From positions 62,001 through 126,000 of the forward strand of contig NZ_WUUT01000006.1 in NCBI RefSeq assembly GCF_009831575.1: a DNA stretch of 64,000 nucleotides, in the 5' to 3' direction. The position numbers and the translations under genes were made by a program. This stretch comes from Halovenus carboxidivorans. Its GTDB lineage: Archaea > Halobacteriota > Halobacteria > Halobacteriales > Haloarculaceae. Numbering within the stretch: position 1 is the stretch's first letter; every line of letters starts with the position of its first letter. Below, in pieces: positions 1 to 64,000 of this stretch. Below the pieces are notes generated by a model. It was not told the origin of the DNA. It saw only the letters and a list, made by a program, of their open reading frames with translations, and did no database searches.

Positions 1-7
1 CAAGACT

Positions 8-316
8 ATGGATCTCGATATCATCGAGGAGGACGAGAATCCGATGTTGCACAGGACCGACGTGACCTTCGAGCTAACTCACGAGGAGGCGACCCCCTCG
101 CGGCTCTCGGTGCGTGACTCGCTGGCGGCCAAACTGAACAAAGACGCCGACGAAGTCGTCATCCGCAACCTCGATACGAAGTTCGGGATGCGCAAGACCG
201 TCGGGACCGCGAAGGTCTACGACTCCCCGGAACACGCACACGACGTGGAACAGGACCACATGCTCGAACGCAACAAGATCGGCACCGACGACGAGGCGGA
301 AGCCGAGGAGGCATAA
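8..316 (+). CDS. rps24e: 30S ribosomal protein S24e
   Basis: Component of the archaeal/eukaryotic small ribosomal subunit. The 102-residue product has the S24e pattern: an N-terminal beta strand region, then the signature around residues 42-70 with [20 protein letters not shown], and an acidic haloarchaeal tail. Length is normal for archaeal S24e. The stop codon is followed after one base by the S27ae start, so both are co-transcribed. The upstream gene lies outside the window and only seven bases precede the start, so promoter and operon head are not visible. Confidence 0.95.
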
Positions 317-317
317 G

Positions 318-452
318 ATGGCCCGCTACGAACTCTACAACGAGGACGGATCGACCGACCGCGAGCAGTGCACCCGTTGCGGAGACTCCTTCCTCGCCGA
401 CCACGGCGACCGACTCCACTGCGGGAAGTGCGGCTACACCGAGTGGAAGTAA
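318..452 (+). CDS. rps27ae: 30S ribosomal protein S27ae
   Basis: A 44-residue zinc-ribbon protein of the small ribosomal subunit. Translation from the ATG at 318 gives [12 protein letters not shown] at the N terminus, then two CxxC knuckles (CTRCGDS and [10 protein letters not shown]) which bind one zinc ion. This is the archaeal form without the ubiquitin fusion found in eukaryotes. It starts one base after the rps24e stop, the usual archaeal gene pairing. It ends six bases before the convergent stop of the ABC permease gene. Confidence 0.96.
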
Positions 453-458
453 CTGCTT

Positions 459-1643
459 CTACCCGCGGAGCGCCTCGACCGGTCGCTCGCCCGCCGCTTT
501 CCAGGCCGGATACGCCCCGCTGATCAGTGCCACGGCGATTCCGAAGACGAACCCGCCGACGAGATAGCCGCCGTTGCGCGGGACCACGACCACGTCCAGC
601 CCGATCGGCGTCACCGCCCACAGCGCCAGCGCGGCCAGCCCGGACAACACCGCCCCGAAAAAGCCGCCGATTGCACCGAGCAGCGTCGCCTCCGCCAGCA
701 ACAGCCTGAGCACGCTCTCCCGGTGAATCCCGACCGCCCGCATCAGTCCGATCTCGCCGCGGCGCTCGGCGGTCGACATCAGCATGAGGTTGAGGATGCT
801 CACGCCGGCAACGAGTAAGGAGACGCTGCCCAGCGCGATCAAAAAGCGGTTGAGCAGCGTGAAGAACTCGGCGATCGTATCGAGTAGCTCCGACAGCTCG
901 AAGATGTCGACCCGATCGGTCCTGACGTTCAGCCGCCGGTCGATGTCGTCGGCGACCGCGGTCGCGTCCTCCGGTGAGTCGGCGACGACGACGGCCTGGT
1001 CGTAGCCGCCGGTGAACTCCCGCTCCGCGAGGACGATGGCGTTGTTCGGCTGGATCGGCGTGATGTCCTGGCTGGGTTCGAGGAAGCCGACGACCCGATA
1101 CTGCTGGCCGCCGACCTCGACGGTGCTGCCGATCTGTAGATCCAGCGCGCTCGCGACGCTGGGGCCGACGAACGCGCCGCCGCGGTGCTGTGCCGGCAGC
1201 GACCGGTCCCGGCCCTCGAACAGCGCCGCCGGGTTGTCGATTCCGTAGATCTGTGCCGGGGACTGCTGGCTCCCGGCCGACGCGAGCGCGTTCTCGGCGT
1301 AGACCGGCACCGCCGTCCCCCGGCCGACTGCCGCCCGTTCGACGCTTTGGATCTGTCTGGGTGTCAGCGCCTCGGCCTGGCGCTCCTCGGCCGGCGAGAC
1401 GATCACCTGGTTGCCGATCCCGCCCAGCTCCTGGCTCGCCGATAGCTGGAGGACGGTGCCGAAAATCCCGAGCACCACGATGACGAACACGCCGATCGCG
1501 ATGCCGAGGGCGGCGAGCACCGACCGCAGTCGGTTGCGCCGGAGATTCCGCCAGGCGAGCGCCAGCGCGGGGAGCCGCCACAGCCCGCCGGACATCCCCC
1601 CGTCGGCGCTGCTCCCGGGGGCTGGCTCAGGTGGCGAACCCAT
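459..1643 (-). CDS. MacB/FtsX-type ABC transporter permease
   Basis: Integral membrane subunit of an ABC transporter of the MacB/LolC/FtsX class, which couples ATP hydrolysis to mechanical work on substrates outside the membrane. There is one N-terminal helix (about residues 40-65), a large external domain of roughly 200 residues (MacB-like), and three C-terminal helices; the conserved loop MSTAERRGEIGLMRAVG sits between helices 2 and 3. It is last in a leftward group behind the ATPase, overlapping it by 17 bases. A start at 1643 (ATG) is preferred to the GTG at 1649; an ATG at 1595 is also possible. The substrate is unknown. Confidence 0.88.
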   Translation of the reverse strand: MGSPPEPAPGSSADGGMSGGLWRLPALALAWRNLRRNRLRSVLAALGIAIGVFVIVVLGIFGTVLQLSASQELGGIGNQVIVSPAEERQAEALTPRQIQSVERAAVGRGTAVPVYAENALASAGSQQSPAQIYGIDNPAALFEGRDRSLPAQHRGGAFVGPSVASALDLQIGSTVEVGGQQYRVVGFLEPSQDITPIQPNNAIVLAEREFTGGYDQAVVVADSPEDATAVADDIDRRLNVRTDRVDIFELSELLDTIAEFFTLLNRFLIALGSVSLLVAGVSILNLMLMSTAERRGEIGLMRAVGIHRESVLRLLLAEATLLGAIGGFFGAVLSGLAALALWAVTPIGLDVVVVPRNGGYLVGGFVFGIAVALISGAYPAWKAAGERPVEALRG

Positions 1644-2337
1644 CGTCACCCTCCCCGAGTCGGCCGTCGACGAGGCGCACGGTGCGGTCGGCGTACTCGG
1701 TCACGAGTTCGTCGTGGGTTACGGCGACGACGGCGACGCCGCGCTCGCAGATCCGTCGCACCTCCTCCAAGATCGTGACGCCGGTCTCGCGGTCGAGATT
1801 GCCGGTCGGCTCGTCCGCCAACAGGATCTCGGGCCGGTTGATCAGCGCCCGGGCGATGGCCACCCGCTGTTTCTGGCCGCCGGAGAGTTCGTCCGGGGTG
1901 TGATCCAGCCGGTCGCCCAGCCCGACCCGGCCGAGCAGATCCACCGCGCGGTCCGCGTACTGTCCGTCGGTAAAGGCCGTCGGCAGCGTCACGTTCTCGA
2001 CGGCGGTCAGCGTCGGCAACAGGTGGAAGTCCTGGAAGACGAACCCGATGTACTCCCGGCGGGCGTCGGTCAACTCCGTCTCGGAGAGGTCGGTCACGTC
2101 CCGTCCGCCGAGGCGAACGACCCCCTCCGTCGGCCCGTCGAGCAACCCGAGCAGATTCAACATCGTGCTCTTGCCGCTGCCGCTGGGGCCGACGATTGCG
2201 AGAAACTCTCCGCCGTACACCGGAAGGTCGACGTCTGCGAGCGCCGTCACGGTCTCCGCGCCGACGTACTGTTTGGTTACCGACTCCAGCCTGATCGCCG
2301 GTTCGACGGTCGCAGTTGTGTGGTCGGTGTTGTTCAT
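1627..2337 (-). CDS. ABC transporter ATP-binding protein (LolD/MacB class)
   Basis: Cytoplasmic ATPase partner of the adjacent permease. Its 236 residues include Walker A GPSGSGKST, Q-loop region FVFQDFHLLPTLTA, signature LSGGQKQRVAIARAL and Walker B ILLADEPTGNLD, all intact. The motif set and length match the LolD/MacB/FtsE class rather than nutrient importers. Its ATG overlaps the stop of the upstream CARDB-type gene (ATGA), and its 3' end overlaps the permease start, so the three genes form one translationally coupled unit. Confidence 0.93.
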   Translation of the reverse strand: MNNTDHTTATVEPAIRLESVTKQYVGAETVTALADVDLPVYGGEFLAIVGPSGSGKSTMLNLLGLLDGPTEGVVRLGGRDVTDLSETELTDARREYIGFVFQDFHLLPTLTAVENVTLPTAFTDGQYADRAVDLLGRVGLGDRLDHTPDELSGGQKQRVAIARALINRPEILLADEPTGNLDRETGVTILEEVRRICERGVAVVAVTHDELVTEYADRTVRLVDGRLGEGDDGFAT

Positions 2338-4181
2338 GCTCGGCGTGTGAGGACGACGATGAGGATCAGTATACTCACCAGCGCGGCCACTACCCCGCCG
2401 ACCAGTAGCGCGGGCGGGTCGCCGCTCGACTCGTCTGTCACGCGGCCCTCCAGCGGCAGGGTGACCTGCTCGGTCCGACGGTCCCCGTCGACGAGATACG
2501 TCACCGTCAGCGGGATCGATGTCGCGTTCTCCTCGACTGCGGCGGTCAACTCGAACGGTGCGAAGGCGTTCTCGTCGATCTCACCGACGAAGAAGTCCCT
2601 GTTCGGGTAGACCGGTTCGACCCCGTTGCCGGAGTCGACGGCGACGACGACTCCCGAGACGGGACTGCCGCCGGGATTGCCGATGTCGCCGGTGATCTGG
2701 ACTCTCCCGTCACCGGGTTCGATGTTGACGCCGGTGACGCTGACGGCCCCGCGGCTTCCTGCCGGGTCGAAGGCGGCGGTCGCCGTCGACCTGTTCGTCC
2801 CGACGTCGTAGCTGGTCTCGAAGACGAGTTCCGTCGGGGGCGTCCGCGCGAGCGAGACCGACACCGAAGTCTCGGCCCCGGGCGCGAGTTCGTCGGTCAC
2901 CGGGCGAGCGCCGAGCGATCGGTTGCCAGCCCGCGGGTGGAGAACGACGTTCCGTATCGGAGCGTTGCCGAGGTTGCTGACGACGACCTCGACGCCGCCC
3001 GGTTCGTCCGTCTGTTCCTGCTGTTGGGTGTTCGCATCGAGAATCCCCCCGACGCCGCTACCGAGATTCTGGTTCTGCTGGTCCTGCTGGCTCCCCTGTG
3101 TCTCGACGCGGACTGAGACGTCCTCCTCCAGCGGCGCGACGGAGAGCACCGCCGACCGTTCCGCCCTCGCCGCCGTCCCGGCGGCGGTCGTGTACGAGAG
3201 ATTCGTGCGGAGCAGTGCTTCGCCGGCGGTTTCGGGACGAACCGTGAACTCGACGTTCGCCTGTGCCCCGGCGGCGAGTGTCGGGATCACCCGGCGGTCG
3301 ACAATCTCCTCCAGCCCGGCGCTTTCGATCGTAGCGACGATGTTCCGGAGCGGTCCCTCCGTCGGGTTCGAGACCGTCATCGACAGCGTCGAGGTCGTCG
3401 CCTCGGTGGCCGACCGGTTGTTGAGTTCGACCGCCGGCGCGCCCGACTCGACGGCGAAGCGGACCGGACGCGTGACGACGACCGGTTCGTCGTCGGCGTT
3501 CGTTCCGACCAACCGGGCGGTGAGCCGCTTCTCTCCCGGCCGCTGGAAGGTCGTCGTCAGCGGAACGGTGATCGACCCGCCGGGCGAGAGCGCTCCGAGT
3601 TCGGTCGCGCTCGCGAGGGTCTCGGCCCCCGCCCGCAGTTCGACCGCGTCGATCTCGACGGGCTGGGTACTCCCAGTCGAGCTTCCGACGGTGATCGGTA
3701 CCGTGACCGGTGCGCCCGCGGTCGGCGTCGCGGGTTCGACCGCCACGTCGTCGACGGTGAGCCGCACCGCCGGGACGGGCGAGACGGTGACCGTCTCCGT
3801 CCGGGTGACCGTCACCCGCTCGCCCTGATCGTCGATCCCGACGAAGGTGAACTCCACCGTGTACGTGCCCGGTTCGTCGAACGTCGCCGTGAACGGGACG
3901 CTCACGTCGTCACCGGGCGAGAGCGTCCCGATGTTCGATTTCGCCCCGATCTCGGTGCCGTTGACCGTCGCGTTGACACGCGTGATCTCGACGGGCTCGT
4001 CGCTGCCGACCGAACTGGCCACCGTCGGCGTGATCGTCACCGGCTCGGAGACGGTCGGCTCTCCGGGAGAGACGGTCACGTCGGAGACGGTCAACCGCGC
4101 GTTCGGTACTGCGCCGCCGGTTCCGGCGAGAACGAGAAAGACGGCGAGAGCGGCTGTCGCGGCAAACGCACGCCAATCCAT
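2334..4181 (-). CDS. secreted, membrane-anchored CARDB-type protein
   Basis: A 615-residue extracellular protein with an N-terminal hydrophobic signal segment (residues 6-24), several tandem Ig-like beta domains of CARDB/COG1361 type (repeated patterns such as DVTVSPGEPTVSEPVTI and DVAVEPATPTAGAPVTV), a Gln-rich stretch near the middle, and one C-terminal transmembrane helix ending in TRRA. It overlaps the ATPase gene by four bases, so it is probably the external partner of the MacB-like transporter, comparable to an adaptor or substrate-binding surface protein. That partnership is inferred from gene order. No enzymatic motif is seen. Confidence 0.8.
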   Translation of the reverse strand: MDWRAFAATAALAVFLVLAGTGGAVPNARLTVSDVTVSPGEPTVSEPVTITPTVASSVGSDEPVEITRVNATVNGTEIGAKSNIGTLSPGDDVSVPFTATFDEPGTYTVEFTFVGIDDQGERVTVTRTETVTVSPVPAVRLTVDDVAVEPATPTAGAPVTVPITVGSSTGSTQPVEIDAVELRAGAETLASATELGALSPGGSITVPLTTTFQRPGEKRLTARLVGTNADDEPVVVTRPVRFAVESGAPAVELNNRSATEATTSTLSMTVSNPTEGPLRNIVATIESAGLEEIVDRRVIPTLAAGAQANVEFTVRPETAGEALLRTNLSYTTAAGTAARAERSAVLSVAPLEEDVSVRVETQGSQQDQQNQNLGSGVGGILDANTQQQEQTDEPGGVEVVVSNLGNAPIRNVVLHPRAGNRSLGARPVTDELAPGAETSVSVSLARTPPTELVFETSYDVGTNRSTATAAFDPAGSRGAVSVTGVNIEPGDGRVQITGDIGNPGGSPVSGVVVAVDSGNGVEPVYPNRDFFVGEIDENAFAPFELTAAVEENATSIPLTVTYLVDGDRRTEQVTLPLEGRVTDESSGDPPALLVGGVVAALVSILILIVVLTRRA

Positions 4182-4218
4182 ACCCCACAGAGGGGACGGC
4201 GACCGTTAGATGTGACGG

Positions 4219-5082
4219 TCACCCCAGCAGTGCCGGGAGTTCGGTCACCGAGTCGAGCACTTCGTCCGCGCCCGCCCGCTCGAACTTCTCGCGGCCCGTC
4301 TCGCCGCTCAACCCGCCGGTCAGCACACCGATCCCGTAGTAGGTCCGGTCGTCTGCCCCCTCGGCGTTTCTCGCCGTTCGCACGTCGTCGAGCGTGTCTC
4401 CGGCGAAGGCGACGCTGTCGACGCCGAACCGTTCCGCGAGCGTGATCAGCGCTTCCGGGTCCGGCTTTCCGCCCTCCCAGTCGTCCATGGTCATCACGTG
4501 TTCGTCTGGAAGCTCCAGCCCGACCCGTTCCAGCGCAATCTCCGCCTCCGCGGCGGGTCTGCCGGTCAACACACCGACCTCGTATCTGTCGGTCAGCGTC
4601 GACAGCGTCGCGGAGTCGACCAACACCGGTTCGTCGTGGATGAACCCCTCCTCGCCGCCGGCCGGCTCTCCGCCTTCGAGTTCGCGGTAGAGTTCGTCTC
4701 CGAGATACAGTTGCTGGAACACCTCCCGGTGACGCTCCGGATCCCAGGTCGCGAGGACCAGTTCCCGCTCCGCAGGGGGCAACGATTCCCCGATTGCCGC
4801 CTGCGCGGCCGAGAGCCCACCGCCGGTGCCGGCGATAGTGTCGATGTACTGTTCCATCGTCAGTTCCGCGCCCTCCTCTCTGGCGAGTACGAACAGCCCG
4901 ATGGCGTCGGTCAGTTCCCAGTCGTTGTTGAATCCACCGGCGTCTTTGAACCGCTGGATCGTCTCTCGATCGATCTTCGTGTCGTATATCTCCGCGATTG
5001 TTTCGATGACCGCACGACGGTACGAATTGTCGACATCAACGAGGACGCCGTCGATGTCCAGGACGACTGCCCCGACGTTCAT
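4219..5082 (-). CDS. HAD-superfamily hydrolase (IA subfamily)
   Basis: Predicted phosphatase of the haloacid dehalogenase fold. Motif I is [11 protein letters not shown] near the N terminus, with nucleophile Asp9 and general acid Asp11. Motif II is GVLTGRP, motif III GKPDPE supplies the lysine, and motif IV is [10 protein letters not shown]. An alpha-helical cap is inserted between motifs I and II, as in subfamily IA. The 287-residue length is typical of an archaeal TIGR01548-like group. Only 37 bases separate it from the CARDB-type gene downstream and 49 from the UPF0146 gene upstream, so an operon is plausible. Substrate unknown. Confidence 0.87.
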
Positions 5083-5131
5083 TACCCACCCAGATGGGTT
5101 CCTGCCTCAAGGGGATTGCGGGACGCGACGA

Positions 5132-5533
5132 TCACCGGCCGCCGTTCGCACGGACGACGAACAGCGTCTCACCCGGGATCGTCTCACGCGAGACCTCGAC
5201 CAGCGGCGGGTCTCCGCCCAGCGTGGTAAACAGACAGTCGGCGTCGACCCGCGCCGCCAGCCGCACCGTCGGCTTGTGTAGCTCCGGCGGGAGATTCTGC
5301 GCGAACAGGCAGTCGGCCCCCTCGTAGACCGACAGCGTCGGTGCCGTCAGGTCGTCGCGGGCGAACCGCACCCCTTCCGGCGTCTCGCGGTCGACGACGT
5401 CGGTCGCCGTGACGGCGACACCCCGGCCCGCGAGTTCCCGAGCGACCGCGGTGCGAGTCCCGACGGCGACCTCGACGACGCGGTCGTAGCCGGCGAGTCG
5501 GTCCGCGATGGCGTCGACGGTTTCAGTTCGCAC
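5132..5533 (-). CDS. UPF0146 family protein
   Basis: Small cytoplasmic protein of 133 residues with a Rossmann-like layout related to methyltransferases: VVEVAVGTRTAVARELAGRG forms the first strand and loop, followed by VTATDVVD, and LFAQNLPPEL later. The family is widespread in archaea and lacks an assigned function. The reading frame extends further upstream, but that part is antisense to archaemetzincin. I chose the GTG at 5533 because a TATATA box lies 22-33 nt upstream of it (5555-5566), fitting a leaderless transcript. Confidence 0.83.
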   Translation of the reverse strand: MRTETVDAIADRLAGYDRVVEVAVGTRTAVARELAGRGVAVTATDVVDRETPEGVRFARDDLTAPTLSVYEGADCLFAQNLPPELHKPTVRLAARVDADCLFTTLGGDPPLVEVSRETIPGETLFVVRANGGR

Positions 5534-5569
5534 TGGATTTTTATTGGGGGACAGCGAATATATAGCTAC
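5534..5569. promoter_or_regulatory. compact divergent promoter, UPF0146 / archaemetzincin
   Basis: Only 36 bases separate the two start codons. Rightward, TTTTATTG at 5538-5545 sits about 25-32 nt before the amzA ATG. Leftward, a TATATA element within 5555-5566 sits about 22-33 nt before the UPF0146 GTG. Each TATA box therefore lies inside the start-site region of the other promoter, and the two cannot easily be occupied at once. Confidence 0.6.
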
Positions 5570-6091
5570 ATGCACGTCGACATCGTGCCGGTCGGCGACG
5601 TCGACGCAGTCGTCAAACGTCAGGCCTCGACGGGGCTGCGATCTGTCTACGACTGCGAAGTCACCGTTCACGACGCCGAGCCGGTACCGTCCGGAGCGTA
5701 CGATTCTTCGCGCGAACAGTACCGCGCGGAGGAGTTCATCGATCTGGCGAAGCGGACCGGGAGCGGGGAGAAAAACATCGCGATCACGCCCAAGGATCTG
5801 TTCTACCACCGCCGCAACTACGTCTTCGGGCTGGCGTACCTGGGGGGCAGCGGCAGCGTGATCTCGACCTATCGGCTCCGGACCTCCTCGGACGGCGGCT
5901 TCTCGAACCGCTCGGCGGGCGATATCTTCTCGGATCGCGTCCGCAAGGAGGTCGTCCACGAGATCGGACACACCCTCGGGCTGGAACACTGCGACAACAA
6001 ACGCTGCGTGATGAACTTCTCGCCGACTGTCCGGGAGGTCGACGTGAAAGAAGAGACGCTCTGTGGCTCCTGCCAGCGTAACGCCCTCTGA
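5570..6091 (+). CDS. amzA: archaemetzincin (M54 zinc peptidase)
   Basis: Zinc-dependent metalloprotease of family M54. The catalytic site is HEIGHTLGLEHCDNKRC, beginning at His130: His130, His134 and His140 bind zinc and Glu131 is the general base. The following CVM and the C-terminal CGSC add the conserved cysteines that bind a second structural zinc. Length (173 residues) is normal for archaeal members. The start at 5570 fits a leaderless transcript. Physiological substrates are unknown in archaea. Confidence 0.94.
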   Translation: MHVDIVPVGDVDAVVKRQASTGLRSVYDCEVTVHDAEPVPSGAYDSSREQYRAEEFIDLAKRTGSGEKNIAITPKDLFYHRRNYVFGLAYLGGSGSVISTYRLRTSSDGGFSNRSAGDIFSDRVRKEVVHEIGHTLGLEHCDNKRCVMNFSPTVREVDVKEETLCGSCQRNAL

Positions 6092-6187
6092 TATTTTCCG
6101 ATTCGCCGAACCGACTGTATTCGGCCGATTCAGGACCTTTTCGGCAGATATCCCGCTCCGCGGAACTTTGGTTGTCATTCGTACACA

Positions 6188-6238
6188 TACCTAACCCGAT
6201 AGGTATCCTCGTCCGGATTCCTCTCCAAACTAGTTTGG
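6188..6238. promoter_or_regulatory. two operator-like inverted repeats upstream of small acidic gene
   Basis: Two perfect inverted repeats lie in the 188-bp intergenic stretch before the gene at 6280. The first is TACCTA-n6-TAGGTA (6188-6205). The second is the uninterrupted 14-bp palindrome CCAAACTAGTTTGG (6225-6238). They sit 75-92 and 42-55 bases before the ATG, around the expected core promoter. Their symmetry suggests binding of dimeric regulators; no factor can be named. Confidence 0.4.
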
Positions 6239-6279
6239 TACAATCTCTTTAGTAGTCCGTGTTATATGTATAGACGCGC

Positions 6280-6501
6280 ATGAGCAAATCACAATCCAAC
6301 GCAGAACGAACGGAGGAACTGAGCGACATCTTCGTCTCCGTCACCGGTGACGAAGAAGTGACCGAAGAGCAGGAAGACGACACGATGGACCGCGAACTCC
6401 CCGGCGAGAGCCGGATCGACGAGGCCGTTCGCGACGGTCTCTCCGACGCCATCGAGGGTGCCGAAGCGGATGCCGGCGACCCCGGTGACACCACTGGCTA
6501 A
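6280..6501 (+). CDS. small acidic protein, function unknown
   Basis: A 73-residue, very acidic, soluble protein with no cysteine and no membrane segment. The middle carries runs such as VTEEQEDDTMDREL and a predicted amphipathic helix RIDEAVRDGLSDAIEGAE. The acidic composition is typical of haloarchaeal proteins, supporting real coding. I do not recognise the family. The gene stands alone, with two palindromes upstream and two GC-rich hairpins downstream, so it probably makes a short, regulated transcript. Confidence 0.62.
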   Translation: MSKSQSNAERTEELSDIFVSVTGDEEVTEEQEDDTMDRELPGESRIDEAVRDGLSDAIEGAEADAGDPGDTTG

Positions 6502-6538
6502 GGTATGACGGGTCGATAACTGCCCTCCACGGTTCCTT

Positions 6539-6599
6539 CGTCGGCGCCGCCGCCCCCGCCGACGACATTCGGGACGTTTGCGCCGCCCGCTGGGCGGCG
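6539..6599. terminator. tandem GC-rich hairpins
   Basis: Two perfect stem-loops follow the small acidic gene: CGTCGGCG/CGCCGACG (6539-6546 with 6557-6564) and CGCCGCCC/GGGCGGCG with a 3-base loop (6581-6599). They lie in an otherwise gene-free gap of about 210 bases before the acyl-CoA ligase. A transcription-termination or RNA-stabilising role is inferred; no T-tract follows. Confidence 0.4.
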
Positions 6600-6712
6600 T
6601 CAGTTTCTGGCCAGTAGCCACTCCTATCTCACTCCCTGCCCCGAGACGCTTCGGCCGGACAGGGCCCTCGCCGGCGGTCGTGAACGATCAGCTAGTTTGA
6701 AGTCGCGGTTGT

Positions 6713-8701
6713 GTGTCACACACGTACATGGACTGGCTACAGGCGGAGCGTGAGTACGACAGTGCGGTGCTGGGGGAGACGACGATTCCGAGGCTGTTTT
6801 TCGACGCCGCGGACCGCTACGCCGATATCGACTGTCAACTGTACAAGGGCGGGGTCTCCGAACGGTCGCTGGTCACGGAGGGGGTCGTCGAAGCGGCACC
6901 GGCGGGTGAGTACGGGGCGCTGTCGTTCCCCGCTGTCGCGGATATCGTCCGCAACCTCGCCGGGGGGTTCCGGACCCTGGGGGTCGAGGCGGGTGACCGG
7001 GTTGCGATCTACGCCGACACTCGGATGGAGTGGGCACAGGCCGACCTCGGACTCATGACTGCGGGGGCGGTCGTCACGACCGTCTACACGGAATCCTCCC
7101 CGGAGCAGGTCCGGTATCTGCTGACCGATCCCGGTGCCACGGGCGTCGTCGTCGAAGACGAGACGCTGCTCTCGACGCTGGCGGCGGTCGAAGGAGAGAC
7201 CGACGTGGAGTTTGTCGTCCTGCTCGACGAACCGACCCAGCAGTGGGACCTCGACGCGGAACTGCACACGCTCGGGGCGGTCCACGGGATGGGCCGGGAG
7301 TACGACGAGGAGACAGTCGAGGCGTGGATCGACCGACAGGACTGGACGGAGTTGGCGAGTCTGGTCTACACCTCCGGCACGACCGGCGACCCGAAAGGGG
7401 TCAAGCTAACCCACGAGAACTGGCGCAGTTGCCTGAACCAGGTCCACCGACGGATCGGCCCCCGGCCGGACAAGCCCGCGGCGATGCCGAAACTCGAACC
7501 GGGCAAGCGTTCGATCGCCTTCCTCCCGCTTGCACATGCCTTCGAGCGCTCGAATCACTTCCAGAACTTCGCCTCCGGTGTCACCATCGGCTACGCCGAG
7601 AGCACGGACACGATTGCCGAGGACATCAAGACGCTCGAACCCGAGTTCGCCGCCGCCGTGCCACGGGTCTACGAGCGCATCTACAACGGCATCCGCGAGC
7701 AGGCAAGCGAGTCTCCAGCGAGAAAACGGGTCTTCGAGTGGGCGGTCGAGACGGCCCAACGGTACGACCGCGCCGACGACCCCGGCCTCGTGCTGGAGGC
7801 GAAACTCGCCGTCGCCGACCGACTGGTCTTCTCCTCGGTGCGGCAGGCGCTGGGCGGCAACATCGAGATGTTCATCTCCGGCGGCGGCTCGCTCTCGGAG
7901 GACCTCGCCCGCCTCTATCGCGCGATGGGGGTGACCATCATCGAAGGCTACGGGCTGACGGAGACGGCACCCGGCGTCTCGTTCAACCCTCCGGAAGAGA
8001 TCCACGTCGGCACCATGGGGCCGCCGCTGTGCGAGGTCGACATCGACCTCGATCCCGATATCGTCGACCAGCGAACCCGCGAGCAACGGCCCGGCGAGGT
8101 TGGCGAACTGCTCGTGAAGGGTCCGAATATCTTCGAGGGGTACTGGGAGAAACCCGAGCAGACGGAGAGGGCCTTCGACGGCGAGTGGTTCCGCACCGGC
8201 GACATCGTCGCTCGCGAGGCCGACGACTACCTCCGCTTCGTCGACCGCCGCAAGAATCTGCTGGTGCTGGACACCGGGAAAAACGTCGCGCCGGAACCCA
8301 TCGAAGACGAGTTCTCGACCTCCTCGCGGGTCGACCAGATCGTCGTCGTCGGCGACGACCGGAAGTTCGTCGCCGCGCTGATCGTCCCGAACTTCGAGGC
8401 GCTGCGTTCGTGGGCCGAGGAGGAGGATCTCGCTGTTCCTCGCGACCGACAGGCGGCGGTCGACGACGAACGCGTCCGAGCGTGGATCGAGGAGGAAGTA
8501 GCCCGGATCAACGCCGACCTCGCGACACACGAGCAGATCAAGGAGTTCCGCCTCGTCGCCGAGGAGTGGACCGCCGACAACGACCTGCTCACGCCGTCGA
8601 TGAAGAAGAAACGGCGGAACATCCGCGACGCCTACGAGGAGGAACTGGCCGACATCTACAGCGGAGAACCCGAACAGACCGGCGCTGTCGCCGTGGACTG
8701 A
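6713..8701 (+). CDS. long-chain acyl-CoA ligase (AMP-forming)
   Basis: Activates fatty acids to acyl-CoA through an acyl-adenylate. The AMP-binding fold is complete: P-loop YTSGTTGDPKGVKLTHENW, motif YGLTETAPG, and the hinge FRTGDIVAREADDYLRFVDRRKN before the C-terminal domain containing the catalytic lysine region near PSMKKKRRNI. At 662 residues it belongs to the large FadD15/FAA1-like group, unlike the smaller 515-residue ligase at 45789. The GTG at 6713 is used; an ATG five codons downstream is possible. A weak TATA-like TTTGAA lies just upstream. Confidence 0.93.
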   Translation: MSHTYMDWLQAEREYDSAVLGETTIPRLFFDAADRYADIDCQLYKGGVSERSLVTEGVVEAAPAGEYGALSFPAVADIVRNLAGGFRTLGVEAGDRVAIYADTRMEWAQADLGLMTAGAVVTTVYTESSPEQVRYLLTDPGATGVVVEDETLLSTLAAVEGETDVEFVVLLDEPTQQWDLDAELHTLGAVHGMGREYDEETVEAWIDRQDWTELASLVYTSGTTGDPKGVKLTHENWRSCLNQVHRRIGPRPDKPAAMPKLEPGKRSIAFLPLAHAFERSNHFQNFASGVTIGYAESTDTIAEDIKTLEPEFAAAVPRVYERIYNGIREQASESPARKRVFEWAVETAQRYDRADDPGLVLEAKLAVADRLVFSSVRQALGGNIEMFISGGGSLSEDLARLYRAMGVTIIEGYGLTETAPGVSFNPPEEIHVGTMGPPLCEVDIDLDPDIVDQRTREQRPGEVGELLVKGPNIFEGYWEKPEQTERAFDGEWFRTGDIVAREADDYLRFVDRRKNLLVLDTGKNVAPEPIEDEFSTSSRVDQIVVVGDDRKFVAALIVPNFEALRSWAEEEDLAVPRDRQAAVDDERVRAWIEEEVARINADLATHEQIKEFRLVAEEWTADNDLLTPSMKKKRRNIRDAYEEELADIYSGEPEQTGAVAVD

Positions 8702-8813
8702 CCGACCTGCCTCCCCGCCGGACCGTGGTGACTCGCCCCGAACCACCGGTCGATATCCGAATCGAGTGAGTTCGGCCGTCTCCCGCCGTGGATCGGGTGA
8801 CGTGGCACTCAAC

Positions 8814-8848
8814 CTTTATATCCTGATAGTTACACTATACTTCTGGAG
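8814..8848 (+). promoter_or_regulatory. promoter and ribosome-binding site of NTF2-like gene
   Basis: CTTTATA at 8814-8820 is a good archaeal TATA box 34-40 nt before the ATG at 8854. It leaves a leader of about ten bases that contains GGAG (8845-8848), a possible Shine-Dalgarno element, in contrast to the leaderless genes nearby. Confidence 0.5.
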
Positions 8849-8853
8849 CACAC

Positions 8854-9204
8854 ATGAGCGACACTGAAGACGTACTCGAACACCACTTGGACGCGTTCGC
8901 CAACCAGGATTTGGATGAAGTCATGATCGATTACGGGGAGGATTCGACCGTCGTGACGAACCTCGGTGTCTTTCGTGGGCTCGACGAGATCGAGGAGCTG
9001 TTCACAGAGCTGTTCGATGAGTTCTCACAGGAGGGTGCGACCATCGAAGTCGACGACACTATCATCGAAGACGACTTCGCATACCTCCTGTGGAACGGCG
9101 AGACGCCGGACAACGACTACGAGTTCTGTACCGATACGTTCCACATCCCCGACGAGACAATCGAGTTCCAGACCTACGCCGGCAAGATCGAACCGAAGGA
9201 CTGA
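8854..9204 (+). CDS. NTF2-like / SnoaL-fold protein
   Basis: A 116-residue protein of the nuclear transport factor 2-like (ketosteroid isomerase) fold. The N-terminal helix VLEHHLDAFANQDLDEVMIDY and the later strands VFRGLDEIEELFTELFDEF and FAYLLWNGETPDNDYEF are the usual fold landmarks. These proteins bind small hydrophobic ligands or act as stress-related isomerases, but no catalytic pair can be assigned here. Monocistronic, with its own promoter and short leader. Convergent with rli1 across a hairpin region. Confidence 0.78.
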   Translation: MSDTEDVLEHHLDAFANQDLDEVMIDYGEDSTVVTNLGVFRGLDEIEELFTELFDEFSQEGATIEVDDTIIEDDFAYLLWNGETPDNDYEFCTDTFHIPDETIEFQTYAGKIEPKD

Positions 9205-9234
9205 CTGCTGGTCGGTTTTCGCCGCTCGCAATTA

Positions 9235-9303
9235 GGAGGACTCCCTGCGGTCGTCCTCCCTACAGCGTTCGCATTGACGAGGCTTTCGTTCCGCTCAAGC
9301 CTC
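9235..9303. terminator. paired hairpins between convergent genes
   Basis: Stem GGAGGAC/GTCCTCC (9235-9241 with 9253-9259) and stem GAGGCTT/AAGCCTC (9279-9285 with 9297-9303) fill the 100-bp gap between the NTF2-like gene and rli1, which end facing each other. They could stop transcription from either side. Confidence 0.45.
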
Positions 9304-9304
9304 G

Positions 9305-11134
9305 CTACGGCGCGTAGTAATACTCCCCGGCGTTTTTCTGCTCGCGGTCGAGCTGACTGCCGGGCTTGTTGATCCGCGGCCGGGAGGTCCGCTCGTCCCG
9401 GCGGAAGGTGATGTCGAGATTCGAGAGGAAGTCGTTCATCCCCTCGCGCATCCCCTGTGGCTCGGCGGCCCGACCGCGCTCGGCCGGTTCGCCCTCGAAG
9501 ACCAGCAGCCGATCCGAGAGCAGATCGATCATGTAGATGTCGTGGTCGATGACCATCGCCGTCGCGTCGTTGTTCTCGGCGTAGCGACGGATCGCTGAGG
9601 TGGCGAGCACGCGCTGTTCCACGTCCAGATGCGCCGACGGCTCGTCCAGCAGGTACAGATCGGCGTCCTCGGAGAGACAGGCCGCGATAGCCACGCGCTG
9701 GCGCTCACCGCCGGAGAGGTCGGTGAGGTTCTGCTCCATGATGGCGTCCAGTTGGAGCGGCTGGGCAATCTCGGTCTTCCAGAACGAGGAGCCGAAGTCG
9801 TCGGTGATCGTCGAGAGGAAGGCGTCGACCCGCATCGGCTGGTCGATCTCGATGTACTGCGGCTTGTAGGCGATGTCGAGCCGTGAGTCGACCTCGCCCT
9901 CGTCCGGCTCCAGACGGCCGGCCAGCATCTGCGCGAAGGTGGACTTCCCGATTCCGTTCGGGCCGACCACGCCGAGCACCTCGCCCTCGTGGATCGTCCC
10001 GCTCTCGACGGACAGCGAGAACTCGCCCTCGCCGTAGCTTTTCTCCAGCGCGGGGTACTCGACGAGAGACTGCCCGGTCGTGTTCGAGCGCGGGGCGTGT
10101 TCCTCGAACTCGATTTCGGTCTCTCTGATCCGCATGTTCTCGTTTTCGAGATAGCCCGAGAGGTACTCGTTGATGCCGTTTTTGACCGACTTCGGTGGGG
10201 TGATGATACCGAATGCGCCGGCCTGTCCGTACGCGACGTGGATCGCGTCGGCGATCAGATCCAGGATGGCGAGGTCGTGCTCGACGACGAGCATCGACCG
10301 GTTCTCCTCCTCGGCCAACTCGCGGACGAGGCGGGCGGCGGTCATCCGCTGGCTGATGTCCAGATACGGCGTGATCTCGTCGAGGAAGTAGAAGTCGGCG
10401 TCCCGGGCCAGCGTCGCCGCCAGCGCGACCCGCTGGAGTTCGCCGCCCGACAGCGTGTCGATATGCTGGTCGACGACCGGCCGGATCCCCAATCGGTCGA
10501 TCAACTCGTCCAGCGCGCCGCGCTCGTCGGTCTGTTCGAGCAGCGCGCTGGTCGGCCCGTCGAACTGGTCGGGGATCTGGTCGACGTACTGCGGCTTGCG
10601 CGCCACGGTCACGTCGCCCTCTCGCATCGCTTCGAGATACTCCTGGAGGGCGGTGCCGCGGTACTCCTCTAACACTTCGCTCCAGTCCGGTTCGTCTCCG
10701 ACCTCTCCGAGGTTCGGTGCCAGTTCGTCGGCGAGAATCCGGACGGCGGTGGTCTTTCCGATCCCGTTTGGCCCGAGGATGCCGGTAACTCGCCCCTCCT
10801 CCGGAGCGGGGAGCCCGTACAGCGCGAAGGAGTTCTCCCCGTAGCGGTGAATCGGCTCCTCGTCGAGTTCCTGCGGGAGGTTGAGGATCTGGATCGCGTC
10901 GAACGGACACTTCTCGACGCAGATCCCGCAGGACTCACCGAGACAGAGTTCCTCGGAGATCCAGATCTGATCGTCGGTCCCCTGGTACACCTCGTCTTCC
11001 TCGTAGCGCTCGTTGCGAGTGATGATACACTCCTTGCCCGTCCGGTTCGGGGGGCAGAAGTTCGCACACTCGTAGTTACATCTATCCGGTTGACACTTCT
11101 CCAGGTCGACGACTGCGATACTATCTTCAGCCAT
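9305..11134 (-). CDS. rli1: ABCE1/Rli1 ribosome-recycling ATPase
   Basis: Soluble twin-ATPase that splits ribosomes after termination. The N terminus carries two iron-sulfur motifs: CQPDRCNYECANFCPP and the ferredoxin-like CLGESCGICVEKCPFD. Two ABC cassettes follow, with Walker A GPNGIGKTT and GPNGIGKST and signatures LSGGELQRVALA and LSGGERQRVAIA; the hinge lies near the C-terminal end. Length 609 is normal for the family. The EMC6-like gene lies only three bases upstream, so both are co-transcribed. All catalytic motifs are intact. Confidence 0.97.
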   Translation of the reverse strand: MAEDSIAVVDLEKCQPDRCNYECANFCPPNRTGKECIITRNERYEEDEVYQGTDDQIWISEELCLGESCGICVEKCPFDAIQILNLPQELDEEPIHRYGENSFALYGLPAPEEGRVTGILGPNGIGKTTAVRILADELAPNLGEVGDEPDWSEVLEEYRGTALQEYLEAMREGDVTVARKPQYVDQIPDQFDGPTSALLEQTDERGALDELIDRLGIRPVVDQHIDTLSGGELQRVALAATLARDADFYFLDEITPYLDISQRMTAARLVRELAEEENRSMLVVEHDLAILDLIADAIHVAYGQAGAFGIITPPKSVKNGINEYLSGYLENENMRIRETEIEFEEHAPRSNTTGQSLVEYPALEKSYGEGEFSLSVESGTIHEGEVLGVVGPNGIGKSTFAQMLAGRLEPDEGEVDSRLDIAYKPQYIEIDQPMRVDAFLSTITDDFGSSFWKTEIAQPLQLDAIMEQNLTDLSGGERQRVAIAACLSEDADLYLLDEPSAHLDVEQRVLATSAIRRYAENNDATAMVIDHDIYMIDLLSDRLLVFEGEPAERGRAAEPQGMREGMNDFLSNLDITFRRDERTSRPRINKPGSQLDREQKNAGEYYYAP

Positions 11135-11137
11135 TGT

Positions 11138-11485
11138 TTACACAATCGACGGCAGTTCCGTTCCCGCGGTGAGCAGGATGCCCCAGGAGATAAACCAGAG
11201 GGCGAACGTCATGAAAAAGACGTACGCGTAATCCTTCCCGCTGAAGTCGCTGGTATCGATTCCCACGGCGCTGTAGATCGGAAACTGGATCAAGATTGCC
11301 GCGAGCAGAAAGAACGCTCCCGTCGCGTCCTCCGGACCGGTCGCGCCCATCAGCGAGAGGACCCCCGCCGCAATCCCGGCGAGTGTCGAACACGTCGTGA
11401 CGGTGATACTTCGCATGTACGGGCTGAGACCGTCGTCTGTCTCCACGTCAGACCCGGTCGTACTCTCGCCCGTCTCTGTCGCCAT
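11138..11485 (-). CDS. EMC6-like membrane protein
   Basis: A 115-residue protein with an acidic cytoplasmic N terminus and three hydrophobic helices (about residues 30-48, 56-74 and 89-110). Layout and wording resemble archaeal relatives of EMC6, the subunit of the eukaryotic membrane-protein insertion complex that pairs with the Oxa1-family EMC3. It is directly upstream of rli1 with three bases between. The pairing of an insertase subunit with a ribosome-recycling factor suggests a link with membrane-bound translation; that link is inference. Confidence 0.78.
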   Translation of the reverse strand: MATETGESTTGSDVETDDGLSPYMRSITVTTCSTLAGIAAGVLSLMGATGPEDATGAFFLLAAILIQFPIYSAVGIDTSDFSGKDYAYVFFMTFALWFISWGILLTAGTELPSIV

Positions 11486-11571
11486 ACGTACAGTTGGACG
11501 ACCCGGAGTAAAAAGCCGTTCGTTCCCCGGCGAACGAGTGGTTTATTCCGCCGGCCGTGCTCGTAGTTGGC

Positions 11572-12009
11572 ATGGCGGAGTCCGAGGAGTGGGACGGGGC
11601 CGCGCCGTGGCTGTTCCTGCTCGGCCTCGCCGTTTTTCTGGGGTCGGCCGTGCTGTTCGTCGTCGACCTGATCCGCGGTGTCGATGTGCTCCGGTCGATC
11701 GGCGCGAACGGACTCGGCACGGCGCTTCTGATCGCGTGGGCGGCCCACGACACCCTTCGCAACCCCGAGTCGGAGGTCGCGACGCCGGCGGGGGCGGCCG
11801 GGACCGCGCTGCTTCTGTACGGCCTCTACCTGCTCGGCGCCGGCGTCGTGATCGCGGTGACGGGGCTGGTTCACGACCGTCTCCGACTCGGCTTCTGGTA
11901 CGTCGGTCTGGCGGTGGTCGCCGTCGCCGTCGGATATTTCATCTTCCCGAAAGAGGCTGTTCTCTCGCCGCCCGATGCCGACTCAGTCAGCGGAGACGAG
12001 CCGGAGTAA
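11572..12009 (+). CDS. four-helix membrane protein, function unknown
   Basis: A 145-residue integral membrane protein with four predicted helices (about residues 11-30, 40-58, 69-96 and 103-122) and an acidic C-terminal tail. The ATG at 11572 (MAESEEW) was chosen over an in-frame GTG at 11557, because the latter is preceded too closely by the TATA-like GTTTATTC. Divergent from the EMC6-like gene, sharing an 86-bp promoter region. No family recognised. Confidence 0.72.
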   Translation: MAESEEWDGAAPWLFLLGLAVFLGSAVLFVVDLIRGVDVLRSIGANGLGTALLIAWAAHDTLRNPESEVATPAGAAGTALLLYGLYLLGAGVVIAVTGLVHDRLRLGFWYVGLAVVAVAVGYFIFPKEAVLSPPDADSVSGDEPE

Positions 12010-12140
12010 TGAGTCGGGTGTTGACAGGTTCGCGGCCGCGCTGATTTGGCCTCGCTCGGGCCACAGAAACGCCGGTAGATCCGCTCGTTCCGAGTTGATC
12101 CCTCAATCTTTATACAGCCGGCGTACTTTACACTGAGCCG

Positions 12141-12410
12141 ATGACAGAATCCGATGAGGAGGAGATCGCGGATCTCCCTCCGAGTGCGAAGCTCGTCTAC
12201 AAAGTACTCGAATACAACGGTCCGCTCACCCAGAAGGGGATCGTTCAGGAATCGATGCTCTCCGCGCGGACCGTCCGCTACGCGCTCGAACGACTCGATA
12301 CGATCGGTGTCATCGAGGAGGATGTCTACTTCGCCGACGCCCGGCAGAATCTCTACGAGATCACCGACGAAGAACTCGAAACCGAGACCGAAGCCGCCGT
12401 TTCCGACTAG
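12141..12410 (+). CDS. winged-helix transcriptional regulator (MarR/TrmB-like)
   Basis: An 89-residue DNA-binding protein. The recognition region is GPLTQKGIVQESMLSARTVR, followed by YALERLDTIGVIEEDVYFAD, which is a winged helix with its beta wing. The C terminus is strongly acidic. No ligand domain is present, so it probably acts as a simple dimeric regulator. CTTTATA at 12108-12114 lies 27-33 nt before the ATG, indicating a leaderless transcript. Target genes are unknown. Confidence 0.85.
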   Translation: MTESDEEEIADLPPSAKLVYKVLEYNGPLTQKGIVQESMLSARTVRYALERLDTIGVIEEDVYFADARQNLYEITDEELETETEAAVSD

Positions 12411-12452
12411 TTGCGCTCGCTTCTCCGTTTCTCTGTCTCCGCAGTCACAACC

Positions 12453-14300
12453 TCAGGACGGCACGACCGTGATCGTCTTCCCGTGATCGATTGCTGACTC
12501 CAGTTCCTCTGCAATTGCGCTGCCTCGGGAGACCTGAATCTCGCCGCCGCGTGAGACCGTCGCCGTGAACAGATACTCCCCGTCGGCCTGGACCTCGACC
12601 GTCTCGCCGGCGTGGCCGTCGAGCGGAATGATGACGTGTCGGCTCGTCACCTCCGGGCGGACGGTTATCCCGCCGCCACCGGAGCCGATGGCCCCCGACG
12701 ACGTGCCTCCGGCGGAGTCGGGTTGTTCGTCGAAGGTCCGCACGTCGATATCGATGCCGAGTCGATCTTCGATCTCCGAGATGCGGCCGCCGCCCTTGCC
12801 GATTACAGAGGAGATATCGCGCTCCTCGACCCAGACGACGGCGGTGTTGCCGCCCCGGAGGTCGACCTCGACGTGGCCGTGTGCGATCGAGCGAATCTCG
12901 CGTTCGATCTCCTGTTTCGCGATCTGGTCGACGCCGGAGTCCCCGCCTTCGTCCTCGCCGATCGGGACGGTGACGACCTGACGGTTGAACGTGTAGATCT
13001 CGTACTCCGGCTGGCCGGTCTCGAAGTCCGTCACCATGATGACGGGGCGGGCGAGATCCTCCTCCATCAGGCCCTCGGGCACCTTGACTGTCGTCGACAC
13101 GTCGTAGACCTTCTCGATCTCACCGGCCTCGATGTAGACGACGGTGTCGACGACCTGCGGGATCAGGCCGAGTTCGACCCGGCCGATCAGCCGCTGGAGG
13201 GCGTCGATAGCCCGGGTCGCGTGGACGACGCCGATCATCCCGACGCCGGCCAGCCGCATGTCCGAGAACACCTCGAAGTCCTCGGTTTTCCGCACCTCGT
13301 CGTAGATGGTGTAGTCGGGTCGGACCATCAGAAGCGAGTCCGCCGTCTTGTCCATCCGCCCGTCGAGGGCGGTGTACTGGGTGATCTCCGGGCCGACCTG
13401 CAGGTCGCGTGGTTTCTCCATCGTCTTCACCGCGAAGTTCGACTCGCTCAGAAACTCGCCGACGGCCTGCGCGAAGGTGGATTTCCCCGCGCCGGGTGCA
13501 CCGGAAATCAACACGCCGCGCTGGCGCTCCATCAGCCGGTCTCTGAGTTCGTCGGCGTACTCGTACTCGTCGAGATCGGTCTTGACGATCGGTCTGACGG
13601 CCGTGATTTCGAGGCCGTCGCTGAACGGCGGGCGGGCGATCGCGATCCGGAAATCCCGGAACTGGACGATGGTCATCCCCGGCTCTGAGAGTTCGACGAA
13701 GCCGTCGGGGCTGGCGTGGGTCGCCTCCTCGATATCCGCCGCGAACGCCCGTAGATCGTCCTCGGTCAACACCCGGTCGTCGACGCGCTCGTAGCGCATC
13801 TCGCCGATCGTCCCGCGTTTCGCCATCGGTTCGACCCCGACCTTCAGGTGGACGCTCATCGTCCCCTCGTCGAAGTACTGCTCGATGTCAAGTTCGTCGT
13901 ACGACCGCGTCTCGGGGTCGAGTTGGGTCACCTCGACGCCGGTCGCCCGCGCCACCTCGGCCTGGACCGCGTCGCTGGTGACGAGTGTCGCCCCCCGCTG
14001 TTCGGCGATGTCGCGAATGATCGCATCGATCTCCCCCTCCTCGGCGTCGCGTTTCTCCGCCGAATCCGGCCGCCGGCCCACGTACTCGACGACGATCTCG
14101 CCGGCGTCGTCGAGATCGACGAGCCGCTGTAGCTCCTCGAGTCCCTCCCATCCGGTCTCCCGGCCGTCGTTCGCCTGGGATTCGAGTTCCCCGACGACGG
14201 CCTCGGGAACCGCGACGGTCGCGTCCGCGAACTCGCCGGAGTTGACGCGTTCGGAGACCCGGCCGTCGATAATCACGCTCGTATCCGGGACAATTTCCAT
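12453..14300 (-). CDS. PIN domain and KH domain ATPase (PilT-like)
   Basis: Fusion of a PIN nuclease-like domain (residues 1-130; MEIVPDTSVIIDGR with catalytic acids), a PilT/VirB11-type ATPase (Walker A GAPGAGKSTFAQ, Walker B-like TIYDEVRKTEDF), and a KH RNA-binding domain (ISSVIGKGGGRISEIE), ending in a small beta domain. The family is broadly conserved in archaea and presumed to act in RNA or ribosome processing; function is unproven. The ATG at 14300 was preferred over the upstream GTG at 14333, because ACATTTAAGA (14321-14330) is a TATA box about 25 nt upstream. Confidence 0.9.
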   Translation of the reverse strand: MEIVPDTSVIIDGRVSERVNSGEFADATVAVPEAVVGELESQANDGRETGWEGLEELQRLVDLDDAGEIVVEYVGRRPDSAEKRDAEEGEIDAIIRDIAEQRGATLVTSDAVQAEVARATGVEVTQLDPETRSYDELDIEQYFDEGTMSVHLKVGVEPMAKRGTIGEMRYERVDDRVLTEDDLRAFAADIEEATHASPDGFVELSEPGMTIVQFRDFRIAIARPPFSDGLEITAVRPIVKTDLDEYEYADELRDRLMERQRGVLISGAPGAGKSTFAQAVGEFLSESNFAVKTMEKPRDLQVGPEITQYTALDGRMDKTADSLLMVRPDYTIYDEVRKTEDFEVFSDMRLAGVGMIGVVHATRAIDALQRLIGRVELGLIPQVVDTVVYIEAGEIEKVYDVSTTVKVPEGLMEEDLARPVIMVTDFETGQPEYEIYTFNRQVVTVPIGEDEGGDSGVDQIAKQEIEREIRSIAHGHVEVDLRGGNTAVVWVEERDISSVIGKGGGRISEIEDRLGIDIDVRTFDEQPDSAGGTSSGAIGSGGGGITVRPEVTSRHVIIPLDGHAGETVEVQADGEYLFTATVSRGGEIQVSRGSAIAEELESAIDHGKTITVVPS

Positions 14301-14357
14301 ACCCGTGTTTGGGCTGTCGTTCTTAAATGTCACCCGGTCCGAACCGCCTCCGGGCGC

Positions 14358-14912
14358 TCAGTCGACGGCCCGCTCCCGGTCGGCGGCCCGGGCCGCCAGT
14401 CTGGCGACACGCAACGGCTCCGGACGCCCGCCCTCGGGCGTGAATGCACGGACGACCTCGCCGGCGTCCTCGTCGAGACCGACGCTGCGAACGTACAGCC
14501 GGTCCTCACCCACCGACACTGCCTCGCGGTCGGGCAGTGACCGGTACACCTCCAGCCGGCTCTCGGCGGCGTCGCCGTCGAACGCCTCTCTAATTGCCGG
14601 TTCGAGTCCGTCGCTGTCCTCGAAGGAAACGGCGATCACCGGTCGGTCGGTGGCGCCGTGAACGGCCGAGAGGTCGAGCACGTTGTACCAGGCCGGCGCG
14701 ACGCCGGCGAGAAAGACGTACTGCAGATCCTCGCGGTCGAGGCGATCGAACAGTTCGATCACGGCCGCAGTCGCGTCGGTGCCACCGACCGTGCACGAGC
14801 CGAAAACGAACCCGTCGACGACCCGGCTGGCACGGCACACGACACCAGCGAGCGTACTGCTATCGCTGCGGTAGGACTCCGCAATTCCGAGCGCGCGAAC
14901 GCCCGGCTTCAC
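14358..14912 (-). CDS. DUF99 (UPF0215) family protein
   Basis: A 184-residue archaeal protein of the DUF99 family, with RALGIAES near the N terminus, DGFVFGSCTVGGTDAT, and the strand VFLAGVAPAWYNVLDL, all characteristic. Structural relatedness to endonuclease V-like folds has been proposed for the family; no activity is established. The GTG start overlaps the stop of the DUF5786 gene (GTGA), so translation is coupled. Confidence 0.85.
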   Translation of the reverse strand: MKPGVRALGIAESYRSDSSTLAGVVCRASRVVDGFVFGSCTVGGTDATAAVIELFDRLDREDLQYVFLAGVAPAWYNVLDLSAVHGATDRPVIAVSFEDSDGLEPAIREAFDGDAAESRLEVYRSLPDREAVSVGEDRLYVRSVGLDEDAGEVVRAFTPEGGRPEPLRVARLAARAADRERAVD

Positions 14913-15088
14913 GTGTTCTCTTTGATCTCTTCGAGACGATCCAGCAGTTCGTCGTTCGAGGCGGTAAACTCGAACTCGACGTCGCCGTCGTGGTCAGTCT
15001 CGTCGGTCGAGACGCCGTCGTCGTCCTCAAAATCTGTGTCGTAATCCTGATTCTCCTGTTCGGATTCGTCGTAACTCCCGAACCCCAT
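14909..15088 (-). CDS. DUF5786 family small protein
   Basis: A 59-residue, very acidic protein that begins MGFGSYDESEQENQDYD and ends with an amphipathic helix NDELLDRLEEIKENT. It matches the short haloarchaeal DUF5786 family as I remember it. No function known. It is first in a two-gene unit with DUF99 and overlaps it by four bases. An inverted repeat and a TATA-like sequence lie immediately upstream. Confidence 0.82.
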   Translation of the reverse strand: MGFGSYDESEQENQDYDTDFEDDDGVSTDETDHDGDVEFEFTASNDELLDRLEEIKENT

Positions 15089-15100
15089 ACGGGTGGAGAT

Positions 15101-15120
15101 TACCGTTTCACGGTAAAAAA
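15101..15120 (-). promoter_or_regulatory. promoter with overlapping inverted repeat, DUF5786-DUF99
   Basis: The leftward TATA-like TTTTTTACCG (15111-15120) lies 23-32 nt before the DUF5786 ATG. The perfect repeat TACCGT-TTC-ACGGTA (15101-15115) runs from this box towards the start site, where a bound repressor would block initiation. Confidence 0.45.
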
Positions 15121-15194
15121 TTGCTCGGAGAGTGTTAGCTAATAATCACGACGGCCCGGGACAGGTTCTTACAGCCGGCACCCGCAGATGAGAT

Positions 15195-15803
15195 ATGGAC
15201 GTTATCAACGTGACAGCGGACGCTGAGGTGTTCACGAGTAACGCGTACCTGGCGCTCGGTGCGGAGCCGACGCTCGTGGACGCGGGTGCGATGGACGGCG
15301 TCGTCGACGTGATCCGCGAGCACACCGACACGCTCGAACGCGTTCTCGTTACTCACCAACACTCCGATCACGTCGCGGAACTAGACGCGGTCTGCTCGGC
15401 CTTCGACGCGGACTGCTACGCCTTCGATGAGCACCCGCGGCGAACCCACGAACTCGCTGACGGTGACACGATCACCGTCGGTGACGAACAGTGTGAAGTC
15501 GTCCACACTCCCGGCCACGGCGACGACCACGTCTCCTTCCTCGGCGAGGAGTCGCTGTTCTCGGGCGACGTCGTCGTCTACAACGACGGTGCCTTCGACG
15601 ACGGCAGTTTCGGCCGGACCGACTATCCGGGCATGTCCCGCGACCGACTTATCGAGAGCATCCAGGAACTGCTCGACCGGATGGACGGCATCGAGGCGAT
15701 GTACGCCGGCCACGGCGACGTCTACCGGGGCGACGTTCGAACCGTCGTCGAGCGGGCGCTCGAACGCGCACAGCGCCGCGAACCGAAGTATCCAGACGAG
15801 TAG
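15195..15803 (+). CDS. metallo-beta-lactamase-fold hydrolase
   Basis: A 202-residue hydrolase of the MBL superfamily. Metal ligands are visible as HQHSDHVAE (HxHxDH), HTPGHGDDH, the bridging Asp in LFSGDVV, and a C-terminal AGHGD. Composition and size match small glyoxalase II-like or thioesterase-like MBL proteins, but the lack of C-terminal substrate helices leaves the substrate open. It is monocistronic and followed by an unusually long non-coding stretch. Confidence 0.9.
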   Translation: MDVINVTADAEVFTSNAYLALGAEPTLVDAGAMDGVVDVIREHTDTLERVLVTHQHSDHVAELDAVCSAFDADCYAFDEHPRRTHELADGDTITVGDEQCEVVHTPGHGDDHVSFLGEESLFSGDVVVYNDGAFDDGSFGRTDYPGMSRDRLIESIQELLDRMDGIEAMYAGHGDVYRGDVRTVVERALERAQRREPKYPDE

Positions 15804-16419
15804 CTAGCGACCGTCGAGAGAAGAGCGCGGAGACCGGTCGACGAACGCCGGGGGGAACGACGCTCGCTCCGACGCGGTCCCGCTACGGGTACAGTGAGAG
15901 GGAACTCGCGGGTGGGGAACTGCGGATGACAGCACCGCCGACTGGCCGTGTGCTGGGGGAACACACCGACCGTCGACAGGGTGGGTCGATCCGGGTACGT
16001 GCACGTCCACCCGGGCGAACGACAGCGGTACCGGACGGACGGAGCCACTGCCGCCAACGGGATCGGATGAGGGATGGGTGGATCGATCGTCCGACTCCAG
16101 GCGTCCGGCCCGCCGGCCGGCCGTGGGGGGAAACGGCCGACCGACTGGCTGCTGGCGTCGCCTGTCTCCGCCGGTCGGACTCCGGGATAGCTGTCGATCC
16201 GGCGAGGGGGGAGACCGGATCAGATGTACGCCCAGAGCCCGACCGGACGGATTCGGGTGGCATGCACCCGAGTGTTGGTTCCCCGTTCACATAAAATTGG
16301 CGTCTGATGGTATTTGTTGGGGACAAATGGTTATGAATGTTTCCAGAGGGTTCGCGGGCGACGCGACTCGCCGTCGGTCCTGTTGGCGACAACCGGCTGT
16401 GACGGCAGAAGAAGACGGA
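15804..16419. other. 616-bp gap between convergent genes; possible ncRNA or decayed gene
   Basis: No protein gene is convincing: the longest frames are arginine-rich and lack acidic residues, unlike all neighbours. Both flanking genes end here, so no promoter is needed, yet an AT-rich island at 16285-16330 contains TATA-like sequences on both strands (leftward ATTTTATG at 16292-16299). It also has hairpins CGGGTG/CACCCG within 16254-16270 and ATTTGT/ACAAAT (16312-16328). No RNase P or SRP RNA core motif was found. A leftward non-coding transcript starting near 16265 is possible. Confidence 0.35.
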
Positions 16420-16569
16420 TCAGGCGCTTCGGGTCTCGCGGGCTTTCGGCCGGAGATTGCCGTAGCCGCACTTGCGACAGGAGTCGCGTCGCTGTGGGTT
16501 CCGGGCGTTACACCGCATGCAGATCTGCGTCGTGAAGATCCGTTCTTCTGCCTTGTCGAAACTGGCCAT
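16420..16569 (-). CDS. rpl40e: 50S ribosomal protein L40e
   Basis: A 49-residue zinc-ribbon protein of the large subunit. The translated product starts [20 protein letters not shown], continues [20 protein letters not shown] and ends PKARETRSA. Four cysteines in two CxxC pairs bind zinc. It corresponds to the C-terminal part of eukaryotic ubiquitin-L40 fusions, without ubiquitin. Divergent from the MFS transporter, sharing a 97-bp upstream region. Confidence 0.97.
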
Positions 16570-16666
16570 ACCGACGCTCCGTGCTCGGCCCTGTTAACCG
16601 TTTCCTCTTCCGGGCGCCCGGCTCCGATCCGTACGGTTCAACCCGCCGGATATCCCACCCCCTGTT

Positions 16667-17839
16667 GTGTCCCGTCGCGAACTGTTCGGCTCGCTGTGTG
16701 TGTTGGTCTTCCTGGTCAACCTCGCTCGGGTGGTCTTTGCGCCGCTGTTGCAGCCTGCCGCCGCCGATTTCGGCGTCTCGGCCGCCTCTCTCGGGGTCGT
16801 CACCAGCGCCGCCTGGCTCGGCAGCGCCGCCCCGCGGCTCCCGACCGGACTGCTGCTGACGCGGTTCCAGCGCCACCACGTCATCGCGGCGACCGGCTCG
16901 ATACTCGTCGCGACCGCCGGGCTGACCGCCTTCGCGGATTCGGTGCTTCACCTCACCGTCGGCGCCTTCCTGATGGGGCTGGCCAGCGGCAGTTACTTCA
17001 TCGCCGCCAACCCGCTGGTCAGCGAACTGTTCCCCGACAACGTCGGCACCGCGCTGGGCGTCCACGGAACCGCCAGCCAGATTGCCGCCGTCGTCGCCCC
17101 CCTCGCGCTGACCGGCATTTTGCTCGTCGGCTCCTGGCAACTGACCTTCGTCGTGATCGCGGCTGTCGCCGCCGTCGGCACCGCCGGGCTGGTCTGGGCG
17201 GCCCGCAAGACGGCCCTCCCCGAGGCCGGCACCGACGACCGCTCGCTTCTGGCCGCCGGCCGGGCTCAGTGGCCGATCATTCTCACCGGCATCGCGTTCA
17301 TCGGCGGCGCTGGCTTCCTCTGGAACGCGCTGTTCAACCTCTACGGCGACTACCTCGCCGTCGTCAAGGGGATCGATCCGGCGACCGGCCGCCTGCTTCT
17401 GTCTGCTATGTTCGGCGCCGGTGTCCCCGCGTTTTTCGTGACCGGTTGGCTCGCAGACCGGGTCGCGTACGTCCCGCTGATCCTCGGCATCATCGGCGGC
17501 TTCGCCGTCAGTGTTCTCGCCCTCACCTTTGTCGAGGGTCTCGTGGCGTTGCTCGCCTTGAGCCTGCTCGTCGGTTACATCGCTCACTCGCTGTTCCCGG
17601 CTCTGGACACCTACATGCTTGACTCGCTTCCGGACCGCCACCGGGCCAGCGCGTACGCGCTGTACTCGGCGTCGATGATGCTCGTGCAGGCGCTTGGCTC
17701 GGGCACCGTCGGTACGGCGGTCAGCCGCGGTGCGAGCTACACGCGAAGCTTTCGGCTGCTCGCCGTTGGGCTCTGTGCGTTCGTCGCGCTGCTCGCGGTT
17801 CTGTACCAGCGCGGGCGACTCCCCGCCGGTGGCCGGTGA
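16667..17839 (+). CDS. major facilitator superfamily transporter
   Basis: A 390-residue membrane protein with twelve predicted helices. The first cytoplasmic loop has the weak MFS signature PRLPTGLLLTRFQR, and the second half repeats it less clearly (GWLADRVAYVP). Such carriers move small solutes by uniport, symport or antiport; the substrate cannot be read from sequence. The start is a GTG at 16667 (MSRRELFGSL). It is followed 45 bp later by a membrane hydrolase gene on the same strand. Confidence 0.9.
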   Translation: MSRRELFGSLCVLVFLVNLARVVFAPLLQPAAADFGVSAASLGVVTSAAWLGSAAPRLPTGLLLTRFQRHHVIAATGSILVATAGLTAFADSVLHLTVGAFLMGLASGSYFIAANPLVSELFPDNVGTALGVHGTASQIAAVVAPLALTGILLVGSWQLTFVVIAAVAAVGTAGLVWAARKTALPEAGTDDRSLLAAGRAQWPIILTGIAFIGGAGFLWNALFNLYGDYLAVVKGIDPATGRLLLSAMFGAGVPAFFVTGWLADRVAYVPLILGIIGGFAVSVLALTFVEGLVALLALSLLVGYIAHSLFPALDTYMLDSLPDRHRASAYALYSASMMLVQALGSGTVGTAVSRGASYTRSFRLLAVGLCAFVALLAVLYQRGRLPAGGR

Positions 17840-17884
17840 CCCGGGACCGGGTGGTATTTATCCGCCGCCCGCCGACCCCGTGGT

Positions 17885-18427
17885 ATGTGGCCGATTGGAC
17901 ACGCGTCGGTCGCCTACCTCCTGTACACCTTCTCGACTCGCTCGCGGTTCGACGAGCCGCCGAGACACGCCCCGACGCTGGTGCTCGGAGTCGCTGCGCT
18001 GCTGCCCGACCTGATCGACAAGCCCCTCGCCTGGCAACTCGGCGTGCTCCCCGGCGGCCGAACGCTCGGCCACTCGCTTCTGGTCCTCGGGCCGCTGTCG
18101 CTCGCCGGCTACGCCGTTGCCGACCGGATCGATGCGAGAGAATCCGGTGTCGCGTTCGCGCTCGGGCTCATCTCACACGCACTGCTCGACGTTGTCCCGG
18201 TGTTCTGGGAGCCGACGACTCCCTGGGAGGGGCTGTTCTGGCCGCTGCTCGCCTCCGGTCCGGGCCCCGACGAGGCGACGCCGACGGTGCTGGGTCTCCT
18301 CCAGAACTCGCTGACAGCGCCGTATTTCTACGTGGAGTTTCTCCTCCTCGCGGCCGCGCTGTACGTCTGGCGGGTCGACGGCTATCCGGGGCTCAGGCCG
18401 TTCGCTGGCCGACTGACGCCCGCCTGA
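17885..18427 (+). CDS. membrane-bound metal-dependent hydrolase-like protein
   Basis: A 180-residue membrane protein resembling the YdjM/DUF457 group. Conserved polar residues sit within helices: IGHASVAYL near the N terminus, LLPDLIDKP, RTLGHSLLV and ISHALLDVVP. The three His/Asp motifs are the presumed metal ligands of the family. Its stop codon is directly followed by that of the convergent gene at 18428. Activity has not been shown for this group. Confidence 0.82.
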   Translation: MWPIGHASVAYLLYTFSTRSRFDEPPRHAPTLVLGVAALLPDLIDKPLAWQLGVLPGGRTLGHSLLVLGPLSLAGYAVADRIDARESGVAFALGLISHALLDVVPVFWEPTTPWEGLFWPLLASGPGPDEATPTVLGLLQNSLTAPYFYVEFLLLAAALYVWRVDGYPGLRPFAGRLTPA

Positions 18428-19012
18428 TTACGCCCGCGTCTGCCGGAGTCGAGCGTATCGCTCACCGGTCGTGTACAGATACCACGCGATGCCGCCGTGC
18501 AGCAGCAGGCCACCGACTCCCGCCGGCCCCCCGAGCACGACCAGCGGGAGACTGCTCAACAGCCCTCCGACCGCGACGACCAGTCCCAGTAGCCGGCCCC
18601 ACGACCGAAACCGCCACGTCCCGTATCCGGCGGCGAGGTGGACGACGCCGACTGCACCGAGTACGACCCCGACACCGGCCACCGCCGATCCGGCCGGGCC
18701 CGCGTAGGCCGCGACGGCGCTGGCGCTGTTCAGGACGGCCAGCCCGCCGAGCAGCAACATCGCCCCGATTCCCGCGAAGGTCACGGAGACGAGTCTGAAC
18801 CCGGTCGGCACGGAACTATCGGCGCTGCCCCTCGGTCGATACTCGCAACCGTCCGCGTCCGGCCGGTTGCCCCTCTCGGCGTGCTGTCCGGTGCTCCGAT
18901 CTGTTTGGGGTTGTCTCGCCCGTCGGTTTCGCCCCCGTGCCCGCCGGTTGGTTCCGTCCCCGACAGTGACTTCTCGGCTGTGCGTACCGTCGGTCTGTTT
19001 CGGTCGACTCAT
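18428..19012 (-). CDS. membrane protein with basic N-terminal region, function unknown
   Basis: A 194-residue protein. The first 75 residues are hydrophilic and unusually basic for this genome (Arg/Gln-rich, low complexity); the rest has four predicted transmembrane helices. The frame continues upstream antisense to hemB, so I set the start at the ATG at 19012 (MSRPKQTDG). TTTAAG within 19036-19045 lies about 30 nt before it and fits a near-leaderless transcript. A shorter product starting after the basic region cannot be excluded. Family not recognised. Confidence 0.6.
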   Translation of the reverse strand: MSRPKQTDGTHSREVTVGDGTNRRARGRNRRARQPQTDRSTGQHAERGNRPDADGCEYRPRGSADSSVPTGFRLVSVTFAGIGAMLLLGGLAVLNSASAVAAYAGPAGSAVAGVGVVLGAVGVVHLAAGYGTWRFRSWGRLLGLVVAVGGLLSSLPLVVLGGPAGVGGLLLHGGIAWYLYTTGERYARLRQTRA

Positions 19013-19091
19013 AGACCGCGTTGGTCCCGGTTTCGCACTTAAAGGTCGGGACGAACGACACGGCTTTGAGGATTCCACGGTAAGACCGCGT

Positions 19092-20072
19092 ATGGAACTG
19101 ACACAGCGACCCCGACGCCTCCGCACCGACGGCGTGCGCTCGCTCGTCCGCGAGACGGACCTCGCCGCGAGCGATCTGATCGCGCCGGTGTTCGTCGACG
19201 CGACGACCGACAAGCGCCAGCCGATCGAGTCGATGCCGGGCCACGAGCGCGTCCCCCTCGACGAGGCCGTCGCCCGCGTCCAGGAGGTCCGCGAGACGGG
19301 CGTCGAAGCGGTCATTCTGTTCGGGATTCCCGAGTCCAAAGACGAGCGCGGAACCCGGGCCTGGGCCGAGGACGGCGTCGTTCAGGAGGCGACCCGCCGG
19401 ATCACCGCCGAGACCGACGCCTACGTCATCACCGACGTGTGTCTGTGTGAGTACACCGACCACGGCCACTGTGGCGTGCTCGAATCCGACGCCCAGTCGG
19501 AACCGACTGTGACGATCAAAAACGACGAGACTCTCGATCTGCTGGAACGGATCGCCGTCTCCCACGCCCGTGCGGGCGCGGACATGGTCGCCCCGTCCGG
19601 CATGATCGACGGGATGGTCGGTGCGATCCGCGGCGCCCTCGACGAGGAGGGGTTCGAGCACGTCCCGATCATGAGCTACGCGGCGAAATACGAGTCCGCC
19701 TTCTACGGCCCGTTCCGGGACGCCGCCGACGGTGCGCCTGCCTTCGGCGACCGCCGCCACTACCAGATGGACCCCGCGAACGCCCGCGAAGCCCGTACCG
19801 AGGTCGCCCTGGACGTCGAACAGGGGGCGGACGTGTTGATGGTCAAACCGGCGCTGCCGTATCTCGATATCATCGGGGAGATCCGCCGGGAGTTCGACCA
19901 CCCGGTCGCGGCGTACAACGTCTCCGGCGAGTACGCGATGTTGCAGGCCGCCGCCGAGAAAGGATGGCTCGACCTCGAAGAGACGGCTTACGAGTCGCTG
20001 CTGTCGATCAAACGCGCCGGCGCGGATCTCATCCTCACCTACTTCGCCGAGGACATCGCCCGCCAGTTGTAG
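19092..20072 (+). CDS. hemB: porphobilinogen synthase (delta-aminolevulinate dehydratase)
   Basis: Condenses two 5-aminolevulinate molecules to porphobilinogen in heme, siroheme and cobamide synthesis. The 326-residue enzyme has the zinc-binding cysteine triad in DVCLCEYTDHGHCG, the first active-site lysine in SYAAKYESAFYGPFR, and the Schiff-base lysine in LMVKPALPYLDII. This is the zinc-dependent type. The ATG at 19092 gives the normal N terminus MELTQRPRRLR. It runs divergent from the gene at 19012, and its TAG forms the palindrome TAGCTA with the next convergent stop. Confidence 0.97.
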   Translation: MELTQRPRRLRTDGVRSLVRETDLAASDLIAPVFVDATTDKRQPIESMPGHERVPLDEAVARVQEVRETGVEAVILFGIPESKDERGTRAWAEDGVVQEATRRITAETDAYVITDVCLCEYTDHGHCGVLESDAQSEPTVTIKNDETLDLLERIAVSHARAGADMVAPSGMIDGMVGAIRGALDEEGFEHVPIMSYAAKYESAFYGPFRDAADGAPAFGDRRHYQMDPANAREARTEVALDVEQGADVLMVKPALPYLDIIGEIRREFDHPVAAYNVSGEYAMLQAAAEKGWLDLEETAYESLLSIKRAGADLILTYFAEDIARQL

Positions 20073-20303
20073 CTATCCGTCCGTCAGCGGCAGCGCGACC
20101 CCGAAGATCCACGGCGAGAAAAAGCCGATTGTCAGACCGATCCCCTCCATGTAGGTGAACAACGCATCCTCCCACGGGGGAAGGGTTCCGACCAGCAGTC
20201 GGCCGACGATCTCACCGCCAGCGCCGAGCAACAGCAGACCCAACCCGAGCAGGAAGCCGCGCTTCGCCCAGCGTCCGTAGTCGATCCCTCTGTGATGGCT
20301 CAT
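20073..20303 (-). CDS. small two-helix membrane protein
   Basis: A 76-residue protein starting MSHHRGIDYGRWAKRGF, with two predicted membrane helices separated by a polar loop containing a short Trp-Glu-Asp turn (PPWEDALF). The acid-poor, hydrophobic composition and clean start support coding. A TATA-like sequence (plus-strand CTTTTTG near 20331) lies about 30 nt upstream. It ends back-to-back with hemB. No function known. Confidence 0.7.
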   Translation of the reverse strand: MSHHRGIDYGRWAKRGFLLGLGLLLLGAGGEIVGRLLVGTLPPWEDALFTYMEGIGLTIGFFSPWIFGVALPLTDG

Positions 20304-20446
20304 ATCCGGGAGGTGCGAAGCTATCAACGTAGTCTTTTTGCTCCGGTTCGCCGTGGCGCGGGGACCCCTACCCGAGGCTAGTCGGTGACACGTCGAAATC
20401 GGCGGCCCGCGGCAATCCAACCCGCGGTCGGCCGTCGAGAACTGCG

Positions 20447-20464
20447 TGGGATCGAACGATCCCA
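20447..20464 (-). terminator. hairpin downstream of ferredoxin gene
   Basis: TGGGATCG-AA-CGATCCCA is a perfect 8-bp stem with a two-base loop, 26-43 bases past the leftward ferredoxin stop codon. The 186-bp gap 20304-20489 has no gene. A terminator or mRNA-stabilising role is inferred from position. Confidence 0.45.
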
Positions 20465-20489
20465 GAACCCGTCCAGCAGAGCGCGTCGC

Positions 20490-20879
20490 TTAAATGACGC
20501 GGTTCTGCAGGTAGTCGAGGTGTTTGGCGTTGTAGACGATCTTGACCTCGTCAGTCTCGGCGGACCCGATGCAGGTCAGCCGGACGTTTTTCTCCTCGAC
20601 CTCCTCGTCGGAGAGGATCTGCTGCATGTCCATGTTGATCTCGCCTTCGACGACGATCGCCGCGCAGTTCGCACACGCGCCGGCGCGACACGAGAACGGC
20701 CAGTCGTACCCCTGAGCCTCGGCGGCTTCCAGAATATACTCCCCTTCGTTGACTTCGAGCGTTCCGTAATCCTCGTCGTCGAGGCCGGCCTCCGCTGCTT
20801 TGTCGAACACACCCTCGTCGTAAATGTCCCAGTCGTTGTCGTCGACAACTTCGTAGTTGAGGTATTCTACTGTTGGCAT
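20490..20879 (-). CDS. fer: 2Fe-2S ferredoxin (haloarchaeal type)
   Basis: Electron carrier of the plant-type fold. The cluster is held by CRAGACANC plus a fourth Cys in RLTCIGSA. The N-terminal acidic insertion [20 protein letters not shown] is the hallmark of the halophilic ferredoxin that serves 2-oxoacid oxidoreductases. The product is 129 residues from the ATG at 20879 ([11 protein letters not shown]); an adjacent in-frame ATG at 20882 could also serve. A stem-loop follows the gene. Confidence 0.95.
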
Positions 20880-21070
20880 CATTCCACTATTTTGAGTCCA
20901 CCCGGTTAGACTTTGCTGTTGTACGGAATGTGCCCGGTAAATCATTACATTTCCGGCAAATACGAGAAATCAACCGTATTGGCGCGGGAACTGCGCTGAA
21001 TCTGTCCGTTTGGCCGCTTCTCTCTCGGCTGTTTCGAAAACCTCAAACAGCAGACAACCGAGCGTTCGGT

Positions 21071-22210
21071 ATGGATCATCGCCAGCGCCAGCTGCTCGCC
21101 AGCGGGGTTATTCTCGGCATCTTCTTCGTCGTCCAGCTCGGCGCGCTCGCGCTCGTCGAACCGTTTCTGGAGGGCGGCCTCCAGGGGAGTCAGGACACCT
21201 CGAATCCGGGAATCAGTATCGTCTACATCGCCGGGATTCTCGTCGCCACGGTCGCGATGCTCGGGATCATCAGATACGGCGGCGAGAACGTCCTCCGTCT
21301 GGTAATCATCTTCTCCGGGGTCTACATCGCCTTCTTCGTCTTCGGTGCGCTCGTGCCCCCGCTCGGCTCCGTCGGCGGCGTCGCACTCAGCGACGCTTTC
21401 GCGCTGGTCGGTGCGCTCGTCCTCGGCGCGGCGCTGTATCTCTATCCGGAGTGGTACGTCATCGACGCCGCCGGCGTCGTGATGGGCGTCGGCGCTGCCG
21501 GCCTGTTCGGCATCAACTTCGGGATCCTCCCCGCGCTCGTTCTGCTGGTCGTGCTCGCGGTCTACGACGCGATCAGCGTCTACGGCACCGAACACATGCT
21601 CACGCTCGCGTCCGGGATGGTCGAAATGCGGGTCCCGGTCGTCTTCGTCGTCCCGCTGTCGCTGTCGTACTCGTTTCTAGACGCCTCGATGCCCGAAACG
21701 GCCAACACCGACGAGGAGGATGACGGTACGCGGGACACAGACGACCAGGCGCTCCCCTCCGACCCCGACCAGATCGACGCCGAGGTACTCAACGAACTGG
21801 GTCCCGACCGCGTCGGGGAGATCGACGACGACGTGTTCGCCGAGGCGGATCTCACCGAGGCCGACCTCGACGAGAGCGTGCGTGAAGCCCTCTCCGGCGG
21901 CGAGCGTGACGCCCTGTTCATCGGTCTCGGCGATGCGGTCATCCCGTCGGTGCTGGTCGCCAGCGCGGCCTTCTTCGTAGAGACCGGCCCGACCGTCTCG
22001 ATTCTGGGCGTCGAGGCGACGCTGCCGGCCGCCACCGCGATGGTCGGCACGCTCGCCGGGCTGACGGTCCTCCTGTATCTCGTCCAGCAGGGCCGTGCAC
22101 ATGCCGGCCTACCGCTTCTCAACGGCGGGACGATTGCGGGCTATCTCGTCGGCGCGTTGCTCAGCGGCCTGACGCTCGTCGAGGCGCTGGGGTTGGACGG
22201 CTTTCTCTGA
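21071..22210 (+). CDS. presenilin-like intramembrane aspartyl protease (A22 family)
   Basis: A 379-residue membrane protease that would cleave peptides inside the bilayer. It has nine predicted helices. The two catalytic aspartates appear in the expected motifs: LAVYDAISVY (helix 6) and FIGLGDAVIP (helix 7), with a downstream LPLLNGG in place of the PAL motif. A long acidic cytoplasmic loop (about residues 200-270) separates the two, as in haloarchaeal homologues. The ATG at 21071 (MDHRQRQLL) was chosen because the upstream frame is not haloarchaeal in composition. Confidence 0.92.
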   Translation: MDHRQRQLLASGVILGIFFVVQLGALALVEPFLEGGLQGSQDTSNPGISIVYIAGILVATVAMLGIIRYGGENVLRLVIIFSGVYIAFFVFGALVPPLGSVGGVALSDAFALVGALVLGAALYLYPEWYVIDAAGVVMGVGAAGLFGINFGILPALVLLVVLAVYDAISVYGTEHMLTLASGMVEMRVPVVFVVPLSLSYSFLDASMPETANTDEEDDGTRDTDDQALPSDPDQIDAEVLNELGPDRVGEIDDDVFAEADLTEADLDESVREALSGGERDALFIGLGDAVIPSVLVASAAFFVETGPTVSILGVEATLPAATAMVGTLAGLTVLLYLVQQGRAHAGLPLLNGGTIAGYLVGALLSGLTLVEALGLDGFL

Positions 22211-23203
22211 TTACCGGCCCGGGAACGCCTCGCTCGCCGAGGAGATGTCGAGCGTCTCTCCGAGCCCCTTCTCGCGCGCCCGGTCGTAGAGCAACTTCGC
22301 CGCGGCGACGGTTTCGATCGCCGTCCCCCCGCTGTCGAACAGCGTGATCTCGTCCGCCGATTCCCGGCCTGGCACCGCCCCGGCGACGATCTCACCGAGT
22401 TCGGCGTGGACGTGTCCCTCCTCGATTGCACCCTCTTCGAGCGCCGTCCGGTAGGCCCCTGCGTCGGTGTCGATCCGGCCCCGGAGGTCGGGCACGTACT
22501 TCGAGCGGGCGACCGTCGTGGGATCGACTTCGTGGTTCGTCGGGTGGTAGCTGCCCATCGCGGTGACGTGGGTACCCGGCGAGAGATCCTCGCCGTCGAA
22601 GACGGGCTCTGTCGCCGTCGTCGCCGTGATGAGGACGTCGACGTCGCTGACCGCTTGTTCCGTCGATTCGACCGGCTCGACCGCCGCGTCCAGTTGATCG
22701 TCCATCTCGGCGGCGAAGGCCTCCCGGTTGGACTCGGTCGGGGAGAACACGCGCACGCGTTCGAGGTCCCGGACCGCCGCGGCGCCGTGTAGCTGTCCCC
22801 GGGCCTGTGTGCCGCTGCCGATGATCCCGAGTTCGGTCGCGTCCTCGCGGGCGAGTTCGTCGATCCCGACCGCGCCCGCGGCGCCCGTCTTCCAGGGGTT
22901 CATACTCGCGCCGTCGATGATCGACAGCAGTTCGCCGCTCTCGGCGTCGAACAGCGGCAGGACGAACTGGGCGTCCTGCTGGCCGAAGCCGGCGGCGTAG
23001 GTGTACCCGCCCATCGCACCCGTCTCCGGGAGAATCGCGAAATACCCGGTCAGAAACCCCGGCGGATCGGCGTTGTTCAGCCGCGTCCGGGGTTCGGCCT
23101 GTGCCCCCTCGCCGCGCTGTCGATACCCCTCGCGAACGACCTCGACGTACTCCGCCGGCGTCGCCAGATCCGCGACCTCCTCACTCTGCAGGAACAGTGT
23201 CAT
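22211..23203 (-). CDS. ornithine cyclodeaminase / mu-crystallin family protein
   Basis: A 330-residue NAD(P)-dependent enzyme of the OCD family, whose members act on ornithine, alanine or related imines. The Rossmann motif is LGIIGSGTQARGQL; the substrate region includes GGYTYAAGF and the Lys-equivalent in MNPWKTGAAGAVG. Specificity among ornithine cyclodeaminase, alanine dehydrogenase and ketimine reductase cannot be fixed. Its promoter, with CTTTTTG about 25 nt upstream, is separate from the small gene at 23421. It ends against the presenilin-like gene. Confidence 0.9.
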   Translation of the reverse strand: MTLFLQSEEVADLATPAEYVEVVREGYRQRGEGAQAEPRTRLNNADPPGFLTGYFAILPETGAMGGYTYAAGFGQQDAQFVLPLFDAESGELLSIIDGASMNPWKTGAAGAVGIDELAREDATELGIIGSGTQARGQLHGAAAVRDLERVRVFSPTESNREAFAAEMDDQLDAAVEPVESTEQAVSDVDVLITATTATEPVFDGEDLSPGTHVTAMGSYHPTNHEVDPTTVARSKYVPDLRGRIDTDAGAYRTALEEGAIEEGHVHAELGEIVAGAVPGRESADEITLFDSGGTAIETVAAAKLLYDRAREKGLGETLDISSASEAFPGR

Positions 23204-23420
23204 AGCTGTCTATTCGTCGAGGCCGTACAAAAAGCCGCGTCTCTCCTCCGCTCCAGCGCCTGTCCCCTCCGCCCGCGAGCGGACGACCCTCCTCGTCTCA
23301 CTTCAGCGCCCGTCGCTCTGTGGGTCAATCATTTTCCCTCGTGATAATAGGGGAGAAGGGCTTTAATACCGCTGTGTGCAACTCTCGCATGGAAGGGCAC
23401 GGTGGCCCGTCCGACCAGCT

Positions 23421-23591
23421 ATGAGCACCAACGCAACCGACGACACGGACGATGCGGCTGTCGACCAGGGCGAACGAGAACGGTACGCCGAGTTGAACAT
23501 CGGCGACGAGGAGTACGTGGTCTACGACCGAGAGAATCACCAAGCCTGGATACAGTCGACAGTAGCGATTGCGGCCGAAGACATCCGGTGA
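23421..23591 (+). CDS. small conserved haloarchaeal protein
   Basis: A 56-residue acidic protein with a conserved-looking core ELNIGDEEYVVYDRENHQAW. It probably forms a small beta sheet. I recall short haloarchaeal families of this pattern without function. The ATG at 23421 (MSTNATDD) was preferred to an upstream start because CTTTAATA (23361-23368) would place the transcript start near 23390, inside the longer frame. The gene is 40 bp ahead of the GNAT gene. Confidence 0.7.
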   Translation: MSTNATDDTDDAAVDQGERERYAELNIGDEEYVVYDRENHQAWIQSTVAIAAEDIR

Positions 23592-23631
23592 GGACGGGGC
23601 TTACTTGAGTCGCCGGCGACCATCCATTTCT

Positions 23632-24159
23632 ATGGAGTTTCAGGTGCTCGGGAGCGAAGCGGCCGGGCCGACCCTACGGCTCGACCACGAGGAGTTCGCC
23701 TACGCCGGCAAGTTCGTCATGTCCTCGACTGGCAAGAGTATCGTCCGCGAGGCTGACCAGCTACTCGGTGCCGTCGCGTTCAGCGAGGACAGCACGGATC
23801 CGACCACGGTTCGGCTCCGGTACGTCACGGTCCGGGAGTCCCGCCGCGGCGAGGGGGTCGGTCCGAGACTGCTCCGGTTCACGGCCGATGCGCTCGCCGG
23901 CGCCTACGATACCGTCGACATCGCGGTCAACAACCCGATGGCCTACGAGGCCTGCTACCGGGCCGGTTTCGTCTACACCGGCGAGCAGACAGGTATCGCG
24001 GAACTCCGGATGGTCTACCGACCCGGCGAGCGCGAGAGTGACAGGTACCGGAGCGGCTTCGAGCGGTTCCGCGAGCGTGACCTCCCGCCGGCCCACGAGG
24101 CGGTCTGTGACCGACACGCCGACGGCGACCCGCCCGCTGTCGTCGACGTACCGGCCTGA
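23632..24159 (+). CDS. GNAT family N-acetyltransferase
   Basis: A 175-residue acetyl-CoA-dependent transferase. The acetyl-CoA loop is seen in VTVRESRRGEGVGPRLLRF (RRGEGVG), followed by the helix that precedes AVNNPMAYEACYRAGFVYTG, a typical motif B. The C-terminal 30 residues are hydrophilic and poorly conserved in such proteins. The substrate is unknown. The ATG at 23632 (MEFQVLGS) gives the standard beta-1 strand. It may be co-transcribed with the small gene 40 bp upstream. Confidence 0.88.
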   Translation: MEFQVLGSEAAGPTLRLDHEEFAYAGKFVMSSTGKSIVREADQLLGAVAFSEDSTDPTTVRLRYVTVRESRRGEGVGPRLLRFTADALAGAYDTVDIAVNNPMAYEACYRAGFVYTGEQTGIAELRMVYRPGERESDRYRSGFERFRERDLPPAHEAVCDRHADGDPPAVVDVPA

Positions 24160-24264
24160 CCGCCCCCTGGCTATAGCCGACCGCCGTGTCGTTCGCGCCG
24201 GCCCGTCGTGGCGGCTCAGCCCGGCCCATACTTTGAAATAGCTGTCTCTTGACAGTTACCGCGT

Positions 24265-24546
24265 ATGTGTCGGGAGCTGAACCGGGAGCCAGCGTGGGTC
24301 GCGGCGATCAAACTCGCCCTCACGGAAGGGGCGTTCACGACCGACTGCGTCATCGAGGAGGCGAACATGCGCCCCGACAGACGGCGGACCGTCGAGACCG
24401 TTCTCTCGACGATGGTCGAGCGCGATCTGCTCTGTGACACCTCCACGCCCGACCGGTATCTCGTCGGTCGCGTGCTCCGCCGGACGGCTCCCGACCCCGA
24501 ACAGATCGAACACCTCGCCGACGAGGGCCTCCACCGCTGGGGGTGA
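24265..24546 (+). CDS. small helical, winged-helix-like protein
   Basis: A 93-residue protein with predicted helices arranged like a winged helix: AAIKLALTEGAFTTDCVIEE, then RRTVETVLSTMVERDLL, and a short wing near DRYLVG. It could bind DNA, but it has only moderate likeness to known regulators. A TATA-like TTTGAAATA at 24233-24241 is about 30 nt before the ATG. It stops three bases before the convergent MocA-type gene. Confidence 0.62.
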   Translation: MCRELNREPAWVAAIKLALTEGAFTTDCVIEEANMRPDRRRTVETVLSTMVERDLLCDTSTPDRYLVGRVLRRTAPDPEQIEHLADEGLHRWG

Positions 24547-24549
24547 GGC

Positions 24550-25206
24550 TCACCACTCGTCTCGAAGCCGTTCGAGGTCGGCCTCGGTATCGATGTCCCG
24601 GCGGACGCCCGCATCGCCGGTTTCGACCAGCGCCGACCGCTCATCCTCCAGGAGAATCTCCCGGCCACCGACATCACCGTCGACCGCGGCCAGCGCGTCG
24701 AAGTGCTGCGCGTCGAACAGCACCGGATTCCCCCGCTGTCCCCCGTCGGCCGCCGCCAGCGCCGTCCCCGCACCGTCGCGGTAGGCGGCCACCAGCGCGT
24801 CGACGCTCTCCGGCCTGACCGCCGGCATATCCCCCAAGGCGAACACCGCAGCGGCGGCGTCGGGCACTCGCGCTCTGACCGCTCGCACGCCCGCCCGAAC
24901 GCTCGTCGCCTGGCCCTCCTCGTAGTCCGGGTTCTCGACGGTCACGGTATCGAATCCGTCGAGAGCGTCGGTGACGCTGTCGCCGTCGGCACCGACGACG
25001 ACCACCACGGGATCGACGGCCGCCGCGGCGAGCGTACGGGCGGCGTGGCTCACCAGCGGTTCGCCGTCCACCTCCGCGAGCAGTTTGTTGGCCTCGCCGA
25101 ACCGCGAACTCGTCCCGGCGGCCAGCAATACGCCCGCGACAGGGCCCTCACGGACGGGGTTCTCGACGCCCGCCGGCGGCTCGACGACCGGTAGCTCCGG
25201 CGTCAT
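24550..25206 (-). CDS. MocA-type molybdenum cofactor cytidylyltransferase
   Basis: NTP transferase of 218 residues. The nucleotide loop reads VLLAAGTSSRFGEANKLL; LAAG rather than the LAGG of GTP-specific MobA suggests CTP use, that is, synthesis of molybdopterin cytosine dinucleotide (MCD). Other fold motifs are VVVVGADGDSV and FALGDMPAVRPESV (GDMP for metal binding). CO dehydrogenase uses MCD, and the cox operon begins about 2 kb away, so it is a strong candidate supplier. Its ATG overlaps the moeA stop by four bases. Confidence 0.85.
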   Translation of the reverse strand: MTPELPVVEPPAGVENPVREGPVAGVLLAAGTSSRFGEANKLLAEVDGEPLVSHAARTLAAAAVDPVVVVVGADGDSVTDALDGFDTVTVENPDYEEGQATSVRAGVRAVRARVPDAAAAVFALGDMPAVRPESVDALVAAYRDGAGTALAAADGGQRGNPVLFDAQHFDALAAVDGDVGGREILLEDERSALVETGDAGVRRDIDTEADLERLRDEW

Positions 25207-26417
25207 TCGACGACCGGGTAGGGGACGATTTCGACGGTCTCACCGGCCGCGCGCTCGGTCTCGGTGACGAGGAAGCCGTCGGCGCGGGACGCCCGCGTGC
25301 TGGAGGAGAGCACGCTCGGATCGAAGGCCTCCTCGTAGATCGACAGCGCCGAGTCGACGTGGCCCAGCGGCGTCGCCTCGCCGTCATCGAGAGTCACCGG
25401 AACGACGTACTCGAACCCCTCCGGCCCGAGGCCGAGGTCGGTCGACAGCGTCGCCGACACGGTCGCTAGCTCGGACGGACCGACGAACAGCGCCCGAGCG
25501 ACGAGCGTCGTGATGACGTGTGCGCCGACCGGTTTGCCGGGGATGGCGACCGCGACGGCGTCGTGGTCGGGCAGACGGGCGACGGCGATCGGCTTCCCGG
25601 GGCGGATCCGAACCCGGTGAAAGAGCACGTCACCGAGGTCTTCGAGCGCCCGGACGACGTGGTCCTTGTCGCCGACGCTGGTCCCGCCGGTCGTCACGAC
25701 CGCGTCGTACTCGCCTGCGAGCGCGTCGATGCGGTCCCGGACGCGGTCGTACTCGTCGGGGACGGTCCCCTCGTGGGTCGGACGGTGGCCCCACGAGCGC
25801 AGCAACCCCGCCAGCATCGGCGAGTCCAGATCCCGCTGGCGGCCCTCGTGGATCTCGGTCCCGGTCGCCAAAAGCGCCGCGTCGAACCGTTCGTGGACGG
25901 TCACCTCGTCGTACCCCAGATCCCCGAGCAGCAGCGCGTCCTTCGGCGAGAGCCGTTCGCCCGCCGCGAAGAGTTGCTCGCCCGCCGCGAGGTTGCTTCC
26001 CCGCTCGTAGACGTACGTGCCGGGGTCGATGTCGCTCCCGTCAAGTCTGCCGTCCTCGACCGTCGCCTCCTCCTGTTTGAGGACGGCGTTGGCCTCCGGT
26101 GGGAGCGGCGCACCGGTGAAGATGCGGACGGCCTCCCCGTCGTCGATCGACGGCGGATCGTCCTCGGGAAAGACCTCCTCCTCCCGGAGGTCGAGCGGGT
26201 AGCCGTCGGTGGCGTCGAAGGCGTAGCCGTCCATCGTCGACCGGGAGACCGGCGGGCGGTCCTGCTGGGCGACGATCCCCGAGGCGAGCGTCCGGCCCGC
26301 CGCTCCGGCGAGCGCGACCTCCTCGGTCGGCTGATCGGCCAACACCGTCTCCCGCAGATCGAGCAGTCGATCTACCGCGTCGCTTCGCCACACCATGTCG
26401 TCGTGATCGTGGCTCAT
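25203..26417 (-). CDS. moeA: molybdopterin molybdotransferase MoeA (variant)
   Basis: Inserts molybdate into adenylylated molybdopterin. The 404-residue protein has the family landmarks SRSTMDGYAF, FTGAPLPPEANAVLKQEE, the phosphate-binding VVTTGGTSVGDKDHV, and a C-terminal IPGKPVGAHV. The last motif differs from the usual LPGNPVSA (N to K, S to G), so this may be a specialised paralogue. The start at 26417 (MSHDHDDMVW) is preferred; the upstream frame is antisense-like. It is translationally coupled to the MocA-type gene. Confidence 0.92.
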   Translation of the reverse strand: MSHDHDDMVWRSDAVDRLLDLRETVLADQPTEEVALAGAAGRTLASGIVAQQDRPPVSRSTMDGYAFDATDGYPLDLREEEVFPEDDPPSIDDGEAVRIFTGAPLPPEANAVLKQEEATVEDGRLDGSDIDPGTYVYERGSNLAAGEQLFAAGERLSPKDALLLGDLGYDEVTVHERFDAALLATGTEIHEGRQRDLDSPMLAGLLRSWGHRPTHEGTVPDEYDRVRDRIDALAGEYDAVVTTGGTSVGDKDHVVRALEDLGDVLFHRVRIRPGKPIAVARLPDHDAVAVAIPGKPVGAHVITTLVARALFVGPSELATVSATLSTDLGLGPEGFEYVVPVTLDDGEATPLGHVDSALSIYEEAFDPSVLSSSTRASRADGFLVTETERAAGETVEIVPYPVVE

Positions 26418-26449
26418 GCCCACCCGTTGCACACGGACGATCAAAAAGG

Positions 26450-26863
26450 TCAGACTGCCGCGGCAGTACCGAGTGCCGACAGCGTCCCGCGCACGTCCTC
26501 TTCGGAGACGCCGCCGCTCCGGAGACTGAAATGCAGTACCGTCAGCATCTCGCCGTCCGGAGCGGAGACGCCTCGGTGGTCGGTCCGCTCGAAGGCAAGC
26601 GGCGCCGGGTCCAGCGCCTCCTCGACGGCCTCGCCGTACCGCTCGGGCACCCGCAGCGTGACGGCGAACTGCCGGCCCGTCGGCACCCAGACGACCCCGC
26701 TGCGGTTGAACGACGTCGCCAGTCCCTCGGTGCCGAGATGGTCCCGGACCCGCGGGTGGTAGAACTCGTAGACGCACTGCCCGCCGGCGGTCTGCTGGCT
26801 GGGTTCGGCCACGGTCTCCCCCAGTTGTCCCCCCGCTGCCTCGAAAAACGCCGCACAGTCCAT
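26450..26863 (-). CDS. conserved hypothetical protein in molybdenum gene cluster
   Basis: A 137-residue soluble protein, probably an alpha/beta fold, with the segments QCVYEFYHPRVRDHLGTEGL and RYGEAVEEALDPAPLAFERT. It has a single Cys pair far apart and no recognisable catalytic motif. It lies 32 bp upstream of moeA on the same strand, so an accessory role in Mo-enzyme maturation is possible from position alone. I do not recognise the family. Confidence 0.62.
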   Translation of the reverse strand: MDCAAFFEAAGGQLGETVAEPSQQTAGGQCVYEFYHPRVRDHLGTEGLATSFNRSGVVWVPTGRQFAVTLRVPERYGEAVEEALDPAPLAFERTDHRGVSAPDGEMLTVLHFSLRSGGVSEEDVRGTLSALGTAAAV

Positions 26864-26971
26864 GCCGGCTATTGTCCACCCGTCGATGATAAACGTCGGG
26901 GCCGTCCCGGTTCTCGCGCCGCCATAACATTGATGTAGTCGATTTGTCTAAGAGTCTACTAGGTGGCACGT

Positions 26972-27124
26972 ATGGGCCGGCTTACAGAGACCAAAGTCTC
27001 AGAAAAGTACCTCACAACGATCCCCAAACCCGTGCGGAACTTCCTGGATCTCGCCGAAGGCGACACCGTCGAGTGGCACGTCGTCGACGGCGAAATCATC
27101 CTTCGGCTCTCCGACGAAGAGTAA
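26972..27124 (+). CDS. AbrB/MazE (SpoVT) family DNA-binding protein
   Basis: A 50-residue swapped-hairpin transcription factor. Translation gives MGRLTETKVSEKYLTTIPKP and then VRNFLDLAEGDTVEWHVVDG: the TKVSEKYLTTIPKPVR stretch is the AbrB DNA-binding signature. There is no partner toxin gene next to it, so it is more likely a regulator than an antitoxin. It sits between the Mo-cofactor genes and the cox promoter on the cox strand, 149 bp upstream of coxG, and is a candidate regulator of that operon. Confidence 0.85.
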   Translation: MGRLTETKVSEKYLTTIPKPVRNFLDLAEGDTVEWHVVDGEIILRLSDEE

Positions 27125-27203
27125 ACTCACTGCTCTTTCCGTGCTAGTTACACTCCCGCCAGCCGCGTGTCAGCCATACGTAAATATCTGTCTATACACG
27201 CAA

Positions 27204-27263
27204 GTTTTATTTTTCCATGGTGCGACACACCCTACCGTAGTCCTAAGAGAACCCATAGGGGGG
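27204..27263 (+). promoter_or_regulatory. predicted cox operon promoter and leader
   Basis: GTTTTATTT (27204-27212) is a strong TATA box. It would start a transcript near 27235 with a leader of about 40 nt. The leader ends with AGGGGGGT (27257-27264), 10-17 bases before the coxG ATG, a possible though imperfect ribosome-binding site. A second TATA-like GTAAATAT lies at about 27179-27187. The rest of the 149-bp gap holds no gene. Confidence 0.5.
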
Positions 27264-27273
27264 TAGCATAAAA

Positions 27274-27867
27274 ATGGAATTCGAAGGAGCATTCGAACTG
27301 GAAGGTGTAGAACCGGAAGACGCATGGGTAATGTTATCGGATCCGATCGCGGTCCGAGACGCGCTGAAGGGGTGTCGGTACATCACCCCGCTGGACGACG
27401 AGGATTTCAACTTCGACGACTACGAAGCCGAGGAGGACGTCGAGACGCTTCCGGAAGCAGATCCGGAGGAGGTCGCCGACCGTGCGTTCCGGGAAGAAAC
27501 TGATTATGCGGCGCTGATGCAGGTCGGTGTCGGCAGCGTCAAGCCCCGGTTCGAGACGCAGGTCCGGATCGGTGAGCGCGACGACGAGAACTACGTGATG
27601 ACGGCGACCGGCAGCGGCGCTGCGAGCAGCAGCGAGTTCGAGATGGAGTCGTGGATGGAGATCGAGGAGACCGAAAACGGCTCCCGGATCAACTGGGGGA
27701 CCGAAGCCGACGTCTCCGGTCGCGTCGCACAACTGGGGAACCGCGTTCTCAACCCCGTCGCGGACAAGATCGTGAACAACTTCTTCAACAACATCGAGCA
27801 ACAGATGACCGACGTCGAAGAGAGCGACGAGGGGGGTGTCACCTCTCGACTCCGTAACATGCTCTAA
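27274..27867 (+). CDS. coxG: CO dehydrogenase subunit G-like protein (SRPBCC fold)
   Basis: CoxG homologue of 197 residues (COG3427, SRPBCC/START-like fold), known in bacteria to help attach CO dehydrogenase to the membrane. Visible landmarks are the first strand FEGAFELEGVEPEDAW, LSDPIAVRDALKGC, and the C-terminal helix LNPVADKIVNNFFNNIEQQM. It carries an acidic insertion at residues 45-72 not usual in bacterial CoxG. It heads the operon here, whereas in bacteria coxG usually follows coxDEF. Two bases separate it from coxM. Confidence 0.88.
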   Translation: MEFEGAFELEGVEPEDAWVMLSDPIAVRDALKGCRYITPLDDEDFNFDDYEAEEDVETLPEADPEEVADRAFREETDYAALMQVGVGSVKPRFETQVRIGERDDENYVMTATGSGAASSSEFEMESWMEIEETENGSRINWGTEADVSGRVAQLGNRVLNPVADKIVNNFFNNIEQQMTDVEESDEGGVTSRLRNML

Positions 27868-27869
27868 CC

Positions 27870-28799
27870 ATGAAAGCAGCAAACTTCGAACATCACGAAC
27901 CGGAGACTATCGAGGAGGCGGTCAGCCTGCTCGAGAGTCTGGACGAACCGACGATTCTCGCCGGGGGGCAGAGTCTCATCCCGATGCTGCGGTTCCGTCT
28001 CGCCCGTCCGGACACCGTGATCGACCTCAACGGGCTGACGGAACTGGAGTACATCCGGGAGGACGACGGTCACCTGAAGATCGGCGCGCTGGCCCGCCAC
28101 GTCGACGTGGAGGAGTCGGCGATCATCGACCGCAACTACGGGAGTTTCGCCGACGCCGCGCCGCTGATCGCGGACCCGCAGATCCGCAACCAGGGGACCG
28201 TCGCCGGTTCGATCGCACAGTCCGACCCGAAAGGCGACTGGGGGACCGTTCTGCTGGCACACGACGGCGAAGTCGTCGCACAGGGGCCGGACGGCGAGCG
28301 GACTATTCCTGCGAAGGACTTCTTCCTGCTGCCGTACGACAACATGCTCGGCGAGGACGAACTCATCACCGAGATTCGCGTCCCCGAGTCCGGCAGCAAC
28401 GAGGGCAGCGCCTACCACAAACTCAAACGGAAAGTCGGCGACTACGCGATGGCCGGTTCGGCGGCCCGCGTCCGTCTCGACGGCGGCGTCATCGAGGACG
28501 CCGACGTCGCGCTGACCGCCGTCGACATCACCAACATCGCCGTCGACGAGGCCGCCGAGGAACTCGAAGGCGAGCGCCCCTCGGCTGACCTGTTCAGGGA
28601 GGCGGGCAAGATTGCCGCCGAGCAATCGAACCCCGAATCCGACGAACACGGCAGCGCAGCGTACAAACGCAATATGGTCCGCGTGCTCACCCAGCGCGCG
28701 CTGGCCGACGCGACCGAACGCGCCACGCAGGACGGTCCGGCGGCCGATTTCGGAACCGACCAACTGACGCCCGAAGGAATGGCCGCGGAGGGTGACTGA
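27870..28799 (+). CDS. coxM: CO dehydrogenase medium (FAD-binding) subunit
   Basis: Accepts electrons from CoxS and passes them to the respiratory chain. The 309-residue protein has the FAD loops [19 protein letters not shown] near residues 30-50 and [20 protein letters not shown] near 110 (counterparts of the AGGHS and TIGG motifs), followed by the C-terminal CODH FAD domain. Length fits the family, with a slightly longer acidic tail. It is the second gene of the operon and only two bases before coxS. Confidence 0.95.
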
Positions 28800-28801
28800 G
28801 G

Positions 28802-29436
28802 ATGACGAAAAAGGAGATTTCGCTCACGATCAACGGCACAGAACACGAACTGGAGGTCGAGCCCCGCAAACTGCTGGTCCACGCCATCCGGGAGGATCTC
28901 GATCTGACCGGCACCCACATCGGCTGTGACACCGGCAACTGCGGCGCCTGTACCGTCTATATGGACGGCCAGGCGGTCAAGTCCTGTCTCACCTTCGCCG
29001 TCCAGGCCGACGGCAGCGAGATCACCACCGTCGAGGGGATGGAAGACCACCCCGACGCGGGCATGGGGGAGTCCGACCTCCACCCGATCCAGGAGGGCTT
29101 TCGCGAGATGCACGGCCTGCAGTGTGGCTACTGTACGCCCGGGATGATCATGTCGGCCCGCGCCCTGCTGGAGGAGAATCCCGACCCGACCGAGGAGGAG
29201 ATCCGCGAGAGCATCAGCGGCAACCTCTGTCGGTGCACCGGCTACCAGAACATCGTGAAGGCCATCCAGTACGCCGCCGACGTGATGAACGGCCGGGAAC
29301 CGCCGGAGTCGCCGGTCGAACACGGCGAGGCGGCCGAACCCGAGGCCGCCTCCGACGGCGGCACGCCGATGTGCGAGGCGGACGACTGCTGTATGGACGT
29401 CGATACGGATTTCGAGCCACCGGGAGGTGACCACAA

Positions 29437-29440
<4 letters not shown>
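28802..29440 (+). CDS. coxS: CO dehydrogenase small (2Fe-2S) subunit with Cys-rich tail
   Basis: Carries two 2Fe-2S clusters between CoxL and CoxM. The plant-type cluster uses Cys42, Cys47, Cys50 and Cys62 (CDTGNCGAC and KSC). The second uses Cys108, Cys111, Cys143 and Cys145 (QCGYC and LCRCTG). The family is usually about 160 residues; this protein has 212, with an acidic tail that contains three extra cysteines ([10 protein letters not shown] at 190-199). Its stop overlaps the coxL start. Confidence 0.95.
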
Positions 29441-31926
<2,486 letters not shown>

Positions 31927-31932
31927 CAGCAG

Positions 31933-33036
31933 ATGACCGACGACACAGACCCACGCGTCGACGGTCCGGACAGCCGTGCGGACGCGGCCGCGCCCGAGCG
32001 CGTCGCCGACCTGGAACGGGAGTACGAGCAGGCGGGTCAGCCGTTCGCGCGGCTGACGGTCGTCCGCCGCGAGCCGCCGGTATCGGCGAACGTCGGGGAC
32101 CGAGCGATCGTCACCCCTGACGGCGACCTCGTCGGCTGGATCGGCGGCGCGGCCTGCGCCCAGTCCGTCGCCGTCAAGGAGGCCCAGGCCGCCCTGGAGT
32201 CGGGCGAACCCCGACTCGTCGGGCTCGCGCCCGACCCCGACGACGTGGACCGGCCGGGCCTGCAGAGCTACCCGATGACCTGCCACAGCGGCGGCACGCT
32301 CGAACTGTTCGTCGAACCGGTGACGCCGACGCCCCGGCTGGCGATCGTCGGTGACTCACCGATTGCACGGGCGCTGCGCCGACTGGCGGTCGACCTCACC
32401 TACGAGGTGCGGGCCGTCACCGACGGGGCCGACCCGGACGGCGCCGACGAGACGGTCCACCCCGAGGACACCGCGGCCGTCGAGGCGGCGCTGTCCGACG
32501 CCGACTACGCCGTCGTCGCCTCTATGGGCGAGTACGACGACACGGGACTGGCGGCCGCGCTCGCGGGAGCGCCGGAGTACGTCGGTCTCGTCGCCAGCGA
32601 CCGCCGCCGCGACGAACTGGCCGACCAGGTCGCAGACAGTCTCGCACTCGACGCCGAGGCGGTGATCGAGGCGGTCACGACGCCGGCCGGCCTCGACGTG
32701 GGAGCGAAGACGCCCGAGGAGATCGCCGTCAGCGTCCTCGCGGAACTGGTCGCGGTCCGCCGCGACGCCGGCGACGTGGCCGTCGACATCGGTGACGCCG
32801 ACGAGATCTCGGTCGATACGGATTCCGCGGGCCACGAGCACGACCATCGCGACCACGGCGGCGACACCGACGACGAGACGGTCGTCGATCCGGTCTGTGG
32901 CATGGACGTCGTACCCGAGGAGGCCGCGGCGACGGTCGAGCACGACGGCCAGACCGTCCACTTCTGTGGGGAGGGCTGTGCGGAGGCCTTCGCCGACGCA
33001 CCGGAGGAGTATCTGGGGGCGGTCACCGATGGCTGA
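31933..33036 (+). CDS. XdhC/CoxI-family maturation protein fused to YHS domain
   Basis: A 367-residue fusion. Residues 25-280 resemble XdhC, which binds the Mo cofactor and promotes its sulfuration: conserved Cys75 in GGAACAQS and Cys117 in PMTCHSGG, then a Rossmann-type C-terminal half (LAIVGDSPIARAL). A His/Asp linker HEHDHRDH (301-308) follows, then a YHS domain (319-362) with Cys322 in DPVCGMDV and Cys345/Cys349 in FCGEGC. YHS domains often bind copper and other soft metals and occur in Cu ATPases. A role in copper handling for CoxL is inferred. Confidence 0.88.
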   Translation: MTDDTDPRVDGPDSRADAAAPERVADLEREYEQAGQPFARLTVVRREPPVSANVGDRAIVTPDGDLVGWIGGAACAQSVAVKEAQAALESGEPRLVGLAPDPDDVDRPGLQSYPMTCHSGGTLELFVEPVTPTPRLAIVGDSPIARALRRLAVDLTYEVRAVTDGADPDGADETVHPEDTAAVEAALSDADYAVVASMGEYDDTGLAAALAGAPEYVGLVASDRRRDELADQVADSLALDAEAVIEAVTTPAGLDVGAKTPEEIAVSVLAELVAVRRDAGDVAVDIGDADEISVDTDSAGHEHDHRDHGGDTDDETVVDPVCGMDVVPEEAAATVEHDGQTVHFCGEGCAEAFADAPEEYLGAVTDG

Positions 33037-33970
33037 CGCCTTCGCCGACCTCACCGAGGCCGACCTCCGGGAGCGGTTCGAGCAGGCCGATTACGTCGCC
33101 GACGACGAACTCACGACGACGGTCTACCTGGCGCTGCAGATGGGCAAACCCCTGCTCGTCGAGGGCGAACCCGGCGCGGGCAAGACCGAACTGGGGAAGG
33201 TGCTGGCCGAGGGGTTCGACACCGATCTCGTGCGCCTGCAGTGTTACGAGGGGCTGGCCGCCGAGCACGCGCTGTACGAGTGGAACTACACCAAGCAGTT
33301 GCTCGCGGTCCAGTCGGGCGACGGTGCCGCCGACGCGGCCGAACCGACGGTCGGGGCCGACGGCGCGGCGGAGTCGGTGTTCTCCGACGAGTATCTCTTC
33401 GAGCGGCCGCTGCTCGAAGCGTTGCGCCACGACGGGCCGACGCCGCCGGTGCTGCTCATCGACGAGGTCGACCGCGCCGACGAGGAGTTCGAGGCCTTCC
33501 TGCTGGAGGTGCTCAGTGACTTCCAGGTCACGATTCCGGAGTACGGCACCGTCGCGGCCGACCAGCCGCCGGTCGTCATTATCACCTCGAACCGGACGCG
33601 GGCGCTGAGTGACGCCCTCAAGCGGCGCTGTCTGTACCTCCACGTCGAACCGCCGACCTTCGAGGAGGAGGTCGAAATCGTCCGCCGGAAGGTCCCGCAA
33701 CTGGATGCGGCCGTCGCCGCGGAGGTCTGTGCCATCGTGCAGGAACTCCGCGAGGAGGCCTTCCTGAAACAGCCCGGCGTCGCGGAGACGCTGGACTGGG
33801 CGCGGGCGGTTGCGACGCTGCGTAACGACGACGACTCGGCGCTGACCCCGGCGGAGATCGAACACACTCTCGGCGCGCTGCTGAAAGAAGCCGAGGACAT
33901 CGAGCGCGTCGACACCGACCTGCTCGAACGGCTCCGAGAGGCCGCCAGCGAAGCGCGTGCAACCACATGA
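33029..33970 (+). CDS. coxD: CoxD, MoxR-type AAA+ ATPase
   Basis: AAA+ chaperone of the MoxR group required in bacteria for building the Mo-S-Cu centre. The 313 residues include Walker A EGEPGAGKT (45-53), Walker B VLLIDEVDRAD, sensor 1 VIITSNRTRALSD with the following KRRC, and a C-terminal lid. A 25-residue insertion before SVFSDEYLFERP is specific to this protein. The ATG at 33029 overlaps the XdhC-YHS stop by eight bases; the frame upstream of it is a shadow. Confidence 0.93.
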   Translation: MADAFADLTEADLRERFEQADYVADDELTTTVYLALQMGKPLLVEGEPGAGKTELGKVLAEGFDTDLVRLQCYEGLAAEHALYEWNYTKQLLAVQSGDGAADAAEPTVGADGAAESVFSDEYLFERPLLEALRHDGPTPPVLLIDEVDRADEEFEAFLLEVLSDFQVTIPEYGTVAADQPPVVIITSNRTRALSDALKRRCLYLHVEPPTFEEEVEIVRRKVPQLDAAVAAEVCAIVQELREEAFLKQPGVAETLDWARAVATLRNDDDSALTPAEIEHTLGALLKEAEDIERVDTDLLERLREAASEARATT

Positions 33971-35286
33971 CCGACGACGTTCCCGACCTCACGGCCGCGC
34001 GCGAGCACGTCCTCCAGTCGGTCGTCCGCTTCGCCCGCCGACTCCGGGCCGAAGGGGCGATTGTCCCGGCGGACGCCGCGCTCACCGCGGTCGAGGCCCT
34101 CGCGGAGGTCGGGTTGCGCGACCGGGCGGCCGTCCGGGCGGCCATGCACGCCGCGCTGGTCACGAATCCGCGCGACAGCGCCGTCTTCGACGAGCAGTTC
34201 GACACCTTCTGGTACCGGCTCCGAACCGGGCTGGAAGGCACCGCCGCCCACGACGAGACCGGCGACCGGGCAGAGAACGTCCCGGGCGACGACCGGACTC
34301 CCTCGACCGATACCGAGGGGCAACTCCCCGACACGTCGATTGCGGAGACGCTCGACGGCAGCGGCGACCTGGCCGACGAGGAGGGAACAATCGAGTCCAG
34401 GCGGGTCGCGGACAGCGAGGGGGCGGCTCTGGAGGGCGACCCGGGCGACGAGCGGGCCGGAACGTACAGCGCCGTCGGCGACCGAACCAGCGTCGAGGAA
34501 GACGCGGTGACGACGACCGTCGACGACGGGACGATGCGACGCGTCGAGGCGGCGCTGGCGACGCTGGCCGGCCGGCGCTGGGACCGCACCCGCAGCGGCG
34601 AGACCGTCGACGTCCGCCGGGCGCTCCGGGAGAGCATGGCGACCGGCGGCGTCACCATGTCGCTGCCGGACCGCGACCGGGCCGAATCCGCCTTCCGGGT
34701 CTGCGTGCTCGTGGACGTGAGCCGCTCCGTCCTCGACGCCGTCGACCGGGAGTTTCTGCTCTCCGTGCTCGACGCGCTGGTCGACCGCGCCCGCTCGACC
34801 CGGGTGTTCTTCTTCGACACGGAGATCCGCGAGGTGACCGACGCCTTCGCCGGCGGTGATCCCGCTGCGGCCCTGGAGCGTGCCGAAGTGGACTGGGGGG
34901 GAGGCACCCGGATCGGCGCGTCGCTGTCGACGCTGCGGCGGCGATGGCCGACGGCCGTCGACCGCCGGACGGTCTCGCTGGTGATCAGCGACGGGCTGGA
35001 GGTCGGTGAGATCGACGAACTGGAACGGGGGGTATCCTGGCTCTCGCGGCGCTCGAAGGCGTTCGTCTGGCTCAATCCGCTGGCGGCCTCCCCCTCGTGG
35101 GAACCGACCTGCCGGGGGATGGCCGCCGTCGAGCCGTACCTCGACGGCCTCTTTGCCTTCGGCGGCCCCGCGGATCTCGACGACGCGGCCCGCCAGTTGG
35201 CCCGGCACGGTCCCGGCGGCCCGGTCGGCTACGAACACGACTTCCGCGACCGAACGGAGGCGGGGGACGGGGGTGTCTCGCCGTGA
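33967..35286 (+). CDS. coxE: CoxE, von Willebrand A-domain protein
   Basis: Partner of CoxD, needed for metal-centre assembly in Oligotropha-type systems. The C-terminal half has the VWA fold with MIDAS motif LVDVSRSVLDA (DxSxS), and a second acidic turn FFFDTEIREV; GGGTRIGASL supplies the conserved Thr. The N-terminal 90 residues form a helical CoxE region, followed by a disordered acidic stretch of about 100 residues. Length is 439. It overlaps coxD and the next gene by four bases each. Confidence 0.92.
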   Translation: MTDDVPDLTAAREHVLQSVVRFARRLRAEGAIVPADAALTAVEALAEVGLRDRAAVRAAMHAALVTNPRDSAVFDEQFDTFWYRLRTGLEGTAAHDETGDRAENVPGDDRTPSTDTEGQLPDTSIAETLDGSGDLADEEGTIESRRVADSEGAALEGDPGDERAGTYSAVGDRTSVEEDAVTTTVDDGTMRRVEAALATLAGRRWDRTRSGETVDVRRALRESMATGGVTMSLPDRDRAESAFRVCVLVDVSRSVLDAVDREFLLSVLDALVDRARSTRVFFFDTEIREVTDAFAGGDPAAALERAEVDWGGGTRIGASLSTLRRRWPTAVDRRTVSLVISDGLEVGEIDELERGVSWLSRRSKAFVWLNPLAASPSWEPTCRGMAAVEPYLDGLFAFGGPADLDDAARQLARHGPGGPVGYEHDFRDRTEAGDGGVSP

Positions 35287-36077
35287 CGGCGATTCTCGCC
35301 CGCGTCCGTGACCGTCTCGCCGACCGCGACGCGACCGATCCGGACGTGACCGTCGGCGACAGCGCGGTGCTGGTCGCGCTGACCTGCGGGGGCGACAGGG
35401 TGGCGGGGCTGGCACACCGCCCGCCGGGGGACCCGCCGGCGCTCCCCGACTCGGCCGACGCACTGGCGTCGCTGTCGACCGACGCCGAGAACAGGGTCGG
35501 CAGAGCGGTCGGCATCGCGACGCTGAACGCCCTCTCAACGCCTGACATCGACTGGGAGCGCGGCGACCCGATGGCCACGTTGACCGACGAGGCGGCGGTG
35601 GTGACGACCGTCGGGCTGTTTCGGCCCGCGTTCCGGAAGTTCGGCACCGCGACCGTCCGGGTGATCGAGCGGGATCCGCCACCGGCGGAGTCGGTCGAGG
35701 CGCCGCCGGAAGTGACCGTCGAGACCTACGAACCGGGGGAGGCCGCGGCGGCGATGGCCGGTGCCGACGTCTGTTTCGTGACCGGATCGGTGCTGCTCTA
35801 CGGGGGGTTCGGGGCCTATCTCGACGCGGCGGCCGAGGCGACGGTCTCGCCGGTCGTGCTGATCGGTTCGACGGCCTCTCACCTGCCAGCGCCGGCGTTC
35901 GACGCCGGAGTCGACGTGGTCGCCGGTGCCCGGGTCACCGACATCGAAGCCGTCCGTGAGGGGGTGCGAGCGGGCGACTGCGGCACCGACCTGCACGACG
36001 CAGGCGTCGAGAAGGTGTACGTCACCGCGGAGCACGGACTGACAGACGACGACACACGCACGGAGATACAACCATGA
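35283..36077 (+). CDS. DUF364-like protein (putative heavy-metal chelation)
   Basis: A 264-residue cytoplasmic protein. Landmarks fit the PF04016/DUF364 fold: GRAVGIATLNALS, VVTTVGLFRPAFRKFG, a central acidic strand, VCFVTGSVLLYGGFGAYLDAA and PVVLIGSTASHLPAPAFDAGVDVVAG. The family was described as binding heavy metals in Desulfitobacterium-type structures. The start is a GTG at 35283 in a GTGA overlap with coxE; the downstream gene overlaps too, so it is firmly inside the cox operon. It is not part of the classic bacterial cox set; a metal-insertion role is inferred. Confidence 0.75.
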   Translation: MTAILARVRDRLADRDATDPDVTVGDSAVLVALTCGGDRVAGLAHRPPGDPPALPDSADALASLSTDAENRVGRAVGIATLNALSTPDIDWERGDPMATLTDEAAVVTTVGLFRPAFRKFGTATVRVIERDPPPAESVEAPPEVTVETYEPGEAAAAMAGADVCFVTGSVLLYGGFGAYLDAAAEATVSPVVLIGSTASHLPAPAFDAGVDVVAGARVTDIEAVREGVRAGDCGTDLHDAGVEKVYVTAEHGLTDDDTRTEIQP

Positions 36078-37198
36078 GCGACTCAGACTGGAGCGTACCG
36101 GAGAGTGAAGTACTGCAAGGTGTCGAAGAGATTCTCGACGGCGAGCACCGCGGCGTGCTCGCGACGATCATCGCCGTCGAGGGGAGCGCGTACCGCCGGC
36201 CGGGCGCGAAGATGGTCATCCCCGAGGAGGGGCCCGGCAGCGGCCACATCACCGCCGGCTGTCTGGAGGACGAACTCCAGCGCATCGCGGGCGAGGTGTT
36301 GGCGGCGGGTGAGCCCCGGATCGAACGGTACGACCTGCGGCCGGACTCCGAGGACGACGTCTGGGGGCTGGGGGTCGGCTGTAACGGCGTTCTGGACATC
36401 CTGATCGAACCAATCGACGAGTCCTACCGGCCGGTCACCGAGGCCGTCGCCGACGACCGCGACATCGGCGTCGTGACGGTCATCGAGGGCGGGCAGACCG
36501 GCACACGGGCGTACTACCACCCGGAAGACGGCGAGTTGGTGGCCAGCGACGGATTCCCGGCCGATCTCGCCGACCGGATCGGCGAGGCCGCGGCCGAACT
36601 CACCGCCCGCGGCCGGGCGGACACCGTCGAACTCGACGGGACGACGGTCTTCGTCGACGGGATCACTTCGCCCTCGGATCTCGTCGTCGTCGGGACGGGC
36701 AACGACGTGGCCCCGATTGCCGAGGTCGGCAAGCAGGCCGGCTTCCGCGTCACTGTCGTCGGCTTCCGGGGGGCCAACGCCACCGCCGACCGGTTTCCGG
36801 CCGCCGACGAGGTGCTGTCGACCTCGCCGGCACGGATCACCGAGACGCTGGATCTCGACGAGGATACCTACGTCGTCCTCGCGACCCACAACTTCGTCGA
36901 CGACCGTCTCGCCGTCGACGAACTGCTCGGGACCGACGTTCCCTACGTCGGACTGATGGGCCCGCGCAAGCGCTTCGAGCAGATGCGCGAGGAGTTCGAC
37001 GCCGAGGGCCGGGCGTTCTCCGAGGACGAACTGGACTCGCTGTACACACCGGTCGGCCTCGATCTGGGCGGCGGCAGTCCCTACCAGATCGCGCTCAGCA
37101 TCGTCAGCGAGGTCCTCGCGGTGGCGAACGACCGCGAGCCACAGCATCTCACCGAGCGGGCCGGTCCGATCCACGACCGCGTCGAGGTCGACCCCTGA
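36074..37198 (+). CDS. XdhC/CoxF-family maturation protein
   Basis: Second XdhC-family protein of the operon, 374 residues and without a YHS domain. The N-terminal domain has VEGSAYRRPGAKM, Cys63 in TAGCLEDEL and Cys103 in GVGCNGVLDI, the cysteines linked to Mo-cofactor binding. The C-terminal Rossmann domain has VVVGTGNDVAPIAEV and a final GLDLGGGSPYQIALSI. Equivalent to bacterial CoxF or CoxI, implicated in sulfur and copper loading of CoxL. It is the last gene of the operon and ends one base before the convergent pepF stop. Confidence 0.92.
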   Translation: MSDSDWSVPESEVLQGVEEILDGEHRGVLATIIAVEGSAYRRPGAKMVIPEEGPGSGHITAGCLEDELQRIAGEVLAAGEPRIERYDLRPDSEDDVWGLGVGCNGVLDILIEPIDESYRPVTEAVADDRDIGVVTVIEGGQTGTRAYYHPEDGELVASDGFPADLADRIGEAAAELTARGRADTVELDGTTVFVDGITSPSDLVVVGTGNDVAPIAEVGKQAGFRVTVVGFRGANATADRFPAADEVLSTSPARITETLDLDEDTYVVLATHNFVDDRLAVDELLGTDVPYVGLMGPRKRFEQMREEFDAEGRAFSEDELDSLYTPVGLDLGGGSPYQIALSIVSEVLAVANDREPQHLTERAGPIHDRVEVDP

Positions 37199-37199
37199 C

Positions 37200-38990
37200 T
37201 CACTGCAACTGTGCGTACTCGTCGAGATACTCGCCGTAAACGTCGATCGCCTGCTGGATCGGCTCGCTAGCGGTCATGTCGACGCCCGCTTCCGAGAGCA
37301 GTTCGAGCGGGTAGCCGTGGGAGCCGCTTCGGAGGAACTCGCGGTAGCGCTCGGCGGCGGGTTCGCCCTCCTCGCGGATCGCCTCCACGAGCGAGACGGC
37401 GGCGCAGATTCCCGTCGAGTACTGGTAGACGTAAAACGCCCGGTAGAAGTGAGGAATCCGCATCCACTCGCGCGCGATCCGGTCGTCGACGATGCCCGGT
37501 TCGTAGTAATCGCCCTTCAGTTCGCTGTAGAGGTCGTCCAGTCGGTCCGCGGTGAGCGGTTCGCCCGCCGCCGAGAGTTCGTGGGCGCGCTGCTCGAACT
37601 CCGCGAACATCGTCTGGCGGAACAGCGTCGAGCGGAACCGTTCGAGATACTGGTTGAGGATGTGCCGCCGGAGCCGTTCGTCCTCGACGGTGTCCAGCAG
37701 GTGATGCGTCAGCAGCGTCTCGTTGACCGTCGAGGCGATTTCCGCGATGAAGATGGTGTAATCCGCGTAGACGTACGGCTGGCTCTCGCTGGCGAGTTCG
37801 GAGTGCATCGAGTGGCCGAGTTCGTGCGCCAGCGTGTACATCGAAGAGACGTCGTCCTGGTAGTTCATCAGGATGTACGGCTGTGAGTCGTAGGTGCCGC
37901 CGCTGTAGGCGCCGGACTGTTTGCCGGCGGTCTCGTAGACGTCGACCCACCGCGACTCCAGCCCCTCCGCGAGCCGTGACTGGTACTCCTCGCCCAGGGG
38001 CGCGACGGCGTCGGTGACGTACTCACAGGCCTGCTCGTAAGGGATGTCGGGACTCTCGCCCTCGGCCAGCGGGATGTACAGATCCCACATCCGGAGGTCG
38101 TCGCCGCCGGCGGCCTCCCGCTTGAACTCGGCGTGGCGGTGCAACTGGTCGAGGTTGTCCCGCACCGTGTCGACGAGGGTGTCGTACACCTCGACGGGGA
38201 CGTTCGGCCCGTCGAGAGCGGCCTCGCGGGCGGTGTCGTAGTTGCGTGCCTCGGCCAGTTTCTCGTTTTTCTTGACGCTGTTGCGATAGGCCGTCCCGAC
38301 GGCGTTGCGAACCGTCTCCCACTCGTCGTAGAACTGCTCGTAGACCTCCTGTCGGAACTCCCGGTCGGGGTGTTCCTGTAGCGTTGTGAAGTTGTTGAGC
38401 GTGATCTCGACGGCCTCGCCGTCGGGCTTCTCGACGACGGGAAACTCCATGTCGGCGTTGGCGAGCATGTTGTAGACCTCGCCGGAGGCGCCCGTGATCT
38501 CGCCCAACTCCGCGAGCAGATTCTCGACCTCGGCCGAGCGGGTGTGCGGTTTCATCCGGAGGATGTCGTCGAGAAAGTGCTCGTACTCGTCGAGTGCGGG
38601 CTCTTCCTCGATCATCGCGTCGAGTTCCTCGCGGTCCAGCGCCTGAATCTCCGGTTCGATGAAACTCGTGGCGCTGTCGGCCTCGGAGTACAGCGACTGC
38701 GCGCGGGTCGCCATCGCCTGGCGCTCGCCGTCGCGGGTGTCTTCGTCTTTGCGCATCCGCGCGTACGCCATGACGTTCGCGACGGTCCGCATCACGTCCT
38801 CGTAGCTCTCGAACAGCGAGAGCAGCGTCTCGGCGTCTTCGGTGGCCTGTCCCTCGAAGGCACGGAGTTCGTCGAGACGGGACTCGACCTCCTCGTAGGC
38901 CTGTTCCCACTGCTCGTCGGTCTCGAACAGCGATTCGAGATCCCACTTGTACTGTTCGTCGATTTCCCCGCGTTCAGGTACGGAACTCAT
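37200..38990 (-). CDS. pepF: oligoendopeptidase F (M3 family)
   Basis: Cytoplasmic zinc peptidase that degrades short peptides. The catalytic site is LAHELGHSMHSELA (HExxH), with the third zinc ligand Glu in ADYTIFIAEIASTVNE. The long helical N-terminal part and the C-terminal YQYSTGICAAVSL region are typical. Length 596 is normal. It is monocistronic, starting at 38990 (MSSVPERGEID), and transcribed towards the cox operon. Confidence 0.96.
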   Translation of the reverse strand: MSSVPERGEIDEQYKWDLESLFETDEQWEQAYEEVESRLDELRAFEGQATEDAETLLSLFESYEDVMRTVANVMAYARMRKDEDTRDGERQAMATRAQSLYSEADSATSFIEPEIQALDREELDAMIEEEPALDEYEHFLDDILRMKPHTRSAEVENLLAELGEITGASGEVYNMLANADMEFPVVEKPDGEAVEITLNNFTTLQEHPDREFRQEVYEQFYDEWETVRNAVGTAYRNSVKKNEKLAEARNYDTAREAALDGPNVPVEVYDTLVDTVRDNLDQLHRHAEFKREAAGGDDLRMWDLYIPLAEGESPDIPYEQACEYVTDAVAPLGEEYQSRLAEGLESRWVDVYETAGKQSGAYSGGTYDSQPYILMNYQDDVSSMYTLAHELGHSMHSELASESQPYVYADYTIFIAEIASTVNETLLTHHLLDTVEDERLRRHILNQYLERFRSTLFRQTMFAEFEQRAHELSAAGEPLTADRLDDLYSELKGDYYEPGIVDDRIAREWMRIPHFYRAFYVYQYSTGICAAVSLVEAIREEGEPAAERYREFLRSGSHGYPLELLSEAGVDMTASEPIQQAIDVYGEYLDEYAQLQ

Positions 38991-39087
38991 TGGCCGACAT
39001 ACGGCGGGGGCTCACCTAAACGCGTTGCCGCCGGCAGAGCGTCTCGCGGTCGCCGTGACGTGCCAGCGATCCTGCGGCGGCCCGGGT

Positions 39088-39666
39088 CTACTGACTCGTT
39101 CCGAGTTCGTCCCGAAACACGGACACGTCCGCGAAGCGGTAGTTGTCGGCCTGCTGAAATGCGTTCTCGGCGGATTCACGGTAGGAGTCCGCCGTCGTCG
39201 TCTCTCCATCGGCCGCGGCGACCGACGCCTGCGCGTAGTTTCTGGCGGCCGAGTGCATGTGGCCGACGTGCCTGCTCGCGGTGTCCGCGACGTTGAACCC
39301 GGCGAGTCCCTCGGTTTCGAGTCTCGTCGTCAGCCGCTGGAGCACCGCGGCGCTGGCGTCGAACTTCTCCTCGGCCGCGGTGAACCGTCGCATCGCCTGT
39401 CGGTAGTCAGCACCCTCCCAGTGAGAGCGTCCGTCGTCGAAGTGCTGGCTCGCCTGAAACCGAAACTCCGCTGCGAGGTCGTACAGTTCGCCGAGCAGTT
39501 CCTCGTCGTACGACCGGTCCGGCCGATCACCTTCGGGGTCGGTGGCTGGCGGGTCGTCTTGGCTCGTGTTCTCGGGGGTCGTCTCCTCCGCGGAGTCGCT
39601 GGTACAGCCGGCGAGTGAGCCGCCGACAAGCAGTGACACTCCGCCGAGAACGGCACGTCGATGCAT
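39088..39666 (-). CDS. predicted Tat-exported lipoprotein
   Basis: A 192-residue surface protein. The signal MHRRAVLGGVSLLVGGSLAG has twin arginines followed by a hydrophobic stretch and the lipobox LAGC, so it should be Tat-exported and lipid-anchored at Cys21. After an acidic linker, the mature part is a helical bundle rich in Ala/Glu (YDEELLGELYDLAAEFRF onwards). No enzymatic motif is seen; it could be a binding or structural protein. Confidence 0.78.
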   Translation of the reverse strand: MHRRAVLGGVSLLVGGSLAGCTSDSAEETTPENTSQDDPPATDPEGDRPDRSYDEELLGELYDLAAEFRFQASQHFDDGRSHWEGADYRQAMRRFTAAEEKFDASAAVLQRLTTRLETEGLAGFNVADTASRHVGHMHSAARNYAQASVAAADGETTTADSYRESAENAFQQADNYRFADVSVFRDELGTSQ

Positions 39667-39798
39667 ACGTCCGTGTGACTCCGTGTGACAAAAAAGCTCC
39701 CGGGGGACGCGCGTCGCACCGACTGATTTGTATCCTCGCCGCGCGTCGCGTGACGGGGATCACCGACCTATTAGCCCGTCGCGCCCGAACCCGCTCGC

Positions 39799-40854
39799 AT
39801 GCGCGCAGCGATCCTCCGCGAGTACGGCGAGCCACTGGAGATCACCGAGCGGGACGCCCCCGACCCCGGTCCGGACGGCGCGGTCGTCTCGGTCGAGGCC
39901 TGTGGGCTCTGTCGCAGCGATTACCACGCCTGGCAGGGCCACGGCGAGTGGAACGACGACAAGGTGCCCCGCGGGCAGGTGCTCGGCCACGAACCCGCCG
40001 GCGAGGTGGTCGCCGTCGGCGAGCGGGTCCGAAGCGTCGAGGTCGGTGACGAGGTGGTCGTCCCCTTCTCGCTGGGCGACGGCACCTGCCGCCACTGCCA
40101 GACCGGCCACGGCAACGTCTGTCCGAACGGACTGGCGCTGGGATTCGAGCCCGAGGCACCCGGTGCCTTCGCGGAACAACTCGCGGTGCCGGCCGCGGAG
40201 TACAACCTCGTCGACCGACCGCCGGAGATTTCGGCTCGGGACGCGGCGGTGCTCGGCTGTCGGTACATGACCGCCTACCACGCGCTGGTCGAGCGAGCCG
40301 AGTTGGACGGCGGGGACTGGCTCGCGGTCCACGGCTGCGGCGGGGTCGGCCTCTCGGCGGTCCAACTCGGCCGCGCGCTGGGGGCTCGTGTGATCGCTGT
40401 CGACCCGAAGGCGGGGGCGCGCGAGCGGGCAGAGACCCTCGGCGCGACCGCGACGGTCGATCCGTCGGCGGTCGACCCGGTCGCGGCGATTCGCGAACAG
40501 ACCGGCGGCGTGGATGTCTCCGTCGACGCTCTCGGCATCTCGGAGACCTGCCGAAACTCGATCCGGTCGCTGCGCGAACGCGGCACGCACGCACAGATCG
40601 GACTGACAACCGAGAGCGAGCGCGGGGAGATCTCGCTGCCGACGGACTGGATGACCCGCTGGGAGATCGACTTCGTCGGCGCCCGAGGCATGTCCCCGAC
40701 CAGCTACACGGAACTGTTCGAGCTACTGGCGGCCAGCGAGGTCGATCCCGGGGCACTCGTCGCGCGGGAGCTCTCGCTGTCGGAGGTCTCCGACCGCCTC
40801 GAAGCGATGCACGAGTACGAGACGACAGGCGTCGAGGTCGTCACGGAGCTGTAA
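39799..40854 (+). CDS. zinc-dependent alcohol dehydrogenase family protein
   Basis: A 351-residue medium-chain dehydrogenase. Catalytic zinc ligands are Cys in ACGLCRSDYHAW and His/Glu in GHEPAGEVV; the NAD(P)-binding motif is GCGGVGLSAVQLG. The structural zinc loop reads GTCRHCQTGHGNVC: three cysteines, with the first of the usual four missing. It belongs to a group often annotated as alcohol or sorbitol/threonine dehydrogenase-like; the substrate is not determined. ATG at 39799 (MRAAILREYGEP) is the family start. Confidence 0.9.
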   Translation: MRAAILREYGEPLEITERDAPDPGPDGAVVSVEACGLCRSDYHAWQGHGEWNDDKVPRGQVLGHEPAGEVVAVGERVRSVEVGDEVVVPFSLGDGTCRHCQTGHGNVCPNGLALGFEPEAPGAFAEQLAVPAAEYNLVDRPPEISARDAAVLGCRYMTAYHALVERAELDGGDWLAVHGCGGVGLSAVQLGRALGARVIAVDPKAGARERAETLGATATVDPSAVDPVAAIREQTGGVDVSVDALGISETCRNSIRSLRERGTHAQIGLTTESERGEISLPTDWMTRWEIDFVGARGMSPTSYTELFELLAASEVDPGALVARELSLSEVSDRLEAMHEYETTGVEVVTEL

Positions 40855-40886
40855 CGCTCGCCCAGTCGGGGCTCATTGGCCCCGTG

Positions 40887-41363
40887 TCAGGGCTCGTGGG
40901 TAAACGGACTCTCCCCCTCGGTCCAGTCCCAGCCGGGCAGTCGCGTCTGGAAGCCGGCAGCCAGCGCCGCGTCCAGGTCGTCCGTCCCGGCGTCGCCCTC
41001 GTGGACGTGTACGTCGGCGTAGTGAAACGTCGCCTCACCGAGCAACCGGAGGGGCTGGGTCCCCGCGAGCATCCCCGCGAGTTCGCGGCCGAGCAGTTCG
41101 TCGACGACGAACCCCGGGTAGTCCGACTCGACATCGAGCGTGCGCAACAGCCGAACGAGCGCGGCGACGTTGACTGCCAGGTCCCCGTCGGCGAACACCG
41201 CCTCCACCGCATCCCGGTACTGCCCCCGACTCACGTGATCGACGTCCGTCTCGAATAGCTCGCCGAGGTCGTCTCGGACATCGTTGATGAGGGGAACGAT
41301 CCGGTCCTCGCGGCCCCGAACCCATTCGTACTCTTCGGCGACGACGGTGGGTGTCAGTTGCAT
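40887..41363 (-). CDS. conserved hypothetical soluble protein
   Basis: A 158-residue acidic protein, mostly alpha-helical. Segments include EEYEWVRGREDRIVPLINDV, LAVNVAALVRLLRTLDVESD and TFHYADVHVHEGD near the C terminus. Two close histidines (HVHE) could bind a metal but no known site is matched. It stands alone between the alcohol dehydrogenase and the aCPSF1 leader region. I do not recognise the family. Confidence 0.6.
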   Translation of the reverse strand: MQLTPTVVAEEYEWVRGREDRIVPLINDVRDDLGELFETDVDHVSRGQYRDAVEAVFADGDLAVNVAALVRLLRTLDVESDYPGFVVDELLGRELAGMLAGTQPLRLLGEATFHYADVHVHEGDAGTDDLDAALAAGFQTRLPGWDWTEGESPFTHEP

Positions 41364-41494
41364 ACAGGAGACGGGGGTGCCGGCTATCTATCAGTTTCCC
41401 CGGCCGGGGTACGCCTTCGACGGCCCGACCGCGTGGCGTTCGAACCCGCGGTGGAGTGAACCGCTCTGCCGTCGAAAAATGATCTTTTGCGAAG

Positions 41495-41657
41495 ATTTTT
41501 ATATGCAGCACCGTCAATGCTCAGATACGAGCGGTTTTCCGGACGCGTATCCGGATACACCTTCCAATTCGACAATGTCTGGTCCAATTATCGACAGCGA
41601 ACAGTCCACACGGGTGCCGAGAGCGCACACGTGTGCTCTGCGAAACGGTTCTGAGCT
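41495..41657 (+). promoter_or_regulatory. promoter and long leader of aCPSF1 gene
   Basis: ATTTTTATAT (41495-41503 region) is a strong TATA box about 155 nt before the aCPSF1 ATG, so the leader should be about 130 nt, long for this genome. It contains a stem TCCGGA/TCCGGA with a six-base loop (41538-41555) that overlaps the 12-bp palindrome GTATCCGGATAC (41547-41558). A 45-codon frame (41517-41654) is also present but its basic composition and position argue against translation. The remaining part of the gap 41364-41494 has no gene. Confidence 0.45.
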
Positions 41658-43580
41658 ATGAGTTCAGTAGAGCAACAACTCGAAGAGATAGAAGCGACGA
41701 TCGAACAGGAAGTGCCATCTGACGTCCAGATCACCGAGGTCCGGTACGAGGGCCCCGAACTGGTCGTCTACACCCGAGACCCCAAGCGGTTCGCCCGCGA
41801 CGGCGATCTCGTCCGCCAACTCGCCTCGAAGCTCCGCAAGCGGATCACGGTTCGCCCGGATCCGGCGGTGCTCTCGAAGCCCGAGGAGGCCCGCCAGCAG
41901 GTCCTCGACGTGATTCCGGACGACGCCGGTGTGACGGATCTGGATTTCCACGTCGACACCGGCGAAGTGGTCATCGAGGCCGAGAAACCGGGGATGGTGA
42001 TCGGCCGTCACGGCGCGACGCTCCGGGAGATCACCCAGGAGACCGGCTGGACGCCGGAAGTCGTCCGGACGCCGCCGATCGAGTCCTCGACGGTGAAAAA
42101 CGTCCGTAACTTCCTGAAACAGGAGCGTGAGGAGCGTCGGGACATCCTCGAACGGATCGGCCGCCAGATCCACCGCGAGGAGATGTCCGACGACGAGTGG
42201 GTCCGGATCACGACCCTCGGCTGCTGCCGGGAGGTCGGCCGTGCCGCGTTCATCCTCTCGACACCGGAGACCCGCGTGTTGATCGACTGCGGCGACAAGC
42301 CCGGTGCCGAGGACGAAGTGCCCTACCTGCAGGTGCCCGAGGCGCTCGGCTCCGGCGCGAGTTCGCTCGACGCGGTCGTGTTGACCCACGCCCACCTCGA
42401 TCACTCCGCGCTCATCCCGCTTCTGTTCAAGTACGGCTACGACGGCCCGATCTACACGACAGAGCCGACGCGAGACCTGATGGGACTGCTGACGCTGGAT
42501 TATCTCGACGTGGCCGCCAAGGAGGGCCGGACTCCGCCGTACGACTCGGAGATGGTCCGCGAGGCGATCAAACACACCATCCCGCTGGAGTACGGCGACG
42601 TGACCGACATCTCGCCGGATATCAAGCTCACGCTGCACAACGCCGGCCACATTCTCGGCTCCGCGGTCGCGCACTTCCACATCGGCGACGGGCTGTACAA
42701 CGTCGCCTTCTCCGGAGACATCCACTACGACGACACGCGGCTGTTCAACGGCGCGGTCAACGACTTCCCCCGCGTCGAGACGCTGGTGATGGAGTCGACC
42801 TACGGCGGTCGAAACGACTACCAGACCGACCAGAAAGACTCCGAGCGAAAACTCAAACACACGATCAAGAACACGCTGGACCGCGGCGGGAAGGTCCTGA
42901 TTCCCGCCTTCGCTGTCGGTCGATCCCAGGAGATCATGCTCGTCCTCGAAGAGGCGATGCGGGAGGGCGAGATTCCCGAAGTGCCGGTCCACCTCGACGG
43001 AATGATCTGGGAGGCGACGGCGATTCACACCACCTATCCCGAGTATCTCCGCGACGAACTGCGCGAACGTATCTTCCACGAGGACTCCAATCCGTTCCTC
43101 TCCGATCAGTTCAACCACATCGACGGCGGCGAGGAGGAGCGTCAGGACGTTGCCGACGAGGGCCCGTCGATCATCATCTCCACGTCGGGGATGCTCGAAG
43201 GCGGACCGATCATGTCCTGGCTCGAACACCTCGGCACCGATCCCGACTCCACGCTCACCTTCGTCGGGTACCAGGCACAGGGCACGCTCGGCCGCCGGAT
43301 CCAGAACGGCTGGGACGAGATTCCCATCGACAACGGCGCCGGCCGCGGCCGCGAGACCCTCACGCTGAAGATGGACACCGAGGTCGTCGACGGCTTCTCC
43401 GGCCACGCCGACCGTCAGGGGCTGGAGAACTTCGTCCGCACGATGAACCCCCGGCCCGAGAAGGTCCTCTGTGTCCACGGGGACGAGTCCTCGACCCAGG
43501 AGTTCTCCTCGGCGCTGTATCACGAGTTCAACATGCGGACGTTCGCGCCGAAAAACCTCGAAACGTTCCGGTTCGTCTGA
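41658..43580 (+). CDS. aCPSF1 (FttA) beta-CASP ribonuclease
   Basis: Archaeal cleavage and polyadenylation factor homologue that cuts nascent RNA and terminates transcription. The order is two KH-type domains (residues 1-150; MVIGRHGATLREITQETGW), a metallo-beta-lactamase core (THAHLDHSALIPLL; LHNAGHILGSA), the beta-CASP insertion (ESTYGGRND; IIISTSGMLEGGPIMSW), and the C-terminal GFSGHADRQGLENF and VHGDESS motifs. All metal ligands are present and length is normal (640). It is convergent with the LOV kinase gene, their stops forming TGATCA. Confidence 0.96.
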   Translation: MSSVEQQLEEIEATIEQEVPSDVQITEVRYEGPELVVYTRDPKRFARDGDLVRQLASKLRKRITVRPDPAVLSKPEEARQQVLDVIPDDAGVTDLDFHVDTGEVVIEAEKPGMVIGRHGATLREITQETGWTPEVVRTPPIESSTVKNVRNFLKQEREERRDILERIGRQIHREEMSDDEWVRITTLGCCREVGRAAFILSTPETRVLIDCGDKPGAEDEVPYLQVPEALGSGASSLDAVVLTHAHLDHSALIPLLFKYGYDGPIYTTEPTRDLMGLLTLDYLDVAAKEGRTPPYDSEMVREAIKHTIPLEYGDVTDISPDIKLTLHNAGHILGSAVAHFHIGDGLYNVAFSGDIHYDDTRLFNGAVNDFPRVETLVMESTYGGRNDYQTDQKDSERKLKHTIKNTLDRGGKVLIPAFAVGRSQEIMLVLEEAMREGEIPEVPVHLDGMIWEATAIHTTYPEYLRDELRERIFHEDSNPFLSDQFNHIDGGEEERQDVADEGPSIIISTSGMLEGGPIMSWLEHLGTDPDSTLTFVGYQAQGTLGRRIQNGWDEIPIDNGAGRGRETLTLKMDTEVVDGFSGHADRQGLENFVRTMNPRPEKVLCVHGDESSTQEFSSALYHEFNMRTFAPKNLETFRFV

Positions 43581-44681
43581 TCAGTCGCTGTCGGCCACCG
43601 GCAGTCGGACCACGAAGCTCGCGCCACCGAGACCGGTGTTCTCTTCGTCGGCCAGCGCCACCGTTCCTCCGTAGCTTTCGACCACTCGCTCGACGATATG
43701 TAGCCCCATCCCGGTCCCCCCGTCGCTCGCACCCGTCCACCCCCGGTCGAAGAGTCGCTCCCGGGCGTCCTCCGGCACACCCGGACCGTTATCGTCGACC
43801 GTGACGATCACCTCGCCGTCGGAGACCGCCGCCGAGAGCTGTACCGTCGGTGCCGACTGCTCGCCGTGTTTGAGCGCGTTCGTGAGCAGGTTCCTGAACA
43901 CCGATCCGAGTAGCTCGTTCGCCCGCACCCGTACCGAGGGAACCGTTCCGGCAACCGTGATCGTCGCATCGGGGGCCGTCGAGCGAACGTCCTCGACCTC
44001 CGAGAGCAACACGGACCGTAGCTCGATTGGGTGGTGGTCCGTCTCGGTGTCGAGCATCACCTCCGCGAGTTCCCGCGCGATGTTCGTGAGTCCGATGGCC
44101 TGCTGGATGCTCTCGATTGCGGCGGTGATCTGCTCGTCGTCGCCCTCACCGGCCTGGAGCAGTTCCATCGAGGCAAGCGCCACCTGGAGGTCGTTACGGA
44201 TGTCGTGACGCACCATCTCGTTCAGTACGCCGAGGTCGTCGCGCTGCTGTTCGAGCGTCTCCTCGTACTCCTTTCGCCTGGTGATATCCTGCTGGAAGCC
44301 GACGTAGTGGGTCACCTCCCCGTTCTCCGTGTGCAGCGGCGCGAGCGTCACCTCCGACCAGAACTGCTCGCCGTTCTTTCGGTAGTTTCGCAGTTCGACG
44401 CGGACGGCTTCCTCGTTCTCGATCGCTTCTCGCATCCGGGCCACCGGCTCCTCGGCCGTCTCCGGCCCCTGCAGAAACCGGCAGTTCCGCCCCAGCATCT
44501 CCTCGCTGTCGTATCCCGTGATCTCCTCGAAGCCGTCGTTGACGTAGATGAGCGGCTCGTCGTCCTGGCGCAGGTCCGCGATGGTGATCCCGAGCGGTGC
44601 CTGTTCGATCGCCTGTAGCTTGAGTTCGATCTCCGATACGCGATCGATGAGGTCGCTCACCTCGTCGCCGGTCTCTGACAT
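43581..44681 (-). CDS. LOV-domain sensor histidine kinase
   Basis: A 366-residue cytoplasmic kinase. The N-terminal PAS domain carries the blue-light LOV signature GRNCRFLQG with Cys67, which forms the flavin adduct, and the conserved Gln130 in HYVGFQQDIT; NYRKNGEQFW supplies the flavin-contact Asn. The kinase part has phospho-acceptor His159 in MVRHDIRND, N-box NLLTNALKHG, G1 DDNGPGVP and G2 GGTGMGLHIV. No membrane segment. It is an orphan kinase: no response regulator is adjacent. Confidence 0.9.
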   Translation of the reverse strand: MSETGDEVSDLIDRVSEIELKLQAIEQAPLGITIADLRQDDEPLIYVNDGFEEITGYDSEEMLGRNCRFLQGPETAEEPVARMREAIENEEAVRVELRNYRKNGEQFWSEVTLAPLHTENGEVTHYVGFQQDITRRKEYEETLEQQRDDLGVLNEMVRHDIRNDLQVALASMELLQAGEGDDEQITAAIESIQQAIGLTNIARELAEVMLDTETDHHPIELRSVLLSEVEDVRSTAPDATITVAGTVPSVRVRANELLGSVFRNLLTNALKHGEQSAPTVQLSAAVSDGEVIVTVDDNGPGVPEDARERLFDRGWTGASDGGTGMGLHIVERVVESYGGTVALADEENTGLGGASFVVRLPVADSD

Positions 44682-44760
44682 TCAGGCTCTGTCGTCACTA
44701 CAGGAGCCGCCGATTTGGATCTTTGCCCCGGCCGCCGTCCTCCGCGGAGTCGAGAGCCGT

Positions 44761-44982
44761 CTACTCCGAGTCGGCTCCCGACTGGTCGCCGTCGTCTTCG
44801 AGAAGCGAGAGGCTCCCGAAATACACCACGGCGAACACGAGCGCGAACATCACCGCTTCGAGCGGGCGGATAACCGCACCGCGAGCGAACGAGATGACCG
44901 CCCAGAGGACGACGGCGAGGACGACGACCCCCAGCGCGGTCGCGAGTATCGTCACGTCCGGCAGTACGTCGTCGACGTTCAC
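44761..44982 (-). CDS. small two-helix membrane protein
   Basis: A 73-residue protein with two predicted helices (about residues 9-32 and 40-60) and an acidic C-terminal tail (LLEDDGDQSGADSE). Charge pattern places the tail in the cytoplasm. It is separated by 79 bp from the LOV kinase and may share its direction only by chance. No family recognised. Confidence 0.62.
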   Translation of the reverse strand: MNVDDVLPDVTILATALGVVVLAVVLWAVISFARGAVIRPLEAVMFALVFAVVYFGSLSLLEDDGDQSGADSE

Positions 44983-45022
44983 ACACTGACGTGTGTGCCG
45001 CAGTAGTAAAGTGTTCCTGCAG

Positions 45023-45226
45023 TTACCCGTCGTCGTAGAACTCCCAGGCGTCGTAGGCGAGCGCGACGAGCAACAGCACCGCCGCCCCCGCGCTGAGATA
45101 CGGCGAGCCGACGAAGATGTTCGCGATGACGAATCCGAGCGCGAGCAGAAACGTCCAGTGATCGAGCTGTCGGAGGTGCGAACCGAAACTCTCCGCGTCG
45201 CCTGGCTCGGGCGGCTCCGATCCCAT
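45023..45226 (-). CDS. small two-helix membrane protein
   Basis: A 67-residue protein. An acidic N terminus (MGSEPPEPGDAES) is followed by two helices (about residues 24-40 and 44-60) and the end YDAWEFYDDG. The frame extends further upstream, but the ATG at 45226 gives normal haloarchaeal composition. It runs divergent from the HTH gene at 45343. Function unknown; similar two-helix proteins are common in haloarchaea. Confidence 0.65.
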   Translation of the reverse strand: MGSEPPEPGDAESFGSHLRQLDHWTFLLALGFVIANIFVGSPYLSAGAAVLLLVALAYDAWEFYDDG

Positions 45227-45342
45227 ACCGCTCGTGGGTCGCCCGCGCTGAAGGCCGCTTCGGTTCGTCCGCGCTCGGTGATAAAGGGCTGTGTTATCGT
45301 GGCACAGGCCTCTTATCCGTTCGTAACTAGTGTTCAAGTACA

Positions 45343-45552
45343 ATGACACGCGAGCTCGACGCTGCGATCCAGTCGATCATCGACGACCGTGGACCGATCA
45401 CGGCACCGGAAATCGCGGCGTCACTCGACGCTCACCCGATGACGGTCAGGCGGCGCTGTCAGGGACTCCAGCGGGCCGGCCGGATCCAGCAGCATCTCGG
45501 CGGCGGCTACGTCAGCGCCGCCCAGGGCGGACAGCCGACGGCCGCCGACTGA
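45343..45552 (+). CDS. small winged-helix DNA-binding protein
   Basis: A 69-residue protein. The helix-turn-helix is clear: GPITAPEIAASLDAHPMTVR, then RRCQGLQRAGRIQQHLGGGY as recognition helix and wing. It resembles stand-alone FaeA/DeoR-like winged helices without ligand domain. It is preceded by a 116-bp divergent region and abuts, stop to stop (TGATCA), the micro-gene at 45553. Targets unknown. Confidence 0.78.
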   Translation: MTRELDAAIQSIIDDRGPITAPEIAASLDAHPMTVRRRCQGLQRAGRIQQHLGGGYVSAAQGGQPTAAD

Positions 45553-45657
45553 TCACGGCGGGATGTACCCCGCGCTCGACAGCATGATCCCGATGGCGGT
45601 CAACGAGAGCAGGACACTGATGATCGCCGCGATTTTGCGTTTCTGCTCGTCGTCCAT
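45553..45657 (-). CDS. 34-residue single-helix membrane microprotein
   Basis: Translation from the ATG at 45657 gives MDDEQKRKIAAIISVLLSLT and then AIGIMLSSAGYIPP. A charged cytoplasmic head precedes one transmembrane helix and a short outside tail. The open frame fits exactly between the convergent HTH gene and the regulatory region at 45670. Its amphiphilic design argues for real coding, though proof would need expression data. No function known. Confidence 0.6.
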   Translation of the reverse strand: MDDEQKRKIAAIISVLLSLTAIGIMLSSAGYIPP

Positions 45658-45669
45658 ACTCTCCGCTCA

Positions 45670-45750
45670 CCACCAAAGGCGATTAGGTGTATCGATACGC
45701 GGTCAACTGGTCATTGGTGGCGTACGACATATTCTTCTGCGGTAATATTT
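45670..45750 (+). promoter_or_regulatory. inverted repeats and promoter of acyl-CoA ligase gene
   Basis: Perfect repeat CCACCAA (45670-45676) and TTGGTGG (45714-45720) flanks the 10-bp palindrome GTATCGATAC (45689-45698). Next comes the TATA box GTAATATTTA (45742-45751), 38-47 nt before the ATG at 45789. A GGGGGGTT run 7-13 bases before that ATG may be a ribosome-binding site. The arrangement is like an operator upstream of a core promoter, plausible for a fatty-acid responsive gene. Confidence 0.45.
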
Positions 45751-45788
45751 AGTCACTGACCGCTGAACACACCCTGGGGGGTTCAGTC

Positions 45789-47336
45789 ATGTATCCGACG
45801 CTGCGCGATACGCTCGAACAGACCGCCGACAAGTATCCCGACAAGGACGCGTTGATCTATCCTCGTCGCGATCAGCGCTGGACCTACGCGGAGTTCGACG
45901 CGAAGGCGAACCAACTCGCCAACGCCCTGGCGGAGATGGGCATCGAGAAGGGGGACCGCGTCTCGACGATGCTACACAACGGGACGGAGATTGTGCTGAC
46001 GGTGTTCGCCTGCGCGAAACTCGGTGCGGTGTTCAACCCGCTGAACTACCGTCTGCCCGCCGGTGAGATCGAGTACATCCTCAACGACGCGGGATCGAGC
46101 GCGCTGATCTTCGAGGAGGGCACCCGCGAAGCGGTCGCCGGCGCGCGTGAGGCCCTCGAAACTGTCGAGCAGTACCTCTACATCGACGAGGACGGGCCGG
46201 AGTGGACCCAGGGCTTCTACGAGAGGCTCTCCTCGAGCGCCGCCGAGCGTCCCGACACCGTCGTCGAGGAGGACGACATCTACGCGTTCATCTACACCTC
46301 GGGGACGACGGGCCGGCCGAAGGGGGTCGTCCACGAACACCGCGACATGGTCGAGCACAACCTCATCTGCATCGGTGAGGGGGGGATCAGACGCGACGAC
46401 GTGGGGCTGTCGGCGTTCCCGCTGTATCACTGTGCCGAACTGCAGGCGGCGCTGTTTCCGCGGATCCACGTCGGCGCGACGAGCGTCATCCACCACGACT
46501 TCGACCCGGTCCGCGCCCTGCAGGCCATCGACGAACACGACGTGACGCTGTTTTTCGCGGCTCCGACGGGGTGGAACGCGCTCGTTCAGGCCGCCGAGGA
46601 GGTCGAAGCGGACCTTTCGTCGCTCCGGCTGGGGCTGTACGGTGCCGCGCCGATGCCCCAGGAGGTGCTCGACGGCTGTATGGCGGTGTTCGACGCCGGC
46701 TACCTCCAGGCCTACGGGATGACCGAAATCGGCCCCTGCGGCACCTTCCAGTACCCGGAAGACCAGGTCGACAAGCGGGGATCGGCAGGGCTGCCGGCGC
46801 TGAATCACGACCTGCGAATCGTCGAACCCGACGGCGATCCGACCGACGAGGTCGAACAGGGCGAGATCGGGGAGATCCTCTTCGCCGGCCCGTGTACGAT
46901 GCGCGAGTACTGGAATCGCCCGGACGCGACCGAGGCGTCGCTCCGGGAGGCCGACGGCCGGGAGTGGTACTACACCGGTGACCTGGGCTATCTCGACGAA
47001 GACGGCTACCTCTACGTCGTCGACCGAAAAGACGACATGATCATCACCGGGGGTGAGAACGTCTATCCGACCGACGTCGAGGACGTGCTGTACGCCCACG
47101 ACGATGTCGTCGAAGCGGCGGTCGTCGGTGAACCCCACGAGGAGTGGGGCGAGCAGGTCGTCGCCTACGTCGTCGGTGACGTCTCCCAGGCGGAACTCGA
47201 TCAGTATCTCAAGGAGTCGACGCAACTTGCCGACTTCAAGCGACCCCGAACGTACAACTTCGTCGACGAACTCCCGAAAAATCCCAGCGGCAAGGTCCAG
47301 AAGTTCAAGCTCCGCAGCGACGGCGCGGAGGCCTGA
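45789..47336 (+). CDS. acyl-CoA synthetase (AMP-forming)
   Basis: A 515-residue ligase of the acyl-adenylate family, close in length to medium-chain FadD/FadK-like enzymes. Motifs: YTSGTTGRPKGVVHEH, YGMTEIGPCG, YYTGDLGYLDEDGYLYVVDRKDDMI split over the hinge, and the C-terminal catalytic lysine in LPKNPSGKVQKF. The substrate acid is unknown, but the GTTGRPKG loop is standard. Upstream inverted repeats suggest regulated expression. Confidence 0.93.
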   Translation: MYPTLRDTLEQTADKYPDKDALIYPRRDQRWTYAEFDAKANQLANALAEMGIEKGDRVSTMLHNGTEIVLTVFACAKLGAVFNPLNYRLPAGEIEYILNDAGSSALIFEEGTREAVAGAREALETVEQYLYIDEDGPEWTQGFYERLSSSAAERPDTVVEEDDIYAFIYTSGTTGRPKGVVHEHRDMVEHNLICIGEGGIRRDDVGLSAFPLYHCAELQAALFPRIHVGATSVIHHDFDPVRALQAIDEHDVTLFFAAPTGWNALVQAAEEVEADLSSLRLGLYGAAPMPQEVLDGCMAVFDAGYLQAYGMTEIGPCGTFQYPEDQVDKRGSAGLPALNHDLRIVEPDGDPTDEVEQGEIGEILFAGPCTMREYWNRPDATEASLREADGREWYYTGDLGYLDEDGYLYVVDRKDDMIITGGENVYPTDVEDVLYAHDDVVEAAVVGEPHEEWGEQVVAYVVGDVSQAELDQYLKESTQLADFKRPRTYNFVDELPKNPSGKVQKFKLRSDGAEA

Positions 47337-47424
47337 GCGCTTCCCGTGGCGGTGGGAAATCTCCCGCTGTCACCGTCGCTACGGGCGGAGTTCGTCCGAT
47401 CTCGTGGTATCTATTATTTGCTTT

Positions 47425-47456
47425 CAGCCACATCTGTATTATGCCGTTTGTGGCTG
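47425..47456 (+). promoter_or_regulatory. inverted repeat flanking the halolysin promoter
   Basis: CAGCCACA (47425-47432) and TGTGGCTG (47449-47456) are perfect complements separated by 16 bases. The TATA-like TGTATTATG lies between them (about 47435-47443), 22-30 nt before the chosen start at 47465. A dimeric protein bound here would cover the TATA box and the transcription start. Confidence 0.5.
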
Positions 47457-47464
47457 GAACCAAC

Positions 47465-48748
47465 ATGAACGTACAGAGACGCACACTCCTTCGAGCAATC
47501 GGTGCGGCAGGGGTAACGCTAACCGCAACAGGATACGCGACAGCGAGTGACGGCCGGGCGGAGTACGTCGTCACCGCCAACGGGGCACGCGCCCGGGACC
47601 GCCTCGTCGACGCCGGATTCGAGGTCTTCAGAGAGGTCGCGGACGGAGCGATCCTCGGCGTCAGGGGGCCAGCGGACGCCCAGTCGGATATCGAGGGCGT
47701 CCCCGGGGTGAAGGCGGTGTCTCGGGACGTGACCGTCGACTTCGAGACACCGGTCCGGGCCGACGCGGACGACGTGCCGGAGTCCGGTCCGCTGCAGTGG
47801 GACAACCGCCGTATCGAGGCCGACCGGGCCCACGACATCGCGACCGGTGCGGGGACGAGTGTCGCCATCGTCGACACGGGGATCGACTTCGATCACCCGG
47901 ATCTCGGCAACGTGAACGAGGATCTCGGGGTGACCTTCGTCCCCGAAGGTGCCGAGGCCAACGACGGCGGCGAGGACTCGGCCGTACGCGGCCACGGAAC
48001 GTCGGTCGCCGGCGTCGCGGGCGGCACCGGTGCGAACAGAATCGTCGGCGTCGCGCCGGAGACCGAACTGATTCCCATCAGGGTGTTCCCCGATGCGGGT
48101 GGCGCACGCTTCGTAGACATCTTCGCGGGGATCGACTACGCCGCCTCCGTCGGCGCCGACGTGGCGAACTTCAGCCTCGGCGTCCCCGGCGTGCTCCCGC
48201 CCCAGGCCAACGAGGGGGGGATCCGCTCGGGCATCCAGACGGTCTTCCAGAGCGCGGTCAGACGGGGGACGGTCGTCACCGCAAGCGCCGGCAACGCTGG
48301 CGGCAACCTCCAGCAGGGCGGCGGCTTCAGCCTCCCCAACAGCGTGCCGGCCGCCTTCAGCGTGAGCGCGACCGGCCCGAACGACAAACTGGTCTTCTAC
48401 TCGAACTACGGGACCAACGAGATCGACGTCGCCGCGCCCGGGGGCGGCTACGAGACGGAGGAAAAGACGTTCGCGACGGACACGCCGTTCCCGGCCCCGA
48501 CCAACCTCATCTTCACGACTGCGCCGGTCGACGCCGGGACGTACACCTACATCGCGGGCACGTCGTTCTCGGCACCACAGGTCGCCGGCCTGGCGGCGCT
48601 GGTCCGCGAACTGGCACCCGAGTCGAACCCCCAGCAGGTCGAACAGGAGATCGCCTCCGGGGCAGAACTCGTCAACGGAAAGAGTGACCCCGAACTCGGT
48701 GCCGGCCGGATCAACGCGCTGAACACCGTCCGGAATCTGGACGGCTAG
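47465..48748 (+). CDS. halolysin-like subtilase (S8), Tat-exported
   Basis: Extracellular serine protease. From the ATG at 47465 the signal is MNVQRRTLLRAIGAAG, a Tat motif (RRTLL). A propeptide of about 75 residues (I9-like) precedes the mature domain. The catalytic triad is Asp in AIVDTGIDFDHPD, His in VRGHGTSVAGVAG and Ser in IAGTSFSAPQVAGLAAL; oxyanion Asn in TASAGNAGG. It ends shortly after the catalytic domain, lacking the C-terminal extension of classical halolysins. An ATG eight codons upstream would add residues before the Tat motif, so it was not used. Confidence 0.92.
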   Translation: MNVQRRTLLRAIGAAGVTLTATGYATASDGRAEYVVTANGARARDRLVDAGFEVFREVADGAILGVRGPADAQSDIEGVPGVKAVSRDVTVDFETPVRADADDVPESGPLQWDNRRIEADRAHDIATGAGTSVAIVDTGIDFDHPDLGNVNEDLGVTFVPEGAEANDGGEDSAVRGHGTSVAGVAGGTGANRIVGVAPETELIPIRVFPDAGGARFVDIFAGIDYAASVGADVANFSLGVPGVLPPQANEGGIRSGIQTVFQSAVRRGTVVTASAGNAGGNLQQGGGFSLPNSVPAAFSVSATGPNDKLVFYSNYGTNEIDVAAPGGGYETEEKTFATDTPFPAPTNLIFTTAPVDAGTYTYIAGTSFSAPQVAGLAALVRELAPESNPQQVEQEIASGAELVNGKSDPELGAGRINALNTVRNLDG

Positions 48749-48806
48749 CGGAGCGATTCCCCACCACTGGGGTCTCTATCGTCGATTTTTTGCGGTGACG
48801 TACGTT

Positions 48807-48825
48807 CCGTGCTTGAAGGGCACGG
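48807..48825 (+). terminator. hairpin downstream of halolysin gene
   Basis: CCGTGC/GCACGG with a seven-base loop lies 59 bases past the protease stop, shortly after a T-rich stretch (GATTTTTT near 48784). It may end the protease transcript. Confidence 0.4.
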
Positions 48826-48852
48826 TCTCACAGTGTGGGGCGAGCGAAGCGA

Positions 48853-48930
48853 GCGTGCCGGGAGTGAGAAAACGCAGAACGGTTTCGAGCTACGGCACGC
48901 GAGTAACACGAGCGTGCCGGGATTCGAACC
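48853..48930. repeat. diverged copy of tRNA-Arg 3' end plus downstream hairpin
   Basis: This 78-bp segment repeats 49028-49105 at a fixed offset of 175 bases, with three mismatches seen by eye. The right-hand end contains the last ~22 bases of tRNA-Arg (T-loop GATTCGAACC and acceptor strand). The left-hand part is an 8-bp inverted repeat GCGTGCCG/CGGCACGC with an inner, decayed stem. The rest of the tRNA is missing, so it cannot be a functional tRNA. Confidence 0.8.
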
Positions 48931-48982
48931 ACGCCCGAGAACCTGCGCTCCGCGCAGAACCTCGGTCTACCTCGAATCCCGG
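48917..48982. repeat. nested inverted repeat (possible cruciform or RNA)
   Basis: Outer arms CCGGGATTCGA (48917-48927) and TCGAATCCCGG (48972-48982) are perfect 11-bp complements and correspond to the tRNA T-arm in two orientations. Inside are CCGAG/CTCGG (48935-48939 with 48961-48965) and CTGCGC/GCGCAG with a three-base loop (48943-48957). A further hairpin with 9-bp stem GCGCGAGCC/GGCTCGCGC and a three-base loop follows at 48996-49016. Confidence 0.6.
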
Positions 48983-49027
48983 TTCCGGTTCGGTCGCGCG
49001 AGCCTCTGGCTCGCGCTCCCTGCACGG

Positions 49028-49105
49028 GCGTGCCGGGAGTGAGAAAACGCGGAGCGTTTTCGAGCTACGGCACGCGAGTAACACGAGCGTGCCGGGATTC
49101 GAACC
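49028..49105. repeat. intact copy: tRNA-Arg 3' end plus downstream hairpin
   Basis: Second copy of the repeat at 48853-48930. It spans the last 22 bases of tRNA-Arg and 56 bases beyond its 3' end. Here the internal stem is perfect (AAAACGC-GGA-GCGTTTT) within the outer GCGTGCCG/CGGCACGC pair, so the tRNA precursor would carry a strong trailing hairpin. Confidence 0.8.
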
Positions 49106-49156
49106 CGGGATCGAGGGGTTAGGAACCCCTCGCCCTGTCCGCTAGGCCACACGCCC
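49084..49156 (-). tRNA. tRNA-Arg (anticodon CCT)
   Basis: Read on the minus strand, the acceptor arm GGGCGTG pairs with CACGCTC (one G-U pair) with G as the discriminator base. The anticodon stem AGGGG/CCCCT encloses loop TTCCTAA, giving anticodon CCT and decoding AGG. The T-arm is CCGGGTTCGAATCCCGG. CCA is not encoded. No intron. Its 3' end lies within a duplicated segment, the usual location of integrase attachment sites. Confidence 0.94.
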
Positions 49157-49237
49157 TGTCGTACCGTCACCGCTGTGAGAAAAAAACCGTTCCCATCGAT
49201 GAGCACGCTTAAGATTAGCGGCCTGCTTGTACCGGGC

Positions 49238-50308
49238 ATGGAAACACGGGATCTGTCGGCACACGTCCCCTACAGTGCCGGACGCGGCGTCGAAGAAGTC
49301 GCTCGGGAACTCGGTCTCGACCCGGACGGACTGGTGAAACTCTCCTCGAACGAGAACCCGTTCGGCCCGAGTCCGGCCGCAGTGGAAGTCGTTCGCGATG
49401 CCGCCGAACAGGTCCACACCTACCCGAAGTCCTCACACACCGATCTCACCGAACGACTGGCCGAGCGGTGGTCGGTCGAACCGGCGCAGGTCTGGCTCTC
49501 GCCCGGCGGCGACGGCTTTCTCGACTATCTCAGCCGCACCTTCCTCCACGAGGGCGACCGGGTGCTCGCGCCAGACCCCGGCTTCGCGTACTACCCGATG
49601 AGCGCCCGCTCTCACGGCGCGACGGTCGACCGCTACCGACTCAGCAAGGCCGACAACTTCGAGCAGTCCACCGAGGTGGTGCTCGACGCCTACGACGGCC
49701 AGCGGATCGTCTACGTGACGACACCGCACAACCCGACCGGCTCGGAGATGCCGCTCGACGAGATCGAGGCCCTCGCCGCCGCGGTGGACGAGGAGACGCT
49801 CGTCGTCGTCGACGAGGCCTACGGCAAGTTCACCGACCAACCCTCGGCGCGGTCGCTGATCGACGAGCACGACAACGTCGCCATCCTCCGGACCTTCTCG
49901 AAAACGTACGGTCTGGCCGGACTGCGGGTCGGCTACGGACTCGTTCCCGCGGACTGGGCGGACGCCTACGACCGAATCAACACGCCCTTCGCGGTGAACA
50001 AACTCGGCTGTCTCGCCGGGTTGGCCGCGCTCGACGACGAGGAGCACGTCCGCCGGACCGTCGAGGGCGCTCGGTGGGCGCGGGAGTACATGCGCGACAA
50101 CCTCGACGCCCGGACGTGGGAGAGCGGCGGCAACTTCGTCCTCGCCGAGGTGGGCGACGCGGCCGCCGTCGCGGAGGCGGCCCAACAGGAGGGGGTCATC
50201 ATCCGCGACTGTTCGAGTTTCGGCCTCTCCGACTGCGTCCGGATCACCTGCGGCACCGAACCGCAGACCAGGACGGCCGTCGAGACGATCAACGAGGTGC
50301 TCGAGTGA
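49238..50308 (+). CDS. hisC: histidinol-phosphate aminotransferase
   Basis: PLP enzyme of histidine biosynthesis that converts imidazole acetol-phosphate to histidinol-phosphate. The 356-residue product has LSSNENPFGPSPAA near the N terminus, PHNPTGSEMP, the aspartate in VVDEAYGKF and the Schiff-base lysine in RTFSKTYGLAGLRVGYG. The ATG at 49238 (METRDLSAHVPYSAG) was chosen, since CTTAAGA (49208-49214) is a TATA box 24-30 nt upstream. It overlaps the next gene by one base (TGATG). Confidence 0.95.
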   Translation: METRDLSAHVPYSAGRGVEEVARELGLDPDGLVKLSSNENPFGPSPAAVEVVRDAAEQVHTYPKSSHTDLTERLAERWSVEPAQVWLSPGGDGFLDYLSRTFLHEGDRVLAPDPGFAYYPMSARSHGATVDRYRLSKADNFEQSTEVVLDAYDGQRIVYVTTPHNPTGSEMPLDEIEALAAAVDEETLVVVDEAYGKFTDQPSARSLIDEHDNVAILRTFSKTYGLAGLRVGYGLVPADWADAYDRINTPFAVNKLGCLAGLAALDDEEHVRRTVEGARWAREYMRDNLDARTWESGGNFVLAEVGDAAAVAEAAQQEGVIIRDCSSFGLSDCVRITCGTEPQTRTAVETINEVLE

Positions 50309-50814
50309 TGCGCGTCGCCGTGACCGGAACCCCCGGGACCGGCAAGACGACGGCCACGGAACTGCTCGATACCACCCTCGACGTGATTCACCTGAACGAT
50401 CTGATCACCGACGCCGGACTGACGATCGGTCACGACGACGACCGAGGCTCCGCCATCGCCGATCTGGACGCGGTCCGCGCCCGTCTCGACGGGCGGACGG
50501 ATATTCTGGTGGAGTCACACCTGGCCCACAGGATCCCCGCCGACCGCGTCGTCGTCCTGCGCTGTCACCCGGAAGAACTCGAACAGCGCCTCGCCGACCG
50601 CGGCGAAAGCGAGGCCTCGATCACGGAAAACGCCGAGAGCGAGGCGTTAGATGTCATCCTGAGCGAGGCGGTCGACCGCCACGGCCTCGACAGCGTCTAC
50701 GAGATCGAGACGACCGAACGCGCCCCCGAGGGGGTCGCGGCGGAGATCAAATCAGTTATTGCGGGAACGCGCGAACCCGCCGCTGGCACGGTTTCGTACA
50801 CCGATTATCTATGA
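50308..50814 (+). CDS. AK6/Fap7-like adenylate kinase
   Basis: A 168-residue P-loop kinase. Walker A is VTGTPGTGKTTATE, followed by the short LIVES-like strand DILVESHLAHRIPADRVVVL and the lid-like RCHPEELEQRLADRG. The AK6/Fap7 family couples adenylate kinase or ATPase activity to 30S ribosome assembly. It is coupled to hisC by a one-base overlap and overlaps the phosphotransferase gene by four bases. Confidence 0.9.
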   Translation: MRVAVTGTPGTGKTTATELLDTTLDVIHLNDLITDAGLTIGHDDDRGSAIADLDAVRARLDGRTDILVESHLAHRIPADRVVVLRCHPEELEQRLADRGESEASITENAESEALDVILSEAVDRHGLDSVYEIETTERAPEGVAAEIKSVIAGTREPAAGTVSYTDYL

Positions 50815-51422
50815 CACTCGATGGCCTCCGCCCGCTGGCCGACCGCATGATGTCCCCGCTGGTCAGCGGCGCGAAACGCGCCGGACTCACGCCGAACGGG
50901 ATCAGTATTCTCGCTCTCCTCGCGGCGCTGGCCGCCGCTGGAAGCTTCTACGCAGCCAGCGAGATGCGACTGTTCTATCTCGCCGGCGCGGTGTTCGTAC
51001 TGGTGAACGGGGTTCTCGATCTCGTCGACGGCAACCTCGCCCGCGAACTCGGAACCGACTCCCGGGCGGGTGATCTCCTCGATCACGTGCTCGACCGCTA
51101 CGCCGACATCATCATCATCAGCGGACTGGCTGCCGGTCTCGGTGAGTATGCGCTCGGACTCGCCGCCGTGACGGGCGTGTTGATGACCTCGTATCTCGGC
51201 ACGCAGGCACAGGCGGTCGATCTCGACCGCGTTTACGGCGGCATCCTCGGCCGAGCAGACCGTCTCGCGCTGACTGGTGTCGTCTCCGCCGTGACTGCAC
51301 TCGTCGATATCAGTATCGGGGGGCTCACTCCCGTCGCCTGGCTACTCGTCGTCTTCGCAGTCGTCGGCCACATCACGGCACTCCAGCGTTTCTACTACGC
51401 GATGCAGGCGCTCGGAGAGTAA
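50811..51422 (+). CDS. CDP-alcohol phosphotransferase
   Basis: A 203-residue membrane enzyme that makes a phospholipid headgroup (archaetidylinositol phosphate- or archaetidylglycerol phosphate-type). The family motif is complete: DGNLARELGTDSRAGDLLDH followed by VLD, matching DGx2ARx8Gx3Dx3D. Six helices are predicted. Headgroup specificity is not readable from sequence. It is third in the hisC-AK6 operon. Confidence 0.9.
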   Translation: MTLDGLRPLADRMMSPLVSGAKRAGLTPNGISILALLAALAAAGSFYAASEMRLFYLAGAVFVLVNGVLDLVDGNLARELGTDSRAGDLLDHVLDRYADIIIISGLAAGLGEYALGLAAVTGVLMTSYLGTQAQAVDLDRVYGGILGRADRLALTGVVSAVTALVDISIGGLTPVAWLLVVFAVVGHITALQRFYYAMQALGE

Positions 51423-51431
51423 AACGCGCGG

Positions 51432-51680
51432 TTACAGGCTGCCGCCGCGCTCGCAGGGCGGGTTGACGAACAGCGCATCGACGAGCACGGCCGCGCTCAA
51501 CACCGCGCTTCCCGCGAGCGCCGCCAGGAAGGGAATCGGAAGCGCGAACGTGACGACCCAGGCCAGCGCGAACACCAGCGGAATGGCAGTCAACACCAGG
51601 TCGTGCCTCGACAACTGTCCGAACACTCGTTCCCAGAACGTCTCTGTACTACTGTGCCCGGTGTTTCTGCTCACTGCCAT
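51432..51680 (-). CDS. small two-helix membrane protein
   Basis: An 82-residue protein with a polar N terminus, two membrane helices (about residues 29-47 and 50-69) and the end VNPPCERGGSL. The start is decided by a clear ribosome-binding site: GGAGGTGA lies eight bases before the ATG at 51680, and an upstream in-frame GTG overlaps that site. A TATA-like TTTTAAATA sits about 40 bases further upstream. No family recognised. Confidence 0.68.
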   Translation of the reverse strand: MAVSRNTGHSSTETFWERVFGQLSRHDLVLTAIPLVFALAWVVTFALPIPFLAALAGSAVLSAAVLVDALFVNPPCERGGSL

Positions 51681-51913
51681 ATCTCTGTTCACCTCCTCGT
51701 GTGACAGTAATGTGTCCGTCCTATTTAAAATTTCTCTCAGTGACGTTGGGGGAATTCATACAAACTCCGGAGAAGATTCACTCGAACTATTCTAGTAACT
51801 TCCTCATAAGTTATGAGTCGAGGCCAGTCGGGTGGTCTCTGGACGATGGGTGAGCACTACCTGGGAAAATCGGCTTTCTATCCGGTTCGGGAGCCGAAAA
51901 GCCGAAGAATTAG

Positions 51914-52534
51914 TCAGTCGCTCGCGCCGCGGTCCGACCGTGACGGCGGCGGGATCTGTTCACCGGTCGAGGAGACACTCGGGCGTACACAGCGTTCGGC
52001 CTCGTCGTTGACGTGCGCGTACTGACCGGGTGCGTTCGCGAGCGGGTGGGCGGGGTTGCGGTCGCTGGAGATCCGCGCCGCGCGGACTTCCTCGAACCCA
52101 CAGAGGCGGGCGCGAATTCCGCGCCAGTGGTTCCCGCTGTGTTCGGGGACCGAAATCGGATGCTGGCTTTTGTACCGTCTGTCCCGTTTGGCCAGCACAG
52201 ACGCGTTGACGTTCGCGGCCAACTCGTCGTGGTCGACGAGCAGACCGATCCGCGCGGTCTGTGGGGTCCGTGTCGCGAGTACGTCCAACCCGAGATGGAG
52301 CGCTCGGTACTCGGCGACGTTGTTGTCTGGAGACTGGTTCGGCACTGACAGCCGTGTCACGCGCGTTCCGTCCCGTGTTTCGATCACGACGCCGAGTCCA
52401 CCACCGGACTCTCGGAAGGAGCCGTCGGTGGCCAGATAGAAATCACGGTGGTGTGTCGCCGGCGGGTGGGCGATATGCGGCGTCGGTGCCTCGTCGAACA
52501 GATCACGCAGTGACGGCCGGCCATATGCGGCCAT
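51914..52534 (-). CDS. rnhA: ribonuclease HI family protein
   Basis: RNase H-fold nuclease of 206 residues that removes RNA from RNA-DNA hybrids. Catalytic acids are visible: Asp in YLATDGSF, Glu in DNNVAEYRALHLGL, Asp in GLLVDHDEL and the last Asp in SSDRNPAHPLAN. A 30-residue N-terminal extension and an acid-poor tail bracket the domain. TTTTAAG within 52557-52564 is a TATA box 24-30 nt before the ATG. Confidence 0.88.
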   Translation of the reverse strand: MAAYGRPSLRDLFDEAPTPHIAHPPATHHRDFYLATDGSFRESGGGLGVVIETRDGTRVTRLSVPNQSPDNNVAEYRALHLGLDVLATRTPQTARIGLLVDHDELAANVNASVLAKRDRRYKSQHPISVPEHSGNHWRGIRARLCGFEEVRAARISSDRNPAHPLANAPGQYAHVNDEAERCVRPSVSSTGEQIPPPSRSDRGASD

Positions 52535-52601
52535 ACTCCTCTTACTCGCCCAATTCCCTTAAAATGTGACGGTCCAGTCAACTACTGCACACGTTTTCGC
52601 C

Positions 52602-52847
52602 TCACTCGACTCCGTACGGGTGACCGATATACAGCGTACAGACGTTCAGGGCGACGAGTACGACGAAGGCCGCGGTCATCGACTGCGAGTCGAGTCCTGT
52701 CGCCAGCAGCGAGAGATGCATGAACGGCAGGACAATCGCTGCCCAGAAGGACAGTTGCTTGACTGGCCGGACCAGCAGGCGGGAGACCGAGAGCCCGCTG
52801 ACCGCGTTTCGGAGGGACCTGGGATCCGTGATGGAGGAGCTGGACAT
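52602..52847 (-). CDS. small two-helix membrane protein
   Basis: An 81-residue protein with a serine-rich N terminus, a possible amphipathic segment (LRNAVSGLSVSRLLVRPVKQ) and two predicted helices (about residues 32-50 and 57-74), ending HPYGVE. A TATA-like ATATAT (plus strand 52877-52883) lies about 35 bp upstream. Function unknown. Confidence 0.64.
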   Translation of the reverse strand: MSSSSITDPRSLRNAVSGLSVSRLLVRPVKQLSFWAAIVLPFMHLSLLATGLDSQSMTAAFVVLVALNVCTLYIGHPYGVE

Positions 52848-52991
52848 GGGGCGTACCTACAGATACACCCACATCGCATATATAACCGCCCGAGCCTTCG
52901 TGACATTTCGCCTCGTTTTGTCGCTGGAAGGCACTGGTTGACAACTCTTAACAATCGGATCTCAGGCCGCGAGATATTTTATCGCTCCCTC

Positions 52992-53438
52992 TCAGCTAGT
53001 GTTCCGGCCGAGGACGGACACCTCGATATCTGTGGGGCCAGCTGCCGTCTCGATGGTCGCCGTCGATTTGACCGCGTCGGGGACGCGCTGGCGCCACCGT
53101 TCGACGACCGATGCGTGATACTCGTGGTGGCGCTCGACGGTGTACTCGCGGTCGGGGTCGGCTCGGAGTTCGTCTTCGGTCTCCGCGGGCCGGGGGTACG
53201 GCGGCAGCGAGTCGGCGACCAGCGTCCGCGGTTCGACGTGGATCGGTTCCGGCTCTTGCTCGTACTCCTCGTCGAGTTCGACGTGGAGGCGTGCTCGCAT
53301 CCGTCCGCTGAACGGCGGCGTGATCCGTAACACGGCGTGTTGGCCGCTCGTCCGGTTCGTTTCGAGCGCCGACGTGAGATCCTCGGCGGTCACCACGACC
53401 GTGCTGATTTCCGTCGGATCTGAGGACTCGACTGACAC
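52992..53438 (-). CDS. conserved haloarchaeal protein, function unknown
   Basis: A 148-residue soluble protein with many beta strands. Visible landmarks are HAVLRITPPFSGRMRARLHV, PIHVEPRTLVADSLPPYPRP and YHASVVERWRQRVPDAV. The repeated histidine pair in RHHEYHAS might bind a ligand, but no known motif matches. Strong acidity and clean frame support coding. It is monocistronic and divergent from the HalX regulator. Confidence 0.65.
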   Translation of the reverse strand: MSVESSDPTEISTVVVTAEDLTSALETNRTSGQHAVLRITPPFSGRMRARLHVELDEEYEQEPEPIHVEPRTLVADSLPPYPRPAETEDELRADPDREYTVERHHEYHASVVERWRQRVPDAVKSTATIETAAGPTDIEVSVLGRNTS

Positions 53439-53687
53439 ACCTTCTAGGTGGGCCGGACTCCAAATAGAGGTTACGTAATGTCCGAGCGAGTCCTCCCGTG
53501 TAGCCGATACTATTTTAATTCCACTCCTCTATACCGAAGGTGTGCAACGCACAGCGAGCCACCCGAAACACCCGCCTCGACCGGAGCAACCGGCTCCGCC
53601 GGAACCGTCTCTCCCCCGGTCCGGTCCCGTGGACTGGTCGAGGCCTGTCGTCTCGGGTCCGGGTGGCCGACCACGGATCTGACAACC

Positions 53688-54257
53688 ATGACCGACGAAC
53701 ACACCACCATACTTGTCGTTGACGACGAGCAGGATATCGCGGATCTGTACACCACGTGGCTCGAGATGGAACACGAGGTTCGGACCGCCTACGGCGGGGA
53801 GGAAGCCCTGGAGAAGGCAGACGACGACGTCGATATCGTCTTTCTCGACCGGCAGATGCCCGACTACTCCGGCGACGAGGTGCTCGAGCGGATCCGCGAC
53901 CGTGATCTGGACTGCCGCGTCGTCATGGTGACTGCTGTCGATCCGGACTTCGACATCGTCTCGATGGAGTTCGACGACTACCTCACGAAACCCGTGATGC
54001 GTGAGGACCTCGACGAGGCTGTCGAATCCATGCGCGAGCGCGAGGAGTACAACGAAACCCTCCAAGAGTACTTCGCGCTGACCTCGAAGAAGGCCACCCT
54101 CGAAGCCGAGAAGACCCCCTCGGAGCTACAGGAAAGCGAGGAGTACCAAGAGATGGTCGAACGCGTCGAGGAACTCGAAGCGGAGGCGGATACGGCCGTC
54201 TCGGGGTTCGACGACGACTTCGACTCGCTCTTTCAGGAGTTTCCGGGCGGCGAATAG
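53688..54257 (+). CDS. response regulator with HalX domain
   Basis: A 189-residue two-component receiver. Asp54 in VFLDRQMPDYSG is the phospho-acceptor; acidic pair VVDDEQ and the conserved Lys in YLTKPV complete the site. The C-terminal HalX domain (about 125-189) is a coiled-coil helix pair, EEYNETLQEYFALTSKKATL onwards. The ATG at 53688 (MTDEHTTILVVDD) gives the normal start. A TATA-like CTATTTTAATT at about 53509-53519 implies a leader near 150 nt. No kinase lies beside it. Confidence 0.92.
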   Translation: MTDEHTTILVVDDEQDIADLYTTWLEMEHEVRTAYGGEEALEKADDDVDIVFLDRQMPDYSGDEVLERIRDRDLDCRVVMVTAVDPDFDIVSMEFDDYLTKPVMREDLDEAVESMREREEYNETLQEYFALTSKKATLEAEKTPSELQESEEYQEMVERVEELEAEADTAVSGFDDDFDSLFQEFPGGE

Positions 54258-54298
54258 CGCAATCTTTTTGCTTACGCCTCGGATATCTCGGAGTATCA

Positions 54299-54346
54299 TG
54301 GCAGAAGTCAGCGTGACAGGTCGGGCCCTGTGACCGAGTTCTGCCA
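54299..54346 (+). promoter_or_regulatory. structured thrS leader (three-way junction)
   Basis: An 8-bp outer stem TGGCAGAA/TTCTGCCA (54299-54306 with 54339-54346) encloses two arms: GTCA-GCG-TGAC (54307-54317) and GGTC-n9-GACC (54319-54335). A TATA-like CTTTTTGCTTA (54264-54274) would start transcription near 54295, so the structure is at the very 5' end, with 23 bases left before the ATG at 54370. An 11-codon frame (54298-54333) overlaps it. The fold suggests a cis-acting control element. Confidence 0.6.
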
Positions 54347-54369
54347 CCAACGCAGTCTTCTCTGGATCC

Positions 54370-56301
54370 ATGTCAGAACACATCACGGTCGTCCTCCCGG
54401 ACGGCTCAGAGCTTGAAATGGAGCACAGCGCGACGGTCGAGGACGTGGCCTACGAGATCGGCCCCGGCCTCGGTGAAGATACACGCGCCGGGGTCGTCGA
54501 CGGCGAGTTAGTCGACAAAGCGACGACCTTGACAGAGGACTGCGAGATCGAAATCGTCACAGAGGACTCCGACGAGTACCTCCAGCTGATCCGCCACACG
54601 GCCGCACACGTCTTCGCACAGGCGCTGCAACGCCTCTACCCCGAGGCGAAACTCGCGATCGGTCCGCCGACGGACGACGGGTTCTACTACGACGTGGCCG
54701 GCGTCGAACTCGACGAGGAGGACCTCGAGGAGATCGAGTCCGAGATGCTCGAGATCATCGACGCCGACTACGACCTCGAACGGGTCGAACGCTCCCGCGA
54801 AGAGGCCTTCGAAATCTACGAGGACAACCCCTACAAGCAGGATATTCTCGACGAGGAGGCCGCCGACGAGGAGGTCGTCTCCTTCTACGTCCAAGACGGC
54901 TGGCAGGATCTCTGTCAGGGGCCACACGTCGAATCGACGGGAGAGATCGGCGCGGTCACACTGCTCGAAATCTCCGCGTCGTACTGGCGCGGCGACGAGG
55001 ACAACGACACCCTCACCCGCGTCTACGGCACCGCCTTCGAGACCGAGGAGGAACTCGAAGCCGAACTCCAGCGCCGCGAGGAGGCCAAAGAGCGCGACCA
55101 CCGGAAGGTCGGCCGCGAGATGGACCTGTTCAGCGTCCCGGAACACTCCCCCGGCTGTGCACACTTCCACCCGGACGGCATGACGATCCGCCGGGAACTG
55201 GAGGAGTACATCCGCGGGAAAAACGAGGAACTCGGCTACGACGAGGTGTTCACGCCCGAGTTGAACAAGGCCGAACTCTGGAAACCCACCGGTCACTACG
55301 ACGCTTTCAAGGAGGCCGGCGAGATGTTCGCCTGGGAGCAGGATGACACCGAGTACGGCCTGAAGCCGATGAACTGCGCCAACCACGCCCACATCTACGA
55401 CGAGGGCCAGTACTCCTACCGCGACCTCCCGGTTCGGTTCTCGGAGTTCGGCACCATCTACCGCAACGAGCAGTCCGGCGAACTCTCCGGACTCCTCCGC
55501 GTGCGCGGACTCACGCAGGACGACGGCCACGCCTTCATTCGGCCCGACCAGATCACCGAGGAGATCACCAGCACGCTCGAAGTGATCGAACAGATCTACG
55601 ACCTGTTCGATCTGGAAGTGCTCTACAAGCTCGAGACCAAAGGCGACGACGCGGTCGGCAGCGACGAGATCTGGGAACAGGCGACAAACGGCCTCCGCGA
55701 GTCGATGGAATCGCTCGGTCTGGAGTACGACATCGAATCCGGCGAAGCGGCCTTCTACGGCCCGAAGATCGGCCTCGACGCCCGGGACGCGCTGGGACGG
55801 GAGTGGACGATCGGGACCGTCCAGCTCGATTTCAACATCCCCAAGCGGCTGGAGTTGAGCTACGTCGGCGAGGACAACGAGGAGCACCGGCCGGTGATGG
55901 TCCACCGCGCGCTGCTCGGCAGTTTCGAGCGGTTCATGGGCGTCATCATCGAGCACTTCAACGGCAACTTCCCGACCTGGCTCGCCCCCGAGCAGATCCG
56001 GATTCTTCCGGTCTCCGACGACAATATCCCCTTCGCCAAGCGCCTGCAGAACCGCGACTTCGGCCAGTTCCGCGTCGAAATCGAGGACCGATCCTGGACC
56101 GTCGGCAAGAAGATCCAGCAGGCCCACGACGACCGCGTCCCGTACATGCTCATCGTCGGTGACGACGAGGAGGAAAGCGAGACGGTCTCGGTCCGGGACC
56201 GCTTCGAGAACCAGACCCAGGACGTGCCTATCGAGCAGTTCCGCAGCCACCTCGAATCCGAAATCGAGGAGAAACGCGTCGAACCCGACTTTCTCGACTA
56301 A
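54370..56301 (+). CDS. thrS: threonine--tRNA ligase (bacterial-type)
   Basis: Charges tRNA-Thr. The 643-residue enzyme has an N-terminal TGS domain (residues 1-62), the editing domain with the zinc-type [11 protein letters not shown] motif and later HxxxC, the class II core (motif 2 near FRNEQ-like [17 protein letters not shown], zinc-site CAN), and a C-terminal anticodon-binding domain. The TGS-plus-editing layout is the bacterial type, not the archaeal type with the DTD-like editing domain. Convergent with the PAP2 gene, overlapping by four bases. Confidence 0.96.
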
Positions 56302-57029
56302 CTGACTCGGCGGTCGAACGCCCACCAGCCGACCATCGTCGTCACCGCAACACCAGCCACTTCGATCGCCGTCTGCGAGCCGCTGGCGAGGAAGTACGCC
56401 CCCGCGAGCCCGACGGCTGCGGCGAAGGTGACGAACACGCGCCGGTCGGGCCGGTAGCGGTTCGGCCCCACGAACAGCACTCCGAGCGCGACCAGCCCGG
56501 TTCCGACTCCGCCGATCACGTCGACGAGATTGTGCACGCCCAGCGCCAGCCGACTGACACAGACGACGGCGATCAACACCGCGGCCGCGGCGGTCCGCTG
56601 TCGTCTCGTCCCGACGGGACCGACCAGGGCCAACCCCCCGTAGAGAATCGTCGCCGTCGTGGCGTGCCCGCTGGGAAAGCCGTACCCGCCGGCGGCAATC
56701 GCGCTCTCGTACAGCGGCCGGACGAGGCCGGGGACCGCATCCGGGGCGACTGGAACCGCCTCGGGGCGCGGGAACGCGAAGGTGTGTTTCAGCGCCCGAT
56801 ACAGTCCGAGTCCGCCGAGTGCCGTCCCGAAGAGCGCGACGACCCCTTCTCGCTCGTCCGGGAGTTGCCAGAAACACAGCGCCAGCAGAACGGTGACGAA
56901 CCAGAAGTCCCCGAGCTGTGTCACCACCGCCATCAGGCCGGCCACCCAGCCGGGAAGCACGTCCCCGAGCACGTCGAGTTCACCGACACTGCGGGCGGTC
57001 AACGGCCCGACTGGCGTCGCCTGCGTCAT
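56298..57029 (-). CDS. PAP2-family membrane phosphatase
   Basis: A 243-residue acid phosphatase-like membrane protein. The three PAP2 motifs are [11 protein letters not shown] (KxxxxxxRP), [14 protein letters not shown] (PSGH) and [16 protein letters not shown] (SRxxxxxHxxxD). Seven helices are predicted. It could dephosphorylate polyprenyl diphosphates or lipid phosphates at the outer membrane face; the substrate is unknown. The start at 57029 is followed by [10 protein letters not shown]. Confidence 0.92.
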
Positions 57030-57145
57030 GCTACCGGCTACGATTCCCGGCTATAATAGCTGCCGGCTCCGGGTCGCCGCGCGTTGCTGGCTGTGAGAGG
57101 CGAAGCCGCATATTTGTGCTCGGACGCCTGAACAGTCCCCTACCG

Positions 57146-58114
57146 ATGGACGCTTCCGTCAGGGGAGTCCCGATCAGGCTCACCAAAGTCACGGTCATCG
57201 TCTTACTCCTCTCGGGTGGTGCCGTCGCCTACAGCGGTTACGACTACGTCCAGCAGTCCGAGGCCATCGACAACGCCGTCGCCGTCAACGCGACGGTGAC
57301 CGAGGCAGATGTCGAGCGGATCGACGTCCGCCGCGGCACCGACTACGCCGCCGATGTCGAGTTCACCTACCAGTACGAGGGAACCAACTACACCGGCGAC
57401 CGCATCTATCCGAGCCGATTCTCCCCCAACTACGGGACGGAGTCGGAAGCGGAGGCGGCGATCGAACCGTACGAGACCAACGAGACGGTGACCGCCTACG
57501 TCGATCCGTCCGAACCCTCGGAGGGCTTTCTCGAACCCAGGCGGACGACTGCGCCGCTCGTCTTTTCCGGTCTCGGAGCGGTTATTTTCCTGTTCTCGAC
57601 GCTGAACGCCGTCGGCGCACGGACGCCCGGACAGAACACCGGCATCCGACCGGCCAGCGAGGTCGAACCGACGCGGTACGAGACGCTGTTCGGGCTGGCT
57701 CGTGACCGCGTCTGTTATCTGAGCACCCGGCTGATGATGGGCGGTATCGGCGTGTTCGCGCTCGCGCTGCTCGGTATCTTCGGGGTCATCCTCGCAACCG
57801 AGGAACAGAACGTCACCGTCTCTCTCACCGATCCGTTCGCCGCGGTACCGCTGGCAGGTGCCGTCGGGATTCTCGCCTTCTTGATCGGGCTCCTGCTGTA
57901 TCTCCTGTGGTCGTTCACCGAGTACCGGCGGCTCCGCGAACGACTTCCGGACCCACGGCCGCCGAGTCCGTTCCGGCGCCCGACTCGGCTGGCGACGATT
58001 CTCACGACTAACGACGGCCTGGACGCGTACGGAACACGCGTCAAAAAGACCGGTTTCGCGCTCGTAGTGCTCGCATTCTGTCTCGGCGTTATCCTCAACG
58101 TCCTGTTCTTCTGA
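57146..58114 (+). CDS. DUF3592-domain membrane protein
   Basis: A 322-residue protein with four predicted helices. After the first helix (residues 12-34) lies an external domain of about 110 residues, YAADVEFTYQYEGTNYTGDR and TVTAYVDPSEPSEGFLEP, which fits DUF3592. Two central helices and a basic loop with RRLRERLPDPRPPSP precede the last helix. Translation begins at 57146 (MDASVRGVPIR). Function is unknown for the family. Confidence 0.78.
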   Translation: MDASVRGVPIRLTKVTVIVLLLSGGAVAYSGYDYVQQSEAIDNAVAVNATVTEADVERIDVRRGTDYAADVEFTYQYEGTNYTGDRIYPSRFSPNYGTESEAEAAIEPYETNETVTAYVDPSEPSEGFLEPRRTTAPLVFSGLGAVIFLFSTLNAVGARTPGQNTGIRPASEVEPTRYETLFGLARDRVCYLSTRLMMGGIGVFALALLGIFGVILATEEQNVTVSLTDPFAAVPLAGAVGILAFLIGLLLYLLWSFTEYRRLRERLPDPRPPSPFRRPTRLATILTTNDGLDAYGTRVKKTGFALVVLAFCLGVILNVLFF

Positions 58115-58210
58115 GGGTGCCTGAACCCGCTCCCCGGTTGGTTGCCCGATACGTACGGATTTACGTTTCCCTGACAAGACATTTAGGTGACAGCCTCGAA
58201 CGGCGACTGC

Positions 58211-58786
58211 ATGTCATACAACACGTCGTCCGGTGACCGGCCGCCGCTGGGACTCGGTGCAGTCGCGGGTATCGCCGCGTGGATCATCGGGTACGCCCTC
58301 GTCTTTCTGGTCGCCGGCCCCGAGGTACAGGACTCGGTCGCACAGCGGCTGATCGAAGCCGTCGACGGCCAGCCCGCGACCTACGAGATGGTCGGGTGGG
58401 TGTTCTACAACGCCCACTTCGTCGATACCGTCATCGTCGATATCCCGGCGATCAGCGACCAGACGGCCACCGCTATCGGCGGCGACGGCTTCTCGCAACT
58501 GCTGTATCTCGTCCCCGTCGGACTGCTCGTCACCGCCGGGCTCGGACTCGCCCGCTCGCAGGGCGTCTCGGAGGTCCGTGACGGCCTGCTGGTCGGCGCC
58601 ACCGTGCTGCCGGGCTATCTCCTCCTGTCGGTACTCGGACTCGTCCTCTTCGAGGTGAGCGTCGGTCCCGCGACCGGTCGACCGGCACAGATGCAGGCGC
58701 TCTTCCTCGCCGGAATCGTCTATCCGCTGGTCTTCGGCGCGTCTGGGGGTGTTGCCGGCGCGATGACCGCGGAGACCGCCGGTTAA
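58211..58786 (+). CDS. four- or five-helix membrane protein, unknown
   Basis: A 191-residue membrane protein with helices near residues 14-38, 92-112, 124-148 and 160-183. The external loop after helix 1 is about 50 residues, with YEMVGWVFYNAHFVDTVIVD. The ATG at 58211 (MSYNTSSGDR) was chosen; ACATTTAGG at about 58180-58188 is a TATA box about 27 nt before it. Convergent with the HMG-CoA reductase gene, stops overlapping as TTAA. Confidence 0.72.
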   Translation: MSYNTSSGDRPPLGLGAVAGIAAWIIGYALVFLVAGPEVQDSVAQRLIEAVDGQPATYEMVGWVFYNAHFVDTVIVDIPAISDQTATAIGGDGFSQLLYLVPVGLLVTAGLGLARSQGVSEVRDGLLVGATVLPGYLLLSVLGLVLFEVSVGPATGRPAQMQALFLAGIVYPLVFGASGGVAGAMTAETAG

Positions 58787-60402
58787 CGATTCCGACCGAG
58801 CGATTCGTGGCTGGTGACCCAGTCAGAGGCGGAGATGGCGGCACCGAGCGAAATCTCGCCTGCCAGCACCGTCGCGGCGGCAATCTCGGCGAATTTGTTG
58901 ACGTTGCCAGCGCCGTCACAGTCCAGCATCGCGAGACACTCCCGCTGGGTCGGCATCCCCGTTCCGCCGCCGTAGGTCGCGACGATCAGCGAGGGAATCG
59001 TCACCGAGATGTGAAGCGAGTTGTCCTGCAACAGCGTCGTGTTGATCATCGCGGAGTGTGACTCGGCGACGTTGGCCTCGTCCTGGCCACAGGCGATAAA
59101 CAGCGAGGCCAGCCCGTTGGCGGGGTGTGCGCCGTTTGTGTCCGCCCCCGAGAAGAAGGAGCCGAGGGTGGCGATTTTCCCGTGGTGGTCGAGACTCTCC
59201 GGTTCCGCGCCGAGGTGGTGGATACAGGTGTCCTCGTCGAGTGTCACCTCGGCGGTGACCCGCTTGCCCCGGGTCATCATGTCGTTGACCTTCGAGGCCT
59301 TCTTGTCGGTGCCGAAGTTGCCCTCCAGATAGAAGTTCTCGACGTAGCCGGGATACTCCTGGAGAATCCAGTTGCAGGCCGCGAACGTCGCCTTTCCGAC
59401 CATGTTCTGACCGGCGGCGTCGCCGGTCTCGTAGCTGAAGCGGAGGTGTGCGAAGTTGTTCGTCATGTAATCCTCGATGCGGACGAGGTTCGCCACGCTC
59501 GAGGTCTCCTCTGCTTTCTCCTCGATTGTCTCCTGGTGTTCGTAGACCCAATCACGGAAATCCCGGGCGTTGCGGGCGTCCTCGAAGACGAACACGGGGG
59601 CGCGGTTCATCCGGTCGTCCGTCACCGTCGTCGTCGCGCCGCCGCACATGTTGATCGCCTTCATGCCGCGGCTGTACGACGCCACGAGGGTCCCCTCTGT
59701 CGTCGCCAGCGGGATCGGATACTCCCCGTCGGCGTACTCGCCGTCGACCTTGACCGGGCCGGCGACCCCCAGCGGCATCTGCGCGACCCCGATGAAGTTC
59801 TCGACGTTGCCCTCCCCGCGCTCGGCGTCGAAGGAGTACTCCGGGACGTGTTCGAGTTCGACGCCAGTCTTCTCTTCGAGCCACTCGTGGCGCTCGGCGA
59901 TGGCCTGCTCGCTGTAGTTGTTCTCCTCGTCGCGCGGGACGCTCGCAATCTGACTCTCGTCGCGGATCGTGTCGCTGATCTTCAGGGAGAGTTGCCCGAA
60001 CGGCTCGGCAACGAACTCCGTGTAGATCTCGTGATCGCCCGTCGGAAGTTCGATTCCCTCGACGGTAATCGTCACTGTCCGACCGACGGAAAACGGGATC
60101 GGGTCGTCTTTCGTAACCTCGCTGACCGCGAACTCCTTTCCGTCGGCGGTCTCCATGCGCACGTCGTCCAGATCCACTCCTTCCCCGTTGATTTCGAGCT
60201 TCTGAATACCCGCGAACTTGGCGTCCTGGAGTCTGTTTTTGACCTCGTACTCGACCCCCTCGTCGGTGTTTTGCAGGCTCCCGTAGGTGTACAGTCGCTT
60301 CAACACCTTGTCGGGAATATCGAGCGAGATGGCTCCCCCGGAACTGAGGAGATTCGCGTATAGCCGTTTCAGAATCCCACTGTCTGGTTTTGGTATGACC
60401 AT
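58783..60402 (-). CDS. HMG-CoA reductase with extra N-terminal domain
   Basis: A 539-residue homologue of the mevalonate-pathway enzyme that makes isoprenoid lipids. Catalytic residues remain: Glu236 in TTEGTLVAS, Lys367 in GTDKKAS, Asp441 in ACGQDEAN and His532 in TSHESLGR. But the nucleotide-site motif usually DxMGMN reads DAAGQN (328-333), and the later loop is ATYGGGTGMPTQ. Residues 1-165 form an added beta-rich domain that normal archaeal enzymes (about 400 residues) lack. It may be a second, divergent reductase. TATA-like ATTATATT lies about 50 bp upstream. Confidence 0.85.
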   Translation of the reverse strand: MVIPKPDSGILKRLYANLLSSGGAISLDIPDKVLKRLYTYGSLQNTDEGVEYEVKNRLQDAKFAGIQKLEINGEGVDLDDVRMETADGKEFAVSEVTKDDPIPFSVGRTVTITVEGIELPTGDHEIYTEFVAEPFGQLSLKISDTIRDESQIASVPRDEENNYSEQAIAERHEWLEEKTGVELEHVPEYSFDAERGEGNVENFIGVAQMPLGVAGPVKVDGEYADGEYPIPLATTEGTLVASYSRGMKAINMCGGATTTVTDDRMNRAPVFVFEDARNARDFRDWVYEHQETIEEKAEETSSVANLVRIEDYMTNNFAHLRFSYETGDAAGQNMVGKATFAACNWILQEYPGYVENFYLEGNFGTDKKASKVNDMMTRGKRVTAEVTLDEDTCIHHLGAEPESLDHHGKIATLGSFFSGADTNGAHPANGLASLFIACGQDEANVAESHSAMINTTLLQDNSLHISVTIPSLIVATYGGGTGMPTQRECLAMLDCDGAGNVNKFAEIAAATVLAGEISLGAAISASDWVTSHESLGRNR

Positions 60403-60573
60403 CTGCGTACCTCGGTAATCAGCACAATCCCTGTTAACGATTTCGGGGTAATATAATACAACCTACACGACTCGCCGGTCGCACGAGCGACCCCATCTCG
60501 ACCGGCAACGCGGACCTCTCAGCCTGCCGTCCCAGCGAGTGTCCTCTCCGTCGTCGCTGTCCGGTCGACTCCG

Positions 60574-61152
60574 TCAGGAATCAGCGTCGGTCTCCTCGGC
60601 CGAATCGACCTCGATCTCCGTCGGCTCCGGGGCGCCGTCGTCCGGACGTGCCGCCTCGAACTGTTCGGTGATCGCGTCGAGTTGGCTCTCCAGTTCCTCG
60701 ACGAGTTCCTCCGGGACGCTCTCTGCGGGCAGCTCTTCGGCCAGTTCGTTCAGTTGGTCCTCGACGCGTTCGTTGAGTTCGATCAGCAGGTCGGCCTGCT
60801 CGCCCAACTGCTCGATCAGTTCCTCGCTGAGGGGTTCGTACCGCTGCTCGAAGCTCTCGACGGCCTCGTCCTGCTGGTCCTGTAGCGTATCGAACGTTTC
60901 GTCGACGGAGTCACGCAGGGACTCGATCTCCTCGCCGTCGTTGAGCGACTCGACGGCGTCCAGCGACCGGTGGATCGACTGGCGGGACAGTTCGAGCGCC
61001 TGCTCCTGTAGGTCACGCTGCGTCCCGACCCCCTCCGCGAACAGATCACCGACCTCCGCCGGCGCCCGCAGTATCTCCTCTGCGATGGCCTCCGTCTGGC
61101 GGATCGTCTCCCGCTGTAGCCGGAAAAACGCTCCGAGTGGCGTGTCTGACAT
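60574..61152 (-). CDS. acidic coiled-coil protein, possibly phasin-like
   Basis: A 192-residue protein with no membrane segment. Heptad-like helices cover residues 10-160 (for example LSEELIEQLGEQADLLIELN), followed by an acidic disordered tail (PEPTEIEVDSAEETDADS). The composition resembles granule-associated phasins or other scaffold proteins, but no family motif was found and no polyhydroxyalkanoate gene is nearby. Function unknown. Confidence 0.68.
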   Translation of the reverse strand: MSDTPLGAFFRLQRETIRQTEAIAEEILRAPAEVGDLFAEGVGTQRDLQEQALELSRQSIHRSLDAVESLNDGEEIESLRDSVDETFDTLQDQQDEAVESFEQRYEPLSEELIEQLGEQADLLIELNERVEDQLNELAEELPAESVPEELVEELESQLDAITEQFEAARPDDGAPEPTEIEVDSAEETDADS

Positions 61153-61339
61153 CGCTTTTCGTTAGTTCGATTCGGTGAACCTTAGTCGTTGTCGACCACT
61201 CAGGCATCTCCTGTCGTCCGAGACCGTCCGTTCGCGCCTCCGCTGCTCACCTCCCAACGGATAGATTAAACCGCCGGAGGTGAGAACGGTGAACACGGCG
61301 CTCGGGCCGAGAGTGTCGCGACAGCGAGACCGAGAGACC

Positions 61340-62647
61340 ATGCTCACCGTGATCGCCTCCGCCGTGTCGAGTCTGCCCGCCCTCCAGTGGCGACTGCTGG
61401 CGATTCCGCTCATCACCGGGCTGATCGGCTACGGCACGAACTGGGTCGCGATCCGCCTGCTGTTCTATCCGACGGATTTCGTCGGCGTCTCGATACCCGG
61501 GCTCAAGGAACTGGCTCCGACACTGCCCCGCAGGATTCAACAGATTCCCGGCGTCGTCGAGGGCCGGGTCGGCTGGCAGGGGATCATCCCCTCGCGGTCG
61601 GCGCGGATGGGGACGATTGCCGCGGAGAAAGGGATCGCGAAGATCGGTACCGAAGCGGAGTTCTACGAGCGGTTCGATCCCGACCGGATCGCGGCGCACA
61701 TCGTCACCGAGTCCCGCGAGGAGATCCGCGACCTGACCGCCGACGTGATCGAATCGGAGTATCCAGAACTGTGGCACAACATGCCCGAGTCGACCCGGGA
61801 GTTCATTCACGCTCGCGTCGAGGACCGGCTTCCACGCATCGCCGAACAGATCACCGACAGCATCGGCACACACATCGACGAACTGCTCGACATCAACCGG
61901 ATGATCGCCGACCACCTCGACGAGCATCCCGACCTCATCAACCGCATCTTCCTGGAAGTTGGCGACCGCGAACTCACCTTTATCGTCAACTCGGGGCTGT
62001 ACATCGGAACGTTTCTCGGGGTGTTCTCGATCCCGCTCTTTCTGTACATCGACGCGTGGTGGGTGCTGCCGGCCTGTGGCATCGCCGTCGGCTATCTCAC
62101 CAACTGGATCGCGCTGAACATCATCTTCCGCCCGATCAGGGAGTACCGGATCGGTCCCCTTCGCCTCCAGGGACTTTTTATCAAACGCCAACCAACTGCC
62201 GCAGAGAAGTACGCCGAGATCGTCGCCGACGAGATCGTGACCATCGGAAACATCGCGGACAACCTCATGCACGGCAGCCAATCAGACCGGACCAGAAAGA
62301 TGATCCGTGACGCGATTCGCCCGGAGGTCGACCGCTCGGTCGGCCTCGCGGCTCCGATCATCCGCATGACGACCGGCGACGAGCAGTACGAACGGCTCCG
62401 GGAGGCCTTCGCGGAGGAGAGCGTCGAACAGACGATCGACCCGCTACAGGACCCCGAGTTCAACGCCGAGCGCAGCGAGGCCATCGAGGGGTGGATGGCC
62501 GACCGGATCAAACGGCTCCCGCCGGAGGGCTTCGTCGAACTGCTCCGGCCCGCCTTCGAGGAGGACGAGTGGATGCTCATTCTGCTGGGTGCCGTGCTCG
62601 GCTTCGTCGCCGGGTGGCTCCAACTGCTGGTGGTGAACGCCCTATGA
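61340..62647 (+). CDS. DUF445 family membrane protein
   Basis: A 435-residue protein of the DUF445 family (YheB-like). Both ends repeat a pattern: N-terminal GLIGYGTNWVAIRLLFYP and central GYLTNWIALNIIFRPIREY are the family hallmark, each followed by an amphipathic region. Three to four helices are predicted, and a helical C-terminal arm. Function is unknown. The ATG at 61340 was chosen over an upstream in-frame start. Its stop overlaps the following gene (ATGA). Confidence 0.88.
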   Translation: MLTVIASAVSSLPALQWRLLAIPLITGLIGYGTNWVAIRLLFYPTDFVGVSIPGLKELAPTLPRRIQQIPGVVEGRVGWQGIIPSRSARMGTIAAEKGIAKIGTEAEFYERFDPDRIAAHIVTESREEIRDLTADVIESEYPELWHNMPESTREFIHARVEDRLPRIAEQITDSIGTHIDELLDINRMIADHLDEHPDLINRIFLEVGDRELTFIVNSGLYIGTFLGVFSIPLFLYIDAWWVLPACGIAVGYLTNWIALNIIFRPIREYRIGPLRLQGLFIKRQPTAAEKYAEIVADEIVTIGNIADNLMHGSQSDRTRKMIRDAIRPEVDRSVGLAAPIIRMTTGDEQYERLREAFAEESVEQTIDPLQDPEFNAERSEAIEGWMADRIKRLPPEGFVELLRPAFEEDEWMLILLGAVLGFVAGWLQLLVVNAL

Positions 62648-64000
62648 GCCGTGATCTCCCGGACGGCGACGACAGCGCGTCGGGGGACGACTGGCGGACG
62701 GACGGCGCGGACGCTGACGAGGGACAACTCACCCTCCGTCTGGAAGAGATCGACCGCATCTTCTCCATCGTCGAGCAACTGCTCCGCGGCGACAGACTCG
62801 ACCGCGAGCAGACCAACCGACTGATCGAACTCTTCGAGCGGGCGGTTGCCAATCCGGTCCAGACCGACCCGGAGACGATCGCGGAACTCGTCTCGATGGT
62901 CGAGGAACTGATCGTCCGCCCGGACGACCTCGAAGACGCGACCGTCGAGCGCCTGCTGGCGGTCTTCGAGCAGGCGCTCGCCGGGACCGGAACTGACCGC
63001 GACCGAAGCGACGACATCCTCTCGGTCGTCGAGGCGGCGCTCCGCGATCCGGCGACGATCGACCCGGACGACATCGAGCGGTTTCGGACCGCTCTCACGG
63101 AGACGGTCACCGAGATGACCGATCCGTTCGACGGGCCACTCGGACAACTGTTCGGGATCGACGACGAGGAGCTCGATCTGGAGGCCGTCGACGACAGCGA
63201 GTTCGAGTCAGTTCGGTTGGCCCGCCTGGGTGCCGCGATGACACAGCGCGCGACCGGCTACTCGCTCGAATCCGGACTCCGGACCGGGACGCGGATGGGA
63301 TACGCCGCGTTGAACGCTCGCTCTCCCGCGGAGCTTCTGACCGAGATCCGTGCGATCACGCTCGACGAGCTCCAGCGCTCGGGAGTCGACATCGGCGAAC
63401 GCCGCTCGGAGTGGCTCGCGGCACACGAGGACGCCGTCGACGAACGCCCGGTGACGGCGGATCAACTCCGGAGGCGAGGCGAACGCCTCCTCTCGAAATC
63501 CGCCGACGTCGGCCGCGACGAGGCTTTTCACCCCTCGTACCCGTCGATTCTCGACGACCTGGCCGGCGACGAAGCCCGCATTCTCCGCCTGCTGGCCACC
63601 GACGGGATGCAGGCCTCCCTCGACGTGTACGACAGACAGTACATCCCGTTCAAGGCCCACCTGATCGCTCGTAACCTCTCGATGGTCGGGACCGACGCCG
63701 GCTGTCGCCACCCCGAACGCACACCCATCTACCTCCAGAATCTCCACCGCCTCGGTCTCGTTCGATTCAGTGACGAACCGGTCGAGAACCTCAAGCGCTA
63801 CCAGGTCCTCGACGCACAGCCACACATCGAAGCCGCAATCGAGACGGCGAACCGCCCGAGGACGGTCTACGGAAGTATCCAGCTCACAGAACTCGGAATC
63901 GACTTCTGTGAGAACTGTCTCCCCGTCACCGTCGATCACTCCCGACAGCGCCGCCGGTTTCGCACGGACTCTGCCCCCGATGACACGGCCGATACCCCGA
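62644..64000 (+). CDS. DUF4393 (Abi-alpha-like) protein, truncated at window end
   Basis: The frame is open from the ATG at 62644 to the last base (452 codons; the stop is outside). Residues 1-190 are acidic and helical. The part from about residue 295 resembles DUF4393 (Pfam family also called Abi-alpha): LDDLAGDEARILRLLATDG, YLQNLHRLGLVRFSD and IQLTELGIDFCENC. Some members are linked with phage resistance. Coupled to DUF445 by a four-base overlap, so the two probably work together. Confidence 0.72.
   Translation, partial: MSRDLPDGDDSASGDDWRTDGADADEGQLTLRLEEIDRIFSIVEQLLRGDRLDREQTNRLIELFERAVANPVQTDPETIAELVSMVEELIVRPDDLEDATVERLLAVFEQALAGTGTDRDRSDDILSVVEAALRDPATIDPDDIERFRTALTETVTEMTDPFDGPLGQLFGIDDEELDLEAVDDSEFESVRLARLGAAMTQRATGYSLESGLRTGTRMGYAALNARSPAELLTEIRAITLDELQRSGVDIGERRSEWLAAHEDAVDERPVTADQLRRRGERLLSKSADVGRDEAFHPSYPSILDDLAGDEARILRLLATDGMQASLDVYDRQYIPFKAHLIARNLSMVGTDAGCRHPERTPIYLQNLHRLGLVRFSDEPVENLKRYQVLDAQPHIEAAIETANRPRTVYGSIQLTELGIDFCENCLPVTVDHSRQRRRFRTDSAPDDTADTP

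Follow-up and report, generated by a model that had tools for sequence, protein, structure and literature searches.

The gene directly downstream of coxL in a cox cluster of Halovenus carboxidivorans encodes a CoxF protein that carries a YHS domain at its C terminus. On the strength of orthology, a linkage to form I CO dehydrogenase only, and the ligand sets present, from which we infer copper binding and transfer, we consider it moderately probable that this protein loads copper into form I CO dehydrogenase by the mechanism proposed below. To our knowledge, CO dehydrogenase is the only enzyme with a Mo-S-Cu site, and what has been learned so far of copper insertion comes from mutants of one alphaproteobacterium and from weak sequence motifs.

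Results

A single open frame joins an XdhC protein to a YHS domain

The window, by which we mean the whole stretch of 64,000 nucleotides that was analyzed, holds the gene and its neighbors as listed in Table 1. All three Pfam domains of the protein score above their cut-offs, and Cys75, Cys117, Cys322, Cys345, Cys349, and the HEHDHRDH segment lie at the positions given by the earlier note, in which this XdhC plus YHS architecture had been recognized. Reading of the minus strand of the gene is interrupted by a stop, and the opposite-strand frame beside it (33023-33865, minus) matched no Pfam family. The YHS match is the sole one at E <= 0.001 in the source genome.

Table 1. Positions in the window of the cox cluster genes and of the parts of the CoxF-YHS protein.
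Feature	Coordinates	Strand	Basis
MobA-like NTP transferase (putative MocA-type Moco nucleotide transfer)	24550-25206	-	PF12804
moeA, 588-aa frame	25203-26969	-	PF03453, PF00994
coxG	27274-27867	+	PF06240
coxM, FAD subunit	27870-28799	+	PF00941, PF03450
coxS, [2Fe-2S] subunit	28802-29440	+	PF01799, PF00111
coxL, form I Mo-Cu catalytic subunit	29437-31926	+	TIGR02416, 1211.6 bits (cut-off 991)
coxF-type gene, XdhC-linker-YHS protein, 367 aa	31933-33036	+	single open frame
XdhC_CoxI domain, residues 33-96	32029-32220	+	Pfam PF02625, 54.1 bits (cut-off 24.3)
CxSxG loop, Cys117-Gly121	32281-32295	+	alignment; equivalent of putative Cu-binding MCPSHGTM of O. carboxidovorans CoxF
XdhC_C Rossmann domain, residues 136-272	32338-32748	+	Pfam PF13478, 80.1 bits (cut-off 29.7)
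disordered linker with HEHDHRDH, residues 283-312	32779-32868	+	AlphaFold2 pLDDT <50, linker comparison
YHS (TRASH-like) domain, residues 317-363	32881-33021	+	Pfam PF04945, 50.4 bits (cut-off 30.3)
coxD, AAA+ ATPase, start overlapping the coxF-YHS gene end	33029-33970	+	PF07728
coxE, VWA protein	33967-35286	+	PF05762
DUF364/DUF4213 protein (putative heavy-metal chelation)	35283-36077	+	PF04016, 59.2 bits
second XdhC protein, CoxI group, no YHS	36074-37198	+	Pfam, NCBIfam, tree (SH-aLRT 96)

The structure predicted by AlphaFold2 from an input alignment of 52 rows has a mean pLDDT of 86.9 over the full protein, with values of about 95 in the XdhC part, below 50 in residues 283 to 312, and about 96 in the YHS domain. 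The XdhC part of this predicted structure shares its fold with 2we7/2we8 and 3on5 (VIA Z about 17). Its XdhC_CoxI domain holds the invariant Cys75 (32155-32157), which is present in 42/42 archaeal and 7/7 bacterial alignment rows.

The XdhC part belongs to the CoxF branch rather than the CoxI branch

In a tree restricted to the XdhC part, which was built by a quick method with SH-aLRT values and no bootstrap, has no firm root, and over-samples YHS-bearing rows, the fused proteins form one clade (SH-aLRT 99) with the YHS-less CoxF proteins of Oligotropha carboxidovorans and other Alphaproteobacteria. The CoxI proteins, among them the product of the second xdhC gene of the window, form a separate clade. 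This division agrees with published observations that liken CoxF to the XdhC proteins of other CO dehydrogenase operons and CoxI to PaoD (PMC2997495). The CxSxG loop is found in 106 of 107 CoxF rows versus none of 25 CoxI rows, and is conserved in CoxF proteins both with and without YHS. In O. carboxidovorans CoxF, the corresponding MCPSHGTM has been named as a putative copper-binding motif (PMC4240915).

Judged by the tree, by synteny, and by this loop, the window protein is orthologous to CoxF. Thus, the earlier description of it as a generic XdhC sulfuration factor gives way to this assignment, and the CoxI-type XdhC is encoded by the second xdhC gene. The NCBIfam equivalog models place the YHS-tailed protein below their cut-offs, both TIGR02964 for the XdhC of xanthine dehydrogenase (31.8 bits versus 161.6) and the XdhC equivalog NF045664 (86.0 bits versus 350). 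The window protein shares its clade, its CxSxG loop, and a cox cluster with CoxD and CoxE with the CoxF of O. (Afipia) carboxidovorans OM5, whereas the latter stops after the XdhC part and has neither the linker nor the YHS domain. XdhC proteins of the CoxI/PaoD type have the two XdhC Pfam domains in common with it but lack both the CxSxG loop and YHS.

Two other motifs, RHGxR and RGD, underlie a phytase/integrin model of O. carboxidovorans CoxF (PMC4240915). Considered as features of the CoxF family, RHGxR (phytase) and RGD were rejected, since they are conserved in just 3/132 and 15/132 rows, respectively.

The gene is part of a conserved form I cox cluster

The cluster runs from mocA and moeA, both on the minus strand, through coxG, coxM, coxS, coxL, the coxF-YHS gene, coxD, coxE, and the DUF364 gene to the second xdhC. 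The true start of moeA is probably further in than annotated, as the frame matches Pfam only from residue 202 on. The TIGR02416 score of coxL, together with the AYRCSFR copper loop at 30598-30618 that includes the copper ligand Cys391, identifies a form I Mo-Cu enzyme, and the best PDB matches of coxL are the CO dehydrogenases 8uem, 1ffu, and 1n5w.

The complete order from moeA to the second xdhC is present in 30 compared clusters, all haloarchaeal and the window included, and most other compared clusters are one or a few genes off this order. The coxF-type gene lies directly behind coxL in 40 fetched haloarchaeal clusters as well as in the window. The coxF-YHS gene keeps this place in L097, L071, and Thermomicrobium roseum, where coxD and coxE were not found adjoining; the compact form I clusters L097, L071, and L123 hold coxL and coxF-YHS with no adjoining coxD or coxE. 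Nearly all compared haloarchaeal form I clusters have a DUF364/DUF4213 gene after coxE and before the second xdhC, and no DUF364/DUF4213 match was found in the compared bacterial cox clusters. Going by its Pfam family, this would be a second metal-related cox gene.

YHS-tailed CoxF proteins accompany form I CoxL

The earlier note had proposed a search for the same architecture beside form I coxL genes, and there it was found in haloarchaea, actinomycetes, and Ktedonobacteria; a fusion common beside form II CoxL or xanthine dehydrogenases, which the note had set against its proposal, did not turn up in the genomes with form II-like CoxL only. Among 391 Halobacteria genomes, 41 encode a form I CoxL above the TIGR02416 cut-off (1199-1246 bits, the next score being 768), and the same 41 hold a CoxF-type XdhC, which is separated from all others by a gap in E from 1e-49 to 1e-26. 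YHS is present in 40 of these 41 genomes; the haloarchaeon G020 lacks it. XdhC and YHS occur in one frame in 0/59 Halobacteria with only lower-scoring CoxL, where XdhC is encoded in 58 and YHS somewhere in 43, with the nearest pair 12 kb apart.

Form I CoxL is encoded in 35 of 198 actinomycete genomes, and in 28 of the 35 (27/34 without the chosen centre genome) the adjacent XdhC carries YHS, a count made up of 16 found by Pfam and 12 found by reading frames, in which YHS is short and low-scoring. The other seven comprise three with XdhC lacking YHS, two cut by a contig end, and two with no XdhC within 3.6 kb. The fusion occurs in 0/43 actinomycetes with form II only; two further genomes whose only CoxL is partial and looks form I-like (G399 and G478) were excluded from both counts. 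For Ktedonobacteria with form I, XdhC-YHS is on the same contig in 22/25 genomes, on another contig in two more, and absent from one, versus 0/15 with form II only. Summed over the three classes, XdhC-YHS is absent from all 117 genomes whose coxL is form II-like only (Fisher p of 3e-27, 1e-14, and 2e-8 for Halobacteria, actinomycetes, and Ktedonobacteria, values that are descriptive because the genomes are related).

A scan of named genomes yielded 80 fused loci, 69 with an AYxCSFR CoxL and none with form II CoxL alone; because the scan picks out YHS-bearing or PM[TQ]CHS loci by pattern, these numbers serve linkage and not prevalence. The loci come from Chloroflexota, Actinomycetota, SAR324, Verrucomicrobiota, Bacteroidota, Gemmatimonadota, Myxococcota, Thermoplasmatota, Nitrososphaerota, and others. 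When six of the 11 remaining genomes were searched whole, form I CoxL over the cut-off was found in four (on another contig for L133 and L142, at a contig edge for L172, and in the same locus for L167), L135 gave a CoxL fragment at a contig edge, and none was found in the L194 MAG. The loci L141, L145, L159, L161, and L162 hold just part of the CoxL gene. Fused proteins beside form I CoxL are also encoded on plasmids of T. roseum, Paraburkholderia, Caballeronia, and Deinococcus.

The actinomycete G554, a seeming form II exception, encodes not an XdhC but a permease-like protein of the ArsP_1 type that, read by eye, ends in YHS (L238 7786-9039, minus). A fusion by chance, by a local event, or by an assembly accident was rejected, given that the same fusion recurs in 40/41 form I clusters of haloarchaea and across many bacterial phyla.

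Some CoxF lines appear to have lost the YHS domain

CoxF without YHS occurs in Alphaproteobacteria including O. carboxidovorans, in the haloarchaeon G020, in Nonomuraea, and in the actinomycetes G543, G476, and G449. On the tree, its absence corresponds to three changes (Alphaproteobacteria, Nonomuraea, and G020), and because these YHS-less lines are nested among YHS-bearing ones, the pattern looks like loss, which is the simpler reading. A motif scan of YHS-less clusters (L122, L127, L128, L210-L214, L068, L218, L219, and L234) found no separate YHS gene. That O. carboxidovorans and other Alphaproteobacteria have no YHS may be a reason why the tail went unnoticed.

Odd variants were also seen. 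In the Chloroflexi MAG loci L132 and L133, CoxF has two tandem YHS domains, and in the form I-linked CoxF of Deinococcus sp. AJ005 (L125 7998-9059) the first Cys of YHS is replaced by Asp and the second is shifted (SPVDG...YYFTCANC).

The YHS tail holds a candidate copper-binding ligand set

The arrangement D319-x2-C322-x22-C345-x3-C349 is an Asp/three-Cys set with the proper spacing for YHS/TRASH domains, and its four residues are candidate metal ligands. Indeed, Pro320, Cys322, Val326, Cys345, and Cys349 are invariant among 52 diverse fused sequences, Asp319 nearly so, and the motif is kept in 122/123 fused rows, with 21 to 23 residues between the two outer Cys in nearly all. These ligands are invariant among fused YHS domains of archaea, Chloroflexota, Actinomycetota, and others that share about 31 to 58% identity over the domain. 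Searched alone, the predicted YHS structure gave Foldseek matches at E > 0.1 only, the best being to aromatic monooxygenase YHS and ribosomal L24e (VIA Z 6.4 at most). Such weak matches are expected for 50 residues; they are consistent with a TRASH fold, short of proof.

The C-terminal YHS domain of the Mycobacterium phlei adenylyl cyclase has the same D-x2-C-x22-C-x3-C pattern. The cyclase needs this domain for copper-specific activation, for which the other ions tried were ineffective, and D178, C181, C204, and C208 have been proposed as the copper ligands (PMC4626032). The YHS domain of the window protein may likewise bind copper. Unlike the CoxF-YHS protein, the cyclase has a link of eight residues to its YHS, a regulatory role, and no known copper transfer. 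The archaeal TRASH metallochaperones or sensors MerH, CopT, and VNG1179C (ribosomal L24e fold) have a small metal-binding fold related to the tail, but these domains stand alone or are fused to regulators, and their metal can be Hg, Cu, or Cd. Binding of Hg or Cd by TRASH domains is documented (PMC3600143, PMC4626032).

Among PDB structures, the closest relatives of the tail are the YHS domains of toluene monooxygenase and phenol monooxygenase, and the toluene monooxygenase domain bound no metal in crystals (PMC4626032). This observation, the function of O. carboxidovorans CoxF without YHS (PMC4240915), and the retention of the Cys117 loop whether or not YHS is present would fit a module for structure or docking, either free of metal or holding zinc, that ties CoxF to CoxL, CoxD, or CoxE and leaves copper to be bound solely by the Cys117 loop. 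We regard this as unlikely, because pure docking would not need three Cys that are invariant where most of the domain is variable, and because the fusion is linked to the copper-containing form only.

YHS domains occur in other settings in these organisms. A 48-aa stand-alone YHS protein in haloarchaea (L102-L121, for example L117 5669-6548) is 57 to 62% identical to the fused YHS domains and is near-identical across haloarchaeal families, as in a mobile metal island, where it adjoins an Lrp/AsnC-TRASH regulator, an ABC transporter, and a plastocyanin-type copper protein. One haloarchaeon also encodes an ArsP_1-type permease that ends in a YHS domain (L104 2039-3514).

The linker is variable and predicted to be disordered

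The linkers of CoxF-YHS proteins span about 16 to 70 residues and vary in sequence; that of the window protein is predicted to be disordered. The His-rich linker described in the earlier note is real in the window protein but is not conserved: the median number of His across 42 haloarchaeal linkers is 0, and only those of the window and L081 are His-rich. As most linkers have no His, the idea that the family binds copper functionally through a His-rich linker was rejected. In place of HEHDHRDH, the linkers of L074, L079, L082, L086, L088, and L126 carry CCGGG-like or other Cys motifs, a hint that extra thiol or imidazole ligands were gained repeatedly.

The linker also bears on whether YHS might be a copper sensor or gate that switches CoxF on, with the inserted copper not coming from YHS. 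The best-studied enzyme-fused YHS, that of the M. phlei cyclase, is a copper switch (PMC4626032), and TRASH domains are copper sensors in archaeal regulators (PMC3551603, PMC3600143). A long, variable linker of predicted disorder suits a swinging carrier better than a rigid switch, the cyclase link being short by comparison, and we hold the sensor reading to be quite unlikely.

Discussion

The role that we favor for CoxF-YHS draws on mutant data from O. carboxidovorans. The enzyme of the coxF::km strain contained 0.043 Cu per enzyme versus 1.47 in that of the wild type grown likewise (H2), yet kept its Mo and near-stoichiometric cyanolysable sulfur, and CoxF was proposed as the copper supplier from these data (PMC4240915). 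Copper alone restored just 14% of the activity (PMC4240915), from which it follows that the sulfur of this enzyme is also partly misplaced. This species, whose CoxF has no YHS, inserts copper; thus, YHS is not strictly needed for insertion, and its part may be to improve affinity or specificity, not to serve as sole donor.

In the mechanism that we propose, the YHS domain, swinging on the disordered linker, would capture copper via Asp319, Cys322, Cys345, and Cys349 and hand it on, probably as Cu(I), either directly or through the CoxF-specific Cys117 (CxSxG) loop. The XdhC part would be docked on sulfurated apo-CoxL during this hand-over, CoxD (AAA+) and CoxE (VWA) would open access to the buried Mo site, and the end product would be Mo-S-Cu-S-Cys391. 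CoxE, like CoxF, is reportedly needed for copper in the O. carboxidovorans enzyme. The notion of a Mo-cofactor handler and a likely copper site for CO dehydrogenase in one polypeptide, first put forward from the window sequence, gains from the form I linkage and from the copper-type ligand set of YHS, and is qualified by the finding that YHS is not obligatory.

The YHS cysteines could instead carry persulfide for Mo sulfuration rather than copper, as XdhC sulfuration chaperones would suggest. The association of the XdhC family with sulfuration (PMC2997495) and the coxF::km sulfur, mostly unable to take up copper (PMC4240915), point this way. However, form II CoxL and the systems for xanthine and aldehyde dehydrogenase have the same need of Mo sulfuration, and in the sampled genomes no XdhC protein of theirs has a YHS; the near-normal cyanolysable sulfur of the copper-free mutant enzyme likewise renders this explanation improbable. 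That YHS has been carried along from an old fusion and has no present role, as at least three losses and the degenerate copy in Deinococcus might suggest, is very improbable given that archaea, Chloroflexota, Actinomycetota, and others retain it with invariant ligands at about 31 to 58% domain identity.

We found no published link of YHS with XdhC or CO dehydrogenase in a search that covered literature outside subscription, so that a prior mention may exist, and neither CoxF nor XdhC nor YHS comes up in the checked papers on how CO dehydrogenase is distributed. CoxF and YHS are each known; what appears to be undescribed is their union in one protein, how widely it occurs, its restriction to form I, and its lack in the model species.

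Whether most sampled aerobic CO oxidizers (haloarchaea, actinomycetes, Ktedonobacteria, and further phyla) obtain the copper of their Mo-S-Cu site from a YHS metallochaperone domain built into CoxF, with the O. carboxidovorans line having lost the domain, is in our estimate evenly balanced. If they do, the phytase/RGD model that has been published for the supply of copper would fail for the CoxF family. A conserved, compact candidate copper domain that is confined to the copper form and that O. carboxidovorans lacks makes the question of the copper donor directly testable with a 50-residue fragment. The XdhC-YHS gene is also an annotation mark for form I CO dehydrogenase, including that of actinobacteria and Chloroflexota, groups known as trace CO oxidizers.
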